A stretch of 64,000 nt of DNA. Origin: Pleurostoma richardsiae. Lineage: Eukaryota; Ascomycota; Sordariomycetes; Calosphaeriales; Pleurostomataceae. The position numbers and the translations under genes are program-made. Position 1 is the first letter of the stretch. Each line of letters begins with the position of its first letter. Under the pieces are notes generated by a model, which worked only from the letters and a program-made list of their open reading frames with translations, did not search any database and was not told where the DNA came from. The DNA is taken from NCBI GenBank assembly GCA_030052745.1, contig JANBVO010000005.1:992001-1056000 (forward strand), read 5' to 3'. Positions 1-64,000 of the stretch are shown piece after piece.

Positions 1-1548
1 TTAGGGGGCCAGAAGGAGTTACGTACAGATGATGTTATGCGTCGGGATGCCGACCAGCATCTCGTGCAGGACAGCCGAGACGATGAAGACGGCAATGCTC
101 GCGCTCTGGGGGCTCCAACCCCTTCCGATGAGCGGCGAGAAGACGTGGCGCCGGAAGAACTGGTAGACGGGCTTGTTCCAGGTGCGCCAGTAGGTCCCCA
201 GGCTGTCGCTGTTCCACCAGTCGTCGTAGAAGGCGCGGTCGGCGAAGCGCGTGACCTCGGCGAGGGCGTTGAGGAAGGACTGGAAGAGGGCAAAGAAGCC
301 GGCCAGCCAGATGACGAGCGAGATGGTCGACAGCTTGAGCAGCCGCTCGAGGATGGACGGCAGGTCCAGGCTGGCCATCTTGTCGAGCGAGTTGAGCAGC
401 GTGGGCGTCGCGTACTGCGCGCTCAGCAGCCACATGAAGACGCTGAGGCAGAAGACCTCGGCCATCCGCTTGGCCACGAAGAGCCAGCGCACGCGCTCGG
501 TGCGCGGGTACACGGGCTGGTACACGAGCGTCGGCGCCCACCAGAAGTAGCAGAGGTTGGAGATGGTGATGTTCTCCGGGTAGGGGCACGCCGCGTACAG
601 GTCGGGCAGCGCGTCCAGCTCGCCCTTGGCCGGGTGCAGGTAGGCGTGGCGCAGGTCGCGGTTGGTCAGCGCCCACGAGGCCGTCTTGAGCCAGACGATG
701 ACGGCGTGCAGCTCGGTCAGGGTCCCGATCAGGGGGTGGTGGATGTGGAAGTACACCACGTAGGACGTCACCACCAGCGCGAACGTCACGTTGACCGTGT
801 GCGCCCAGGCGATCAGCTTCCAGGTCGCGTTGAACCGCGCAGACTCATCCGCCGTCGGGCTGCTGGCGCCGTCCTTCTTTGTGGACCGGCGACGCGAGGC
901 CTTCGCCTGTTGTGCGGCCGCAAGCTCAATCAGGTACCCGGCGAACAGGGAGCACGGGATGAGCAGGTACATGGCGAGCCCCAGGACGATGTCCTGCCTT
1001 CGTACGTCGTGGCACCGTATGCAGATGAGGACGCCATACTTGGCCCGTCGTCAGTATGGACACCCCCCAAAACGGCCCTAGAGTGAGACCCGGGAGACAA
1101 ACTGAGCAGTACCTACCTTCTGGATATTTTCAATCATCAGGCGCAAGTTTCCAACGACTGCACAACTTCATGTAAGCACACCAGCCACAGATATTTGCTC
1201 GGGGGTTGAGGTTCACTCACCAAGCACAATGACCATGAGATTCCGAAAGCCCAGGAAACTCGGCGTCTCGGTCGCATCGTGACTTAAGCAGGAAGGGCGA
1301 GTCTTTGAATGAACGGCCGCAACATGCCGATACTTCTTCTGCAGAGATTTCCGCAGCTCTTTTGTGCCCTCATTGCCGTTGATGCTGCTGCTATTGCCGT
1401 TGGGGACATGACGTGCAGATGGCTGAGACGTCGGCCGGCGGGACACCACGTCATTGGCGCCCGGCGAGGTCTCGACGCTCGTAACGGTTGCGCCGTTTGG
1501 GCGGCTCATCACGACGGCGTTTGAGCGATACGAGAGCAACTTAGTCAA
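1..1548 (-). CDS. DGAT1: Diacylglycerol O-acyltransferase type 1 (MBOAT family), 3' end cut off
   Basis: This enzyme transfers an acyl chain from acyl-CoA to diacylglycerol in the ER membrane, the last step of triacylglycerol synthesis. I read exons 1548-1221, 1157-1117 (41 nt) and 1038-27; a donor at 26 (gtacgt) sends the gene off the left edge. Exon 1 carries a disordered N-terminus and the family block HSKTRPSCLSHD...FLGFRNLMVIVL; exons 2-3 give NLRLMIENIQKYGVLICIR. Exon 3 carries the family signatures YFWWAPTLVYQP and FYDDWWNS and the candidate catalytic His in AVLHEMLVGIP. Several hydrophobic membrane segments are visible. A second in-frame Met at 1509 (MSRPNGATVT) is an equally good start. 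The FYxDWWN motif is shared with sterol O-acyltransferases, but the N-terminal block fits fungal DGAT1 better. The gene diverges from PFS2. Confidence 0.88.
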
Positions 1549-2819
1549 CGGGCGGCCTGAAGAGAGCCGGTAGCACTATCAATCAGCGAAGAAGGTCGGC
1601 TTGTGCATGAGGGTCGGTGGAGAATCGAGGAGGGAAAACAGCGACGTAAAAGAGGAGGTTAAAGTATATTGTCCAAGGGTGTGTCCAAGAATGCAGCGTC
1701 TTTAGGTGGCAACGTGCTGTGCAGTTTTCCAGTGGTCGTTGATGCCAGTCCCCCTCCAACCGGGGTCGTTAGTCTGTGTCGCCACCAAGACAAGCCAAGC
1801 AGATCGATGAATTGGAGTCGATTTTACTTGACACAGTTTGCTATTTTCACGCAAAGACGGTCGGGCTTCGAATTAACTTCTAGGTCTATGATGCCGAGGC
1901 TCTAGTCCGAATGATGCAAACCGGGCCGGGTTGCGACCAGGGACCCATTCTCCATTTATACTACGACACTGAGACACAGAGCACATAGTAGAGAGATAGG
2001 CTTATAGGTAGAAACAATGTCTGCCTCTTCGACAAGACAAGACAATTACGGAGTAAAGGGCGATCGATGTATCGGTTTCAACGGCAGAAATGTTGAGGAG
2101 TAATTCGCCCGAAGCCTGCAGGTCGGGATTCTTGGCCAGGATGCCACAATCAACTCGCAGCGATTTCTAGCGGTTGTTGGGACACGACGGAGAGAGGCAT
2201 GCTTCATCGATCAATCAATGGCATCGGCACTCCCCCGGCGCGGATACAGCATCATGCAGGTGCTGGCGCAATCCCTTGTCCCGCCTGGCCGACCTGAGCT
2301 CCCTATGTTGGTTTTCCAGCTTTGTTACCGAGGTAGCAGGGAGTAACTATACGAGGTTGTTGGTCCGCATCCTGCATCTCGGTGTTACTGTAAGCCTCCT
2401 AGGGAGTAATAACGGGAGCGAGATTCCATTGACGCAAGATCTCGGTCGGTGAACTGGAATGCAGCAAGTTTCTGGCTGCAGCTTGTGGCTTTAATGGTGA
2501 GGAGGGGTCGGAAGGATGCCCGTGTCTTCCATGTGCATGTGGCAGATCGCCAGGTCGGATTATCTCACACCCTGGTGTGAATAACAGAGTGGGGAGACTA
2601 ATAAGGTGGTACACTTTGTAGACAAGGGCCGATATTTATCCGGATCTCTCTTTAGGTAAGGAACGGGCATCGCGTCCCTTTATCTGAGGCTGCGGTCCTT
2701 AGCTACACCAGCCTCAAGCAGCAAAAGCTTAACGCGCCTTTTCCTGATCCGCCAACAAACAAAATACCATTTCGAGTACCCCATAAAGTACTGCGCGCTT
2801 CTATGGGTTCATAGCCATC
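1549..2819. promoter_or_regulatory. Divergent intergenic region DGAT1 / PFS2
   Basis: This 1.27-kb spacer separates two divergent genes and must hold both promoters. Short open frames exist on both strands but none resembles a protein, and I saw no RNA gene or repeat. Confidence 0.5.
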
Positions 2820-5017
2820 ATGGCTTACGGTCCTCGCGGGGATCACGCAGCCGAGAGGGGCTTTGGCGGTGGTGGTGGAGGTGGTGGTGACGGCGGTCAT
2901 GATGGCTTTGTGAGAGCCCGTGGCAGACGTGAGTCCTTGTCCTTTCTCTTTCCACGATACCTTCCGCCGCAGGAGGTGGAAAGCTTTCGTCAAAGTCTCA
3001 GATTAGTCCTTGCGCCGCTTGAAGCTGTATAAGGATGGTTATGTAATGGCGAGATGTCCCAATGGCCTCATACACCTCTCACTCTCATCTCTCATCTCTT
3101 CCTTGACCGAACTCCAGCTGGGCATTGAGAAGGACAACGTCGCCCAGGAACTTTGCGCCATCAACACATTACGGATGTGCAACGGTGCTAATGGACTCCC
3201 CAGGCCCTGTTACGGACTATGGCGCTACCGTGGTAAACTGGATGCGCCATCGGCAACCTAGATATAAAGGCTCCTATAGGGGCGAACTCGAACGACCAAG
3301 TGCAAGCTACATCATCGACGTAAGTACGATATTATTTGCGTTAGTGAACGACTTCTCACATCCATTGCAGATGCTGCCGCCAGCTGCAAGACCGGGGAAG
3401 GCTGCTGACTCTGTTCCAACGCGTCATCTTCACTCATCACTCAACAAGATCAAGCACCCCGTCAATGTCGTCCGATGGACTCCCGAAGGCCGTCGGCTCC
3501 TGACCGCCTCGAGCAGCGGCGAGTTCACCTTGTGGAATGGAACGGGCTTCAACTTCGAGACTATCATGCAGGCTCACGATTCTGCTATTCGAGCTCTGGA
3601 GTACTCGCATAGCGACGACTGGCTGATCTCCGCTGACCATGATGGCATCATCAAGTACTGGCAGCCCAATTTCAACAACGTCGAGAGCATCCGCGCTCAC
3701 CATGACCCCATCCGTGACCTTGCTTTCGCCCCGACCGACGCCAAGTTCGTCACGGCATCGGATGATTCGACGTTGAAGGTCTACGATTTCGCCGGAGGCA
3801 TCGCTGAGACCACACTCACTGGTCACGGATGGGATGCAAAGACCTGCGACTGGCACCCTACCAAGGGACTCATCGTCTCCGGCTCGAAAGATCATCTGGT
3901 CAAGCTATGGGATCCTAGAACAGGTCGTTGTCTTACCACACTTCATGGCCACAAGAATACGATCACCAAAACGGTATTCGATCGCGTCCGCGGCATGTGT
4001 CTCGCCACTTCTGCGCGAGATCAGACTGCTCGTGTCTTTGACCTGCGCATGATGCGAGATATTTGCCTGCTCAGAGGGCACGAGAAGGATGTCTCGACAC
4101 TGACTTGGCATCCGATCCATGCCAACCTTCTCAGCACGGGAGGATCTGAAGGCTCACTTTTTCACTATCTACTGGACGAGCCGAATACCCCCGCGGGTCA
4201 GCCGCCTTCTGTGGCTGTTTATGATGCGCCAGATCCTTCCAGCGCGCCGGCTCAGACAATCTACCCGGCACATAAGGTCCCTTTCGCTCACGATTTTGCA
4301 ATCTGGTCTCTAGATTGGCATCCGCTTGGGCACATCCTTGTATCGGGATCCAATGACCGGATCACCCGTTTCTGGACACGTGCACGGCCTGGCGAGACCG
4401 ACTATCTCCAGGATAGATATCATATCGGCGAAGCCGCCGCCGAGGCTCAGGGGACTTGGGATCGGCGTGGCGGCCGCCGGCAACGGCAGGAAGAAGAGGA
4501 GCAAGAAATGGAGGATGAGATGGATGGCCTGGTGGATCAGAAGATGCCGCTTAAGCAGCCCTCCGCCTTCCCTGGAATCCCCGGTCTCCCCTTGCAGGGT
4601 GGTGCTCTCCCTCCGCCTCCTCCAGTTATCCCCGGTGTCCGCACAGCGGGCGGTGGGCCACCGCCTCCTCTACCCTTCCCCCTTCCGGGTCTGCAAGGTG
4701 GACCTCCACCGCCTCCTCTACCCGGCCTGGACCCCAACAACCCTCCTGATCTGACGAAGCTCGCCGAGATGATGCAGAAGGCCGGTCTACCTCTACCCCC
4801 TCCTCCCGGCATGCTCCCGCCCGGCTTGATGCCGCCGCCGAACTTCCCTTTGCCGCCAGGGACCTTGCCGCCGGGTTTCCCGGCGCCCCCCATCCCGGTG
4901 CCCGTTCAGGATGCCGACGGTGATCCCGGATCTGTGAGACGGAGAGCTCCCCTCCCTAGCCAGGAGGAGAGCCTGCGGTTGGAACAGAGCAAGGGCCACT
5001 ACACGCGGGTGCGGTAG
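2820..5017 (+). CDS. PFS2: Polyadenylation factor subunit PFS2 (WD40 protein)
   Basis: PFS2 (WDR33 in animals) is the WD40 scaffold of the cleavage and polyadenylation factor and helps recognise the poly(A) signal of pre-mRNA in the nucleus. Exons are 2820-2928, 3204-3319 and 3371-5017, giving 623 residues; the joins keep frame and restore the conserved block [16 protein letters not shown]. The N-terminus is glycine-rich. About seven WD40 repeats follow from roughly residue 90 to 440, including [20 protein letters not shown] and [16 protein letters not shown], which are close to family consensus. The tail from about residue 460 is acidic and then strongly proline-rich, with repeated PPPPLP-type blocks and internal repeats. 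The first intron is 275 nt, long for this window. PFS2 converges on NUC1. Confidence 0.95.
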
Positions 5018-5529
5018 AACAGCACGCGCGGAGGAGGCAACAGACGCATGTACTAGTATTGGAGTCTACGGGTAGGGAGATACCCTGGCGTTTGGGGGCA
5101 TGTCGTGGGAAAAGCGTCATTTTCAAACGAGAACGGATTCGAGGAGAGGATGCAACTGATGGGGCGGAGAGCACTATAAGCGAACAATGGCTCTGGCTCT
5201 GACGGACACCGGCTTTGGGCTTGATCTGCTCGCGAATTCTGGTTTCTTGTAGTATATGAGGCTACCTGCTATCTGAGGATGGATACTAAGCCAAAAGAAA
5301 AGCCAACGTGATACCCGCATGTCTATGCTCGCGCCAGGCACTCTAGTGATGCAATGCAAGATGTTGTTCGTCGTCTCCTATTCCCCCCACCATTGGGTGT
5401 CTCAAATGTTATACATGCCAGCAATGTCCTCGAGAAATGATCCCAGACGGAAACCACCGGCGTGTCTATGCCACGGATCAATCTCATACAAATACAGTCC
5501 TCCTCAACTACCCCTCTCGATCCAGTCCC
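5018..5529. other. Convergent spacer PFS2 / NUC1
   Basis: This is the 3' flank of two converging genes and probably holds both 3' UTRs. I see no gene or repeat in it. Confidence 0.5.
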
Positions 5530-6645
5530 TCACGGGCTCGGGCTCCTCGACGGCGGCCCCAGCCTCCCCTGCCCCCCTGCCGACCCGCCCTTCGCGAACG
5601 CCTTCTGCCTCTCCGCGTAGTCCCTGACGACGATGGCGCAGGTGGTGTCGGCGCACAGCCTCTTACGGCGCTGCACGGGCAGCTTGGAGGCGAACTCGAG
5701 GCCGCTGGCGCGCTCGACGGCCTCGAGGGGCACCTCGAAGTCGGTGAGGGGCTTCTCGTTGGGGATGGGCGCGTTGGGCAGGACGAAGGCGCCGACGGCG
5801 ACGTTGCCGCCCGCGACGCCGTCCTCGGCGAAGATGACCTTGTAGAAGTGCGTGGGCACGGCGACGGACGGCGGGCTGCCGATCATCTCGAACTTGACGT
5901 ACCACTTGCCGTCGGCGGGGTCGCGCCGCGGCAGGTACAGGGGCCCGGTGACGATGCGCACGGACGGGTACCGCCCGGTCAGGCGGCGGCAGAAGTCCTC
6001 GAAGTGCGCCCAGTAGTCGCGGTTGAAGCCCTCGCCGACCTGGGGGCACATGTTGGTCAGGTAGAAGGTCTCGTCCATGGCGACCTGGCTCCACTTGGCG
6101 TCCGCGGCGGGCACCTGGTGGCCGCGGTCGTAGCCGGACCGGAAGTAGTCCTTGAGGTGCGCGCGGTACTTGTCCGGGACGCCCTCGTCCTCCAGGAACA
6201 CCGAGTTCTTGCGGTCGCCACCACGCTGCGCGAGCGAGGCCGGCGTGATATGCTCGACTACCCAGTGCGGGTTGCGCAGGCGCCGGTCGAAGGACGAGAT
6301 GAGCGCCTGCCGGGAGGCAAGATCGGCCACGGGGCCGGGGAAGCCGTACTCGAAAAGGCCGGCCGGGTTGACGAGGGCTGACGCGACAGCGGCGGCAGTT
6401 GTGCTAGCCGAGGTAACCGCGGAGGGTATCGTCGTGGTCGGAGGGATCGGAGGAGGCACGGGGAAGACTTGAGAAGCAGGGAGCGGAGCGGCAACGGTAG
6501 TTGACGTTGTCGGCGTAAGGGCTTTGGTCGCAGCTGCCTTGTCGGTTTTCTTTGGGTCAGGTCGCAGATTGTACATCGCTGCAGTGACGGCAGCGCCAGT
6601 TCCAGCGCTGAAGGCCGCAATGATGGCAATGGTAGTCTTCGACAT
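5530..6645 (-). CDS. NUC1: Mitochondrial DNA/RNA non-specific endonuclease (EndoG/NUC1)
   Basis: This is a beta-beta-alpha-metal nuclease of the EndoG/NUC1 family, which acts in mitochondria on nucleic acid turnover and in programmed cell death. It is a single exon of 371 residues when started at MSKTTIAIIAAFSAG. I prefer this start because the upstream in-frame Met at 6783 only adds 46 unconserved residues. The N-terminus has one hydrophobic segment (about residues 5-25), fitting a mitochondrial inner-membrane anchor, then a Pro/Thr/Ala-rich linker to about residue 110. The nuclease core carries the DRGH motif at about residues 172-175 with the catalytic His, and the metal-binding Asn in TNMCPQVGEGFNRDYW. 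The family's WVVEHIT block is also present. The gene diverges from the zinc transporter. Confidence 0.93.
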   Translation of the reverse strand: MSKTTIAIIAAFSAGTGAAVTAAMYNLRPDPKKTDKAAATKALTPTTSTTVAAPLPASQVFPVPPPIPPTTTIPSAVTSASTTAAAVASALVNPAGLFEYGFPGPVADLASRQALISSFDRRLRNPHWVVEHITPASLAQRGGDRKNSVFLEDEGVPDKYRAHLKDYFRSGYDRGHQVPAADAKWSQVAMDETFYLTNMCPQVGEGFNRDYWAHFEDFCRRLTGRYPSVRIVTGPLYLPRRDPADGKWYVKFEMIGSPPSVAVPTHFYKVIFAEDGVAGGNVAVGAFVLPNAPIPNEKPLTDFEVPLEAVERASGLEFASKLPVQRRKRLCADTTCAIVVRDYAERQKAFAKGGSAGGQGRLGPPSRSPSP

Positions 6646-8164
6646 CGTGGCTCTCTTCCTGTCCCGACCCTCTTCGAGGGGCGGCTCGTGCGGTTGACAG
6701 GTTTTATACGGTGCGCCTACAGCCTGCAGCACTAACAAGTCAGGTGCTGAATGAGAGACGCGGTGAGCAACACCCGTGGGCACGAGGCTGAGGAGGGCAC
6801 CTCGTGGCTGGAGGGCGTGGTGGGTGCCGGTGTCTCAGCGTCCTCGGGTCGCTGGACTGGGGAAGTTTGCGAATGTCTCGAAAATTTGACAGCCGCCCTG
6901 CACGGGGATCTGTTTAGGGGTCCCGAGGCGCCGGCGCGTCCAGATCCCACTAAGGCGCGGACGGGCATCCGGCAGTCCCCGCACTGCCTGCTGAGCCGCG
7001 CCCGCCTTACCGTACCCTCCAACGGAACATCAGCTGGCCCGCCGGTGGATCAGAGGCCTCTTGCAGGCTCCAGGGTGATCCGGGCAGCTTCGTCGGCGGG
7101 CGTCGTGTCACGGGATGCGTTGTACGGGTGCGGTGAGACAAGACGGCCGAGCTCGTCACATCCTCCTTACCTAAAGGCACTAACTGTACTGTACCTACTG
7201 CATGTGCAGTAAGTAAAGGGAAGTACAGGCTGCTCTGCGTGGTACATCGATATTAGCTGCATGTGTCGGTGAGAGCATGTACCCTGATGGCCCGCTACGC
7301 GCGGCATGTGAGGCGACTAGGAAGCCATCAAGGTTCGCAGTGTGCCTGCTCCAGGGCCGGAGAGGGTGGCAGCGAGGCTGCCTGGCACACCTCGCTGCAC
7401 CGGCTGTGCTGGCTAGGCGGGCTGGCAATGCTGGCTGCCGTGGTTGGATGCAGCTTGCAGACAGGATTGCCGGATGTTACGGGCGGTCACCGGTCTAATA
7501 GCAGCTAAATAACGGGGAATAGTAGCAACTTATAGAAGAAACAAGCAGCAAATGACCGGCGTGGCTTTGTCATCTCACCCTTGTGTGGCCAAGTACCCAA
7601 GTACCCACAGGTACCTAGCCCGGCGGGAGGTACCTCGCGCCGGCCTATGACATCGTCGTTCCTCTCTTATATGCCTGGCACGGCATGATCCATCCATCAC
7701 ACACCACCCACGCGCACACCTTTTCTGCCTCTCTCGCTCTGCGCCCACCGACTCGAATCTGCCAGTCTTAGCTCCTATTCCCTCCCCAGCTACTTCCTCC
7801 TCCTCCTTCCTTTCTCTCCTGCTTTTATATAGCAGCAGATCCGCAAGCACTACCGGACCCTAATCGCCTTAGTGCTCCCCTCGCTCCCGTCTTCCCATCT
7901 CCCTGGCCTTGCCGGTAGCTCGGTCACTTGGCGCTCTCTTCCCCCCACGCCTGCTGCGAAGCCTGATCCTGTCATTCATTCATAGCAATACCTGCTATCC
8001 AGGTCCTCGATTTCGACACCGTAGAACCTCGGCCTCCCTCCAATAACGAACCCATTCGACTCTGCGCTTTCCCTCGACCCGGCGCATGCATTCGGACAAA
8101 GCCCACTGCAGGCACTGCTTTGCGACGACCGAGATCCTCGACGGCCACGCGGCTGGGCGCGGCC
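6646..8164. promoter_or_regulatory. Divergent intergenic region NUC1 / ZRT3
   Basis: This 1.5-kb spacer contains both promoters. The right half (about 7680-7970) is a CT-rich tract typical of a fungal 5' UTR leading into the transporter. GGTACC-centred palindromes occur at about 7611-7635. A 153-codon open frame at 6751-7212 has no protein-like composition. Confidence 0.5.
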
Positions 8165-8190
8165 ATGGAAGCCGCGGAAGTTCAAAATGA
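8086..8190 (+). CDS. Upstream ORF overlapping the ZRT3 start (34 codons)
   Basis: An ATG 79 nt upstream of the transporter start opens a 34-codon frame that ends at a TGA inside the main coding region, in another frame. Its beginning is His/Cys-rich (MHSDKAHCRHCF). Being out of frame and overlapping, it should reduce initiation at the main ATG if it lies in the transcript. Whether it is transcribed or translated cannot be told from the sequence. Confidence 0.35.
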   Translation: MHSDKAHCRHCFATTEILDGHAAGRGHGSRGSSK

Positions 8191-9912
8191 CACCCGAGGG
8201 TGGATCATGTGCATAGTGAGCGGGATCGGTAGGTGACCCGTGGTTTATCCCGGGGACGGTGCGCCTCTCCTGTGACAGGAGGCACCTATGTTAGGGACCT
8301 CCTAGACTAACTCTCTGTTCTTTCATACTTCAGCCTGCGTATTCGGGGCCTGCGTCATCTGCGTTGACCTGCTCGTGCGCCTCATACCTGGCAAGCACAA
8401 CTTTCGCATACAGGAGAGCAATGGCTTCCTTGCCTGCTCACTGAGCCTCAGCTTCGGCGTCATGGTCGGTCAACCCTCCTCCCCTTTAATGCTGGCACAT
8501 CTGTGGTGGTCTCCAGTCAGCTGACATGTTATCATTTTGAAAAGATATTCTCGGCTCTGTACAGCATGCTGCCATCATCGAAACGCGACCTGATGGAGGG
8601 CGGGTACGGGGAAGTGCACGCTGGCTTGATAATGATGGGATGTTTTGTGGGTGGTTTTATTGGAATTCAGGGCATTTCGAGGTTGCTTCACCAATTTATC
8701 CCGTCACACGTTGTGGAGTGTGACCATACCCACGACGAACACGCCTTCGATAACCACTCCGAGGCCACAAGCAGGAAAAGTCGCCCGACGCGGGGATCAT
8801 CTAGGCGAAGGTCCTCTAATACAGACCCTGCGATGAAGATCGCAACCATAAACGAGGTCACGAGGCCTGACGAGGCGACGTCCGAGTCGACCCCTCTGCT
8901 GCCCACCGAACCATCTAACGGAACGGCTCATAGGGAGGCAGTAAGCAGGAGTAGTACCTTCGGCACGGCGAATCATGGTGGCCATGCCCACGAGATGTTC
9001 TCTAACGGAAGGAAATCTATGGGGAGGCGGAGACCATCCATGGTAGAGGTCCAGAAGCGTGTGATCTCGTTTGTCAAGGATACCAAAAGCAACTGCGACG
9101 GCGAAGGACCTTGTTATGGATACAGTGACCCATGCGGTCAGGGCTGCTTCAAGCATATCAACACTCGCACCTCCATCTCCCGTGTGCCGACGTTCCTTCG
9201 CACCACGCCGGCCTCCTTTTTCCATCACCATACCGCTGAATCTGAAGGGGATATAGTCGCGTCCCCCGGTAGCCCGGCCTTCGGCTCTACTAACACCCAC
9301 TCCGTGGCTGCATCTTTGCGGCACTCCCACGGCGGCGAAGGCGACGAGGGCGATGAGAATGAGGCAGACGCTGAGTCCTACTGCGACCAAATGTCGGAGG
9401 ATCTGGAAGCTCAGCATCATCACCACGTAGCGGAAAACGCATTCCTCTCGATCGGCCTGCAGACCGTGATTGCTATTGCGCTGCACAAGTTCCCCGAAGG
9501 GTTCATAACCTACGCGACAAACCACGCCAACCCGACCCTTGGCTTCAACGTCTTCATGGCACTCTTCGTGCACAACATCGCCGAGGGCTTCGCCATGGCC
9601 CTCCCGCTCTACATGGCGCTGGGCAGCCGCCTAAAAGCCATCCTATGGTCCTCGCTGTTAGGCGGGCTGAGCCAGCCACTGGGAGCTGGGATAGCGGTGC
9701 TGTGGTTCCGGGTTGCGCGCAAATCACACATCACCATCGATGGTGTCGCCTATGCTTGTCTGTTTGCCATCACGGCAGGCATCATGACGAGCGTTGCGCT
9801 GCAGCTGTTCGTCGAGAGCCTGAGTCTGAACCACAACCGGAACCTGAGCATAGCGTTTGCCTTCATAGGGATGTTGCTGCTGGGAGTCAGCAACGCACTG
9901 GTGACACACTAA
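8165..9912 (+). CDS. ZRT3: ZIP-family zinc transporter, vacuolar ZRT3 type
   Basis: This is a ZIP-family metal transporter of the ZRT3 branch, which moves stored zinc from the vacuole to the cytosol. Exons are 8165-8228, 8334-8464 and 8545-9912, giving 520 residues, close to the roughly 500 of yeast ZRT3. The first exons encode two hydrophobic segments (around ACVFGACVICVDLLVRL and LACSLSLSFGVM). A long hydrophilic loop, rich in His, Ser and acidic residues with CDGEGPCYGYSDPCGQGC, separates membrane segment 3 from the rest. The metal-site helices carry HKFPEGF and HNIAEGFAMALPL. A His run precedes the first motif. An overlapping upstream ORF may limit translation. The gene converges on the F-box-like gene. 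Confidence 0.9.
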
Positions 9913-10664
9913 TCTATAACCGCAACGCTCGAATACCCATGTTGCTGTCATCGCCTGGCGTACAGTGCGTCTTGGAGTTATGTATCGGCTATTCAAGGAG
10001 TCTGGCATTTGGATGGGTCGTGGTTTCAGGCAGCATATAGTTTTGCATCATGGGCCAGCTGACAACGATTTACGGACGACGAACTCGCTTGCCGAGCGGC
10101 AGGATGTAAAAATGGGCACCAACGACATTAGAGGACAAATTAACCTGTACAATAATTCTGCCTTGTGCTTTGAACATGCTTCGTGAAGGTGATAGAGATA
10201 TGCTCGTATTCGGAGAGGGGAGATGTAGAGTCGGAATCTCGGCGCGCGGCTCTGGGACGAGCTCTTCCATGACACTCCGTCCGCAGTCACGGCTGTCGTA
10301 AACTACTCGGAGCTTACCGACAGTCAGGCACCTTTCCGCTGTGTTCTGAATAAGTAAGCTGGTTCGAAAGAATCAGTTGAAGCTAAGACTCGATTAATTC
10401 CTCTTGGACTCATTGCATAATCCACCAAGTCTACCTAGTCAGGGAGTTGGATAATTCATGTCAGTCGTACTACCTAATCGCCACATGTAATGTAGCATAG
10501 CAAATCAGGGAAACTGAAGATGCTCATCCCAATAATTCGGGCCAGACAATTGATCTTATCGTTCGTGACATTGTCATTTGAATCCACGAAATTCGCTGGT
10601 GCTTGTAGCAAGGAAAATGTCCCAGCCAAGCTCGCATATTCCTAGACTGATAATAGAGACTGGG
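9913..10664. other. Convergent spacer ZRT3 / F-box-like gene
   Basis: This 0.75-kb AT-richer stretch holds the 3' flanks of both neighbours. I see no gene, repeat or RNA in it. It marks the left edge of the lower-GC block. Confidence 0.45.
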
Positions 10665-12307
10665 CTATTGGCTTTGCACTCCTTCACGAATTATGTGCTC
10701 CATCTGAATCTGCCGCAACGAGACGGGGCGAATGACAGGCCTCGATAATTTCAAACGGTGTATGGCATCACCATGAGACTTGATAGAAGCACCAGCATCC
10801 AGCAAATCCTTGACAATAACATGGCCTTGGCCACGATGCCTGAGTGATACACAGTCCCACGACTGGATCACGGGAGGTCGCAGATTCAATTCCCATGTTC
10901 CTCTCCAAGTTATCACAGCAGGTCGCCCTCGCTCAGGTCGTTGGTACCTGAAGAGCATCGCTGATCCCTTTTCTCCATTCCATATTTCCACTGTTTTGAG
11001 ATTTGGCATTTTCATGGCCGCCGCCGCCGCTGCCCGGAGCATGTGATCCAACCCTACCGAGCTCTCCTTTGACGCGAGCAGTCGTGAAGTCAGCGCAAGC
11101 CAGGTCAAGTTGGGCCACTCCCAGGAAAGTTCTCGAGCATCAAAAAAATCGGTAGCATCCACTATGAACGACGCCGAGAGATGTTCGAGCGTGAGACTGG
11201 CTCTAGCAACCGCCTGGCTAACATGAGAGGATGGTATTCGCATAGGGTCGCAGCCCAAACCTCTGTAGCTGGCTGGGTACATTTGGTTGAAATTCTCGAA
11301 GAGTATGAGTCTCCGTAGTCGATCGGAAGTGAGCGATTCAAAAAGAAGCCGTAAATCTACAAAGAAGAAGAGTATTAGTAGGTTAACAGTAGCCATTGGT
11401 ATGAATGGAACACAGAAGTGGCCGAGAACAATGAACTCAGGCAGGGGCACTCGCATTGGTCCGTCCACCGTTGCTGAATATCAAACCATTCCCTCCAAGG
11501 CTCGTAATGAATTTCCTGGAGTCCAGGGAGACGGGTAAACATATGTGCCAACGCGGCCGGCTTCCATCGTCGGCGGCTCTGTTGACGGAGGAGGACGCCT
11601 GTTACTGCCGGGACTAATGGAAGTTGCAGCCACCACTGGCCTTCTTGTTCTTCGTCATTAAACGGTCCCTCGCCCATGATTTCGTCAAAGACTTTTTCGA
11701 TAGCAGCAAAAGTAGGAATAGAATATCGACTGCCATCAATCCATCCGTGGTGGTGATCGCTAGGCTTGACCAGCATCGACTGGTCTACGTGTTGACCCCG
11801 GCCACACACATCAGAGGCAACATCAGGCTCAAAGGTCAGATATTTGAACCAATGCTCTGAGTCGCTTGGGGAGTACACGCTGATATCCAGCAGCAATTTG
11901 CTGTCAGGTTCCCACGTGCTAAGGGTTGAGAAGAGGTCTAGGAATGCTGTGGTAATCAGGGTATTGTCTGCGTTGCTCAGGCCCTCCGAGTCTCGAGGAT
12001 CACATTCGGTGCAGTCATATTCTTGGAGTTCCAAGCAAATCCAAATGTAGCGCACAAGACTCCTATTCCGATAGACCATCGAACCAAAATTGGCGAGGCG
12101 TGATGGTGTCAGTTTGATCCGGGAGAAGTTGTGCCGCTCGATAATCGTCTGCCACTCTCGGGACACTATGGCGAATTTGGCCAAGCTATAACCGTCCTGC
12201 AATAAGACTTCCAAGATCATAAGACGAATCTCTGCGGGTAAGTAGTGCCAAGATATCATATTGGCTGTCATCAGCGACGTTGGTGCCATGACTGTGAACA
12301 ATGACAC
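10665..12307 (-). CDS. F-box-like DUF6546 family protein
   Basis: The product resembles the large Pezizomycotina family annotated DUF6546, with an F-box-like N-terminus; F-box proteins usually recruit substrates to SCF ubiquitin ligases, but no function is established here. Exon 1 runs from 12307 (or the in-frame Met at 12259, MISWHYLPAEIR, which fits the family better) to about 11455 or 11437. Exon 2 runs from 11356 to 10665. The F-box-like block is LPAEIRLMILEVLLQ...REWQTIIE; the middle holds the family landmarks FLDLFSTLSTWEPDSKLLL and SPSDSEHWFKYLTF. Exon 2 continues with LRLLFESLTSDRLRRLILFENF and ARASLTLEHLSASFIVDA. The intron has a TACTAAT branch site and tag acceptor but no good GT donor: either GC (gcgagt at 11454) or a weak gttcat at 11436 is needed. 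GC content is lower than in neighbouring housekeeping genes. Confidence 0.72.
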
Positions 12308-14111
12308 GGAAAGAAATCGATAGATAAACTGCGTGCGGTAGAGCCTGAGTGCCGGGAACGAAGCGAGGTGTCCTTTTTATATGATTTTGTGGCATTTCAA
12401 CGCTATGAATCGGCAGTACTGCTGATCTAGCTTCTCAAACGACCATAGGTAGATTCCTCATGATTTATTAACTTTGTGACCGAGTGGATGAAGGTTTACC
12501 GTCAGGTTGGGTTTCCCGCTGACTATTGGCAGGCTCACCTTTTTTCCTATCTCCGGTAGGGTACCTTAGGGGCCTGGACCTCGATACTCATACCGTACCG
12601 ATATCTTCCCTTGGTTTCCTTTCCTACAACAGCCAAAGAGGTCGAGGAATCTTTCGTGGGGGAAGCACTTGATGGTATATTTGCGAGTTCAAGTTGTCTA
12701 GCGTAGGTATCTAGCGGCAATCTGATGGGACTGGGAATGGTCCCTTATAGAGGAGCCATTATCTTATACTATAGAATGGTTCTTAGAGAATAGACGTTGC
12801 TTGAACAATAAGGATAGATGCACGCTACATGACAACGTAGGTAGATACGGTAGTTTACCTATTTATCCTTGCACTCCGTAACGGGTACCGTTATCTACCT
12901 AGGTAGTAAGTACTTTGTAGTCTCTGTTACTTTTGCATCCCGTTTTCTGGCCACACAAGCTTCCAGTTGTTGCGTATTCTGCTCTAAAGCCAAAGACTCA
13001 CAGGAAGAATACTGGTTGTGTTTGCTCTTTTGTGGAGCATTGGTCGGGCATGTGGGAGCGCGGCCTCTCACCCTGGCCGTGGCAGCCCCTTTGCCGGGAC
13101 ACCGTTACTTGAAAGACGGAGAGGATCGCCGACCTTCTCGGACTGCCCCTGCCTGTCTACCTGGCCGCCTCCCCAACCAATCCCAACTCAGCCCGCATCA
13201 TGACCAGGTTTCTTCTTGAGAAATGCTATCCGCACACTACGTTACCTTTTTGCTATTCGTACGTTAAGTACAGCGCCGGCTTACTGCTTATCACCCTGAC
13301 TACTTCTACCTCAGGCCAATATCAAATAACTATTTCAACCTAGAAAGCCTACACGAATTGCAGTCAGGTTCTGACAGTAGTAGGTCAAGAGCGGTGTAGG
13401 CTGGCAGAACACCGGGGGCCGCTCCGGACCTCTCGAGGAGTTCAGGGGTTAAGGGCCAGCTTGGCCGGGTAATGAAACTTGAAAAGGACTTAAATGTCCC
13501 TGGCGTGGGAGTTTGTGGGTATACATGTAAGCCCACAGGTTTTGCAAGACGCCTCTGACCTTACATCCCAACCAAGCGCCGTGATCAAGCGCGAGGCTAT
13601 AGGCCGAAATGCCGTGTAGCCATGTATCACGAGTTGCATCCGGAAGTCCTGGAAGGCCCGTGAAGAGTGACCATAGTTTACTGAGGTGCTCCTTCGGCTG
13701 GAAAGATCTCCCGCATGATGACAGATTGCAAATGCACTTTCACTCCTATCTCGGTGGTGACCACGCCAGCGATGAGTTTAACTCTTCTGTCTTGATAACC
13801 ACCAAAACATAAGGGACATGCAACACCACCGGAAGGCAATGCGATACAATACACGCCCTAGAAACTCTTTTACACGTATCCAGAAGACATTATCCAACCT
13901 AGGTTCAATACTCAATTCAATAACCTATTAGGCCCAATTATGCCTCCGAAAGGCACTCGAGAAAGACCTGCATCTGAACGACACCAATAGATGCAAGCGA
14001 GGGTACACCTTATATAGGCAAAAAAAATTCCCCGAGAGGAGTTTGCGAGGAGGGGATCGATGGTGCCAGGCGGAACAAGGTTATAGCTAACGATGGTGTT
14101 GTGAAAATCCT
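12308..14111. other. 1.8-kb AT-rich spacer in the accessory block
   Basis: The region upstream of the F-box-like gene contains TACCTAGGTA at 12896-12905, AACCTAGGTT at 13896-13905 and many gtaggta/taccta runs. Open frames such as 12869-13219 lack protein-like composition. No transposon or RNA gene is recognisable. Confidence 0.45.
12896..12905. promoter_or_regulatory. TACCTAGGTA palindrome
   Basis: A perfect 10-bp palindrome in AT-rich spacer. The core ACCTAGGT also occurs at about 13897, 50322, 51073 and 59866, always between genes. Its function is unknown. Confidence 0.45.
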
Positions 14112-17100
14112 CTATCGCCTCCCATCCTCTCGTGCCGCCTCCTCATCCGTATTACCGGTTACCTTCTTCAAGTAATCATCAAACTTGCTTGAAACCTTGA
14201 TCACACGTTTCAGATGAGAGAACGACATCTGAACCCGCTCGTATTTGGCCAGCTGTCTGCCCGTCGTGATGATATTGCGAATCTGCCGTCCATTCATTTT
14301 CAACTTCGCTAGTTCTTCGATGTGCCTCTCAATATCTCCGTAGTCGATGCTTGGCAACTGCTGGGTATTAGAAATCTCTGGAGTAAGGCGCTCACTATTG
14401 TTGATGTTGCCAGATTCTACGGATTTCTGAGCAGCCGAAGTTTCCAATGTCTTCAGCCTCGTAATGAAGTTTTTCCAGATGGTGCTCCGCTGGGATTTCG
14501 TGAGCGCTTCGTAATGTAGCGATAACTGAATGCGCGATTTGAATGCTTCATCGAAGGTACCAACCCGGTTGGAAGTCAGGATCAGGATACCTTCATAGTA
14601 CTCGAGCACACGTAGGAACACAGAAACTAGGGCGTTGCGTTCGAGATCCATCAGAGTGCGTTGTTCAAGGAAGACATCAGCCTCATCGAGTAGGACAACG
14701 CAGTCCCAGATCTTTCCCAGATATAAGACACTCTCGAGGTATTTTTCCACCTCCTGAGGTTTAGTGCCGATGTCTCCGCATGTCACACGATAGAGCGGCT
14801 TTCTGGCAATCTCGGCAACGCTCTCAGCTGTGAAGGTTTTGCCCGTGCCTGGGCCGCCGTGGAGAAGAATGATGAGCCCGTTGCCCTTGCCCCCGATCAC
14901 ATCCGTGCCTTGGTCTGCCTCGACCTTGCTACTGATTAGAGCACGGATAAGGACTTTGGTCTCGTTATCGACTACGAGGTGCTCGAAAGCATCCTCGTTC
15001 CAGTTGGCATTGTGGATCCTATCTACCTTGAGGTCCACTGGTAGCAATATTAGCAAAGATCGGTTTCATATATAAGAAGGGCCTTACTAACGCCATTTTT
15101 TCTGGCGTAGATTGTATCCAATGATAGTAGGAGGGAAGACCAGTCCTTCGGGGAATGGTGGAGGCTCATCAAGCTCCATCATCTCTGGACTTATCTCTTT
15201 GCGATCTCGCACATTAAGATGCGGGAAGGCCTTCTTCAGAGTTTGAGGGTCCGAATGTAGTTGCTTGTATGTAACGTAGTCTATCATGAATCGTTCACCA
15301 GCCTGATCTCTTGTTAGCAAACTCTGAGCAGTAAGGCAAGGATTACGCTCACCCCGTAAAGTTGATCTTCCTCGTCATCTTCGTACGAGACAAGATTCCT
15401 GACTCGACAATTCCATATTGCTTGACCTCGTCGCTCCAACAAGCCTTTGACACCCTCATCCGCATACCTAAGTGGGAATGCGTTAAGCGTGGTAAGACTG
15501 ACCTGTCCACATTCTGGGGTATACTTGAGTGCTATATCAATTTGGGAACCATGTCGGTAGAATCGGCCGTCATATTTGTAGGACCACACTTCGACCGTCC
15601 ACGTCTCCACTATTTCCTTCTTTCCCTCAGGCCGCTCACTGTCGCGGGTTACCTTTTTCTTAGCCCAGGAAGATGCAATATAGCCTTCATACGTTCTGCC
15701 TTGCTTAGAGACTAGCAGGTCCCCTGGCCGCACAAGGAATGGCATGACCGAGCTGGAGACATAACCCTGTGAAAATTGCTTTTCCACCTTTGAGTACAGC
15801 GCTCCATAGCTGCTCTCAATCCACTCTGTGAGCAGCTTCATCAAGACATTGCTTTCTGTTGGCAAGCTGTCCACGGTTCCGTTGTTGCGATAGTGGTACC
15901 AAAAGAGATAGGGCGACGGAATAGCTTGTAAATCTAACTTCGGGAAGCACTGACGAAAATCTGATTGAGCATTGCAAAAGGCTTCCATTGCGGTGATCAT
16001 GCTTTTTGATGATAGTCTGATCGTCTCGTCAGCCGGTTCAGGAGTTGGAAGTTCGGAGGCTTCGTCCCTGGCTTTCTTGACAGCGGCATTCTGGTGTTCA
16101 GGGTCGTAAAATTTGTAGACAACAAACGCGATGTCAGGCCTTCGGTCCAAATAACTCTTTGGGTCGGATATTGGGGAATGTCCTCTTAATGCAAGCCTGT
16201 CTTCGGCATCCCCACTCCAGGAAGGCACTGATAGATACGTTGATGAATCATGTTTGATGATGTGAAGAACCTGCCATGTCGTCGTCACCGGAGTCTGGGG
16301 CTTGGCTTTCAACCTTCTATTCTCTTCTTCCAGTTGAGCGACTCTTTGCGCCATTTCTTCCCATGAATCTTTAGCCATTTCAGATGCCAGAGTACCCGAC
16401 GTGAGGGTAGAGCGTCGCGAATTGTCGTCCATCTGCCGCTGACTGCTTGTTGTTACCGAGGGACTGAGGATATCGGATGTTGCATATGTTTCGAATGATT
16501 GGTGCGAGATTGGTGTGGGTGAAAAGAAGGAGGTCAATGAAGGGTTGAGTGGTGGTGATGGCGCAAATTCGTCAGACAACAGTCCTACGCGGTCTGGATA
16601 GGTAAAGTTTTCGTTGACAAGTGGTGTCTGTCGAAGTAATAAATCTCTTGAAGCTGTCAAGCCCGTTATGGGTTGCTTGAACCAACCTGAAGGCTGGATG
16701 ATACTTTTACCTTCAGGACTAGCCAGCCAAACTAGAGCATCAGGCGTTGTAAGCTCGTCTCCGAACGTCGACAAGCACTTGCCAGTGGCGGGGTCCCAGA
16801 TTTTGATCGTCTCGTATGACACTGACGCAAGCCGGGTGCCATCTGGCGACCAGGCTATGGCTCCAACCCAATCCGTGTGACCTTCAATCACCAGGGTGCA
16901 CTCGCCAGTTTCAGCGTCCCAGATCTTCACCGTTTCGTCGTCTGAGCCAGAGGCAATTCGCCTGCCATCTGGCGACCAGGCTATGGCTCCAACCCAATCT
17001 GTGTGACCTTCAGTCACCAGGGTACACTCGTAAGTCTCTGTGTCCCAGATCCGGATCGATCCGTCGCCTGATCCCGATGCAAGATGACTGTTGTCAGATG

Positions 17101-18022
17101 ACCAGGCTATAGCTTCGACCCCATCAAGGTGGCCGCTGAGTGTCGAAATACACTTGCCAGTTTTTGGATTCCAGATTTTTATACTCTTGTATGAAGCTGA
17201 TGCAAGTTGACTGCCATCAGCCGACCAGGCTATGGAAGTAACGTTATGACTGTGACCTTCAAGTGTTAAGACACATTTGCCAGTTTTTGGGTTCCAAATC
17301 TTGACATTCCTAGAGTGTGACCCCGCAAGCTTGCCATCGAGTGACCGACATATAGCAACAACACCGTTTTTGTGGCCACTGAGTTTTGAGACGCACAAGC
17401 CAGTCTTTAGATCCCACACTCTAATTGTCCCGTCGTCTGAACCTGATGCAAGCCGGCTGTCATTTGCTGACCAGGCCAGAGAGAAAACTTCAGCACTATG
17501 GCCTTGAAGCTCTGAGACACACTGACGAGTCTCGGAATCCCAGATCCTGATCGTGTGGTCGCTTCCTACGGAAGCAAGGCCCCTGGCGTCACCCCACAAT
17601 GATGTAGACCAAGCCGTCTGACTTCGTTGTAGAGTTTCTTTGATAGCTGAAAGCCTTTCCAGGTCATATGAGCCTGCTTGGGTTTGATCACGAGATATTG
17701 TGATGTGTCTGAGGAACTTCCAGGAATCGCTATTATTGTGATCTTCCTCCCAGGATGGTGCGCTTGAGTCTTCACTTTCCTTGTAGCTTTCCTCGCCGCT
17801 TTCTCCTGACTCGCTTTTATCTTCGTTGTCGTTTTCGTTGTCTTCCTCTTCTTCCTGTTCGTAGACTTCTTCTTTGTCTTCTTCTTCGTCGTCGTCCTTT
17901 TCGCTTTGGGCTTCTTCTCGACACGAGGCTGTGACAAAAGCGCGGGTGTGGACTGTTCGTTCGCTGCTATGTGCGCTTATGATGTCGTGTTGAATTATGT
18001 TTCGGTCTTCATGATCGTCCAT
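14112..18022 (-). CDS. WD40 beta-propeller / DUF7025 / AAA ATPase fusion protein
   Basis: One gene of three exons (18022-15353, 15302-15092, 15037-14112) encodes 1,268 residues. Residues 40-95 are a highly acidic, disordered stretch. Residues about 135-425 form seven WD40 repeats, a complete propeller, with blades such as GHTDWVGAIAWSPDGRRIAS. A Ser/Pro linker with a short coiled coil (AQLEEENRRLKAK) follows. Residues about 570-900 match the DUF7025 region that precedes AAA domains in a large fungal family (SPYLFWYHYRNN, RPGDLLVS). The AAA core has Walker A GGPGTGKT (about 1021-1028), Walker B VVLLDEAD and the sensor/Arg-finger region LTSNRVGTFDEAFKSRI, so ATP hydrolysis looks intact. All joins keep frame and sit on canonical GT-AG sites. 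The DUF7025-AAA half is a known family; the propeller in front is unusual in my knowledge and suggests a signal-sensing, NLR-like machine. That role is inference. Confidence 0.85.
16837..17030 (-). repeat. Near-identical WD40 blade repeat, 126-nt period
   Basis: The 68 nt at 16837-16904 recur at 16963-17030 with three mismatches by eye. The 126-nt offset equals one 42-residue WD40 blade, so two neighbouring blades share the core GHTDWVGAIAWSPDG. Other blades of the same propeller have diverged far more, pointing to recent duplication or gene conversion. Confidence 0.9.
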
Positions 18023-19143
18023 GAGTCAAAGAAAGTCTCGTTTTCATCGCTGGCTTGTTCTTCATCGTTCTCAAGATTGAGGGGAGAGATTTGCTTCCAG
18101 CCGCTGAAACTGATCAGGCACTGATAAGGCGAAGTCCCAGTTGTCTGATCCACGAAGCCCGGTTTCCCGGTCCCAATGATTGGATTCTCGGACAGGTATT
18201 GATGAAAGAGAAAACCCTCAAGATCTTACATTTTCCGTGATTATGAGAGTGGTGCTTTATGTTCGTAGAAATACCCGTGTTCAATGGATTGAATTTCAGG
18301 CAGCTGCTACCCGCCCAGGGAGTTGTGGGAACTCGACCCGGAGCTATTACGATCTCATTATTCGTCAGCAGTTCGGGACATTATCAGGCTATGCTGCATG
18401 ACAACTCATCAGGACGACGCCACCAAACTGCCAGGCCCAGCCAGTCAACCCGCTCGGTTGCCTGTAAGTCAGCCTGCAAGTCAGCCTGATTTCGTACACG
18501 ACCATACGTATCTCTTTTGCTGGTAACTCATTAGGGTTACGCCACCCAACTGTTAGGCCCCGCTGTCCTGTGTCTGCATCTGTGAATATTTGCTCTCCAG
18601 CGACTGCCTCCGACTTCCGCAGCCGAAATCACTCCTTGTCGAGAATAAATTATACACTACTCCCGAGTCTTCTTCTCCTCCTCCTTCTTCAACTTCTTCT
18701 GATTACCTCTTCCTAATGTCCAACTCCGCCTCTACCGGCTGTCTAGTTCAACTGCATGTATCATCTGGTGAGAGGTTTTTTGTGCGGTACAAAGTTATGG
18801 TGCTGTGTGCCAACCGCCAGTCAGCCTGCTAGTTCGCCTGCAAGGTTGCCTAATCTCGTGCATGTACATACATATCTATTTGGCTAGCAACGCCAACGTG
18901 GTTGTATCATCTATATGGTCTCGCTCCGGCAGAACGGTCAGTGAGCTGCACCTTCGCGTTAATGGGACATTCGCTCTGACCATCATGACCTCCCCGGTGC
19001 TCAGAACTCTTCGGGCGGAGGACAGGACTCCCGAAGCTCCAGCATTCGATACCATGACGAATATGGTCGATAGGTTGGTTTTTTTTTTCTTTTTTCTTTT
19101 TTTCACTCACATCCTGTAATTAGATAGTCTGGTCCTGATAGAA
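18023..19143. promoter_or_regulatory. Divergent spacer between the AAA fusion and the DUF7708 gene
   Basis: This 1.1-kb region holds the promoters of two divergent accessory genes. It contains the diverged direct repeats listed separately and a broken T-run at about 19079-19105 directly before the DUF7708 start. No coding region is supported. Confidence 0.5.
18403..18888. repeat. Diverged direct repeats upstream of the DUF7708 gene
   Basis: Segment 18403-18438 recurs at 18525-18560, sharing AACTCAT, ACGCCACC and AGGCCC. Segment 18442-18523 recurs in diverged form at 18818-18888, starting CAGTCA and ending near a TATCT...TTTG stretch. Many mismatches are C/T or G/A. These look like old duplicated non-coding units; no element family is recognisable. 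Confidence 0.6.
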
Positions 19144-20845
19144 ATGTCTAGTGATGCTACGAGCACTACGACCTCCATAGCGCATCAAGCCTTCCAGACA
19201 GCCGCCAAACGGTTTACTTCCAGCCTTGGTAGTGACGGAAAGACATTTGCTCCCCTGCAAAATTCTACGTCTATGGAGGACGTCAAAAAGCTCATTGAGA
19301 ATTCACAAAAGAAGTATGAGGACGAGAAAAAGTTTCTCACGGCGCGCAAATGGATGAGTCGGGCGACATCGACTATTCACCACTATAGTAGCGTTATCGA
19401 TGTCTTTGCACAGGTAGATCCCTTGCACGTCTCGCTGGTCTGGGGCTCGATGAAGTTGGTCGTATTGGTACGTCAAGGAGTTTTAGAGAACATCTCCACT
19501 CCGTCCAAAATCTCCGTTGCTGGAATATAGGATCTCTACTCATTTGGAACAGGCGGCCCAAAGCCATGAGAAGACAATTTCAGTCCTTTCGAAGGCTCTT
19601 TCGAAAACTGCACGTTCACTCCCCCGTGTCGAACTGGCCACGGTTCTGTACACTGCCAAAGAAATGATATCAGCAATCGAAGATCTCTACACCCACATCT
19701 TTGAGTTCTTTTCAAGAGCTCACAAATGGTACCAGGAGGGCTTGGCCCGTCATATCTGGCACAGCTTCACACAGCCGCCGTCTCTGCGGTACGAAGACAT
19801 CCTGGAAGATATAGACGAATGCTCCAGGCACATTGACAAGTTGGCCCAGTTAGGGAGTCATATCGAGATCAACAGGAAATTGACGGAACTCCAAACCACA
19901 CAAGATCACATTCTGGCGATTCACCGCCGCGCGACTGCAAACCACGACCAAAACCTCGCAGACCTTCTCACTAAAGTAACAATGCTTTCCAGCGTGCTAG
20001 TAAATACAGACCAACGCGTTACAGACCTACAATTTTCAGCCATAATGTCATTCCTTTCAAAACCTGGCCTTGGGGATGGGATGGAATCCCTTGTATACAA
20101 TCGGTCGCTCGTGAACCGACCAAACCGAACAAACCCTACTCGAGGGTTCACGAACCGCTTCTGGCATTCGCCGAAATTAGCACAATGGACTATGGCAAAA
20201 GATTCAAGAGTGGTCTTCATACAAGGAAATCCTCAGGCAGAATCTGTGATACGGGAATTCTCAGTCCTCGTGATTGATCGACTCCAAGAGAGCCGAGTTC
20301 CGATTCTATGGACATTGCCCAGCCCTGAAGGTGGTCCTGGAGCCAACAGGGTATCTCCGATTGATTTACTAAAACACCTCGTTCTACAAGCAATACGGCT
20401 TTGCAAGCAGATACCGAACGAGAGCAACATGGCCCGCCTATGCACTCAGTTCCATACAATATCGACAGAGAGAGAATGGATGCGGATATTGGGCTCAGTG
20501 TTGAAAATTCTCGGACCACAATGTTACGTTGCCATTGACTTGACAACGTTGGAAGGAGACCTGCAGTCTGTGGACAAAGGATTCTCATGGCTACACTCAT
20601 TCCAAGAAGTGTTTGCGGAGCTTGCTAGGGACAATCTTCGGGCAGTCCAGGTCAAGGTGCTTCTGCTCACTCATTCATCCAGGCTAGGACAAGAGATGGC
20701 CGATAGTATTCCACCAGAGCTGCTGATACCAGTGCGTGAGCATCCAATCCCTGGACGCATGCGCAAGAAGATGGAAGCGCGGTTTTCGAGCCGAAGTCGA
20801 GTGAGAGTTCCACATAGTCTGTGGAAGGGGAGGCCTACACGTTAG
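19144..20845 (+). CDS. DUF7708 STAND-like protein with a degenerate nucleotide-binding site
   Basis: Exons 19144-19467 and 19553-20845 (GTACGT donor, ggaacag acceptor, phase 0) encode 538 residues. Residues about 70-220 match the DUF7708 N-terminal domain of fungal STAND/NLR-like proteins: HHYSSVIDVFAQ...VSLVWGSMKLVVL, then LPRVELATVLY and HSFTQPPSLRYEDIL. After a helical linker, the region that normally holds the P-loop reads VVFIQGNPQAESVIREF (about residues 330-345) and lacks the GxxGxGK[ST] signature. The Walker B position reads YVAIDLTTLEGD. The later VKVLLLTHSSR resembles the sensor strand of NACHT-type ATPases, so fold traces remain while ATP binding is unlikely. No C-terminal repeat domain follows. 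The frame is intact, so this looks like a pseudo-NTPase rather than a pseudogene. It sits beside the WD40-AAA gene. Confidence 0.78.
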
Positions 20846-21318
20846 CCTAGGCAAAAGACCGGAGTTAGAGCTGATGGTTACTGTTAGATAATGTTAACAA
20901 TTTGCCTTATAACCCCCTTTCTGCTGAAGATCAAGTGCTGTTTTGGTTAAAACACAGGATCCCGTCCGTTCTCCCTTCGTTTAACTGCTGAGGGCCGGAT
21001 TGGTAGTTGGCTCGGTGACGACCAGCGAATACCAGGCGTTGTATTTTTTTCGTTTTGGAACTTTTCACCCATTTCCCCCGTGTTCACCGGTCGTTCTTTT
21101 TCTGTACGAAGCACGAGGCACGAGGCGAGAACATATACAGCATGGCAAACCACTGTTGACGTTTGATGGCATGTCTATTTTTCCTGTCCGTCATATCTCC
21201 AGCGGATGAAAGCTCTATATAGACATGGCTCCGCCATAGCTGGAACCGAAAGTTCCTGGGGTATCTAATATCGTAAATGTCATGCAACGTCAAAGCAACA
21301 ACTTCTGTTTCTTCACAA
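20846..21318. other. Convergent spacer DUF7708 gene / TFIIIA
   Basis: The 3' flanks of two converging genes lie here. The base composition changes from the AT-richer accessory block to GC-rich housekeeping DNA. Nothing else is visible. Confidence 0.45.
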
Positions 21319-23046
21319 TCACAGCCTCGGGTCAACTAGGTCGTCGAAGTGAATCAGCGTCATCATCTCGGCCTCGTCGCGTGCCCACTGCTCGTCCAAG
21401 CCGGGGTTGAATGCCCCGGGGGTGTCCCTGCCGCCGCCGATCCAGAATTGGTCGCCTACCTCATCGCTACCACCAAACCCGGCGTCGCCATCCATGGGGC
21501 TGTCGTAGCTGCCTTGTAGATACGGCGAGTATGTGCCGTGGGCAAGCGCGAGCAGAGCATCCTCCTCGGCCCCGAGCGCTCCGCCCTGAACGCTGCCGTG
21601 TTTAGCCTGCATGTGAGCCTGCAGATCGTGATGGCGGATGAACCGCGCCGTGCAGCCGGCCACAGAGCAGAGAACTTGCCGCCTTGACTCCTCAGCTACT
21701 CCTGACACGTCGTCGATCAGGTTGCGTGGGAGCTCGCGGGCGATACCGTCGTCATCTGGGATCTGGTGCGGCGCCTTAGGCCGCTTCTTGCCCAGGTGGA
21801 CGAACAAGGCGTGCTCCTCGAGCTTGGCCTTGGACATGAAGTCCGCGCCGCAGCCCTCCTCCGTCCAGTTCCATGTCTCCAGGCCCGGGGACGCCCAGGT
21901 GTCGAACTGGCCGCAGACGTAGCGGACGCCCTCGTGGGCCGTCTTTAAGTGGGCCGTCATGTTCGACTTGCGCGTGAAGGTCTTGCTGCAGCCCGGCCAG
22001 GCGCACGGCACCGTCTTGCGGTCTTCCACCGTGAGCGTCGAGTGGTAGATCTCGACGTGCTGCTCGAGGTCGCCTTGCTTTGTGAACTTGGTCTCGCAGA
22101 AGATGCAAGAGACGTGCTCCTTGCGTATGTGCGCCTCCAGCTGCGCCTGGGTCCGGAAGCCCCTGGGGCCGTCGCCGTCTGCGTTACCGCCCGCTGCCGT
22201 CGTGCCGCACTCGTCGCACCAGAACCTCAACTCGCCGTGCTCCCGGGCCACGTGCCTCTTCATCTCACCGAGCGTGTCGAACCCGGCCCCGCAGTCGTCG
22301 TTTGTGCAGAGGAACGCCTTCTCCCCGAGGTGCTCGGTCCGTACGTGGCGCGCTAGGGTCGAGTGTTTCCTGAAGGTGGCATTGCAGCCGTTGTAGCCCC
22401 TGCAACGGAACCGCTCGGCACCCTCATGGACGGCGGCATGCCGCCGTAACCGCGTCCCTGTCAGAAACGACTTCCCACAGCCTTCTACTTCACATGTGTA
22501 ATTCCTCTCCTGCTCATGGGACCCCTTAATATGCTGTTTCAGGTGCTTCGACTCCATGAAATCCTTAGTGCATCCATCGTGGGGACACTTGAAGGGTCGG
22601 TCATTGGTATGTGATCGTAGATGGGCGGCCAGCTGCTACAGTCAGCGGGAGTTGAGTATAGAGATATGAATAGAGATTACTGACACGGGCAGGGCGATTG
22701 AAGGTCTTCTGGCACCCGGCATAGGTGCATTTGATCGTCTTGAGGTCGGATGGGAACTTGCGGGAGGAGGCAGAAATGGCGGTCAGAGGTGTGTGAGGAG
22801 TGACACTGGGATCAGTATGGCTGGTAGATGCGTCATCGTTCTCATACTGGGAGGCGCCATCATCGAATTCGTCGCCGCCAGTGGTGAGATTCGGAGAGAG
22901 TACTAGGATCGGTGAGCAAGAAGATTGCAAGAATTGCAGGGCAGACTAGATAAGTCTCTGGCAAACGTACAAGGCACTTGCCCCAGCACCAGCAATTGCT
23001 TCTTTGCTGGGCCTTGAGGCTCACAGTCAACCGCTTTCCTCTTCAT
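21319..23046 (-). CDS. TFIIIA: Transcription factor IIIA (C2H2 zinc-finger protein)
   Basis: TFIIIA binds the internal control region of 5S rRNA genes and recruits TFIIIC and RNA polymerase III. Exons are 23046-22971, 22902-22685 and 22635-21319, giving 536 residues. The small first exon (MKRKAVDCEPQG) is basic. An acidic and Ser/Thr-rich stretch precedes about ten C2H2-type fingers from roughly residue 80 to 430, including CTYAGCQKTFNRPARLAAH, CPHDGCTKDFMESKHLKQH and CAWPGCSKTFTRKSNMTAH. Finger 6 has an insertion between its Cys pair and the helix. The ninth finger-like unit is also interrupted, and a longer spacer precedes the last finger, as in yeast TFIIIA. The C-terminal tail is acidic. 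The start is fixed by the only ATG whose frame joins exon 2. The gene diverges from RPB6 across 390 bp. Confidence 0.88.
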
Positions 23047-23436
23047 CCTGCATTATTGTCTCGAACACTGATAGCTGTCTGGCGGCTCATAACATCTCAA
23101 GGGACGTGTTTCTTTTTTTTTTTTGCATCAGCCGGTCCGTGATGTGTGAACTCGTTTGACGTAGAAGCGAAAAAAATCCAGGTCGATAAGCCGATAAGGT
23201 ACCTTGCAGGTCAGTACGTATATCAAATAAAAGTACGCTAAGCTTTTCCTTTGAAGGTCTCCGATTGGACAAAGCTCAAGCCACACATGTGATGCTCAGC
23301 CTTGTTATATTTTTTTCTCCTTTGTTCAGCCGCCACCTCCCCGCCATAGATCGCTACTGCCACCCACAACAAGCAGCCTTTCCTCCGATACCGTTAGCTT
23401 TCTGCCCATCACCAGGAACTTCAACGCAGCGCAAAA
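23047..23436. promoter_or_regulatory. Shared divergent promoter of TFIIIA and RPB6
   Basis: Only 390 bp separate the start codons of TFIIIA (left) and RPB6 (right). A T-run at about 23111-23123 and a CT-rich stretch before the RPB6 ATG are visible. Both products serve RNA polymerase III. Confidence 0.6.
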
Positions 23437-24134
23437 ATGTCTGATTACGGCGGTGGTGATGACCGGGATGATGACTTCGGCAACGGCGCGTGAGTCTCCT
23501 TCCCCCCACCGTTTCCCTCTGCCACTGCCTCAGAGTAGCGACTCGGAATCAAGGCTAACTGCGCCGGAAAAACAGCGACGAGCCCGCCTTCGAGGAGGAC
23601 GAGATCCAGGAGTATTACGACCCGGAGCCGGGCGAGGGAGATGGCGAGGGCAACGGCCAGTACGGCAACCCCGAGGACGACGGCGACAACGTGATCGTCT
23701 CGGGCGACCCGTCCGCCGCGGCGAACCAGGGCAAGGGCAGCGAGAAGTCGCACAAGGACAAGAAGATCCCGACCGACCAGCGGAGCACCACTCCATACAT
23801 GACCAAATACGAGAAGGCGCGCATCCTAGGCACGCGCGCGCTCCAGATCAGGTATGCCTCGATCGATGGATTGGCAAGGTGCAGGTTGGACATGGCGCGC
23901 TGACCAGCTTGTCAATAGCATGAACGCGCCGGTTCTGGTCGACCTGGAAGGCGAGACGGATCCTCTGCAGATCGCGATCAAGGAGCTGAGAGAGAAGAAG
24001 GTCCCGCTTATCGTGCGTCGCTACCTTCCCGATGGCTAGTAAGTCGACACTGCCGTGTCTTGCCGTGCTGAGCTTGGAAACTCACAGCCTGTCTTAGCTA
24101 CGAGGATTGGACGTGCGAGGAGCTTCTGCAGTGA
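23437..24134 (+). CDS. RPB6: RNA polymerase I/II/III shared subunit RPB6 (ABC23)
   Basis: RPB6 is the omega-like subunit common to all three nuclear RNA polymerases; it stabilises the clamp and assembly. Exons are 23437-23489, 23576-23851, 23919-24038 and 24098-24134, giving 161 residues. All four joins preserve frame on GT-AG sites. The N-terminal half is acidic and disordered ([19 protein letters not shown]). The conserved core is [20 protein letters not shown], then [20 protein letters not shown] and [19 protein letters not shown], nearly identical to the eukaryotic consensus. The last exon is only 37 nt and encodes the C-terminal YEDW block. Confidence 0.97.
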
Positions 24135-24943
24135 TGGACGTTTCTGTCTGAGTATGAGCTACGAGTGGGCTAGGAAAGGATTTCGGTCGGGATGAGCAAG
24201 CCATTGCAGTGAGCACGCCACGAGAAGGCTTCTGCAGATGAGCAACCTCAACTGGGACGCCTGGACATCCCGAGAAGGGGGGAAACGAGGAAAAGTTTGC
24301 ATTAGCGACGGCGTTATGGTTATGAATAGAATCTAAATCGAGCATCCTCGGATGTCACTGCAACCAGAACTGAGACTTGTCTCCGTACGTGCTCCAATAC
24401 GCCCAAGACAGATTCCTATGGCCGTGAGACGTCCTCTTGCTCAACTGATCTGCCCCAGGACTCTATCTCGCGTGTGCTATAGGATTTAGACATGTGTTGT
24501 GCTAGCTCTCTGCTCTCTAAGTTCGCAAGGGGCAAAGCTCTTGTAAAGAGACAGACCGAATATCGACAACGCAGCCGCCTCCTGGATGCTATGGTGGTAG
24601 GTAGGATAGCCGTCCTAGCAGGGCCTGGAAGCTGTCATGAATCAATCCATTGTCATCCTTCACCTTTAGGGTAGTGCGCTATTCCGCCGTACATAATCTG
24701 TGCCGTTCGCTCCGGCAACAGGAGCCATCCACATCGACGACGTACGAGCTGCTTGAACAAGTGGTATAAAGGTAAACTTCTCTTTTCCATTGCCGGTTCT
24801 CAGACGAGGCGTACCAACCCTACGTTTTCTATCGAACCGATAAGAAAAGGACACCGCAAACGCCAACCCATGGCCCCTTTTCGTGGATCTGTTATCTACA
24901 ATGGCATTTACTGTTACACCCCCCGGCGGTAGTTCTCCGCTCT
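24135..24943. other. Convergent spacer RPB6 / SEC63
   Basis: The 3' flanks of RPB6 and SEC63 meet in this 0.8-kb stretch. No gene, repeat or RNA is recognisable. Confidence 0.45.
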
Positions 24944-27177
24944 TCAGTCCTCGGGCTCGGTATCGGTGTTAGTATCGCTGGTATCATCCGCCTCCTCCTC
25001 GGTGCCGCTCTCGTCCTCCTCGGAGTCGTCCTCTTCCACCTTCTTCTTCCTCGGCCGAGGAGGCGGGACACCCTTTGCGGCGTTCATAATGCCGGCAAGG
25101 GAATCTGGTCGCTGGTCAGTAGTCTGCGATGGTACCACGCGGCGAGTTCCTGTAGGCTCACCTTCTTCCGGCTCGCTGATCTCGTCCTCCGCCGCCATCT
25201 CCGCCGCCTTGCTCGCCTCCTCGACAATCAGGGTCACCTCCATCTTTGTGTCGAACCCGACGTAGCTGTCGCAGATGACGTGCATCACGAACGTGTAGTG
25301 GCCCGCCTGCGGAGGGGCTGCGAACTGGGCCTTGAACGTCTGCATGTTGAACGTCGGCGTCTTGCCGTCGGCCTCGAATATCGGCTTGTCGAACTGGGTG
25401 AAGGTGAACGGCGGGACCGCCATCTTCCCCTGCTTGGAGTCCGTGAGGAAGACGTTCCAGCGCGGGGAGTGGTCACGGGCGAAATAGGGGGCGAAGGCCA
25501 GAGGGGGGAGGATGGGAGAGTCGTCGCTGGGTGCCATGATTGGTTTGCCGTTCTCGTCCTTACCGATAGGCTTCTTGGACTTGCGGCCAAGGATAGCATC
25601 CAGGTCGTCTTCCGCGGGGTCGACATCCACAAGATCTAGCGAGTTGACCTCCGGGACATTCTCGCTACCAGGGGGGATGATGCGGCCCTTGACGACAAGG
25701 GTCACTAGCGAAGAGGGGATAATGAACCGCTCACCGGTGACCTTGAAGAAAGCCTTGGCAACTCGCAGGTACGGGAGCTGCTTAGCAACATCGACTGCCG
25801 AGCGGTATTGCTGCTCCGTAAGCAGATCCTTGCCGACGACAAGACCCCGGCGCGCGGAGTCGGGCTTGTCCATAAGCCGCTGGACTGTCCACGGTACTTT
25901 AGAATCGCCTTGAACGGCCTTGGCGATCTGAGGGGTAAAGTGAGGGAGCTGAAGCAGAGGAGACGCCTTGGGGGGAATTGCCTGGATGATCCGCTGGCCG
26001 GCGTAGTAGGAAGCGAGAATAGGAGCCGTGTTCCCGTATGCCAGTGCGATGGCGGTGAATGACTTTGTAAGAGAGAGAGCAACCGGCGCAACCTGGAACT
26101 TCGCCTTTTCCAGCACGGAGTCCTCCAGCTCGATCCGCCCTAGATATGCCCACAGTAAGGCGAGGGCTGTCCGTCGCGCTCCATGGTCCAAATCTTCAAG
26201 CTTCTGCTTATCCTTTACAGAAAGCCCTGCTGCGAATGGCGTGAGATCTCCAGGGGCCGAGATTCTGGACTCCACCTTAGACAGTCCCGATTCGATCTTG
26301 TCACCCTTCACGACGTCCTCGAACTCCTTTCCCGTGCTGAGCGCCGCGATGACGCCGGCCTCGTCGATGGTATCCTCGTACTCTCGGAACAAGCTGTTCG
26401 CGCTCTCCATGAGGACGCCCTCTTTGGACTTGCGTTGCGAGCCGTACCACCAGGAGCCGACCACGTACGGCAGCAGGACACCGAACAGCATGAAGTACAC
26501 TAGGATGACATACTTGCCATTTCCCTCGGACACGATAATGCTCGGCAGAGCAATACCGATGCTGAAGCTCTGCTTGCCATCCGGGTGGCCGTACTGGATG
26601 TAGTTGTTCCGGATCTCCTCGTCCGTGAGCGCCTGGTACGCCTTGGATATCTCGACGTATCTCGAGTTCAAGTCGTCAATCGTCTCGTTTTTCGACGCGT
26701 CGGGCTTGGCTTTGTCGGGGTGAAACTTCAGCGACAGCTTCTTGTACGTGCTCTTGATCTGCTTCTCGGTGGCGGACTACGGAGAGCGGTTAGCAACAGA
26801 GACCAGGACTCGGGATCTCGAACGCGGCGCATTACCTCTGAGATGCCGAGTATGTCGTAAGGGTTCCATATCTTCTGAGTCGGGGCTTCGGTATAATGTA
26901 TCAGGTACATCATGTAGGCCATCACGGCCCATCCGAACAACACAAAGGCAGTCAGTCGCAGCCGCCGGTGCGTGCGCTTCTCTGCAGAGCGCTGCGCATC
27001 TACGAGGTCGCCATGCTTGGGCCGGTAGTCGGACTTGATCCGGGGAAAGAGCTTCGCGGGATCGCGGCCGCCGTTCAGGAGGACGTATGTGAGAGGGAGG
27101 GTCACGATGGTAGTGAGCGTGAAGACAAAGAAGGGCCAGAGCTGGCCGTTCTCGTCGTAGGCGTATTCGGAACTCAT
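24944..27177 (-). CDS. SEC63: ER translocation protein SEC63 (J-domain membrane protein)
   Basis: SEC63 is the J-domain subunit of the ER post-translational translocon and recruits the lumenal Hsp70 BiP/Kar2 to SEC61. Exons 27177-26836 and 26776-24944 join at GISE|SATEKQIKS and give 724 residues. Membrane segments lie at about residues 14-35, 75-95 and 203-222. The lumenal J domain (about 104-172) carries the HPD motif at about 133-135 (FHPDKAKPD). The cytosolic Brl/SEC63 region runs from about 240 to 640. The C-terminus is very acidic (EEDDSEEDESGTEEEADD), as needed for binding SEC62 in yeast. Length and topology match the family. It lies directly downstream of another J-protein gene on the same strand. 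Confidence 0.95.
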
Positions 27178-28135
27178 CTCGAGGGAGAGGCAGCGCTCAC
27201 CGCGGCAGGGGAGCGGGAAGGATTAAAACGAAGAAGTACGGGCCAAGATTTGCAGAGAACGAATAGAACCAAACGAGAGAGAACCTGCAGACCCGTCAGG
27301 CAAAGAGAAACATGGGGTCGCACGTCGTGCCTGTTCTTGTCAGGACAGGTGTTTGTTGCCGCTGGTTCAAAGGCGTTGGTTGCTGCTTTAGCGGCAGGCG
27401 ACGAGAACACTTTGCCCTTGGCGGGAGTTTGAATCGTGGCCTCGAAATTCTGACAGGGGTCGTGTGGCGGCAGCTTTGGCCCGGGGCGCACCAACGCTGT
27501 GACAGTGTGGATGGAGCGTAGCTTACAGTACGGGGAAGGGCAGGTTTGTATTGGGCCGCAGGGTCGTGTTGAAAAGCCGTGCAGCACTGTGCGGACGACC
27601 GCTATAATGAGCTACGTGCCGGGCTTCTAATTACACTACATCCCTAGTGCACTTAGGACCTCAAGATCCCTGAATGAAAGGAGCAGTTATGAGATATACA
27701 CTGGACTTCAACGCAACATTGATGTGCGTAAATACCACAGTATCCTCACTGTTGTCCGTTGATGATAGAGTTATTGCTATGATAATGCTGCTCTGGGGAA
27801 GCACGATATCGTCTTCATAAGCAGCATGGAACAATAACAAACTCAAGAGGCGGACGACTTGCAAGCCCTACGTACATGTCAGAAGCCAATAGGGGAGACA
27901 GCATAGTCTGTTCGGCGTCTACAGGCCAGTCTATCTTATAAGGCATTTTAATTAAACACGGACATTGAAGGCAGGATCGTTCCATCTAGTCATGAGAGCT
28001 CCTCCCTCCCATAGGCGCCGCAACGTATGTCGGCGGCTCTCTCTCTCCCAAGACAGAGGAAACGAAGACAATAGCGCACGTACTCTATCCCAGGTGCGCG
28101 TGTCTCCTAGAAGGCCAGGCGTACCAAATGCCCCC
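27178..28135. other. Spacer between SEC63 and the J-protein gene
   Basis: About 1 kb with the SEC63 promoter at its left end. No gene is supported. The stretch right of it (28136-28453) is an unexplained open frame treated separately. Confidence 0.45.
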
Positions 28136-28453
28136 TCAGGACATGTGTAGCACCAACCTAGTGAAGAGAATGCAGACATATACGCCACCAATGCCAGCGG
28201 CCAGCAGGCCGAGGAGGTACGGGGGGAGGAGGACGGCGGCACAGAGGACTCCCAGCCCGATCCGCCGGAGGGTCTCGAGCCGCTTCTCCCAGCCCGAGTC
28301 CGCCAATCCTGCGCCCCGAGACTCCGTGTATCCGCTTCTACGAGCCGCGAAGCTTTCCTCTTCCCCGTTGTCACCAGGCTCAGAGTCTCCATCGTCACAG
28401 GAACTCCAACATTCATCTTCGTCATCGACGTCATCTCCCCTCCCCGTGGACCG
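28136..28453 (-). other. 105-codon open frame directly after the J-protein stop, ending in a membrane segment
   Basis: Reading on in the same frame after the TGA at 28456-28454 gives 105 codons before the next stop. The first half is acidic (DDVDDEDECW, EPGDNGEEES); the end is hydrophobic (RIGLGVLCAAVLLPPYLLGL, then AAGIGGVYVCILF). Third codon positions in the second half are strongly G/C, as in real genes here. There is no in-frame ATG except near the end, so it would need read-through or splicing into the upstream gene. A possible splice pair is GTGAGG in the J-protein last exon (about 28661) and the AG just before ATGACG (about 28444), which would keep frame. Confidence 0.4.
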
Positions 28454-30654
28454 TCAAGAGAACTGGAAGCCGCCGGGGAAGCCACGGGACTGTCTGCCGC
28501 CGCCGCCGCCAGCATAGTGGAAGCCGCCACCGCCGCCGGGGAAGCCACCGAAGCCGCCACCTCCACCGCCGCCCATCATGCTGAACAGGATCTCGGGATC
28601 AATGCCGCCGGCCATGCCGCCGCCTCCTCCGAACATATCGGAAGGATCCATGAGGTCCTCACCGCTGTCGTACCGAGCGCGCTTTCTAGAGCAACAGTTA
28701 GCTGATGGTCTATTTTACGGCTTTGAACGCTTCCGCCAATGGTATTGTGACACTTACTGAGGATCGCTCAAGGTCTCGTAAGCTTCGCTAATGTCCTTGA
28801 AACGAGCCTCTGCCTGCTCGTCGCCCATGTTCTTGTCTGGATGGTGAACGATGGCCAGCTTGCGGTAAGCCTTCTTAATCGTCGTGTCGTCTGCGTCCTT
28901 GGAGACGCCGAGGATCTTGTAGTAATCCTTGCGCTGGCTCTTCTTGAGCTCCAGCTCGGCCTTCTTGATCTCCCTCTGAATGTTGCGGTCCTCGGGATCG
29001 GCCTCGGCGACGGCCTTCCACTCCTTCACGGCATCCTCCCACCTGTCTGCCTGGCCAAGAGCATTCGCCTTGGTCTTGCGGGCCTTGATGTAACTGGGAT
29101 CAAGCGAGATGGCCTTCTCGCAGTCCGCAATGGCATCGTCATACTGCTTGAGCTTGATTCGGCACAGCGCACGGTTTTGCAGCAGCTTGGAGTTGGTACC
29201 CTTGTTGAAGGGGTCAATCTCCAGCGCGGCGGAATACTTGTCAATAGCCGCCTGCCAGCGCCCGGCCTTGTATTCGTTGTTGCCCTCCTCCTTCATACGA
29301 TCAAGTTTTTGGACAACCCGCAGCCACTTCACGGCGTCTTTGAAATCCGGGTCGCAGCTCAGAGCTTTGCGGAAGTGCTGAATAGCCTTGTCGTTCTCGC
29401 CCTGCGCGTAGAGCGCACGACCCCTCAGCACCAGAGCCTCGGGATCCTGGTTGTTAAGCCGCAGAAGGGACATGGCGACATTCTGTGCTTCGCCGAGCGA
29501 GTTCACGCCGCCCATCTTAAGATACGCCTCTCCCCGCACCAGCTGCCACTTCCGCGGCTTGCGGACTCCGGCGCCGAGCAGCCGCTCAGCCATATCCAGA
29601 GCGTGCAGCACCATGGAGGACGCCATGCCTTCCCGAACACCATTCTGTGCCGACTGGATGTACTGGTACATATCCCTCGCCGGTGCCATATCCTTAGCAG
29701 AGGGAGGTGGCCGGATCCGCTCGAAAGTAGCGAGAGCCTCCTCAGGCTGGCCCAGGCTGGTGTAGATACGAGCTAGACGAAGCAGAATCTTGGGGTTCTC
29801 CGGATCGAGCTCAGCTGCCCGCCTGCAGTCCTCCAAGGCGGCCTCAAAGTTGTTCGCAGACATGTACGCAGCAGCACGATTGCTGAGGTAGGTGGCAGAG
29901 CTTGGCTGCAGATCCACGGCTGCAGTCACACATGATCGTTAGCAGATCGCACGGTCATTGATCAATAGCGTGAACACGAAGGCATACCTCTGGTGTATTC
30001 CTCAATGGCGCGTGTGTAGTTCCTCTCCTTGAAAAACTTGTTGCCCTGATTCTTGAACGCCTCGGCCTCCTTTGCGGGAGACGGTACAGGGCTCGACGGG
30101 CTGGACTTGTGAGGGGGAGGCACCGGCACATCTTCAGTTGCATCATTGTTGGCAGCGCTCGGAGATGCCGCAGGTGCGGGAGCAGGAGCAGGCGCTCCAT
30201 TGGCAACTGGCACGGTGAAAGAGCTCGCGTGCTGCAAAGGAGGCTGAGGCGGCGACGAAGGCGCGCCGTTAGGAGAATCAATGTCCATGGAGTCTCGTGC
30301 ACTCATGGCTGACAGCGCTGAAAGCCGTTTTCGCTCTTCGGGAGGCAGGTTGAGGGGATGTGTGTGGGCGTCGACTTTCTTGCGCCGTGAAGAAGAGGAA
30401 CCCGGGTCGGTGGACTGGCGCTGGAAGGGCCGCGGGGAGGAGCGCGACTTTGCCTCTCCGGACGACGCTACGCTTGGCGAGGCGGGCCGCGCTGGTTTTT
30501 TGGCAGGAGATTTGCTAGGCGAGGCGGCGGCCTTTGTGGGGGATTTGGAGGGCGACTTGACCGGGGAGGAGGGCTCGGAGTGGGAGTAGGCAAGGTCGTT
30601 CTCGAAATCGTCGTCGTGGTGTTTTTTGGACGTTTTTTTAGAGAAAAACTTCAT
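28454..30654 (-). CDS. TPR- and J-domain co-chaperone (DNAJC7-like)
   Basis: This protein belongs to the TPR-J family (DNAJC7/TPR2 type), which passes clients between Hsp90 and Hsp70 in the cytosol. Exons are 30654-29988, 29919-28758 and 28685-28454, giving 686 residues. The first 195 residues are Ser/Pro/Lys-rich and disordered. TPR repeats run from about 200 to 540, beginning [20 protein letters not shown] and including [20 protein letters not shown]. The J domain lies at about 550-612 with KDYYKILGV and the HPD motif in VHHPDKNMG. The end is a Gly/Phe-rich tail closing with GFPGGFQFS, as in many J proteins. An open in-frame extension with a hydrophobic end follows the stop codon. SEC63, another J protein, lies next on the same strand. 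Confidence 0.92.
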
Positions 30655-32535
30655 TGAGTCCGCCGGGGAATATGACGCCCGCTGCTGGTGGGATCGCTAG
30701 GCGAAGGTCTGTCTGGTATGCTAAGCAGGACCGGTGCCGGCACCTAACAGTAAGGGGGGCGTTGCAATCCGTAAAACCGATAGCTTAATATAAAAAGCGA
30801 GGTGCGGATTGCGGCTGCAGTGCGTGCAGTGCGGTACGGCAGCGGTGCGGAAATCGGGACAAAGCAAGGTTAGCCCTCTCTGGCGTTCCCGTCCTCCAAC
30901 TTGCACGTCTTGTCTCGTTTTCCCCGGGCCTTCACCTGTGCATGGAGGTGGGAAAGAGGCACGAGCCAGCACTGGAGGCCGTGGACGTTCCCGGCAGCTC
31001 GGGCGCTTTGCGAGGCTAAAGCTAGAGTAGCAATAGCGAGCCGTGATATTCTTCCTTGGTTGCTGCTGTCTCACTCTCGGGGCACCTCAGCACGCGCACA
31101 AGCTTGTTTTCCTCCTTTCGGCTCTGGTTCCGGTGGAGTTTGGTGCTCCTTGAGAGGATTCGGTCGAGAAAGTGTACAGGAAGGACAGTCGACGCTCAGG
31201 TTGGACAGTTCGCGAGGGTTAAGGAGGGAAGAGAAAAAAAAGTGACGAAGGGTGAAGGGCAGCAAGCACAGCACAGGACAGCCGCGACCCCGGTTTGCTG
31301 GACTGCTAGTAGGGGTTTACAAGAATGACCAGATTTATCAGCCAGGTATTAAATAAGGCAGTCCTTCGCGCACAAGCAAATCGGAGGCACGAGAGACTCA
31401 GAACGCCTTTTGGTGTCCGACGATACCTATTTTTGTGGGCAACGCAATCCCCAGCATCGGCCTCTGGCACCAGCGAGCTGGGCAGCGAAGTTACACGAAC
31501 GAGTGACTGGACCCCGACCCCGTAGCCAGTACCAGCACTTGCTATGCCTGTGCCTGCTGCATGCTGGTCGACTCTACCTGCATGGCCCTCAAACGACCTG
31601 CATTTCCCCCCACACTTACAGCGCAGAATGCCTCGAGAGGAACCAATAGCTCTAGGACGACCTGCGCCGTTGTTTACTCTTTGCAGTCGTATCACCAGTC
31701 GATCCTGTCGCCATGTCGAGTTCAACCTCCTCATTTCTGCACCCGCATCCAATCGCCAGTGGTCACCAAGTCAACAGCGCCGTCCGTCGTCTGGACTCGC
31801 AGCACGAAGAGGCAGAGATGGTTGCCAGAGTTGCATCCGGACAGAGCTTCTCGTCCGGATGCCCATCTCTCGCTTCCAGTTGGGCCTAGCGGGCGGGTAG
31901 CTGGCGCCGGGGCGGCACCGTCAAAACCAGCCCGTCGATTAATTTCCAAGGGACCACGAGCCCAGAGGCGCCACCGTCCCGTTATGCCGCTGGAGACTTG
32001 CTGTAAAGAGGGTATCGCTCTAAGCAGACGGCTAGGCTGGATCCCTCCCGGGTCGATTCTCGAAGCTTCTGTGGAACTTGGAAATGAGTGGTTGAGCTTC
32101 GAGGAAATTGACTCTCCAAAGCCACCTCTATCAGTTAGCCCACAGCCCGCTTATCGGATGCGGAGGGTGGTGTGCATACGATTACAGAGTACTCGGGGGA
32201 CACGATGTGTGATTTTCATCGTATCTACACGGTAGATGCGAGATGCCACAGGTTTGATTCGAACTCTTCCTTCAAAAGTGACTCTCTCTTGCCTGCAGCG
32301 GACCAATATCTATTGTCAAACAGGGCGCATATGACACGAACACGCAACAGCCAGCACTTGTTCGATCTCCATTTGCTTCGAATCTCCTCGTTTGGGCCTT
32401 GCGGAGGTCCCGCTCCTAATCCACCACGCACTTCCTGCGACCGTAATGTAAACCCGCCTAGAATTACCCCATAACCAACCGATCCTTCCTTGATGCGGGT
32501 TCAAAAGCCAGATACACACAATCAAACGCCCGTCT
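30655..32535. other. 1.9-kb spacer with the J-protein promoter
   Basis: The left part should be the promoter and 5' UTR of the TPR-J gene, the right part the 3' flank of the light-chain gene. The longest open frames (31561-32235 plus, 31306-31752 minus) are rich in Arg, Ser and Thr and overlap each other, so I do not support them. Confidence 0.45.
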
Positions 32536-33480
32536 TCATGACTCTTCTGGAGTGTTTGAAGAGCCTCCTTCTGCAGCCCCATTAGTCCCGGTAATTGAGT
32601 TGACAAAATCGTGATACTTGAAGACCTCGCCTCTCTTGGCCAGTCCCCCTTGCTTGCTCTTGCTGAAGGCCCTCCGGCCAGTGAAGCCGTTCATGACCTT
32701 GTCCACTTCCGCGGCAGTCAACACTCGCTCCCCGGGCTCTGGTGCGGTATGCAGGACAGCGTCACGCAGTTCTACCAGGTCGACTTGACCATTGTCATCG
32801 TCGTCAAACGCCGAAAACGCCGAGAGCAGCTCGGAGCTCGGTGAGAGTGCTGCAAGCGTGGTAGCTATCGAGTTCAGGAACGTGGCGAGAGTGACGCTCT
32901 GTGGTGCGGAGGGCGGGAAGAACTGCGATACGTCTGCCGGGTTCGACGGCAACCCTGAGACCCTTATTATCAGTAATGGTCATTGACGTGCATGGAACAA
33001 CGCTGTCCTACCCAGTTGGTTCAGCATGTCGGCGACGTCCTCTCTACCGACTGTTCCATCGCTGTCTCTGTCTAGGATCTGAAAACCCTCTCGCAGTGTC
33101 CTCACTTGGGAGGGCTGCAGTTGCGACAGCGCACCCCCGTGGCTAATTGTCGAAGGATTTGGCCCCGGCACCGTTCGTGAACCTCTTGACGGCGAGGGAA
33201 CTTCTTCGGTAGGCGCATTCGCCCTCGGAGTCCAGCTCTCTATCACTGTATGCACTGGGCTTGATTCGCTCCCAAATCGAGATGTGCTGCTTGACTGTCC
33301 TAGCTTGGATGGTGAGGTGGTCGGAGTGGTTTGCCTGAGTGGGGACGGGGGATTAGAGGTTTCGGGCCGTCGAAATGGGGAGCTACGAGGCGAGCCATAT
33401 CCCAAAGGTGATGGTTTGTATCCTGCTGGAGTTGCCTTTGCGTGCGTCAGTGACGGGTCGCTTCTCAGAGTGAACAAGCC
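32536..33480 (-). CDS. RLC1: Myosin II regulatory light chain (Rlc1-like EF-hand protein), 5' end unresolved
   Basis: The product resembles fission yeast Rlc1, the regulatory light chain that binds the myosin II neck and supports the cytokinetic ring. Exons 33480-33012 and 32954-32536 encode at least 295 residues. The first 120 residues are Ser/Pro-rich and disordered. An EF-hand with loop DRDSDGTVGRED is followed by DMLNQLGLPSN and, after the segment TLATFLNSIATTL, a second EF-hand-like unit FSAFDDDDNGQVDLVELRDA. The end is KYHDFVNSITG, matching the Rlc1 pattern. The coding frame starts at an apparent acceptor (tttcag at 33481) and has no in-frame ATG, so a short 5' exon is missing from my model. 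A calmodulin-like protein of another class is the main alternative. Confidence 0.72.
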
Positions 33481-34778
33481 CTGAAATTGTGAGGATTACC
33501 ATGATAGCCACTCGTGGGCAGCGGGAGAAGCGTGTATAAATGCGACTGATGCTGAGAACAGAATGCCAAAAATAAATTCAGCTAAGCACTTCCGCTCTGA
33601 TTGAATGAAGAATGGGTATTGAGAGCTGATCTTCTTTCTTCTTCGTCGTCTTCACAGGTGATGGACTGAGAAGGTGGTGCTTTCAACTGATAAGATAGTG
33701 AAAGGGCGGCCCGACAAAAGTAAACAATCTCCCACAGCAACAACGGCCTTGCATGGCAGCACGGACCAGACGGTCTTATCGATAGCGGGGTGTGGCTGCT
33801 ATAGGCGGGGCTTGAGTGGCTGCCGCGTCGAGAATGACCATGTTTCAGAACCGGCAGGGACGTTCCTTGCGCGCGACTGCCCGCTTGAGACCTAAAAGGA
33901 CCCCAAATGACCCCAAATGAGGGCGCTAAGCCGGATTGACTGCAGGGACGCAGGGAGCAGCTCCCCTCCTGGGCAGTTGGGCGAATCGCACCTTGCACGC
34001 CCACATCCCCATATTTATAATTGGTGTTTTATTCCCCTTTTCTACCCCTGTCCGCCCGTCAGGAGCAAGCTGGAAGCAAAGCAGGTCAAGACCAAGGTCA
34101 AGCAACGTCTGTCCGGTCTGAATCAGCGTGGGGACAGAAAGGCAGACGGCAATGGCATAAGAGCGCAGGTACCTACCACACTACCATCCCCCCCCGATGA
34201 CACCTTGCCTCACCCTGCCCAGACAAGCACACGGGGTTGGTTGCTAAACTTCGAAACATTGCAGCAGATCATGTCTCGGTATCCGTCCAGCGCCTCTCCA
34301 CGCACTGACCCCACGCTGTGAAGAGTCCCCGATCCTTTTCGACTCGACTTCACCTTCACCTTCCGAACGAAGCTCTGTTCGCACGTCTCCTCACTCTTGT
34401 TCCGTTGAGCAATTCATGTAATGCAGCGAGAGGAGACGCCAATCCCAAGCCTGCATCGATCGTAAAGTACTCGCCGTCGTCTCTGCCGTGTACGGCCCCC
34501 TGAGCCAGACCGACACTTCACTCAGACCGGATCGAGACGCAACCTTGAACGGACCGCGAAACACTGGTCGCTACCACCTTCTGTCGAAGCAACTGAAAAC
34601 CAGCCGGAAGCTCGTGCATATATGAATCGGCTGTTATTCCTTCGATTGTCGTACAAGCAGATGGTAGCATCACTGTCTTAAGATCGACCTGTTTTGACCT
34701 TCACACCGACATCGACCATATATGCGCGGCGCCCCTCCCGGCCCCTGTTTCGACCGCGATTGACGAATCAACGCCGCG
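33481..34778. promoter_or_regulatory. Divergent spacer light chain / AFI1
   Basis: This 1.3-kb region must hold the missing first exon of the light-chain gene and both promoters. Overlapping copies of CCCCAAATGA occur at about 33902-33920. No other gene is supported. Confidence 0.45.
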
Positions 34779-37405
34779 ATGGCATCTGCGCAGACTGCGC
34801 TGCCTTACCTTTCTCGAACCATCAGCGGCGGCAATCTGAACACGGCGGTCACAGCAAACACGCGAAGAACGTCGCTGTCCTCCTTTCCTCCATCATCGCG
34901 ATCCGGCTCGCAAATGTCACTCGTCTCGCGACCGTCGCGCTCCCCCCAGCCGCCAGTGGGAATGATGTCGGAAACCGATCGCACATCGAACCCGAGCTCC
35001 AAGTCCAAGACGCCGTCTACCGGAACGGGTGTCTCATCTCAGCACTCGTCGCTGTCCGCAGGCGCACCCCCTCGTTACAACCCAGACGCACATCCTCGCC
35101 GCAAGCTGCGCTCACAGTACCCACGGGGCTCGACGGAGAACCATGTCGAGTATATATTGGTCGCGTCGTTTGACATTGACCGAGGACCCGTCATGGAGCA
35201 TCAGTTTCCTGTCGCTATCACTGGCGACGAGCATATGTTGGCCGAGTTGATGCTGCCAGACCAAGCGCACGTACGAAATCAGGACTGGACCATGTTCTTT
35301 CTGCACAAGGACACGAGCCAAGAAGAGGAAGATGACGAGAGAAAGGCGAAAGAGCAGAGAAGGAGGAGGAGGAGGCGCAGACGCGACAAAGCCGCCGGGA
35401 TCATAGATGAGCAGGACCAGGATGAGCAAGATGACGACGCAGATGAAGACGACGACTGGGACGATGACACCTCCAGCGATAGCGAGCCCGAGGGAGGCGA
35501 GGGGCCTCCTCTCATTTACGTGCTAAATCTTGTCAACACGAAACAAGACAAGACTGTGAAGCGAGGCGCAATAGTCAAAGCGATGGCTATCTGCACACGA
35601 CATCCGTTTCTGCATATTTACAAGGTTCGTCTCTTTCGCCTAGATCCTAGCTGCAGATGGCGCGAGCTAATCAACATCAGCCTCTCCTATTGTTAGCATT
35701 GGAGGAATACTTCAAGTCTCCTGTGCCGGAGACGCTGTCTCTGCTCTATGATGCTGTGAACGCAATGGATTTGTCTCTGATGCCCAAACTCAGCCTGCTC
35801 GAGAGACACTTGTTACAAGCAAGCGACAACAAGGATCTGTTCGTTGAGAAATTCGAGCAGATGATCCAGATGCGAATTGCTGAGGAACGGGGAGATGATG
35901 TCGCAGACCAGCCCTTTGACGCGAGTCGAAGTCCACCAAAACCGGCCGGTATCCTAAGGGCCGGAACGAAGGCGCATCTCGAAGGTCATGCGGCCTACTC
36001 GGTGCCTCGAGACACCCATGAATTTGAGAGCAAGGTCATGTACAAGGGCATCCCCATCCCGATCAAAGTCCCCGTGGCCGTGATGCCAGAGACCGTCGGC
36101 GACTTCTCCCTAGTCAAACTCATACAGAATTTCTCGGACACGCACGCCAAGTCTCCCCACCCCTTCCCCTTACACCCTCATCTCACCACCAACGGCGTAC
36201 ACACCCACCCTATAATAGTACTGGTCAACGCCCTCTTGACGCAAAAACGAGTCATCTTCCTAGGTCACAATATGCCATCTGGAGAGGTCGCAGAAGCGGT
36301 GCTTGCCGCCTGCGCGCTGGCATCTGGGGGGACACTCAGGGGCTTCACGCGTCATGCCTTCCCTTACACTGACCTGACCAAGATTGACGATCTGTTGAAT
36401 GTACCCGGCTTCATTGCAGGCGTCACCAATCCCACCTTCGAGCTCCATCCCGAGTGGTGGGACGTCCTATGTGATCTACCGAGTGGACGGGTCAAGATCA
36501 GCAGTAAGATAGAGCAGGCGCCTATCACCGAAGGTCTAGTCTACTTCCAGCAACAGAACCCTGCCTACGCGGGGCTGGTGAATGGGTCGTCTTCGAACAG
36601 CTCTGCTACGAATGACCTGACAGGCGATGCCGCCTTCATGAACGATATTTTACGGAGCATCGCCGCCCGACACGGCGAGCGCGCGATTAGAGCAAAGTGG
36701 CGAGACTGGGTGCTCAAATTTACGCGAATCGCTGCCGCGTTTGAAGAGAGTGTTTACGGAGCCAGCGCTCTGTACATCGGTGGAGACGAATATGAGACAG
36801 CCCCAGCTATTAGTGGTCATGGGTATGTGTGGCCGGACGAGACTGCCAAACAGAAGGAGCTGGCTGGCAACGTGACAAGGATCGAAGGCTGGAGGAACAC
36901 GAGGAGTTATTATAGCTACATACAGGTGAGATCTTGGATGGGTACCATAAGAGATCACAGGTTTTCAGCTGACACTATGTTGTAGGACCTGGCTCAGCTG
37001 TACACGGTGAGGCCACTGAAGGGGCTTGACCTGCACCACATGCACGACCGGCTGCGAACGCAACGCCTGACGCCAGCGCAAAGCAAGGAGCTCTATCTCA
37101 CGTTCTCAAGATATGTCCATTCGTACGATGAGATATGCCTCCTCTTGACAGTGGCACCCGAAACTCACGCAGGGCTTTTCTACGTCGCGCTCGGCCTCTT
37201 CCACAAGGACCGAGACGTCCGCACCAAGACGGCCGACCTACTCGAGCGGATCGCGGAGCACGAGGCCGGGCAGCATTGGTGGAACGCGCTGAGCAGGTTT
37301 GAGAAGCTGGCGTACATCCGGATCAGGCGAGAGGCGGAGCAGGCGACGAGGAACAAGCTGGAAAAGGACGGCTTCAGCCCGGTGGGCGAGAAGCGCGTCA
37401 GCTGA
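34779..37405 (+). CDS. AFI1: AFI1-like polarity protein (Arf3-docking plus DENN/SPA region)
   Basis: In yeast, Afi1 binds the GTPase Arf3 and helps hold the polarity axis; the family belongs to the DENN superfamily, which often acts on Rab or Arf GTPases at membranes. Exons are 34779-35624, 35681-36925 and 36986-37405, giving 836 residues. The first 120 residues are Ser/Pro-rich and disordered. The Afi1 docking region begins [20 protein letters not shown] and continues [21 protein letters not shown]. It is interrupted by a block of nine arginines and a long acidic run (about residues 195-240). The SPA/DENN region follows ([19 protein letters not shown], then [20 protein letters not shown]). 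The C-terminal part contains [20 protein letters not shown]. All joins restore conserved sequence. Confidence 0.88.
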
Positions 37406-37737
37406 GGAATTTGAGAGGCTAATCAGGGGATATCCCTTTTCACTGCATATTACGCTCGACAGCCATATATATATGTCATGGGCCGGCGTTGCTTCTGAGG
37501 AGCTATGGGACATGTGCTTACGACATCATGAGGGCGGCGGTAGTTGTCTGCTTGGATGATCTTTTCTCTCGCGCGCATATTCCTGCCTGTTGGCAACATC
37601 CACTGTGGCATTTGCGAAGAAAAGAATATACGCTTATTCTCTTGTCATCCTTGCACGTCGTCCACCGACACTTTTCGTCTTCCGTCTTGCCATAGCAGCT
37701 ATGCATGCCGCTAACCTCTCCCTCCTTCTACCCGCCC
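37406..37737. other. Convergent spacer AFI1 / S-formylglutathione hydrolase
   Basis: A 332-bp spacer between two gene ends. Nothing beyond 3' flanks is visible. Confidence 0.45.
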
Positions 37738-38838
37738 TTATACGCCTAGATATTTGGCCGCGTGGGCGACATGGTCATCGCTGAAACTCGCCATGAAGAA
37801 GTACGAGTGGTCATAGCCCTGCGAAGCGTTCGTCAGTCAGCGATGGTCCCTTTCTCCGACGATATCTGGCTCCCACACGGGAAATATCGAGAGTAGGTTT
37901 TTTCCCCCAACACCACAGATAAAACTCACATCTTGCATCCGCAGCGTCAGACCGTCCAGGCCGGCCTCCTTGACGGCCTTCTCGAAGTTCTCGGGCAGCA
38001 GCTGACCCTGCTTGTAGAAGTTGTCGCCGGTGCCGACGTCGACGAGGATGTTGAGCGGCGTGCCCTTGTCCCACCGGCCCACCAGCTCCGTCGCGTCGTG
38101 CTCCTTCCACGCCTCGTCCACGGCGCCGCCCTCGCCCTCCGTCAGGGACTCCCCGCCGCCCAGGTAGCCCCGGAACGCCTTCTGGCCCCAGGGGCAGCGG
38201 CTGGGGTTCGCGATGGGCGCGAAGGCGGAGCAGCTCTTGTAGAGGCCCGGGTGGCGCAGGTACAGCGTGAGGGCGCCGTGGCCGCCCATGCTGTGGCCGG
38301 TGATGCTGACGCGGGCGCTGTCGAGCTGGGGGAAGGCGGACCACAGCAAGGAGGGGAGCTCCTCGGTCAGGTAGGTCTCCATGCGGTAGTGGCGGGACCA
38401 GGGCTCGGCGGCGGCGTCGAGGTAGAAGGAGGCGGCCTCGCCGAAGTCCCAGCTGTCCTTCTCGCCGGGCAGGTCCAGGCCGCGCGGGGAGGTGTCGGGC
38501 CAGACGAGGGCGATGCCGCGGGCGGCGGCGCCGTGCTGGAAGAAGCCCTTCTCGGTGCAGTTGTCGGGGGTGCAGGTCAGGCCGGAGAGGTAGAAGAGGA
38601 CGGGGACCTTGGCCGATGGGGAGGAGGAGAGGGCCTGGGGCGGGAGGAAGAGGTTCAGGGCCATGGGGGTGCCGGTGGTGGCGGACTGGTGGGACAGCTT
38701 GAGGAGCTTGCCGCCGAAGGAGGCGATGGTCGCCTTGGTCTCGAAGGCCATGGTGCTGGCGGGCCTGGAGGAGGTGCTGGAGAGGATGTTGGCGATGGTG
38801 GTTGGGCGCTGGCCGTGTCTCCTGAGGATGTTGTTCAT
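37738..38838 (-). CDS. S-formylglutathione hydrolase (esterase D)
   Basis: The enzyme hydrolyses S-formylglutathione to formate and glutathione, the second step of formaldehyde detoxification. Exons 38838-37930 and 37818-37738 join at RMQD|GYDHSYFF and give 329 residues. The serine nucleophile lies in GHSMGGHG (S183 of the long form), the catalytic His in GYDHSYFF, encoded by the last 81-nt exon; the Asp is probably in VDVGTGDNFY. LSGLTCTPDNCTEKGF is the family oxyanion-side block. The usual family start is the Met at 38751 (MAFETKATIASFGGKLLKLS). Upstream in frame, another Met at 38838 adds 29 residues rich in Arg, Ser and Thr with no acidic residue, which reads like a mitochondrial presequence. 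Two start sites could give mitochondrial and cytosolic forms. Confidence 0.95.
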
Positions 38839-39539
38839 AAAAGGCAGCAGAAGGAAAGAAAGAGGCTCGATTCAATGGTTATGTTTGGTACCTCTAATGT
38901 TGGTGGAGGTCCGTTTCATGCGGGGGAAGCCTTACCAAGGGTGGGAACTTGGTGCGTTGAGACTTAGATAGAACGGGGCTGGTTGAGTAAGTGGATGTAC
39001 GCAGTATGTCAAGTTGTATGAATTGAATTAATTAGTGTCTTTATTTCGTATCTACTTGCCCTCTTTGGCGTGGAGGTGACAGCGACAGGATCCCGAACAA
39101 ACTCCATGATGCAAGTGCTTCTTAACGCCATGAGAGCCCCTCCGTCCCTCCATTTGATGCCAAATGCCAATGCCGAAAGCTCCCTGTCCCTCCTGCGCTT
39201 CTACCCCACCATCGAAGCTCGCAGAGGTGTTACCCCACCTTGGCCGGGACATCCACTGGCGTCATAGGTTCAAGTCTCGAGTGCCCGCTGCGCGCCCAGA
39301 AGAGGAGGTTGGCGAGGTCGGATGTTTTTCCTCCTCCTGTGGCCGTCGTCGGCGCCCAGAAGAACAGACGGACCCTGTGCTGCTCAGATCAAAACTCCGA
39401 TGCTCCGTTGGCCCCTTTTTTATGATGCTCGTCGTCATGGTGAATAACTGAAAAGCAAAATCAACGCAATGTAGCCGGTCAATCATGGTTCTCGTTACGG
39501 TTCTGGTGTCTCCAGTCTCGAGACTCCAGGCTTCGGTCC
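38839..39539. other. Spacer upstream of S-formylglutathione hydrolase
   Basis: A 0.7-kb region with the hydrolase promoter and the 3' flank of the secreted-protein gene. No gene or repeat is supported. Confidence 0.45.
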
Positions 39540-40091
39540 TCAGTACAGCTGGGGAGCCGGGCCGGTGTGGCACTCGAACGACGAGATGTACTTGTTCCAG
39601 CCGATGGAGGTGAGGTTCTCCTTGCGGGTGGAGTTGTACGAGACGGCGCCGAATGTGCAGCCGGTGGGCGACGTGCAGATGCCTCCGCAGGGCATGCTGT
39701 GCCGCTGTCAGCATAAAGATGCGGCAACGAGGTGAGAAGGCCAAGAAAGGCAGACTGTTGAGACTCACATGTAGGGGTAGCAGTAGAACTCCTCGCCGTC
39801 GGGCGCAAAGGTGGCGGCGTTCTGGTAGTAGGGCGCCGTCATGTTGATGCACGTGTCGACGGGATAGACGTTGTAGCTGCAGGTCCCGGTCTGGTTGGCG
39901 CCGGTGCACATCAGGATCTGGAACATCAAACCGTTGTCAGCGACACATGTCTGCAAGAGGAGGCGGAGGCAGTGGTGGTGGTGGTGGTGTCAAATGGCAC
40001 TTACACCTCCGACGGCCCGCTTGTGGTGGATGGGCGACGCTGCGGCCAGGCACGCGGCAACGATGACGGTGACATATGCGGAGAACTGCAT
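39540..40091 (-). CDS. Small secreted cysteine-rich glycoprotein
   Basis: Three exons (40091-40005, 39917-39769, 39696-39540) encode 130 residues. Residues 1-19 (MQFSAYVTVIVAACLAAAS) are a clear signal peptide, followed by a Kex2-type KR site at 24-25. The mature part has eight cysteines (MCTG, GTCSY, DTCIN, FYCYPY, PCGG, ICTS, GCTF, ECHTG), an even number that could form four disulfides, and four N-glycosylation sequons (NQT, NMT, NST, NLT). I do not recognise a named domain. The architecture is typical of fungal secreted effector-like or cell-surface proteins; function is unknown. Intron 1 has a (GGT)n/(ACC)n tract and a second in-frame acceptor 33 nt upstream that would add TCVADNGLMFQ and a ninth cysteine. 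Confidence 0.8.
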
Positions 40092-42175
40092 CTTGTCGCT
40101 TTAGGTGGGATCTGATGACGGAATGTCGGGAATGAATTGATATGAAGTTTGATTGAGTGCTGCAAGCTTGATGGAGGCGAGCAGAGCAAAGCTGGCGAAG
40201 GCTGGGACGGGAAAGGCAGGATATATAACCAGGTGCAAATCGTCTCTTCGCCCAGCCTCTCTTTGCGGCAGAGACACACATCCAGCAGCGCCGGCAGCCT
40301 CACCACCGGACCAACCTCGCAGCTTTTGACCCGCCAGCCATCATCAGCATCATCATCACGCTACCGACGCAGGGCCCCGGCACTGTGAGCAGATCCGTAT
40401 TTTTGCGACTCGCCAATCCCGCGCCAGAGCTGCTGTTCCCGCCATCTCCACGGGTTCCCACAGCGCACAAAGAAAGCCTCTTTTGCCTCACACAAAAGAA
40501 ACGGGGACCCCTTGCAAGGCCCGACCAGCCTGACCAACCTCATCCATCCCACGCGTCCCCTGGCCTCTTTTTCTCGTTTACGGATCTTGTACCGGCAGCA
40601 CTAGGGGCACACGGGCACAACGCAGGCACAAGGGGGGGGACTCCACGAGACGTCATACCGCGACCACCTGATCAAGAGGGCAGGATTCCGGAGCTACGGT
40701 AAGACACGAAACAACGCCGCTCAGGACCCCTAATTTTGGCAATCCTATGCCCGGCACCTGTACGGATTTGCTGCAATGCAACGTTATTCCGGCAGACGTC
40801 AGTCCAGGGCCGGATCGCTCTGCTCCTCAGTGCTCACCGCAGGGCAGCGTGGGGATTCTGGGAATAAACAGGTGCTCTACTGCCCCAGTCTTTAGAGCGA
40901 CGGATACGAGGAGATCGGCAGTCACAATCTCACGCGGGATTGGCTCCTCTTGGACCCTTAAAAACTGAAAAGGCTCCTGGACGACGTCAATGCCCGGGGC
41001 TGGAAGCGCCGCCAGCACATGCTTGCAATGGCTTGGCACCCACCCGTCAGCTGTCTCTGTCTGCCGCTGCTAGTTGCTGCTTATTCTCCCCAGTGCCGAC
41101 AGTTCCGTGGTAAGCCAGCAGGAAACCAGGGTCTGAACCTGAATCATCGTGGTGCCTCCAGCTGCCTTGTCCATCCGTCTCGTGTCTAGGAACGATGCTG
41201 CGTCAGTACCCTACCCGTTCGTATCGGGCAGAGTCACAGATAGAAAGAAAGAAAGAAAGGGAATCGGTCCTTCACCGAGGCTGAGTGTCTCTGGGATACT
41301 GATCCTCTAGCCTCTCGGGATGGCCGCTCAATGGCCGACTTGCACTGCGCAGGGTAGAGTACGACGTGCGTCGCACCGCAGCTTTCGAAGCGCTCTCGGC
41401 AACCAGCATACAGCTTTATTGCCTTGGAAAGCTGGAAAGGCAGGGCCAGGCAGATAGATACCAGCCGGTGTAGCACGCCGTTGTCGTATCATGTGAACTC
41501 GTTGAGGTGAGGCCAGTCCCGTCTGCTGAGGTCTGAGGATGCTTGGATGCTTCTTGTGATCAGTCAAATGGCGTCACGATCCTCAGCTTCTGGCATTCGG
41601 GATGACTTCACGAGGCGAAATGGTTCTGGCCGTGATGCGCACTCAACCAGCAGTCTCGGGATCCCGCCATTCCTCCCGACATGCGGGGGCGGAGACCAAT
41701 CTCGGTCTCGAAACACCGGACAAACGGTCCGGCGGATACGGCCTCGGCGCCAGTGCCATCCCCAGAAGCAAATGACGGAGGGGACCGTTGCGAAATCCTT
41801 CCAGTGCGGTCCTACTCGCGAAGGACCTCACTATAAGGGGTGAGTCCAATATCAAGCGTCATTGCACGCCGATCGCACTTTCAACCCCAACAAGGGAGAA
41901 TTAGACCCCTTACTCGCTTCTCCTATTATCGAGACAGCAAGAAAACAAAACATCGCGCCAGTTCGGAGACACATTAACCTCAGCTCTATGTAAGATAGTA
42001 GACTCATACACATACACAAGACGTACAACATCCCGTGAGACTCCCTACTGCTCTGCTCTGGCGTCAGAAAGCCCAGACAGCAGAACCAAGACGTGAAGGC
42101 CCTTCCTCCATTCCTCGTAGCAGAAACGAGCCAGTGCCGCACCGGCCTGATCGTAGATCTCCCGTCATCACGAGC
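40092..42175. other. 2.1-kb spacer upstream of the secreted-protein gene
   Basis: The left end should be the promoter of the secreted-protein gene, with a TATATAT element at 40221-40227. An (AGAA)n microsatellite lies at about 41241-41258. Scattered short open frames on both strands are unconvincing. This is the longest stretch without a supported gene. Confidence 0.5.
40221..40227 (-). promoter_or_regulatory. TATA-box candidate for the secreted-protein gene
   Basis: TATATAT lies about 130 bp upstream of the secreted-protein start codon in a GC-rich flank. Position and sequence suit a TATA element; this is inferred from sequence only. Confidence 0.4.
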
Positions 42176-44352
42176 TTAACACACCCTCAGCCCGCAGACC
42201 TCTACCCCCTTGCCCTCGACATACGCCCTGCGGCCAAAGTACCTCGCCGCCAGCTCCCTCGCGAACGCCGCGTCCGCCGCGCTCCACACATCCAGCCCCA
42301 TGCCCGCCAGCGCCTCGCTGCCCACGCGCACGTAGCCCTCGTCCTCCACGTCACCGTCACCCTCGTCCTCCTCAGCCCCGCCAGGGCGGTGGGACTGCTG
42401 CAGCAGCGCGTCTTGGTCTCCCGCCCCGGCGCCGGCCCCCCGCACGTCGAGCATGTCGTCCTCGTCCGACGCGTCCACCAGGTCCGCCAGCACCGAGAGC
42501 GCCTGCGTCGTCAGCCGGTGGAAGTACGCGATGATGGCGAGCTCCGCCCGCGCCCGGTCCTCCTCCTCCTCGTCCTCGTCTTGCTCCTCCCCGGCGGGAC
42601 GGTCGCCGTCCCCGGAACCCCCCTCCGCTGGCGCCGCCGTCAGCGACGAGATGCTGTCTGTCAGGCCGACGACGCTGGCGTTCCGCAGCTGCGTCTGCGA
42701 GGGCGTCGGCGGCGCCAGGTCGGCCAGGAGCGTCGCGTCGTGCGCGGCCTCCTCGGCCTCGTCCGAGCGCCCCTGCTCGCCCGCGCTGGCCCACCACATG
42801 AACCCGCTGTAGGCCAGCGCCGCCCACGTCACCGGCTCGACGACCTTCTCCGCCGCGTCCGCGATGAGCTCGTCGTCCTCCCTGGACAGGTAGAAGCCCG
42901 CCCTGCCGGACGACGTGGACAGCCGCGCCGGCCGGCGCGTGCCCGGCGGGGCCTCGGACCTGGGGGTGCCCTCCGCAGATGCGGAGATCGCGGCGCTGGG
43001 ACCGGCAGCCGCTAGCCGACGGAGGCCAGCCCGCAGGGAGCGGAAGCGGCGCAGGTCACGCTGCGTGGCCTTGACCTGGACGCCCTTGGGGTACTCCACG
43101 GTCGGCCAGACCCTCTCCTTGGCGTTGGAGGCGTAGGGTGGCGGCATGGTGATGAGCACATCCCAAAGCTCGCTTTTCACGGCGAGGATGCTGTCGGTCG
43201 TGCAGGCTATCCAGCCGGAGCCTTTGTCGTCCCTGATATTGCCTTCATCGACAGCGGCAGAGTCGTATCTCTTAGCCGCCGCGTGGTCATCCATCAGGAA
43301 CGGAATATCGTGAACCCCAATGTTGAAAAGAGGCCGTAGCCGTTGAGAAGGGGCAGAGGGGGGGAGAAGGTCGATTACGGAGAGAGGCACGTTCGCGAGG
43401 ACGGAGATATCGTACACTATTTCGGCGAGTCAGCATGTTGCATCCAGCACTGTAGCGTAGAAGATGTTTGAATGCGTACCAAAATTACAGACATCATGCA
43501 CAGGGGCGTGCGTAGAGATAAGAATTCTCTTTCGCAGCAGGGCAGCGCGATGAATGGGAAATATCAGCGGACCGAACGTGTCCAGCAGGGTCGTCAAACT
43601 CCACGCCGGATGGTACGGCGACAGCCTGTGGCCGGGCGGCATCAAGGCAGTGCCGTCCGAGGCGGATCTATTCCTGGCATGTCCAGCGCCGCCGGGGCGG
43701 ATCTGGTGGAAGCTCATCGCGGGCGAGGCGAGAGGTGACTCCTTGCCGGACTGCGGCTGCTCTGCGGCCGCCTTCTCGCGGGGCCTGACCTTCTCCCAGT
43801 ACTGCTCGAGGATCTGGGTCTGCTTCCTGTCCGCGACCAGTTGCCTGCGATTATACGAGAGCCAGTCAGCCGCACGCTTGAAAGAAACAGAGACTGCACG
43901 ATCATTAGTACTTACGCAGCCATGCGCTTCAACCCCTCGGCGTGCCTCCACGCCCTGCCCAGCCGTCCGTAGCTCAGGGGCACCAACACGCCCACTGCGA
44001 TCATGCGCGCGTGCCGGGCCTCGGCCTCGTCAGTGCGCGTGTTGACGAAGGCGCTGAGCCCGGCGTGTCCCGTGCCCGACCCGTCGCCGCCGCCGTCGTG
44101 CACGAAGTAGATGAGGTCATCCTGGACGGTATGTAGGCCCGAGGGCAGGCTCTTGTACTCGACGGCGCCTTCAAGCTCAAGCCCGGGCACGGCGCGGTGC
44201 CATATGATCTTGTAGCCGGCCTTGACGTCGAAGTCGATGAGGAAGAGCGCCGAGATGGGCGGCAGGTCGGGCAGCAAGGTGGAGGACGAGGGGGCGGCGG
44301 CGCTGGGGAGACGGACGGAGAGCGGGGGCTGGCCCCGGCGGGATGCCGACAT
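42176..44352 (-). CDS. ANR2: DENN-superfamily protein of the ANR2/LCHN (DUF4484) family
   Basis: The protein matches the ANR2/LCHN (DENND11) group, whose members carry a divergent DENN module and are linked to membrane traffic. Exons are 44352-43916, 43844-43480 and 43416-42176, giving 680 residues. Another in-frame ATG at 44385 would add 11 residues. The N-terminal longin-like part has LPPISALFLIDFDVKAGYKI and LIYFVHDGGG, then MIAVGVLVPLSYGRLGRAW. The middle has HPAWSLTTLLDTFGPLIFPI and RKRILISTHAPVHDVCNFVY. The C-terminal DUF4484 part includes WIACTTDSILAVKSELWDV and YLSREDDELIADAAEKVVEP. Long acidic insertions (DEDEEEEDRA, EEDEGDGDVEDEG) and high GC mark the last exon. It diverges from SLC1. 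Confidence 0.82.
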
Positions 44353-45843
44353 GTTTGTGGGTGCTAGTGTTGTCTTTTGCGTCAAACAGAGGGGATGCGC
44401 CTTATGGTGATGGGGTCATCATGGCTGGCGCTCGCGACCTTTAAACACGACCCGAACGGGACCGGGACCGGGACCGGGATCGGGATGCGTGAGACGACGA
44501 TGGAAGAAGCTATGCGCGATGAGGAGGTGATGCGGCGAATTGGCTCGCCGGGTCTGTATGACAGACGGACTGACAGACAGACTTGTGTGTCCCTTCGCGC
44601 CTTCTTCCTGTCGACGCCGTGCCGTCGTCATTGAGGGGGAGATGATGTGTCCCGATTCGGAGGTCGTCCGAGAGGTGGAGGAGCCTCCCCGGTAAATGCT
44701 ACCCCTGCTTTCGCTCTGCCTTTACCGTTGTCGGCCTGGCGCCGCCAAGTCGGCCACGTCTAACACGTGCAGTCAGGAAAGCGAGAAAGAGCAGCTTCTT
44801 CTGTTCTACACCCACAGGATCTAAACTCTCTTGAAAGGAGATGTCACTAAGGTAATAGAGGTAATTAGACGGATGTCTTCCCTGGTACTGTGTATCCGCA
44901 CATGGAGACGGAATACATACTTCATATACCGGCAAGAGTTCCGGCTCGATCGCTTAGGCGGTCTCGGGTCTCCGCATATGTCCCAGCACGACAATACTCT
45001 AGATAGATAGTACCAGAGCACTGCTACTTTGCATCTGAATAATGCGCCGACCGGGTTTCCCAAGGCAATAAGACCGTCATATATTACTACCTGCCTACCA
45101 AAGATACCGTGCCTAGTTACTGGAGGCAGGTACTTACCAGGTATTGACAGCATCTGTCCGGCTGACCGGTGCAGAGAGAACCCCGCGAATATCGCTGCCG
45201 CGCACACATGCGGAGATACAGGCGGCGGCCTTCATTCAGCTTTCCCCAACGAAGCGTCACCCGTCAAGACACACCTCGGCAGTGGTGGGGTCACACTTCC
45301 CCAACGGGCGCCCAATTAAAGCCTCCCGCTGCCGTCATCCCGCCCGTCGCTTTTCGGTGATATTGATTTTTCCAGTCCAAGGCCAGGCTTTCCCTCCCCA
45401 CCACTGCCCACCAGCCCTACCCTCCGGACTATTCCCCCCGTCCTTCGACCGTCCTTCGACGACGTGCTCGCTCCAGCGCGGCTCACGAGGTGCCTTGCGT
45501 CTCGTGCACCAAGGCATACGGCCCCTACAGCAGCAGCCTCTTCCCCCCTCCTGTCTGCCGGAGCAGTCTTCCTATTCGCCAACAGCAGGTCAACCAGGTC
45601 AACCAGGTCAGCTTCCAGCTCGCTCAACAGCAGCCACCACATGCAGCCAGCCACAGGTGCCCGCAGTCTCCCATAGCTACGGATCCCCTCGTTTCTCTGC
45701 CTTATTTTTCCTCCCCCGGCCTCCATCTCCTCAAAGGCGCGGAGGGCTTGCAAGGGACGGACCGGACCGGGGACGATACCCTCTTTGTCTCTCCTCTCCA
45801 CGACCAGCGGGCAGCTTTCCTTAAACCCTCCCCGCCCACCGCC
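44353..45843. promoter_or_regulatory. Divergent spacer ANR2-like / SLC1
   Basis: The left part has tandem GGGACC units at about 44457-44480. The right part is a long CT-rich stretch leading into SLC1, containing three AGGTCAACC-like units at about 45588-45610. A 226-codon open frame at 45144-45824 lies in this leader and is not protein-like. Confidence 0.5.
44457..44480. repeat. GGGACC hexamer tandem repeat
   Basis: About four copies of GGGACC/GGGATC lie in tandem about 110 bp upstream of the ANR2-like start codon. It is a simple-sequence tract in the promoter or 5' UTR. Confidence 0.7.
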
Positions 45844-46828
45844 ATGGCCTTCTCGACATACCTCAACTACTTCATCGCCGGCTACACCGGCCTGACGCTC
45901 GCCCTCTACATGCTGTCCCCGATCTCCTCCAAGGCGGGCTTCGCCGCCCGCCTCCTGGCCTCGTACATCTCCCTGTGCCTGGCGGCCCTCTACGGCGTCG
46001 CCGCCTCCGTCGCCCTCCGCCTCGCCGGCGACGTGCAGGTCGCGCAGTGGGCCACCGCCCGCGCCTTCAAGTACCTCATGGCCGCGACCACGGGCGTCAC
46101 CTTCGTCGTGCAGGACCCGCAGCGGCACCTCGAGCGCGTGCGGCCCGCCGTCTTCATCGGCAACCACCAGACCGAGCTGGACGTGCTGATGCTGGGGTGC
46201 ATGTTCCCCAAGTACTGCAGCGTCACCGCCAAGTCGTCGCTGAAGCGCATGCCCTTCCTGGGCTGGTTCATGATGCTGAGCGGCAGCATCTTCATCGACC
46301 GCAAGAACAGCAAGGACGCGCGCGAGGCCATGCGCGGCGCCGCCGAGGAGATGCGCACCAAGCGCCAGAGCGTGTACATGTTCCCCGAGGGCACGCGGAG
46401 CTACGCCAAGGACCCCATGCTGCTGCCCTTCAAGAAGGGCGCGTTCCACCTCGCCGTCCAGGCGCAGGTGCCCATCGTGCCCGTCGTCGTGTCCAACTAC
46501 AGCCACGTCCTGTGGATCAAGGGGATGGTGTTCCGGTCGGGCAAGATCCCCATCAAAGGTTTGCTTTTCCCGGGAAGGATAGTCCAAAGTTGGCAGACTA
46601 GCAAGGGGTTCTTTACTCGGAGACTAATGTGGTAACTCTCTAGTCCTCGACCCGATCCCGACGACCGGCCTAACCGCCGCCGACGTGGACGAGCTTACCC
46701 GGTCGACCCGGGAGCTGATGCTGAAGGAGCTCATCAACCTCACCGCGGAGGCGCGCGGAGAGGTCGCCCCCATCCCCGCAGAGACCGTCAAGGCGTCAGG
46801 CGTGGACGTCGTCAGGAAGCCTGCGTGA
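45844..46828 (+). CDS. SLC1: 1-acyl-sn-glycerol-3-phosphate acyltransferase (LPA acyltransferase)
   Basis: SLC1 acylates lysophosphatidic acid to phosphatidic acid in the ER, the branch point for phospholipids and triacylglycerol. Exons 45844-46558 and 46644-46828 give 299 residues, the normal family length. The start has a good fungal context (gccaccgccATGGCC). Two membrane segments lie near the N-terminus (about residues 5-25 and 35-60). PlsC motifs are complete: NHQTELD at 107-113, SIFIDRKN, PEGTRS at 181-186 and VPIVPVVVSNYS. The second exon encodes the C-terminal VLDPIPTTGLTAADVDEL, where SLC1 proteins often have the same pattern. Together with the DGAT1 at the left edge it covers two steps of triacylglycerol synthesis. 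Confidence 0.96.
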
Positions 46829-48046
46829 GAGGCCATCTCACGCATCAAGAGCAGAGCAGGCGAAGCGCCGGATCTCAATCATGTGTTGCAAAAAGCAGTT
46901 GGGCCCGGCACATCGAAGATAGAAAGGAGAGTCTTGACAGAGGTGAAGAGCGGAAGCGTGGAACTTGACGACAGTGCCGAGACGGCGCTCGTCCCCATCA
47001 CGGGACGGAATAGATGCGGTTGGCGCGGTTCTCCGAGCCTTCATCCCATCTAGGAAGACGAGAAGCATTTTTTGATACCCCCTCGATAGACGCATACGGG
47101 ACAGGCGTTGAGAGAGGATGGGCAGATATAGGCGCGAAAGAACAGAGGTGCGCCCACGTCAGTTAGACGACGCCAGCGGGCCACAATCCATTGCCTTACT
47201 GAGTTTCGAGCTTACGAGGTTTCAGTGTAGATCTAGAAGGGAGCCTGAAGATCATTATTATATCATGTTCTCCGTCATGGTTGGAAGTGTCATAGTCTTC
47301 TTTCGCCTGTGCAAGTTGAGCCGAGAAATTCACTAGCCCGGCGCCAGGTGTGATCTTCCCCGTACAGTCTACATCGTACACAGTTATGGTCTCGTATCTC
47401 ATAAAAAACCGACGAGTCCAATACTTGAGAGAGGTTACAACGCGATATAACTGCTTATTCCTCCCTACGTAGGTGCTATATAAGCGCCCTAACGTACAAA
47501 TCAGGGGGAAGCTAGGGGATGGTGTCGCCGCATACTCTAGCCTTGAAAGGGGCTACTCTGACTGTGGACGTTCCTTGCCCAACTCCCATCACCACTCTCT
47601 CAGAAAGCAAACAAATCCAGTGAGCCGCGGCCAAGGTGGTAACCGTCATCCATCCGCCGGCGGGGACCAGGGGCGTGTGGTGCCTATCCTGGCCCGAGAC
47701 GGGGAGATGATACAAGATTCAGACTCAAACATATATCGCGGCTAAAGTCTCCGGTCCGGAGTAGCATTGCGATCCAAACGCTTCACCATGGGTTAGCAAC
47801 AGTCGACGGAGGTGTGCTTTGCTCGTGGTGTTTTGCTCACAATTGCAAATTCAAAGCGTAATGTCCAGCAGAGCGTCTAAAGTGCGACTCACAAGCCCCC
47901 CAGAAGCGTCGCCGTCCACTCAGGCTGTGAAACGTCAGGAATAGGCAACGTGTTTCTGGAGACGACCAATCGCCTCCGCGGACTCAGGCAGTAGCTCAGA
48001 CTCTATGAAAAGGCCTTGAGCGTCAACCACCTAAAAGATAGAATAT
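46829..48046. other. Convergent spacer SLC1 / GNAT protein
   Basis: The 1.2-kb region between two gene ends holds no supported gene, RNA or repeat. Confidence 0.45.
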
Positions 48047-50311
48047 TTACACCCAGCCACCATCCAGGGCATTGTCCGCGGGGGTCCTAGATGAATGTAA
48101 GCGTTCATCCCTTAACAGAGACGGGATAATGTGTGATCGTGATACATGCCTTGGCTCTTGGAGCTCCCTCGGACCCGTGAGATACCGACAGTCATGCATG
48201 TACGTGGCCTTATTCTTGGGAAGATAGGAAGGGCAGGCCCTGGTCCAGTGATTCTTTTCTAGAAGACACACGCGGTCGAACTGATATTGCTTGAGCTGCT
48301 TCTCGTACCAAGCAATGTTCTTATCGTTCCCATCCTCGTAGAACACGTCGACGAAGAGGCACATGTAAGGACGTATATGTGAGGAGCCATTCTGGTAGAC
48401 GAGGTTGTCACGTCCCGGGTCCAACCATTCGACACAGTCCATTGGGGAAACCATGTCTGAACAGATGGCCACGAGCCTGTCAAATAGAGCGCGGCCGATA
48501 CCTTTCTGCCGGTAGCTGCAGTCGACATATACATGCAGCTTCCCGCACAAGCGACCGGTGTTAGAGCGCGTGTCGCCTGCCAACCCAGGATCACACAGCG
48601 ACGTAAATCCGAAAGCCACAACTGTATCGACTGATGCTCTGTTTGGTGAAGGGCTACGGGGTGGATGCCCGCTAGCCGCGATTGCGGCGCCTTCCTTACG
48701 TAGGCGAGAGTCATTGGAACTGCCCTTGATTGCTACGATGAAGGGTGTTCGAAGACTCTGGCACTTGTTGAGTATGGAATGGAACTCCTCCAGTTTCAAA
48801 GTCCACGCGTCGATGGCTTGAAATCCCTCCTCCACTTCCCAGTTGTAGATCTTGAGACATCCCGCCATGTCACCTTGGTCGGCTGGACGAATATGCACTA
48901 CAACTTTTGGGGTGCGAGGATCAGTTTCGACGACAGCAGGCTGAGTCCGCACAACCGGCACCATTCCGGCAGGGGGGGTTCGACACTGTTCCTCTTTCTC
49001 TCTCGCCTCATCGCGCTTTTGTTTCTTCAGAAGAGCGCCTCGTGATCTTCGCATAATCAGATTGGACGTCATGTTCTGATGGCGCCACACCAAGTCGTTT
49101 TCCTCCATCGGGGCCGGGCCGGTGTAAGGCTGGTCAACAGGCTCTAAGAGGTTCCCGGTCTCCGTATTGACATCGCATCGAAAGTGTTCAAAAACATCCC
49201 TTCTGAGGAACGTGGGGCAGACGTTGTCCGGGGTTCCCTTCACCCACTCTTTGATGAATCGGTGTATAAACCCGGCAGATTCAGTCTCACTGTTGTCGTC
49301 GTACCCATCATTCCAAGAGGTGTTCACCCACTTGCAGTTGTAAGGGACAATGTCTAGTTCTTTACCAATCTCGCCACGAATGTCTTTTGAGCTGTCAGCT
49401 GCTCTCAGGGCGGTTAGCTCGATACCGTCGTTGCTGACATGGTATGATGAGACAGATCCATCGGCACTGATACGTCTTGATGATTCAGTCAGCTGCTGCG
49501 GTCGAGCAACCGGAGCCTTCGTTTTGGGTATTGGCAGGCTGCGGCCGAGTTCGGGGCGATTAGAACGTCGAGGAGGAGCAATGATACCAGGGTTACACGG
49601 AGTGGATCCATTCAGGCCTGCGAGGACGTTTCTCCAACGATGAATAGGCGCTTTTGAAGCAGGAGAGAGTGTATCAGTTGGCAGCGCATGACGACTCGCA
49701 GCAAGCTGCGGATACGGCACTGGAGGTGAATACATCGACGAGTCGACTGCTCGTGCCGCAGGTGTGTCCTGGCCATCACTGCTGGCGACAGAGAGGCGAA
49801 CGCCTCCCTCAGGCGAGGAAGTCGGACTCACCTCTGTGTGCTCCCGCAGTGGGTTATGCTTTCGTGAACCAGCGTCGTTGACAGATGCCTGTAAATGCGA
49901 AAGGGATGCTGTGTTATCTAAGCCTGGATCGAAAGCCACTTTTCCAGTCGAGATTGCGCTACCGGTGTCGATATTGCCTGTGGACGAGTTCACTGTGGAA
50001 GTCCCTAGAGTGCTCCATAAGTGAGGAGGGACACCAGGGGGACCCGATCGCATGACGGCATTCCCAGTCTTGTTTGAGCTCTCAGTACTCTTGGGTATTG
50101 CGTTATGCTTGCCACTCTGCTTCTCCTTTTCCTTCAAGATAATCTCGCGGAATATCTTACTGCCTTCGTCAATTGTCATCCGTGGCTGGCCGTGGTCGGA
50201 CTTGCTACCACGCTCCAGCCTGGAGTGGGAGGGTCGATCGTCGAAAGCCATGTCGACGATTTGAGGGGCCTTCGCATGTAGGTCAGTCATGTGGAATACG
50301 GAAGCAGTCAA
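48047..50311 (-). CDS. GNAT-fold N-acetyltransferase with a long disordered N-terminus
   Basis: A single exon of 754 residues. Residues 1-300 are Ser/Pro/Thr-rich and disordered. A conserved middle part (about 300-420) holds YNCKWVNTSWNDGYDDNSET and WVKGTPDNVCPTFLRRDVFE. Residues about 450-690 form a GNAT-type domain: VVVHIRPADQGDMAGCLKIY at its start, and the acetyl-CoA loop KLHVYVDCSYRQKGIGRALF, with the R/Q-x-x-G-x-G/A signature as RQKGIG. An acidic and aromatic strand (RPYMCLFVDVFYED) follows. Substrate is unknown. GNAT proteins of this layout recur in Pezizomycotina, in my understanding. The TACCTAGGT element at 50321-50329 lies immediately upstream of the start. The alternative Met at residue 8 is also possible. 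Confidence 0.75.
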   Translation of the reverse strand: MTASVFHMTDLHAKAPQIVDMAFDDRPSHSRLERGSKSDHGQPRMTIDEGSKIFREIILKEKEKQSGKHNAIPKSTESSNKTGNAVMRSGPPGVPPHLWSTLGTSTVNSSTGNIDTGSAISTGKVAFDPGLDNTASLSHLQASVNDAGSRKHNPLREHTEVSPTSSPEGGVRLSVASSDGQDTPAARAVDSSMYSPPVPYPQLAASRHALPTDTLSPASKAPIHRWRNVLAGLNGSTPCNPGIIAPPRRSNRPELGRSLPIPKTKAPVARPQQLTESSRRISADGSVSSYHVSNDGIELTALRAADSSKDIRGEIGKELDIVPYNCKWVNTSWNDGYDDNSETESAGFIHRFIKEWVKGTPDNVCPTFLRRDVFEHFRCDVNTETGNLLEPVDQPYTGPAPMEENDLVWRHQNMTSNLIMRRSRGALLKKQKRDEAREKEEQCRTPPAGMVPVVRTQPAVVETDPRTPKVVVHIRPADQGDMAGCLKIYNWEVEEGFQAIDAWTLKLEEFHSILNKCQSLRTPFIVAIKGSSNDSRLRKEGAAIAASGHPPRSPSPNRASVDTVVAFGFTSLCDPGLAGDTRSNTGRLCGKLHVYVDCSYRQKGIGRALFDRLVAICSDMVSPMDCVEWLDPGRDNLVYQNGSSHIRPYMCLFVDVFYEDGNDKNIAWYEKQLKQYQFDRVCLLEKNHWTRACPSYLPKNKATYMHDCRYLTGPRELQEPRHVSRSHIIPSLLRDERLHSSRTPADNALDGGWV

Positions 50312-51886
50312 TGTACTGCATACCTAGGTGAACTGATGATCAGGACCCGTAGAGAAGTTGATTAGGATTCGATGGTGAGCTGGAGTGGCAAGGGAGTTGC
50401 AACGAAGTTGTACCTCGAGAATCGCGCGGTACCACGGCTCGCGTATAGGAACTCGCGAAGCAGCTGTAGCGCAGTCGCGGTATATCCTGCGGGTGAAGTG
50501 CGCGATTGAGACCTATGCCGTCCTGAAATGACAGAGATGGCAAGTAGACAAAAGCGGCATAATTTGTAGGCCACCGATCAGTCTGAGGGCGGTGCTCAAG
50601 CCAGTGATATCTCGTCGGTAGTCTGAGGAGGTAGGTGCCTGTAGCTGAGATTGTGAATAAAAGGACAAAAGTACTGCAGAGAGAATTGATATGGAGGTAA
50701 CAATTGGAAGGCGTAGACTTCCTTGTGGTGGAGGAGGATTTCGACGTACCTCGAACCACGTTAGGGAAAGAGAGAGGATGGAAGGAAGAAAGGCAGTTCG
50801 CTCCCGAGAGCGAGAACCTAAAGGCAGATACGTGGACCTGTCGTCTCTGGAGAAGCGGCAGGTCCTTGAGGATCAGGGAAGTTCTGATGAAATCGAGAGG
50901 ACAATATGAAGTGACGGTGATAGTAACTTGAAGGGGGGAAGAGTGAAGCGGAAAGGGCGAGGCGTGGAGCAAATACCCAAGGTACCTTGGTGCAGGTACC
51001 TCCCGTTGGTAGATGCAGGCGAGAGCTGGACCGGGGGAAGGATAATTCCAAGTTCACTCCTTCCTCTCACATACCTAGGTAGTTTGGTACCTTAAGTAGG
51101 TAGGTAGCGTGCGATAGATGTCACTGTGAAGTCTTGAAAGCTGGGCCGTTGCTCAAACCGCCCAAGGTACGTACTCGGGGGCAGCTTCTTCCCGAAGAGA
51201 AGCCGAATAGATATGATTTACAACTTGGAAAATCCCATATCTGCCTAAGTCGAGCTAGACTAGGTAAACAATCTGGTAGTGCCCACAAAGTGTGAACCCC
51301 TTAAGGAAATACCTACATAGGGACGACCGAGACCAGTGTGCGCTGCTGATGAGAAGCAGCAATACCATGGCCTCGAGAGAACTTAAAGAGAACACATCAT
51401 ATCCAGATAGACAAGGCCTGCCTTAGCAACGACACAGTTCGCCCGTTATGTCAGTCACGATGCTCACGTTTGATGGCAGGGGAAGCATTTCTGGAGGAGA
51501 CTCGGGTACCGGTGGTCAAGAAGCGAAGCCCAGGGGGGATATCAATCGATGAGGCGACATAAAATTAGATATCCATGCCATTTCGTAAATCCGTAAATAC
51601 AACAACCCATACCCAGATAACAGACGAGGTTACGCGATAATTTGGCTGATCGAAGACTGTTGTGATGCAGTCTCCCTTCGAAAGGGAGATGTCGTTGAAT
51701 CCTGTATCACGTGGTTGGCTCAAAGCGCTTCTCAGGGTAACTACAACGATCCACCTAACTACCTACAGCATTGAAAGCCCACCGCATTAAGAGACAAAGC
51801 AGGCGGATTCCGTGGATCTATGGTGTATCTTAAGCAAAGATACACACACTTCTAATTTACGATGAGGTGAGACAGCCAGTTGCGCC
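50312..51886. promoter_or_regulatory. Divergent spacer GNAT protein / ARL2
   Basis: This 1.6-kb stretch has TACCTAGGT at 50321-50329, TACCTAGGTA at 51072-51081 and several GGTACC palindromes at about 50981-51000. A 210-codon minus frame at 50340-50972 could be leader sequence but is not protein-like. Confidence 0.5.
51072..51081. promoter_or_regulatory. TACCTAGGTA palindrome in the GNAT/ARL2 divergent promoter
   Basis: A perfect copy of the 10-bp palindrome, followed by further gtaggtag and ggtacc sequence. It lies between two divergent genes. Confidence 0.45.
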
Positions 51887-52683
51887 ATGCTGTCAATTCT
51901 ACGGAAAGCTCGGCTCAAGGACAAGGAGCTGAGGATCCTGATGCTGTAGGGATGCTTCTACCCCGTTTGAAACATTCGCAAGCTCGGGACTGATCTGCTT
52001 CAGGGGTCTGGACAATGCGGGGAAGACGACCATTGTCAAGAAGATTATGGGCGAAGATGTCAACACGGTCAGCCCGACATTGGGGTTCATCATCAAGACG
52101 ATAGATTATGAAGGGTACCCGACATAACCTTTGGCATGCAATTTGCCTACAAGTCATACGCGCCTCACTGACATGGCTATAGATACAAGCTCAACATATG
52201 TTTGTGATCGCGCCCTAATCACCTCTTTTAGGACCCCAGACTTGGATATCTGTGCTCACCTGTTCCAGGGGACGTTGGCGGCCAAAAGACGCTCCGGTCG
52301 TATTGGCGCAACTACTTCGAGAAGACGGACGCCCTGATATGGGTGGTCGATGCCACCGACAGGCTGCGCGTTGATGACTGCAGGCAGGAGCTGCAGGGCC
52401 TGCTCCAGGAAGAGGTTATATCACCCCTCACTACTGCGTTGGTCTACTCGTGACGCTAATGGACAGACAGCGGCTTTCGGGAGCCAGTCTCTTGGTGTTT
52501 GCGAACAAGACCGATGTCCAGGGCTGCATGACTAGCGATGAGATCGTCGAGGCTCTGCAGCTCAGGGCCATACGAACCCACCGCTGGCACATCCTGCGGT
52601 GCAGTGCAATGACGGGGGAGAATCTCAAGGAGGGCCTGGCGTGGGTGGTGGAGGACGCGAAGGCTCGGCTCTTCTTGTACTGA
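51887..52683 (+). CDS. ARL2: ADP-ribosylation factor-like GTPase ARL2 (CIN4/Alp41)
   Basis: ARL2 works with tubulin cofactors in folding and assembly of alpha/beta-tubulin. Five exons (51887-51945, 52004-52114, 52183-52199, 52269-52414, 52471-52683) give 181 residues; every join keeps frame. Exon 3 is a 17-nt micro-exon encoding YKLNI. Nucleotide-binding motifs are complete: GLDNAGKT (21-28), the switch I segment SPTLGF, WDVGGQ, NKTD and [28 protein letters not shown] matches ARL2 rather than ARF1 or ARL3. The N-terminus is [15 protein letters not shown] and lacks the Gly2 seen in most ARL2 proteins, though ARL2 is not thought to need myristoylation. Intron 3 uses a gtttgt donor, weaker than its neighbours. 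The gene diverges from the GNAT gene. Confidence 0.93.
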
Positions 52684-53403
52684 AGCGTTACGACTTTCTG
52701 CGTCTCATGCCCTTTCTCCGCCTGAGCCAGCTGGGCCGCCCGTGGCGAGCATCCCCCCCCCGTCCTACTTTGCCCAATCGAACAGCTGCTCCGCGAATAA
52801 GGTCTTTGGTGTAATATTCAGAGACGTGATTCAGCATAGCATTGATTTACTACGTAGCATAGCATTGACCCCTGAGATTGAACTGCTTGGGGTTGTAGGG
52901 CGGCAGGGCGAACTGCAGGTGGTCATAGCGTCTTCCCGGGGGCTGCGGCTTCTGAGACACGGTGGACCCCATTGGGATGACGGGAGGGACAAGGTGGGAA
53001 AAGAAGAGCGTTACCGAGCGAGAGAGCTAAAGTGAACACGCTAGAGTAGAAAAACGACGCGAAGATCCGCCGGTCTCGTGCAGCAGTTCGTAAACTGTGT
53101 ACATCACCCTGAGAATCCACCTGTTGCCGTGGGAATTGATCTCGGTCCGCCTCTTCTTGGGGCTGCTCAGTGTCGATTGCCTCCCTTAGGTGCTGACCTC
53201 GCACGCTCCACCCTTGCTGCTATTTAGGGCCGCTCGCCGGAGAGGATCGGTGCCGGCTGCCGTGGGTTTTCAGATACGCGGGTTTGCCTGTGTTGACAAC
53301 AAGTCCGGCGCGGGGAAACTAGAGCACCTGCGTGTCGCGTTTATGTGCTGTGCCATGCCTGCTGTGCCTGCAGATATTCTTCGCCCCCAGCAGTCTCAGA
53401 AAG
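52684..53403. other. Spacer between ARL2 and the gelsolin-like gene
   Basis: A 720-bp tandem spacer with the 3' flank of ARL2 and the promoter of the next gene. No gene or RNA is supported. Confidence 0.45.
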
Positions 53404-56400
53404 ATGTCCGACGAGGTGTCCGATTTTCTACGGTCAGTAGAGCAGCTCAAGGGCCGCCGTGAGGAAGAGGACGAAGCGCGCTCGCGCGAGCTCGAGGAGA
53501 AGATTCTGCAGGAGAGACGAGAGCGCCAGGCTCGCCGAGAAGGTGAGTCGACTTCCCACTGCGCTTCGCAGCCATTCATTCGTATATCCTTCCTCGCTTC
53601 AAATAAGGCTTGGCCCGTCTTGGGCTGCAACACGTACCGGCCGCTTCCCGTTGATGCTGATTGCCAATGTACATTGCGCCTCCGGGAACGACACGACGAG
53701 CACCTCGCTTTTTATGCATCTGCCTTCTCCCTCCTAATCTGCCAAATCCCGTCCAAACCAGCTCGTATTGAGCCACTGACTGACTCTGTGTGACGCGGTT
53801 GTCTAGAACGCGCGCGGTCTATTTCACCTCAAAAGTCTTCCCCCGCGAACACCCCGCCGCCATCGTCGCAGCGCACCAAAACCCTCGCATTGGATGGCTT
53901 GAGCCTGGCTTCTTCCCCGATTCCTACTCTTTCAGCAAGCCCGCGAGCCCGAGTGCTGCCCAGCTCCAACACAATGGACACGATCTCGGCATTCTCCAGC
54001 TCGCCAACCAAGGAGAACGAGGCGCCGTACGATGTTGACTCGAAGCGGAGCAGTGCAACGCTGACCTCCCCGCCTTCGAATGTCACCCCGACACGGACCC
54101 CAACTCTCTCATGGCAGCGACGACCGGCGTCACAGACCTCGGACAAGCCCAGGAGCCGCCCCCTTAGTATGGTCGCGGCCGAAAATGCGGCCGCTCGCTC
54201 GTCTACTCCACTCACCGAGGCTCATGAGCAGGAGCCTTCTCGGGACCAGATTGTGCAAGCCTTGTCTACCAAGGACCCGTCCTGGTTCCGCCAGACCGCT
54301 GACAGAGGGCAAAGCTCGGCTGCCTACCGCCGGAATCAGGTGGAGGACAATGACAGGATTGACTTGTCTGTCGCACGTGCTCAGTTACCGGGTATGTCGC
54401 GCGCCTCGTCTGCCGAACCTGAGAAGGATGCCGCCGGCGATCGACCAAGTTCGCCAGCCCTCCGGGGCAGGCTTGGCTCTCCCTTGCCCTTGGCGACTTC
54501 GCAGAGACTGGATCCCCCAACACCTCGGATAGCTGATGACGCCTCGTCTCCTGTGCTCTCTCCACCCGGGCGCACTTCACCAACAAGGCCGCTCTCCCCG
54601 ACGAAAGGCATGGGGGGATTCGTTCAGAGTGCCATGATGAAGCGGACCGATAGCGTCAAGAGGTGGAGCGTCACCTCTCCCGGTGGCTTGCAGCGGGCAG
54701 GCTCGGTTGTTTCTAACCGCAATAGCCGTGACCTCACGGAGCGCATGGCGAGTCCGCAGCCTGGATCACAGCCGCGCCCCGAGAGTATGGGCAAGGATGA
54801 TGGCTCAGGGTCGACTTCAGACGGCACAAAGGAGGCCACGCCACACCCCGTGGATACTGCTACGCGGGAAGAGGAAGCAGACAAGACGACTCCGCCCACG
54901 AGTCCCTCGAAGACTATGGATCCACGGAGATGGAGCCCGACTAAGAACTCGAGCTGGCTTGAGGCTGCTCTGAATAAGCCAGAATCACCCAAGCCAAAAC
55001 CGGCAGCAACCCCGAGCAACCAGCCAGCTTGGATGGTTGAGCTGAACAAGGCGAAAGCGCAAAAGGTTAACAGCTCTAGCGTCGACCTGGGACGCTCCGG
55101 TTCTATTGCACCTAAACACGAGGTAAAGACGGGCGGGCTGCTCAGATCGTCTGCCCCCGGCACAAGCGTGAAGCCACGGAGCCTCGCTGGGATGAATCCC
55201 GGGCTGTCTTCGCCTATAGCAGCCGGTGACAAGCCAGCAACCCCTAAGTTCCGGAGCAATCTCACGGCGAATAGTGGGACACCCGAGAAGCCAGCAGTGA
55301 GCGATGAAGGCTCTGAGAAGAAGCCCTCGCTTGCCAGTCCACCAGCTATCAAGCCAAAGCCAGAAACACCCCCAAAGAAGGACTTCCGTGCCAATTTGAA
55401 GCCTAGTCAAACCACAGGAGGCAATAACGCCAAAGAACAGACTAATGAGTTGCAGAACGTTTTTGGCAACCTACGGCGGGCAAAAACCCAGAACTACGTC
55501 GCACCAGATGAGTTGAAGGACAATATTTTGCGTGGAAAGGCAGCTTTGAATCTCACTGGTGGGCCCAGGCCCTACGAGAAAAAGGACGAGTTCAAGGATG
55601 CCATTTTGAAAAAGAAAGAAGACTTCAAGAAGGCTCAGCAGGAGGGCCGCGGAATCGTAAAAAACTCACCCACGGCTGTGGAAAAGCCGATACCAGAAGG
55701 TCTAGCTAAGAAGATGGAGCTTGGCCGGTCGAGCACGATATCCTCCAAGCGAGAGTCGGCTATCTCACCGCCGCCCTCTGATATATCTTCAAAGGCACCA
55801 GAGATAAAGCGATCCAGTATACTGGCTGGAAGCCCACGACAAGGCTCGACCCGTCAGGCAGTTGATATAACACCAGCATCCAAGGCCGACAAGCCGGAAG
55901 CCGCTCCCTTGCCAACACTGCCGAAAGATAGTGGCGCCGCGCCCCGATTGTCAGGTAGAGCTGGCGGCAGTGCATTGGCAGGCAGGTTCAATCCTGCTCT
56001 GGCCGGGCTGTTGGCTCGCGGCCCTCCCGGCTCGGCTCCTGCGCCGTCCAAGGGCTCTGGTGAGGCCAGTACCTCGGGTGCCGCAACGTCGGCAGGTGGT
56101 AGTGAGCCGGGTCCTGGCCCACAGTTGACGCACATGACCAAGAACCGTGCTCGAGGTCCGAGACGGAAGGCTCCCACCTCGCTCGGTAAGGCCGGCGAGC
56201 CGGAGATACCAGCCCGCCAGCTCGTTGTAGAATCTGCCCCCGCCCCTGAGAGAGAGCAGTCTGCCAGTGCCACGCCAAGCGCGATAAGGTCATCACTAAG
56301 GCCAGGACCACAGATAAAATCTAAACCTCAGATTCTGCCGCTGCGAGGCGCAGAGAAGGCTGCCGCCGAGGACACGCCTCGACCTGGCGGCGAAGTCATA

Positions 56401-58366
56401 TCTCTAGTGGACTCTTCTAAAAAGACACCGGTGGACGAGCAGCTTAAGACGGCGGGAAACAAGATACTGTTGGTGGAGTCTTCTCCTATTAAGGCTCCTT
56501 TAGATTCTCCGAAGAAGGTCCATGACCAGACTTCGGCTATTGCCACGAATGGGCAGAGGTCACCTGCAAAACCAGCCGAGGAACTCATCGAGGAACCGGT
56601 ATCACCCAGAAAGCTCGATGTGAAGAGGATGTCGAGATTTTTGGACGAAGCAACCCAATCACCACCCAAGCCGGAACTTGAAAAGTTGAGGTCTCCTTCT
56701 CCCGTGAAGTCGTTCGGACGACCTTTGCCGGAGCCGGCTTCGCCCAAGAGACAGGTTCCAAGCGAAAAAGCCAGCTCTCAACCCGAAAAGGCGAGGGCTG
56801 CCTCTCCAGTGAAGGCGTTTAGCCGGCCTTTGCCGGAACCGGTGTCACCGAAGAAAGAGGCGCCAAGCGAGAAGGTTAACTCCGAGCCCGTTGTTTCTGT
56901 CAGAAGCGCTGCGGCGGTCTTTGGCGGCTCATCTGGCTCATCCGGAGCGGCCAATACGGCCACGTCCGGCGCCAATACTGGCGTTCCCTCACCTCTGCGG
57001 TTACGATCGCCAACCAAATCCGGGGTGCGACCACTACCGGTTCCACCTAGCCCAGCGCCGGCCTCATCTCCAGTCACATCATCCATGCGATCTCCTACAA
57101 AAATTCCCGAGTCATCATCTATCTTGGCTGATTTCTTCGGGCCAGCGCGGCCAAAGCGAAACTACAAGGTCGACGCGGCTGAAGTCTTGTTGAACCGGCC
57201 AAAGGCTGCACCCCGGATCGAAACCCACATGGCACAGCTCTTGCAGATCTCCGGAGACGGCAAGAAAGCCTCAGTACCTAGCCACTACGAGCGTGTCCTC
57301 TTCGAGCGGGAGATGTATATCTGTTCTCACAACTTCACGAACGAAGCTGGTAAGAAGGTTACTGAGGTGTACTTCTGGGCTGGAGATGAGGTGCCGGAAT
57401 CTGCAGTCGAAGACGCACAACTTTTCGCTAGCAGGGAAGCGAGAGCCATAGGTGGTAGGCTGGTCAAAGTCCGCCAGGGGAAGGAGACACCCGAGTTCAT
57501 TCAGGCTCTCGGCGGCATCGCTATCATCCGACGTGGATCAAGCAAGAAGTACGACTCTCTCGCCCCAAACATGCTGTGCGGGCGGAGACATCTTGGCCAG
57601 ATCGTCTTTGATGAGGTGGATTTCTCGCCAGCCTCCCTTTGTTCGGGTTTCCCGTATCTCCTGGCACAGCAAGGCAAGGTGTATCTCTGGAAGGGGAAGG
57701 GCAGCAACGTGGATGAGCTCAGCTGCGCGCGGCTGATAGGAATAGACCTCGCGCTCACCGGCGAGCTGATAGAGGTCGAGGACGGCAGGGAACCGGCAGA
57801 CTTCTGGAGGGTCTTCGACGGCGGTTCTAGACCGGGATCTGCGGATCATTGGCGGCTGAAACCAAACTATGATAGGTACTGCGGACGGCTCTTCTGCTCT
57901 GATGCAGCCGATCGCAAACAGGTTCGTACAATCATCCGGTATTACCTATCTTGATTGGCCAGTGCTAACACCGTGCCACCAGATCATTGAGCTCAGCCCC
58001 TTCACCCAGGCCGACCTCCTACCCACCAAGATCTATGTACTGGATGCCTTCTTCGAGATGTACATCATCGTCGGCAGCCGCTCACAGACACAGTACGCAT
58101 CGTTCCACAACGCCCTTGACTTTGCGCAGGAGTACGCCATCCTGTCCGCAAGCATGGAGGACCGGCCCTTTGTGCCCATCTCGACCGTCGTGCTCGAGGG
58201 CGTCCCTAGAGACATGAAGAGCGTCTTCCGCAAGTGGCGCGACAGCGACAGTCCTACCAGGATGCACTCGGGCACCGCGAGCAACCCCGGGAGCCCGAAC
58301 CTGAGGCGCGCGCGCAGCCTGCGGATCGTCCCGCTCAACCAGGCGCTGCAGGCGCTGTCGGAGTAG
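53404..58366 (+). CDS. DUF4045 / gelsolin-repeat protein
   Basis: Exons 53404-53542, 53807-57921 and 57983-58366 encode 1,545 residues. The start MSDEVSDFLRSVEQLKGRRE leads into a charged coiled coil. Residues about 50-1140 are a very long Ser/Pro/Lys-rich disordered region with many SP sites and repeated SPVKxFxRPLPEP-like units (about 1010-1070); its first part corresponds to DUF4045. Conserved patches include DELKDNILRGKAALNLTGGP with KDEFKDAILKKKEDFKKAQQ, a WH2-like pair that may bind actin. Residues about 1150-1520 hold three gelsolin-like modules: YICSHNFTNEAGKKVTEVYF, VYLWKGKGSNVDELSCARLI and IYVLDAFFEMYIIVGSRSQT. Gelsolin modules bind or sever actin, so an actin regulatory role is likely, perhaps at sites of polar growth. 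It is the longest gene here. Confidence 0.85.
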
Positions 58367-58977
58367 GAGTCCGTTCCTGGGAGCGCAGGCGACGACACGT
58401 CCGCGCCGTGTACTACGCCTCTCCAGTATTGCAAGATGTATATTTCTACTTCACCTCTCTCCCGCTTATTCTCGGCTGGCGGTCTTTCTTCATGACGCAG
58501 AATGCTCTTTCTTCATCTTTGGCTGCATTGACTAGAGGGCCCTAGGGTCGGAGGGTGGTCAACAAATATTGGTAGTGTCTATTGAATGGTTCGAGCCATC
58601 TTGAGAGGGGACAAACATGGTTGGAGTTTCCACAGAGGAACGGCATACCTGATGATGTACGATGCTAGTGGAGGAAACGAGAAATGGGAAATAATGTGCT
58701 ACTTTGCAACCGCAGTGTCTAAATGTTATTGAAGTCTCGCATTTCACTGACGATCCTGGGCATTTGGAGTGATATTCTCCGCCCCTACCGATGCGTGCCA
58801 AACAAACCCGCCAACGCCTTTCTCATGTTATGTAAATGTGGTGGTATCTTCCTTTGCCATCAAGTCCAAACGCCAATTGCCAAATGACTCCTACAGCGGT
58901 TCTCTGCCGGAATGCCTCTTTGCATCGAGACCTGCGCCGGTCTCGCGCCTCAGAGTCCCTCTCCCTCTCGGGATCCT
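58367..58977. other. Convergent spacer gelsolin-like gene / MED10
   Basis: The 0.6-kb region between two converging genes contains no supported feature. Confidence 0.45.
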
Positions 58978-59597
58978 TCATGGCCCTTCCGGCTTGACAG
59001 AGCCGTCGCCACCACCACCGACACCAACAGAAGCATCAACGGGCACGCTCTCCGCCAGCGGCCCTCCCGTCGCCGCGACCACCCTCGCGACGTCGTCCTT
59101 CAGCTCCGGCATGGCGGAGCTCATCTCCCCCGCCAGCACGTCCCTGAACCCGGCGAAGGCGCGCATCTTGCCGCGCATCAGCTGGTTGCCCCGGCGCACG
59201 AGCTCGACGAACTCGCGCGTGTAGATGTCCGGGTTGCGGCCGTTCTCGACGTACTGCACCAGCTCCTGGGGCACGGCCGGCAGCGAGGAGGCGCCGGGGG
59301 GCGAGGCGATGGAGGGCGGGGAGGCGGAGGAGGAGGCGGCGGCGGTGCGGTGCACGGCCTGCAGGGAGCGGGAGAGGGAGGTCAGCTCGCCGGCGAGGAC
59401 GTCGCGCGTGGGGCGGCCGCCTTGGGTGTCGTAGTTGGAGACCTGGACGAGGATCTGGTAGAGGGACTGGATGACTTCTTTGAGTTGCTCTGCGAGGGAT
59501 GGTTAGACTACCTCGCTTGGGCTTTTAGAAGGGAGGATCAGTGGGATGACGGACTTTCCACTACGTTGTGGTCGGGCTTGCTTTCTATTGGAGCCAT
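58978..59597 (-). CDS. MED10: Mediator subunit 10 (MED10/NUT2)
   Basis: MED10 is a small, essential subunit of the Mediator middle module, which links transcription factors to RNA polymerase II. Exons 59597-59555 and 59489-58978 give 184 residues. The join restores VVEKQLKEVIQSLYQILVQV, the conserved N-terminal helix, followed by SNYDTQGGRPTRDVLAGEL. The second conserved block is VPQELVQYVENGRNPDIYTR with EFVELVRRGNQLMRGKMRAF, the family signature. An Ala/Ser-rich insertion separates the blocks and the C-terminus is Gly/Pro-rich. The donor gtccgt is weak but is the only one that gives a conserved join. MED10 diverges from the NACHT gene. Confidence 0.93.
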
Positions 59598-60261
59598 GGT
59601 GTCCGGTTCCGCTCATCAGAGGACTTTTCTGTACTGAGAGATTGTGTGAAGCTGGAGCAGTTGGCTCGAGGTTCGGAGAGGCCGACGCTGAAGGGTTCGA
59701 GATGTACCTTAGTTACTAGACGTCTACCCACCTATGCAGAGTGGCTGGTGTTGCGTGGCTGGTGCCAGATGGCCAACCACATCAATGCCGTATTATCACA
59801 TCCAGCCTCGTCTCCCTTTGTTCCTCTCACACGCCTAAGATACCTTTCAGATATAAGGTTGGCATACCTAGGTAGGTACCTAATTAACTACACTACACAA
59901 GTCATACCGTGAGATCTCAATGTCTACATAGATAAACACCGAAGTCCAACACTACGACGATCCATTGCCACATCCTGGGAGAATTGATAACGAGTAGCGT
60001 GGACTAATCAAGCATGGCTTGCTTGCCCAGAGACTCAGCCGCAGCGCAGCGCAGCACAGCTCAGCGCATCGCACCGGCCCGCACCCCGCCCGGCGCAGGC
60101 GGGCGCTTCGCTCCTCGAGGCTGCGAGCAAGGTGTCCTGGCCAAGGAGGACAAGATGCCCTCTCCCTCGTAGAGTTTTCCTGTAGCTTTTGCTATGAGCA
60201 TGTCTATGCTTTCGCAATCACCCTCGCCTTCTCCCGCGAGAAGCCACGGATCGCCATCGAC
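59598..60261. promoter_or_regulatory. Divergent spacer MED10 / NACHT-ankyrin gene
   Basis: A 664-bp region with both promoters. TACCTAGGTA lies at 59865-59874, followed by GGTACC. No gene is supported; an open frame from 60019 runs into the NACHT gene but its first part is not conserved. Confidence 0.5.
59865..59874. promoter_or_regulatory. TACCTAGGTA palindrome in the MED10/NACHT divergent promoter
   Basis: A perfect copy of the 10-bp palindrome. It shares the upstream string TTCCTCTCACA (59821) with the copy near 51072. Confidence 0.45.
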
Positions 60262-63200
60262 ATGTTTCTGAGACCAGGCGCCCACGGCGGCACAGCCAAC
60301 GGCTCCCTCACCCCCAGCGCTTCCCGGGAAGAGCTGTTTCCACATGCCCAGCATCTCGGGGTACGGGTCCTCCACACGCCGTCTAACCCGACGGTCGACA
60401 TTATTCTCATCCACGGCTTGACCGGCCATCCTTATAACACATTCGCGACTGGGGACGGTGTCTACTGGCCCACGCAGTTCCTGAGCCGTGACCTACCAAG
60501 CGCGCGCATACTGGCTTTTGGGTACGATGCCGACGTGGCCAAGTTCCTGGGGCCGGTCGGACAGAACAACATCCGGGAACACGCCGCGACGCTGCTCAGC
60601 GACGTAGCGGCCGTGCGGGAAGAGGACGGGTCGGTATGGCGTCTCCACACCATTCGAATAAGCTTGTGGGGAGCCTTCGCTAACGAGAAAGCTTATCTCA
60701 GGAGTCCCGCCCCATCATCCTCGTCGTCCACAGCCTCGGCGGCCTTGTAATAAAGAAGGCACTGTGCCTGTCGGAGCAGGCGATTGAAGACCATGAGAAA
60801 CAGCTCGACCGATGCACCGTCGGCATCGCCTTCCTGGGCACCCCTCATCGGGGCTCAGACCTGGCTCCGTTTGCCTCGGGGGTCGTGCGAGTGTTGAAAG
60901 CCAGTAGGAAGAGGGTGAATATAGATATTGTGAGGCTTCTGGAAAGGGACTCGGAGGCTTTGGCTGATATCGAGGCGTCCTTCGGCATATGGCTTCGGAG
61001 GAACGCCAGCCGTGTCAAGCTGACATGTTTCTTCGAAGAACAAGCCTTACTTGGCATCGGCATGGTATGCAGGACCGAGATTATCGTGCCGTCATATGCG
61101 GCGGAGGCTAACTCCTGGTGTTCTGGAATAGGTTGTGGACAAGCATTCTGCTCGGATCGCTGGCTATCCCCAGCTTCCCACTCCGACAAACCACATGGTG
61201 AGTGCTGTCTCGATCTGGTGAGGAGCTATTCACTGACCTGCGAAGGATATGGTTCGCTTCAAGAGCCCCGAAGACACCGGATACCGAAGGCTTCTGGGAG
61301 AACTAAGGAGATGGCTGCGGCAGGGTACTGTCGCGGTCACCAACGACGCGGGTGTCCCACCCAACCAGCAGCTGAACTACCAAGGTAGCAGTCCCCGACG
61401 ATCAGACACTGGTTTCTCCGGTAACAGTGAAAAGGATGTATGAAGTCTCTGGCTTTTCCCGAGATGAATGATCGCGGAATAGACATAAGCAAAGCTGCTG
61501 ACGGGACGTGCAAGTGGATTCTCACCCACCCGGTGTACGAACAGTGGCTGACCAATGGCCGTGGATTGCTTTGGATCAAGGGCAAGCCGGGCGCTGGGAA
61601 ATCTACCATCATGAAATTCCTGCTCGGCTCCCATGAGTCCGGACGTGATGACCGACACGCTGATGTTTTTCGGGTGTCCTTCTTCTTCCATGGGCGCGGC
61701 ACTGACCTGCAAAAGTCGCCTCTTGGCCTGCTCAGATCGCTCATCCACCAGATTGGGAAAGCTTATCCGGAGGTGATTGCGTTCCTAGTATCCAACTTTG
61801 AAGAGAAGGAGAAGTTCGAGGCTGCGTGGATGTGGAGGCTTCAGGAGCTGGAAGATGCCCTGGCGTCCAAGGTCCTACCTGCCTTGCTTCAGCGCACAGC
61901 CGTAAGGCTCCATATAGACGCGCTGGATGAGGCCGGAGAGCAGGATGCTAGGAAGGTTGTCCAGTTCTTTTCTCGCATCTCTGAAGGGGGGTCTGTCAGC
62001 CCCCATGGGCTCAGTATCTGCTTTGCCTGCCGTCATTTTCCCATAATTGCTCCAGATGTCTGCGACGAAATCACCGTCGAGAACGAAAACGACGCTGACA
62101 TCTCGGCCTATATCGACCAGGAGCTCACCCGCTACATCAATGATCTGGACGAAGTCACACTCCTCTCCGACGAGATCTACCAGAGGTCACAGGGCGTATT
62201 CCAGTGGGTGGTGTTGGTTACGCCCCAGGTCTGCTGGATGCACCAGGAAGGACAAACAGCTTCGCAGATACTGGAAGCCGTCCGACGCACGCCCCCAGAG
62301 CTGAGAACTCTGTATGCTTCGATATTTGACAACCTACTCAAGAAGAGGCCAGAACTATCCCTCAGACTGTTCGAATGGGTATGCTTCGGAATAACTGCGT
62401 TGTCTGTCACGCAGCTGCGATTCGCCTTGGCCCTTTCCCCGGAAATGCCCGGCCCTGCGCCCATCACAGAGGGTGACTTGAGGAACTCTCGAGAAGTCCC
62501 GCGTTCCGATGAAAAGATGAAGAAGCAGCTTCGGACCTTGTCAGGGGGGCTTGCCGAATTCACTGAATCTGGTGTGCAACTTATACATCAGTCAGTTCAA
62601 GATTTCCTGCTACAGAAAGGTTTCGCCCTTCTGGACCCAGCCATGGGGGATGATCCGGACAAAATAACCGGAACAGCACACCACAAGATTGCGAGATCTT
62701 GCCTAAGGTATCTCCTAGCTTTCCAATCTCGCTACACTTTGTCAAGCTACCAGGAAGGTATGCGGCAGATTGTGGCCCTCGATGCTGAATATCCTCTGTT
62801 ATTGTATGCTGTACGTCAGTGGCTGCCACATGCCACAACTGCAGATGCGAAGGGTGTAGCACAGGCCGACATCCCTGTGTTCCTCGGTGGCAATCCTGGC
62901 CCGTTCATCAAAGCTTGGGAGACTGTAGCTGTTGCCGACGCACTGCATCATGCCGATCGAGGTACCAAGGCGGAGCTTCAAACATCTCTTTTGCATGAAG
63001 CGGCGAAGTACGGCATCACGACTCTTATAACGCCCGCTATTAGGGCCACCCCTGAGTCACTCAATCGAAAAGACTTCAACTATAGGCCACCATTATATCA
63101 CGCCATAGAGGAAGGCCATATAGGTGTTGCAAAACGACTCCTCCTCGAGCCAGAGCTTGTGTTGAACAAGACGTTTGAAGGATCTCGTGGCCTCCCGCCG

Positions 63201-64000
63201 TTTGCGTTCGCATTGGTCAAGGGGCGTGGGAGCATAGCACGGTTGATCACTCGACACCCCAAGTTCGATATGGTGTGGAACTTGAACGCGAACTTGGGTT
63301 TAGGATCGAGAACTCACGAGATTGCCTTTGGCCATGGTGGAACAAGGCCAGCCGAGCTTGCAGTTATAAGGGGACTCAAAGACATAACAGAAAAGATACT
63401 AGCCCAACGCGACCCGAGAATCGAGCCCTACGACTTTTCTTGCCTTTGCTGGAACGCCGTCCTATTCCGGCGTTCTGAGGTCCTAGGATTGCTGCTCCCC
63501 CAGGTTACTGGTGCCGACCGAAAGAAGCTTCGCGAAGAGCCCTATTGCCAGATACTTCACTTGGCTGCGATTATGGGGGAGGAGCAAACGGTGAGGCAGC
63601 TCCTAGCTACTGATTTCATCCGTCAAGACCTCCGAGACAAGAATGGAGCCACCGCTCTTCACGTCGCCATCAAGAGAGACAACTGGAATGTGGTCAAGGA
63701 GTTCCTCGAAAGCAACGCAGATATCAACGTAACAGATAGCGATGGCAACACGCCTCTAATCCTTGCCATCAACTTGAGAAAGGAAGACCTTACCAGGCTT
63801 CTGCTCAGCAGCACCCGTGTGGACCCAAATGCTCCAGACGCAGATCTGGCAATGCCGTTGCACATCGCCATTCGGTCTTCCCAGGATCATATTGCGAAAA
63901 TGCTGCTCCGCTGTCCCAACATCATGGTCAACTGGAGAGACAAGGCTGGGAAGACTCCGCTCTGGGATGCTCTGAGCCGAGGAAACAACGCCATCGCTAG
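60262..64000 (+). CDS. Alpha/beta hydrolase-NACHT-ankyrin NLR-like protein, cut at the right edge
   Basis: This is a fungal STAND/NLR-like receptor. Exons are 60262-60633, 60702-61064, 61132-61197, 61246-61384 and 61435-64000 onward. An N-terminal alpha/beta hydrolase of the SesB/DUF676 type has IILIHGLTGHP and the nucleophile elbow VVHSLGG (S135); the downstream GTPHRGSDLAPFA fits the fold. The NACHT part has RGLLWIKGKPGAGKSTIMKF (P-loop about 363-371), Walker B LHIDALDEAGEQ and the sensor block SICFACRHFP. After IHQSVQDFLL there are helical spacer repeats and then ankyrin repeats (GATALHVAIKRDNWNVVKEF, DGNTPLILAINL) that continue past 64000. The last 2,566 bp are open in one frame. Intron 4 is only 50 nt. 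Related proteins act in fungal heterokaryon incompatibility and response to non-self; for this one that is inference. Confidence 0.9.

Follow-up and report, generated by a model that had tools for sequence, protein, structure and literature searches.

Does the gene at 18022-14112 of the window, the whole stretch of 64,000 nucleotides of Pleurostoma richardsiae DNA analysed here, encode one protein that joins a WD40 propeller to a DUF7025-AAA ATPase, and what might such a propeller do? The sequence-based gene model lies on the minus strand, contains three exons, and gives a product of 1268 aa. Twelve frame-keeping splice combinations were enumerated, and the one chosen preserves the family sequence over both joins (compare LYGAGERFMID and KKWLDL in the relative P0001, and LYGNGERFMID and QKWVDL in P0002). 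Because the leader, propeller, and DUF7025 all lie within one 890-codon exon, two separate genes are very unlikely, and the model confirms a single predicted WD40-DUF7025-AAA protein. The first-pass annotation had proposed a gene of three exons joined in frame at 14112..18022; its coordinates were right, and the strand is minus. The parts it had listed, namely an acidic leader, a seven-repeat propeller, a coil, DUF7025, and an AAA core with intact Walker A and B, were all present by Pfam, motifs, or model, as follows.

15353..18022, minus: exon 1, 890 codons, which holds leader, propeller, linker, and coil and the larger part of the DUF7025 region
17723..18022, minus: acidic low-complexity leader, residues 1-100 (sequence)
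17639..17722, minus: leader motif HITISRDQT and following residues, 101-128 (motif also in unfused relatives)
16757..17590, minus: seven-blade WD40 propeller, about residues 145-422 (Pfam, WD motifs, model, structure match)
16812..17063, minus: tandem blade duplication, 82% identity between the 126-nt copies
16283..16387, minus: short coil with LEEENRRL, residues 546-580 (sequence)
15461..15784, minus: DUF7025, PF22942 (Pfam)
15303..15352, minus: intron 1, 50 nt, GTGAGC..CAG, family sequence kept across the join
15092..15302, minus: exon 2, last part of the DUF7025 region (GERFMIDY..KKW)
15038..15091, minus: intron 2, 54 nt, GTTAGT..CAG
14112..15037, minus: exon 3 (AAA core and lid, then the C-terminal tail and the stop codon)
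14835..14858, minus: Walker A, GGPGTGKT (sequence)
14670..14699, minus: Walker B, VVLLDEADVF (sequence)
14517..14870, minus: AAA core, PF00004 (Pfam)
14154..14504, minus: AAA_lid_13, PF23232 (Pfam)

In the Pfam scan, the propeller scored 210 bits with WD40 (PF00400) and 254 bits with the WDR5 propeller (PF25175), and DUF7025, AAA, and the lid scored 43, 63.3, and 50 bits (cut-offs 27, 21, and 27, respectively). Seven WD motifs were counted in the propeller. Its predicted structure (361 residues, 170 of them at a pLDDT of at least 90) matched the solved seven-blade propeller 7bie with a TM-score of 0.94 by target length (rmsd 1.3, 289 columns), and in this model the propeller consists of seven closed blades. 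Structure matches of a 749-residue model fell mainly over the AAA part (residues 452-614). For the leader (17503-18022), no match to the effector domains HET, Goodbye, SesA, or HeLo was detected at E 0.1.

Place of the propeller among DUF7025-AAA relatives

By its domains, the product belongs to the DUF7025-AAA family (PF22942, PF00004, and PF23232) of Pezizomycotina, for which 2013 matches at E ≤0.001 were obtained among 7992 scored candidates, a count of matches not each confirmed for DUF7025. It also carries the TISRDxT leader motif at residues 108-114, a family criterion set in this analysis and not by Pfam, and a short coil of the family consensus LExENxxL. The literature search, within the library covered, found no paper naming DUF7025, PF22942, or AAA_lid_13, none on an AAA ATPase-WD40 domain fusion in filamentous fungi, and none on TOB3 as a fungal AAA ATPase. 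Three contig loci from the scan were considered as bacterial members and none was accepted: L073 and L074, labelled Deltaproteobacteria, look fungal (SesA-NACHT, fungal rhodopsin, DUF7025, broken frames), and the frame of L075 resembles an ordinary bacterial AAA. The motif ALQDYQMQLMLLEQQNKKRL, found in some unfused linkers, occurs at one place in the genome, within a proline-rich ORF.

Of the 56 proteins of sufficient length, the product of the fused gene included, 46 had the leader motif. Podospora didyma P0003 and Fusarium P0006 share the leader motif, coil, DUF7025, AAA, and lid with the fused protein (54-56% identity over the shared part), but lack the propeller and have only 168 and 132 residues from motif to coil. 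Across the set, this spacing was 107-209 residues in 30 unfused proteins, whereas the three fused ones had 456, 465, and 471 (two further rows, with a wrong coil position, were left out). Since the leader motif is common to the unfused relatives and the spacing is longer in the fused proteins, the propeller is counted, on this sequence comparison, as an insertion into the leader and not as an N-terminal addition.

Among the matches listed, the search for further fusions that had been proposed for this locus returned one full and one partial case besides the fused gene product. In P0002 of Paramyrothecium foliicola (1307 aa, AAA family ATPase), the whole five-part architecture recurs with the same insertion point and seven WD motifs, although its propeller is only 34% identical. 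In the metagenome protein P0271 (860 aa), the leader motif, seven WD units, coil, and DUF7025 region recur, with a propeller 43% identical, a spacing of 471 residues, and an insertion point equal to that of the fused gene; the record ends where intron 1 would begin. When 156 WD40-type rows were checked (P0121-P0277 minus P0157), the leader motif or DUF7025-type motifs were found only in P0271. An old, invariant housekeeping architecture, which had been named as counting against a sensor, did not appear, the fusion being seen beyond this gene only in P0002 and P0271 among the matches listed.

In the tree, the three fused proteins and P0001 formed one group (support 89/83), and a single origin of the fusion was found in 92% of 200 bootstrap trees. 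With the AAA part included and P0271 omitted, the fused gene, P0001, and P0002 grouped with support 98/96. P0001, 81% identical to the fused protein, sits in this group but is not counted among the three; its upstream part was sought by protein search, and among the best 120 matches there was no fragment on a contig as long as that of P0001 (3982 bases). As the fused proteins group together, the insertion likely happened once. P0002 and P0271 align blade for blade in register (66.4 vs 53.6 for the next shift), whereas the register of the fused gene is weak against both P0002 (57.3 vs 56.6 and 57.2 vs 54.2) and P0271 (86.1 vs 84.4). In single-stretch matches, the P0002 propeller scored 92.1 bits with an NLR of the Pleurostoma richardsiae genome and 89.6 bits with the fused gene. 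Given the weak register and this slightly better NLR match, the propeller of the fused gene may have been replaced after the original insertion.

Comparison with fungal NLRs and threading AAA proteins

In the HNWD/NWD fungal NLRs (HET-E, HET-D), a WD40 propeller is likewise the presumed recognition part, but it lies C-terminal to NACHT, whereas here it lies ahead of an AAA domain. PF00004 was the best Pfam match of the ATPase, and NPHP3_N reached only 15.3 bits (cut-off 24.8). Among the 15 pairs of blades 2-7, 14 were 38-61% identical and one 80%. HNWD repeats are >80% to 100% identical, and reactive alleles are modelled with two propellers (PMC12222747); Dyrka 2014 sets high internal repeat conservation at >85% over at least 100 aa. 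With an AAA domain in place of NACHT/NB-ARC, and repeats that are not as highly identical to each other as those of HNWD sensors, the fused protein is, by sequence, not an NLR. The order claimed by the first-pass annotation, a propeller N-terminal to a classical AAA, holds, but as a statement on family membership its analogy with HNWD is weak.

When the propeller was compared with the genome, which has nine NACHT-WD40 loci by position, NLR propellers matched it best. This rank was rejected as a sign of NLR origin, since 11 of 12 other WD40 genes also had an NLR propeller as their best match; the twelfth matched the fused-gene propeller best. Eight of the nine NLR loci entered this control, since a usable WD40 ORF was not obtained from L061 (C65). 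Three non-NLR loci ranked above the NLR loci C107 and C89. The top six NLR loci, however, scored 187-214 bits against the fused-gene propeller, compared with 86-149 bits for the best NLR match of the 12 other WD40 genes. The strength of these matches, not their rank, is suggestive.

In pore loop 1, KWYGE of Msp1 aligns beside GTKPQ of P0001. No aromatic residue was found in the 25 commonest forms of the GTxP stretch, which represent 102 of 118 matching proteins (122 examined), so that the aromatic residue of the Msp1/Vps4 type is missing by sequence. As family forms such as GTKP or GTEP stand where Msp1 has aromatic pore-loop residues, the AAA ring is probably not a substrate-threading one like that of Msp1 or Vps4. 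P0001 also matched the antiphage ATPase IetA (1.4e-8, NCBIfam; 3.5e-10, PADLOC). This link was rejected as unspecific: the NCBIfam model matches other AAA loci here to 1e-36 and DUF7025 loci to 3.3e-13 at best, and it found matches in all 14 control genomes. A subtilase locus lay within 10 kb of one of the 22 DUF7025 loci (C84, 2.3 kb).

DUF7025 genes beside NACHT and DUF7708 genes

The fused gene lies head to head, at less than 5 kb, with a DUF7708 gene.

18023..19143: 1.1-kb shared upstream region of the head-to-head genes
19144..20845, plus: divergent neighbour, DUF7708 N-terminus and STAND-like segment, no Walker A lysine
near 19469-19531, plus: one intron of the DUF7708 neighbour, placed by eye

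This neighbour matches only DUF7708 and not NPHP3_N, and its relation to NACHT is transitive and weak. In this genome, 9 of 22 DUF7025 loci had a NACHT or DUF7708 locus within 5 kb, where uniform placement would give 0.52, and seven of these nine were head to head. Such proximity was found for 3 of 96 HET loci (Fisher, 8.7e-6; 6 of 100 and 1.0e-4 with four dropped rows restored) and 1 of 19 subtilase loci (0.009). Conversely, five of nine DUF7708 genes had a DUF7025 locus within 5 kb; all five lacked GK[ST] at the P-loop place, and with it the Walker A lysine, whereas GK[ST] was present in all seven NACHT-WD40 loci checked. The other 13 DUF7025 loci had no partner within 5 kb at the sensitivity used, and a divergent NACHT gene lies 9.0 kb from one of them. 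On the fungal-looking contigs from another source, a DUF7025-AAA gene is divergent from a SesA-NACHT gene (L073) or in tandem with a P-loop-less ORF (L074). Part of the excess could arise because accessory genes cluster in variable regions, an effect that the HET control covers in part.

Since genes of the DUF7025 family adjoin NLR-like genes in this genome far above chance, a role in recognition or defence becomes testable. The proposal of an NLR-like sensor thus keeps its recognition idea, with independent though indirect support from this proximity, but loses its NLR identity. We read the pairing as that of an active AAA with an ATPase-dead STAND-like partner, in which the propeller would be an integrated binding module. 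Plant paired NLR genes stand head to head with one ATPase-dead member, and the fused gene and its DUF7708 neighbour resemble them in orientation and in the one partner without a working P-loop. In plants, however, the active partner is a STAND NTPase, whereas here it is a classical AAA whose joint function with the neighbour is presumed. It is conceivable, if rather doubtful, that these genes represent a so far undescribed fungal two-gene recognition system, in which the AAA protein would supply the ATP cycle lost by a P-loop-less DUF7708/STAND protein encoded head to head with it, some AAA members having gained a sensor by insertion into the leader.

Candidate roles of the inserted propeller

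Propeller insertion, a divergent pair, and a ligand-triggered response can be joined in one explanation, to which we give a probability of about 40%. A complete seven-blade propeller would have entered the N-terminal leader of a DUF7025 AAA ATPase, most likely once, in a lineage including Paramyrothecium. In the divergent pair, the fused gene would encode the member with a competent ATPase, acting together with the DUF7708/STAND-like protein without a P-loop. The propeller may bind either a protein ligand or a self protein that has been modified, and the signal would be relayed by the coil and DUF7025 until it reached the AAA ring. ATP cycling by the ring would remodel or release a target or the partner lacking a P-loop, and a non-self or stress response would start in this way.

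WD40 parts also work for AAA enzymes outside immunity, as katanin p80 serves p60 and Doa1/PLAA serves Cdc48, although on separate chains and not on one as here. By this analogy, the propeller might act as an adaptor, joined in cis, that brings substrate to an AAA remodeller of housekeeping type, a possible reading that falls well short of even odds: the fusion was seen in only two proteins besides this one among the matches listed, the family shows an excess of NLR-type neighbours, and the aromatic pore-loop place is not preserved. A receptor of a single protein, in which the propeller senses, the AAA switches and oligomerises, and no partner is required, would agree with the seven-blade propeller, a type that fungal NLRs also use, and with the six strong NLR matches. 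It appears unlikely, as the nucleotide-binding domain is AAA with lid PF23232 and not STAND, the leader has no effector domain detected in the Pfam scan, the repeats lack high internal conservation, and a STAND-like gene adjoins the fused gene. Finally, the 34% propeller identity to P0002, against 73% for AAA, could reflect a neutral or decaying insertion that is tolerated and drifts without a new function. This is very improbable, because seven WD units are retained in three proteins differing by 50-56% in the DUF7025 region, and propeller identities to P0271 and P0002 (43% and 34%) lie near those of the DUF7025 region (50% and 44%), with the linker lower (17% and 29%); moreover, the propeller model is confident and the frame is open throughout exon 1.

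The pairing gives the numerous DUF7025-AAA family of Pezizomycotina a functional clue and a candidate partner. The inserted propeller provides a natural experiment, in which a putative recognition module has been placed at a defined position within an old ATPase and has kept all seven of its blades. Should the two genes function as paired immune receptors do, an ATPase-dead STAND protein would be served by a classical AAA enzyme.

Insertion of the propeller

The first-pass annotation had proposed a gene joining WD40 repeats to a DUF7025-AAA ATPase, and this architecture was borne out in our gene model by its domain make-up and intact ATPase motifs. The TISRDxT leader motif and the short coil ahead of DUF7025 were surveyed in 122 proteins (121 listed homologues and our protein). 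The Walker A pattern was matched in 88 of the 122, of which 56 have at least 600 residues ahead of it, and a TISRDxT-like motif was found in 46 of these 56. Motif-coil spacing was measured in the 34 proteins where both elements could be placed, including two negative values that are wrong, the coil pattern having matched elsewhere. The spacing was 456 residues in our protein and 465 in P0002 (Paramyrothecium foliicola), versus 107-209 in unfused proteins (n = 30). In a third fused protein, the 860-aa metagenome protein P0271, it was 471; this record stops at the expected start of intron 1, so that any AAA part would lie outside it. Because leader and motif are common to unfused proteins and the spacing is longer in fused ones, these comparisons indicate that leader and motif are older and that the propeller was placed between motif and coil by insertion.

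In a whole-length-scored search, P0002 was the sole other identifiable three-domain protein among the best 120 of 5759 matches; this scoring favours fusions, the domain content of listed rows was additionally checked by motif, and further fusions may exist beyond those 120. A tree built from the coil-to-DUF7025 stretch (32 rows) placed all three fused proteins, together with the database relative P0001, in one group (89/83) versus 28 unfused rows; of 200 bootstrap trees, 92% gave a single origin. When the AAA part was included (33 rows; P0271 and two candidates missing the Walker A string omitted), our protein, P0001, and P0002 grouped at 98/96 beside 17 unfused rows. P0001 is 81% identical to our protein; its record begins downstream of the propeller position, so it may or may not be fused. 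The search and phylogeny suggested in the first-pass annotation yielded two fused relatives, and a single insertion event is the simplest reading of these sequences.

All three fused proteins carry seven WD units. Identity between our protein and P0002 was 73% in AAA, 45% in the DUF7025 region, 34% in the propeller, 29% in the linker, and 25% in the leader. For DUF7025 region, propeller, and linker, the values were 50%, 43%, and 17% between our protein and P0271, and 44%, 35%, and 30% between P0002 and P0271. Blade register was the same in P0002 and P0271 (66.4 vs 53.6 for the next shift), and in-register alignment of our blades was best by small margins against P0271 (86.1 vs 84.4) and P0002 (57.2 vs 54.2; 57.3 vs 56.6 with other gap settings). 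In the P. richardsiae genome, single stretches of the P0002 propeller matched an NLR on contig C107 (92.1 bits) slightly better than our gene (89.6 bits). The simplest reading is a common propeller that would have diverged somewhat faster than DUF7025; possibly, our gene's propeller was instead replaced.

Elsewhere in the family, two Fusarium DUF7025-AAA records (P0005 and P0029) additionally contain a short-chain dehydrogenase domain, which may be either a real fusion or a product of merged gene models. A motif like ALPDYQLQLMLLEQQNRRRLMQARQEQE, whose pattern was matched in 9 of 121 proteins, occurs in some unfused linkers and also, in several copies, in a proline-rich ORF (C48:644248-647331).

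Likeness of the propeller to NLR sensors

NACHT (NPHP3_N) followed downstream by same-strand WD40 repeats was found at nine loci in the genome, and the top six matches of our propeller were six of these nine (187-214 bits, 35-46% identity). As a control, 11 of 12 other WD40 genes likewise matched an NLR propeller best, at 86-149 bits, indicating that NLR propellers are simply near consensus. The higher scores of our propeller hint at NLR kinship but are suggestive only. In a second genome search with our propeller, three non-NLR loci ranked above the NLRs on C107 and C89. Among blades 2-7, 14 of 15 pairs were 38-61% identical, which is not the highly conserved repeat type; blades 6 and 7 share 80% identity at the protein level and 83% at the DNA level. 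Passages of Dyrka et al. 2014 (PMC4986451) set the threshold for that type at >85% over a stretch of 100 aa or more, and assign 21.6% of NLR WD repeats to it. At that share, its absence here is compatible with an NLR-like role. The earlier suggestion of a sensor like HNWD, the Podospora NLR incompatibility proteins, keeps suggestive backing from match strength and finds none in internal repeat conservation. The HNWD features compared come from PMC12222747; PMC9815663 was also consulted.

One NACHT locus (G000:C68:131500-138500) has 17 WD40 matches and, further along the 1646-aa frame that holds them, a HET domain (137377-137823); HET thus lies at the far end, whereas in HNWD it lies at the start. 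Another (G000:C89:61500-66500) has the usual HNWD order of HET, NACHT, and WD40, by position and strand.

Pairing with NACHT and DUF7708 genes

The pair in the window comprises:
18022-14112, minus strand: our gene, WD40 propeller with DUF7025-AAA
start 19144, plus strand: DUF7708 gene, 1.1 kb from our gene

Pairing was counted in the P. richardsiae genome, with exon matches merged into loci and partners detected from Pfam matches in unspliced six-frame translations. This gave 22 DUF7025, 9 DUF7708, and 78 NPHP3_N-type NACHT loci. A NACHT or DUF7708 locus lay within 5 kb of 9 of the 22 DUF7025 loci (0.52 expected under uniform placement), and no such partner was detected within that distance of the other 13. 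Controls for accessory-gene clustering gave 3/96 for HET-domain loci (Fisher 8.7e-6) and 1/19 for subtilases (Fisher 0.009). Four HET rows, of which three were HET domains inside or next to NACHT genes, had been omitted; with these restored, the count was 6/100 (Fisher 1.0e-4). Closeness of DUF7025 genes to NACHT or DUF7708 genes is thus shown for the P. richardsiae genome. Of the nine pairs, seven have a head-to-head arrangement, one is convergent, and one is tandem; beyond the 5-kb limit, a tenth DUF7025 locus has NACHT in divergent orientation at 9.0 kb.

A DUF7025 locus is present within 5 kb of five of the nine DUF7708 genes, and all five of these genes lack GK[ST] in the P-loop-equivalent stretch. 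GK[ST] was present in all seven NACHT-WD40 loci compared (the nine minus C9 and C65). NPHP3_N matches were marginal in two of three neighbour stretches scanned outside the window (25.3 bits, cut-off 24.8; and 20.6, below cut-off), the third (L084) spanning the N-terminal part only. The NPHP3_N scan of the window partner gave no match; its ties to this group are DUF7708 and a weak similarity (26.2 bits) to the C100 protein.

Like neighbourhoods were found on two contigs titled Deltaproteobacteria MAG CPC1. On NYXK01000081.1, a DUF7025-AAA gene is arranged head to head with a SesA-NACHT gene whose P-loop is intact; on NYXK01000092.1, another is in tandem with an ORF lacking a P-loop. Judged by content (fungal rhodopsin, SesA-NACHT, DUF7025), both look fungal.

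At G000:C84:67329-74286, a subtilase locus lies 2.3 kb from a DUF7025 locus, with a NACHT locus 3.2 kb on its other side. The window also holds a NACHT/NPHP3_N locus (61503-62033, plus strand; C82:1053503-1054033) within a 1100-aa open frame. The ORFs ahead of it (59998-61388) are hydrolase-like by eye, with only a sub-threshold Abhydrolase_6 match in Pfam, and the locus may be an NLR whose N-terminus is of esterase type. At 10665-12376 (minus strand), two frames overlap, one matching an F-box-like domain below threshold and the other matching DUF6546 (228 bits); they are perhaps one gene.

Proposed working and novelty

Our protein is a putative active ATPase whose propeller would bind a protein. 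Neighbouring DUF7025-AAA and NACHT/DUF7708 products would act jointly, in a response that would concern non-self or stress. At the position of Msp1's aromatic pore-loop residues, family members carry forms such as GTKP or GTEP, so a conformational switch or disassembly would be expected rather than threading. The main rival makes the propeller a plain substrate adaptor, the role known from katanin and Cdc48-Doa1, and we consider it a possible but tentative explanation. Neutral insertion of the propeller is very improbable: P0271, the third fused protein, also has seven blades, a finding that lowers this reading, slightly raises the adaptor one and leaves the other readings as they were.

The DUF7025-AAA family is already catalogued in databases. 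In the openly licensed papers searched, we found none naming DUF7025 and none on a WD40/AAA fusion or the family's other labels. The WD40-bearing form adds a new variation to this known family, and the DUF7025-AAA and NACHT/DUF7708 pair, if true of other genomes, would represent a fungal module of a new type.
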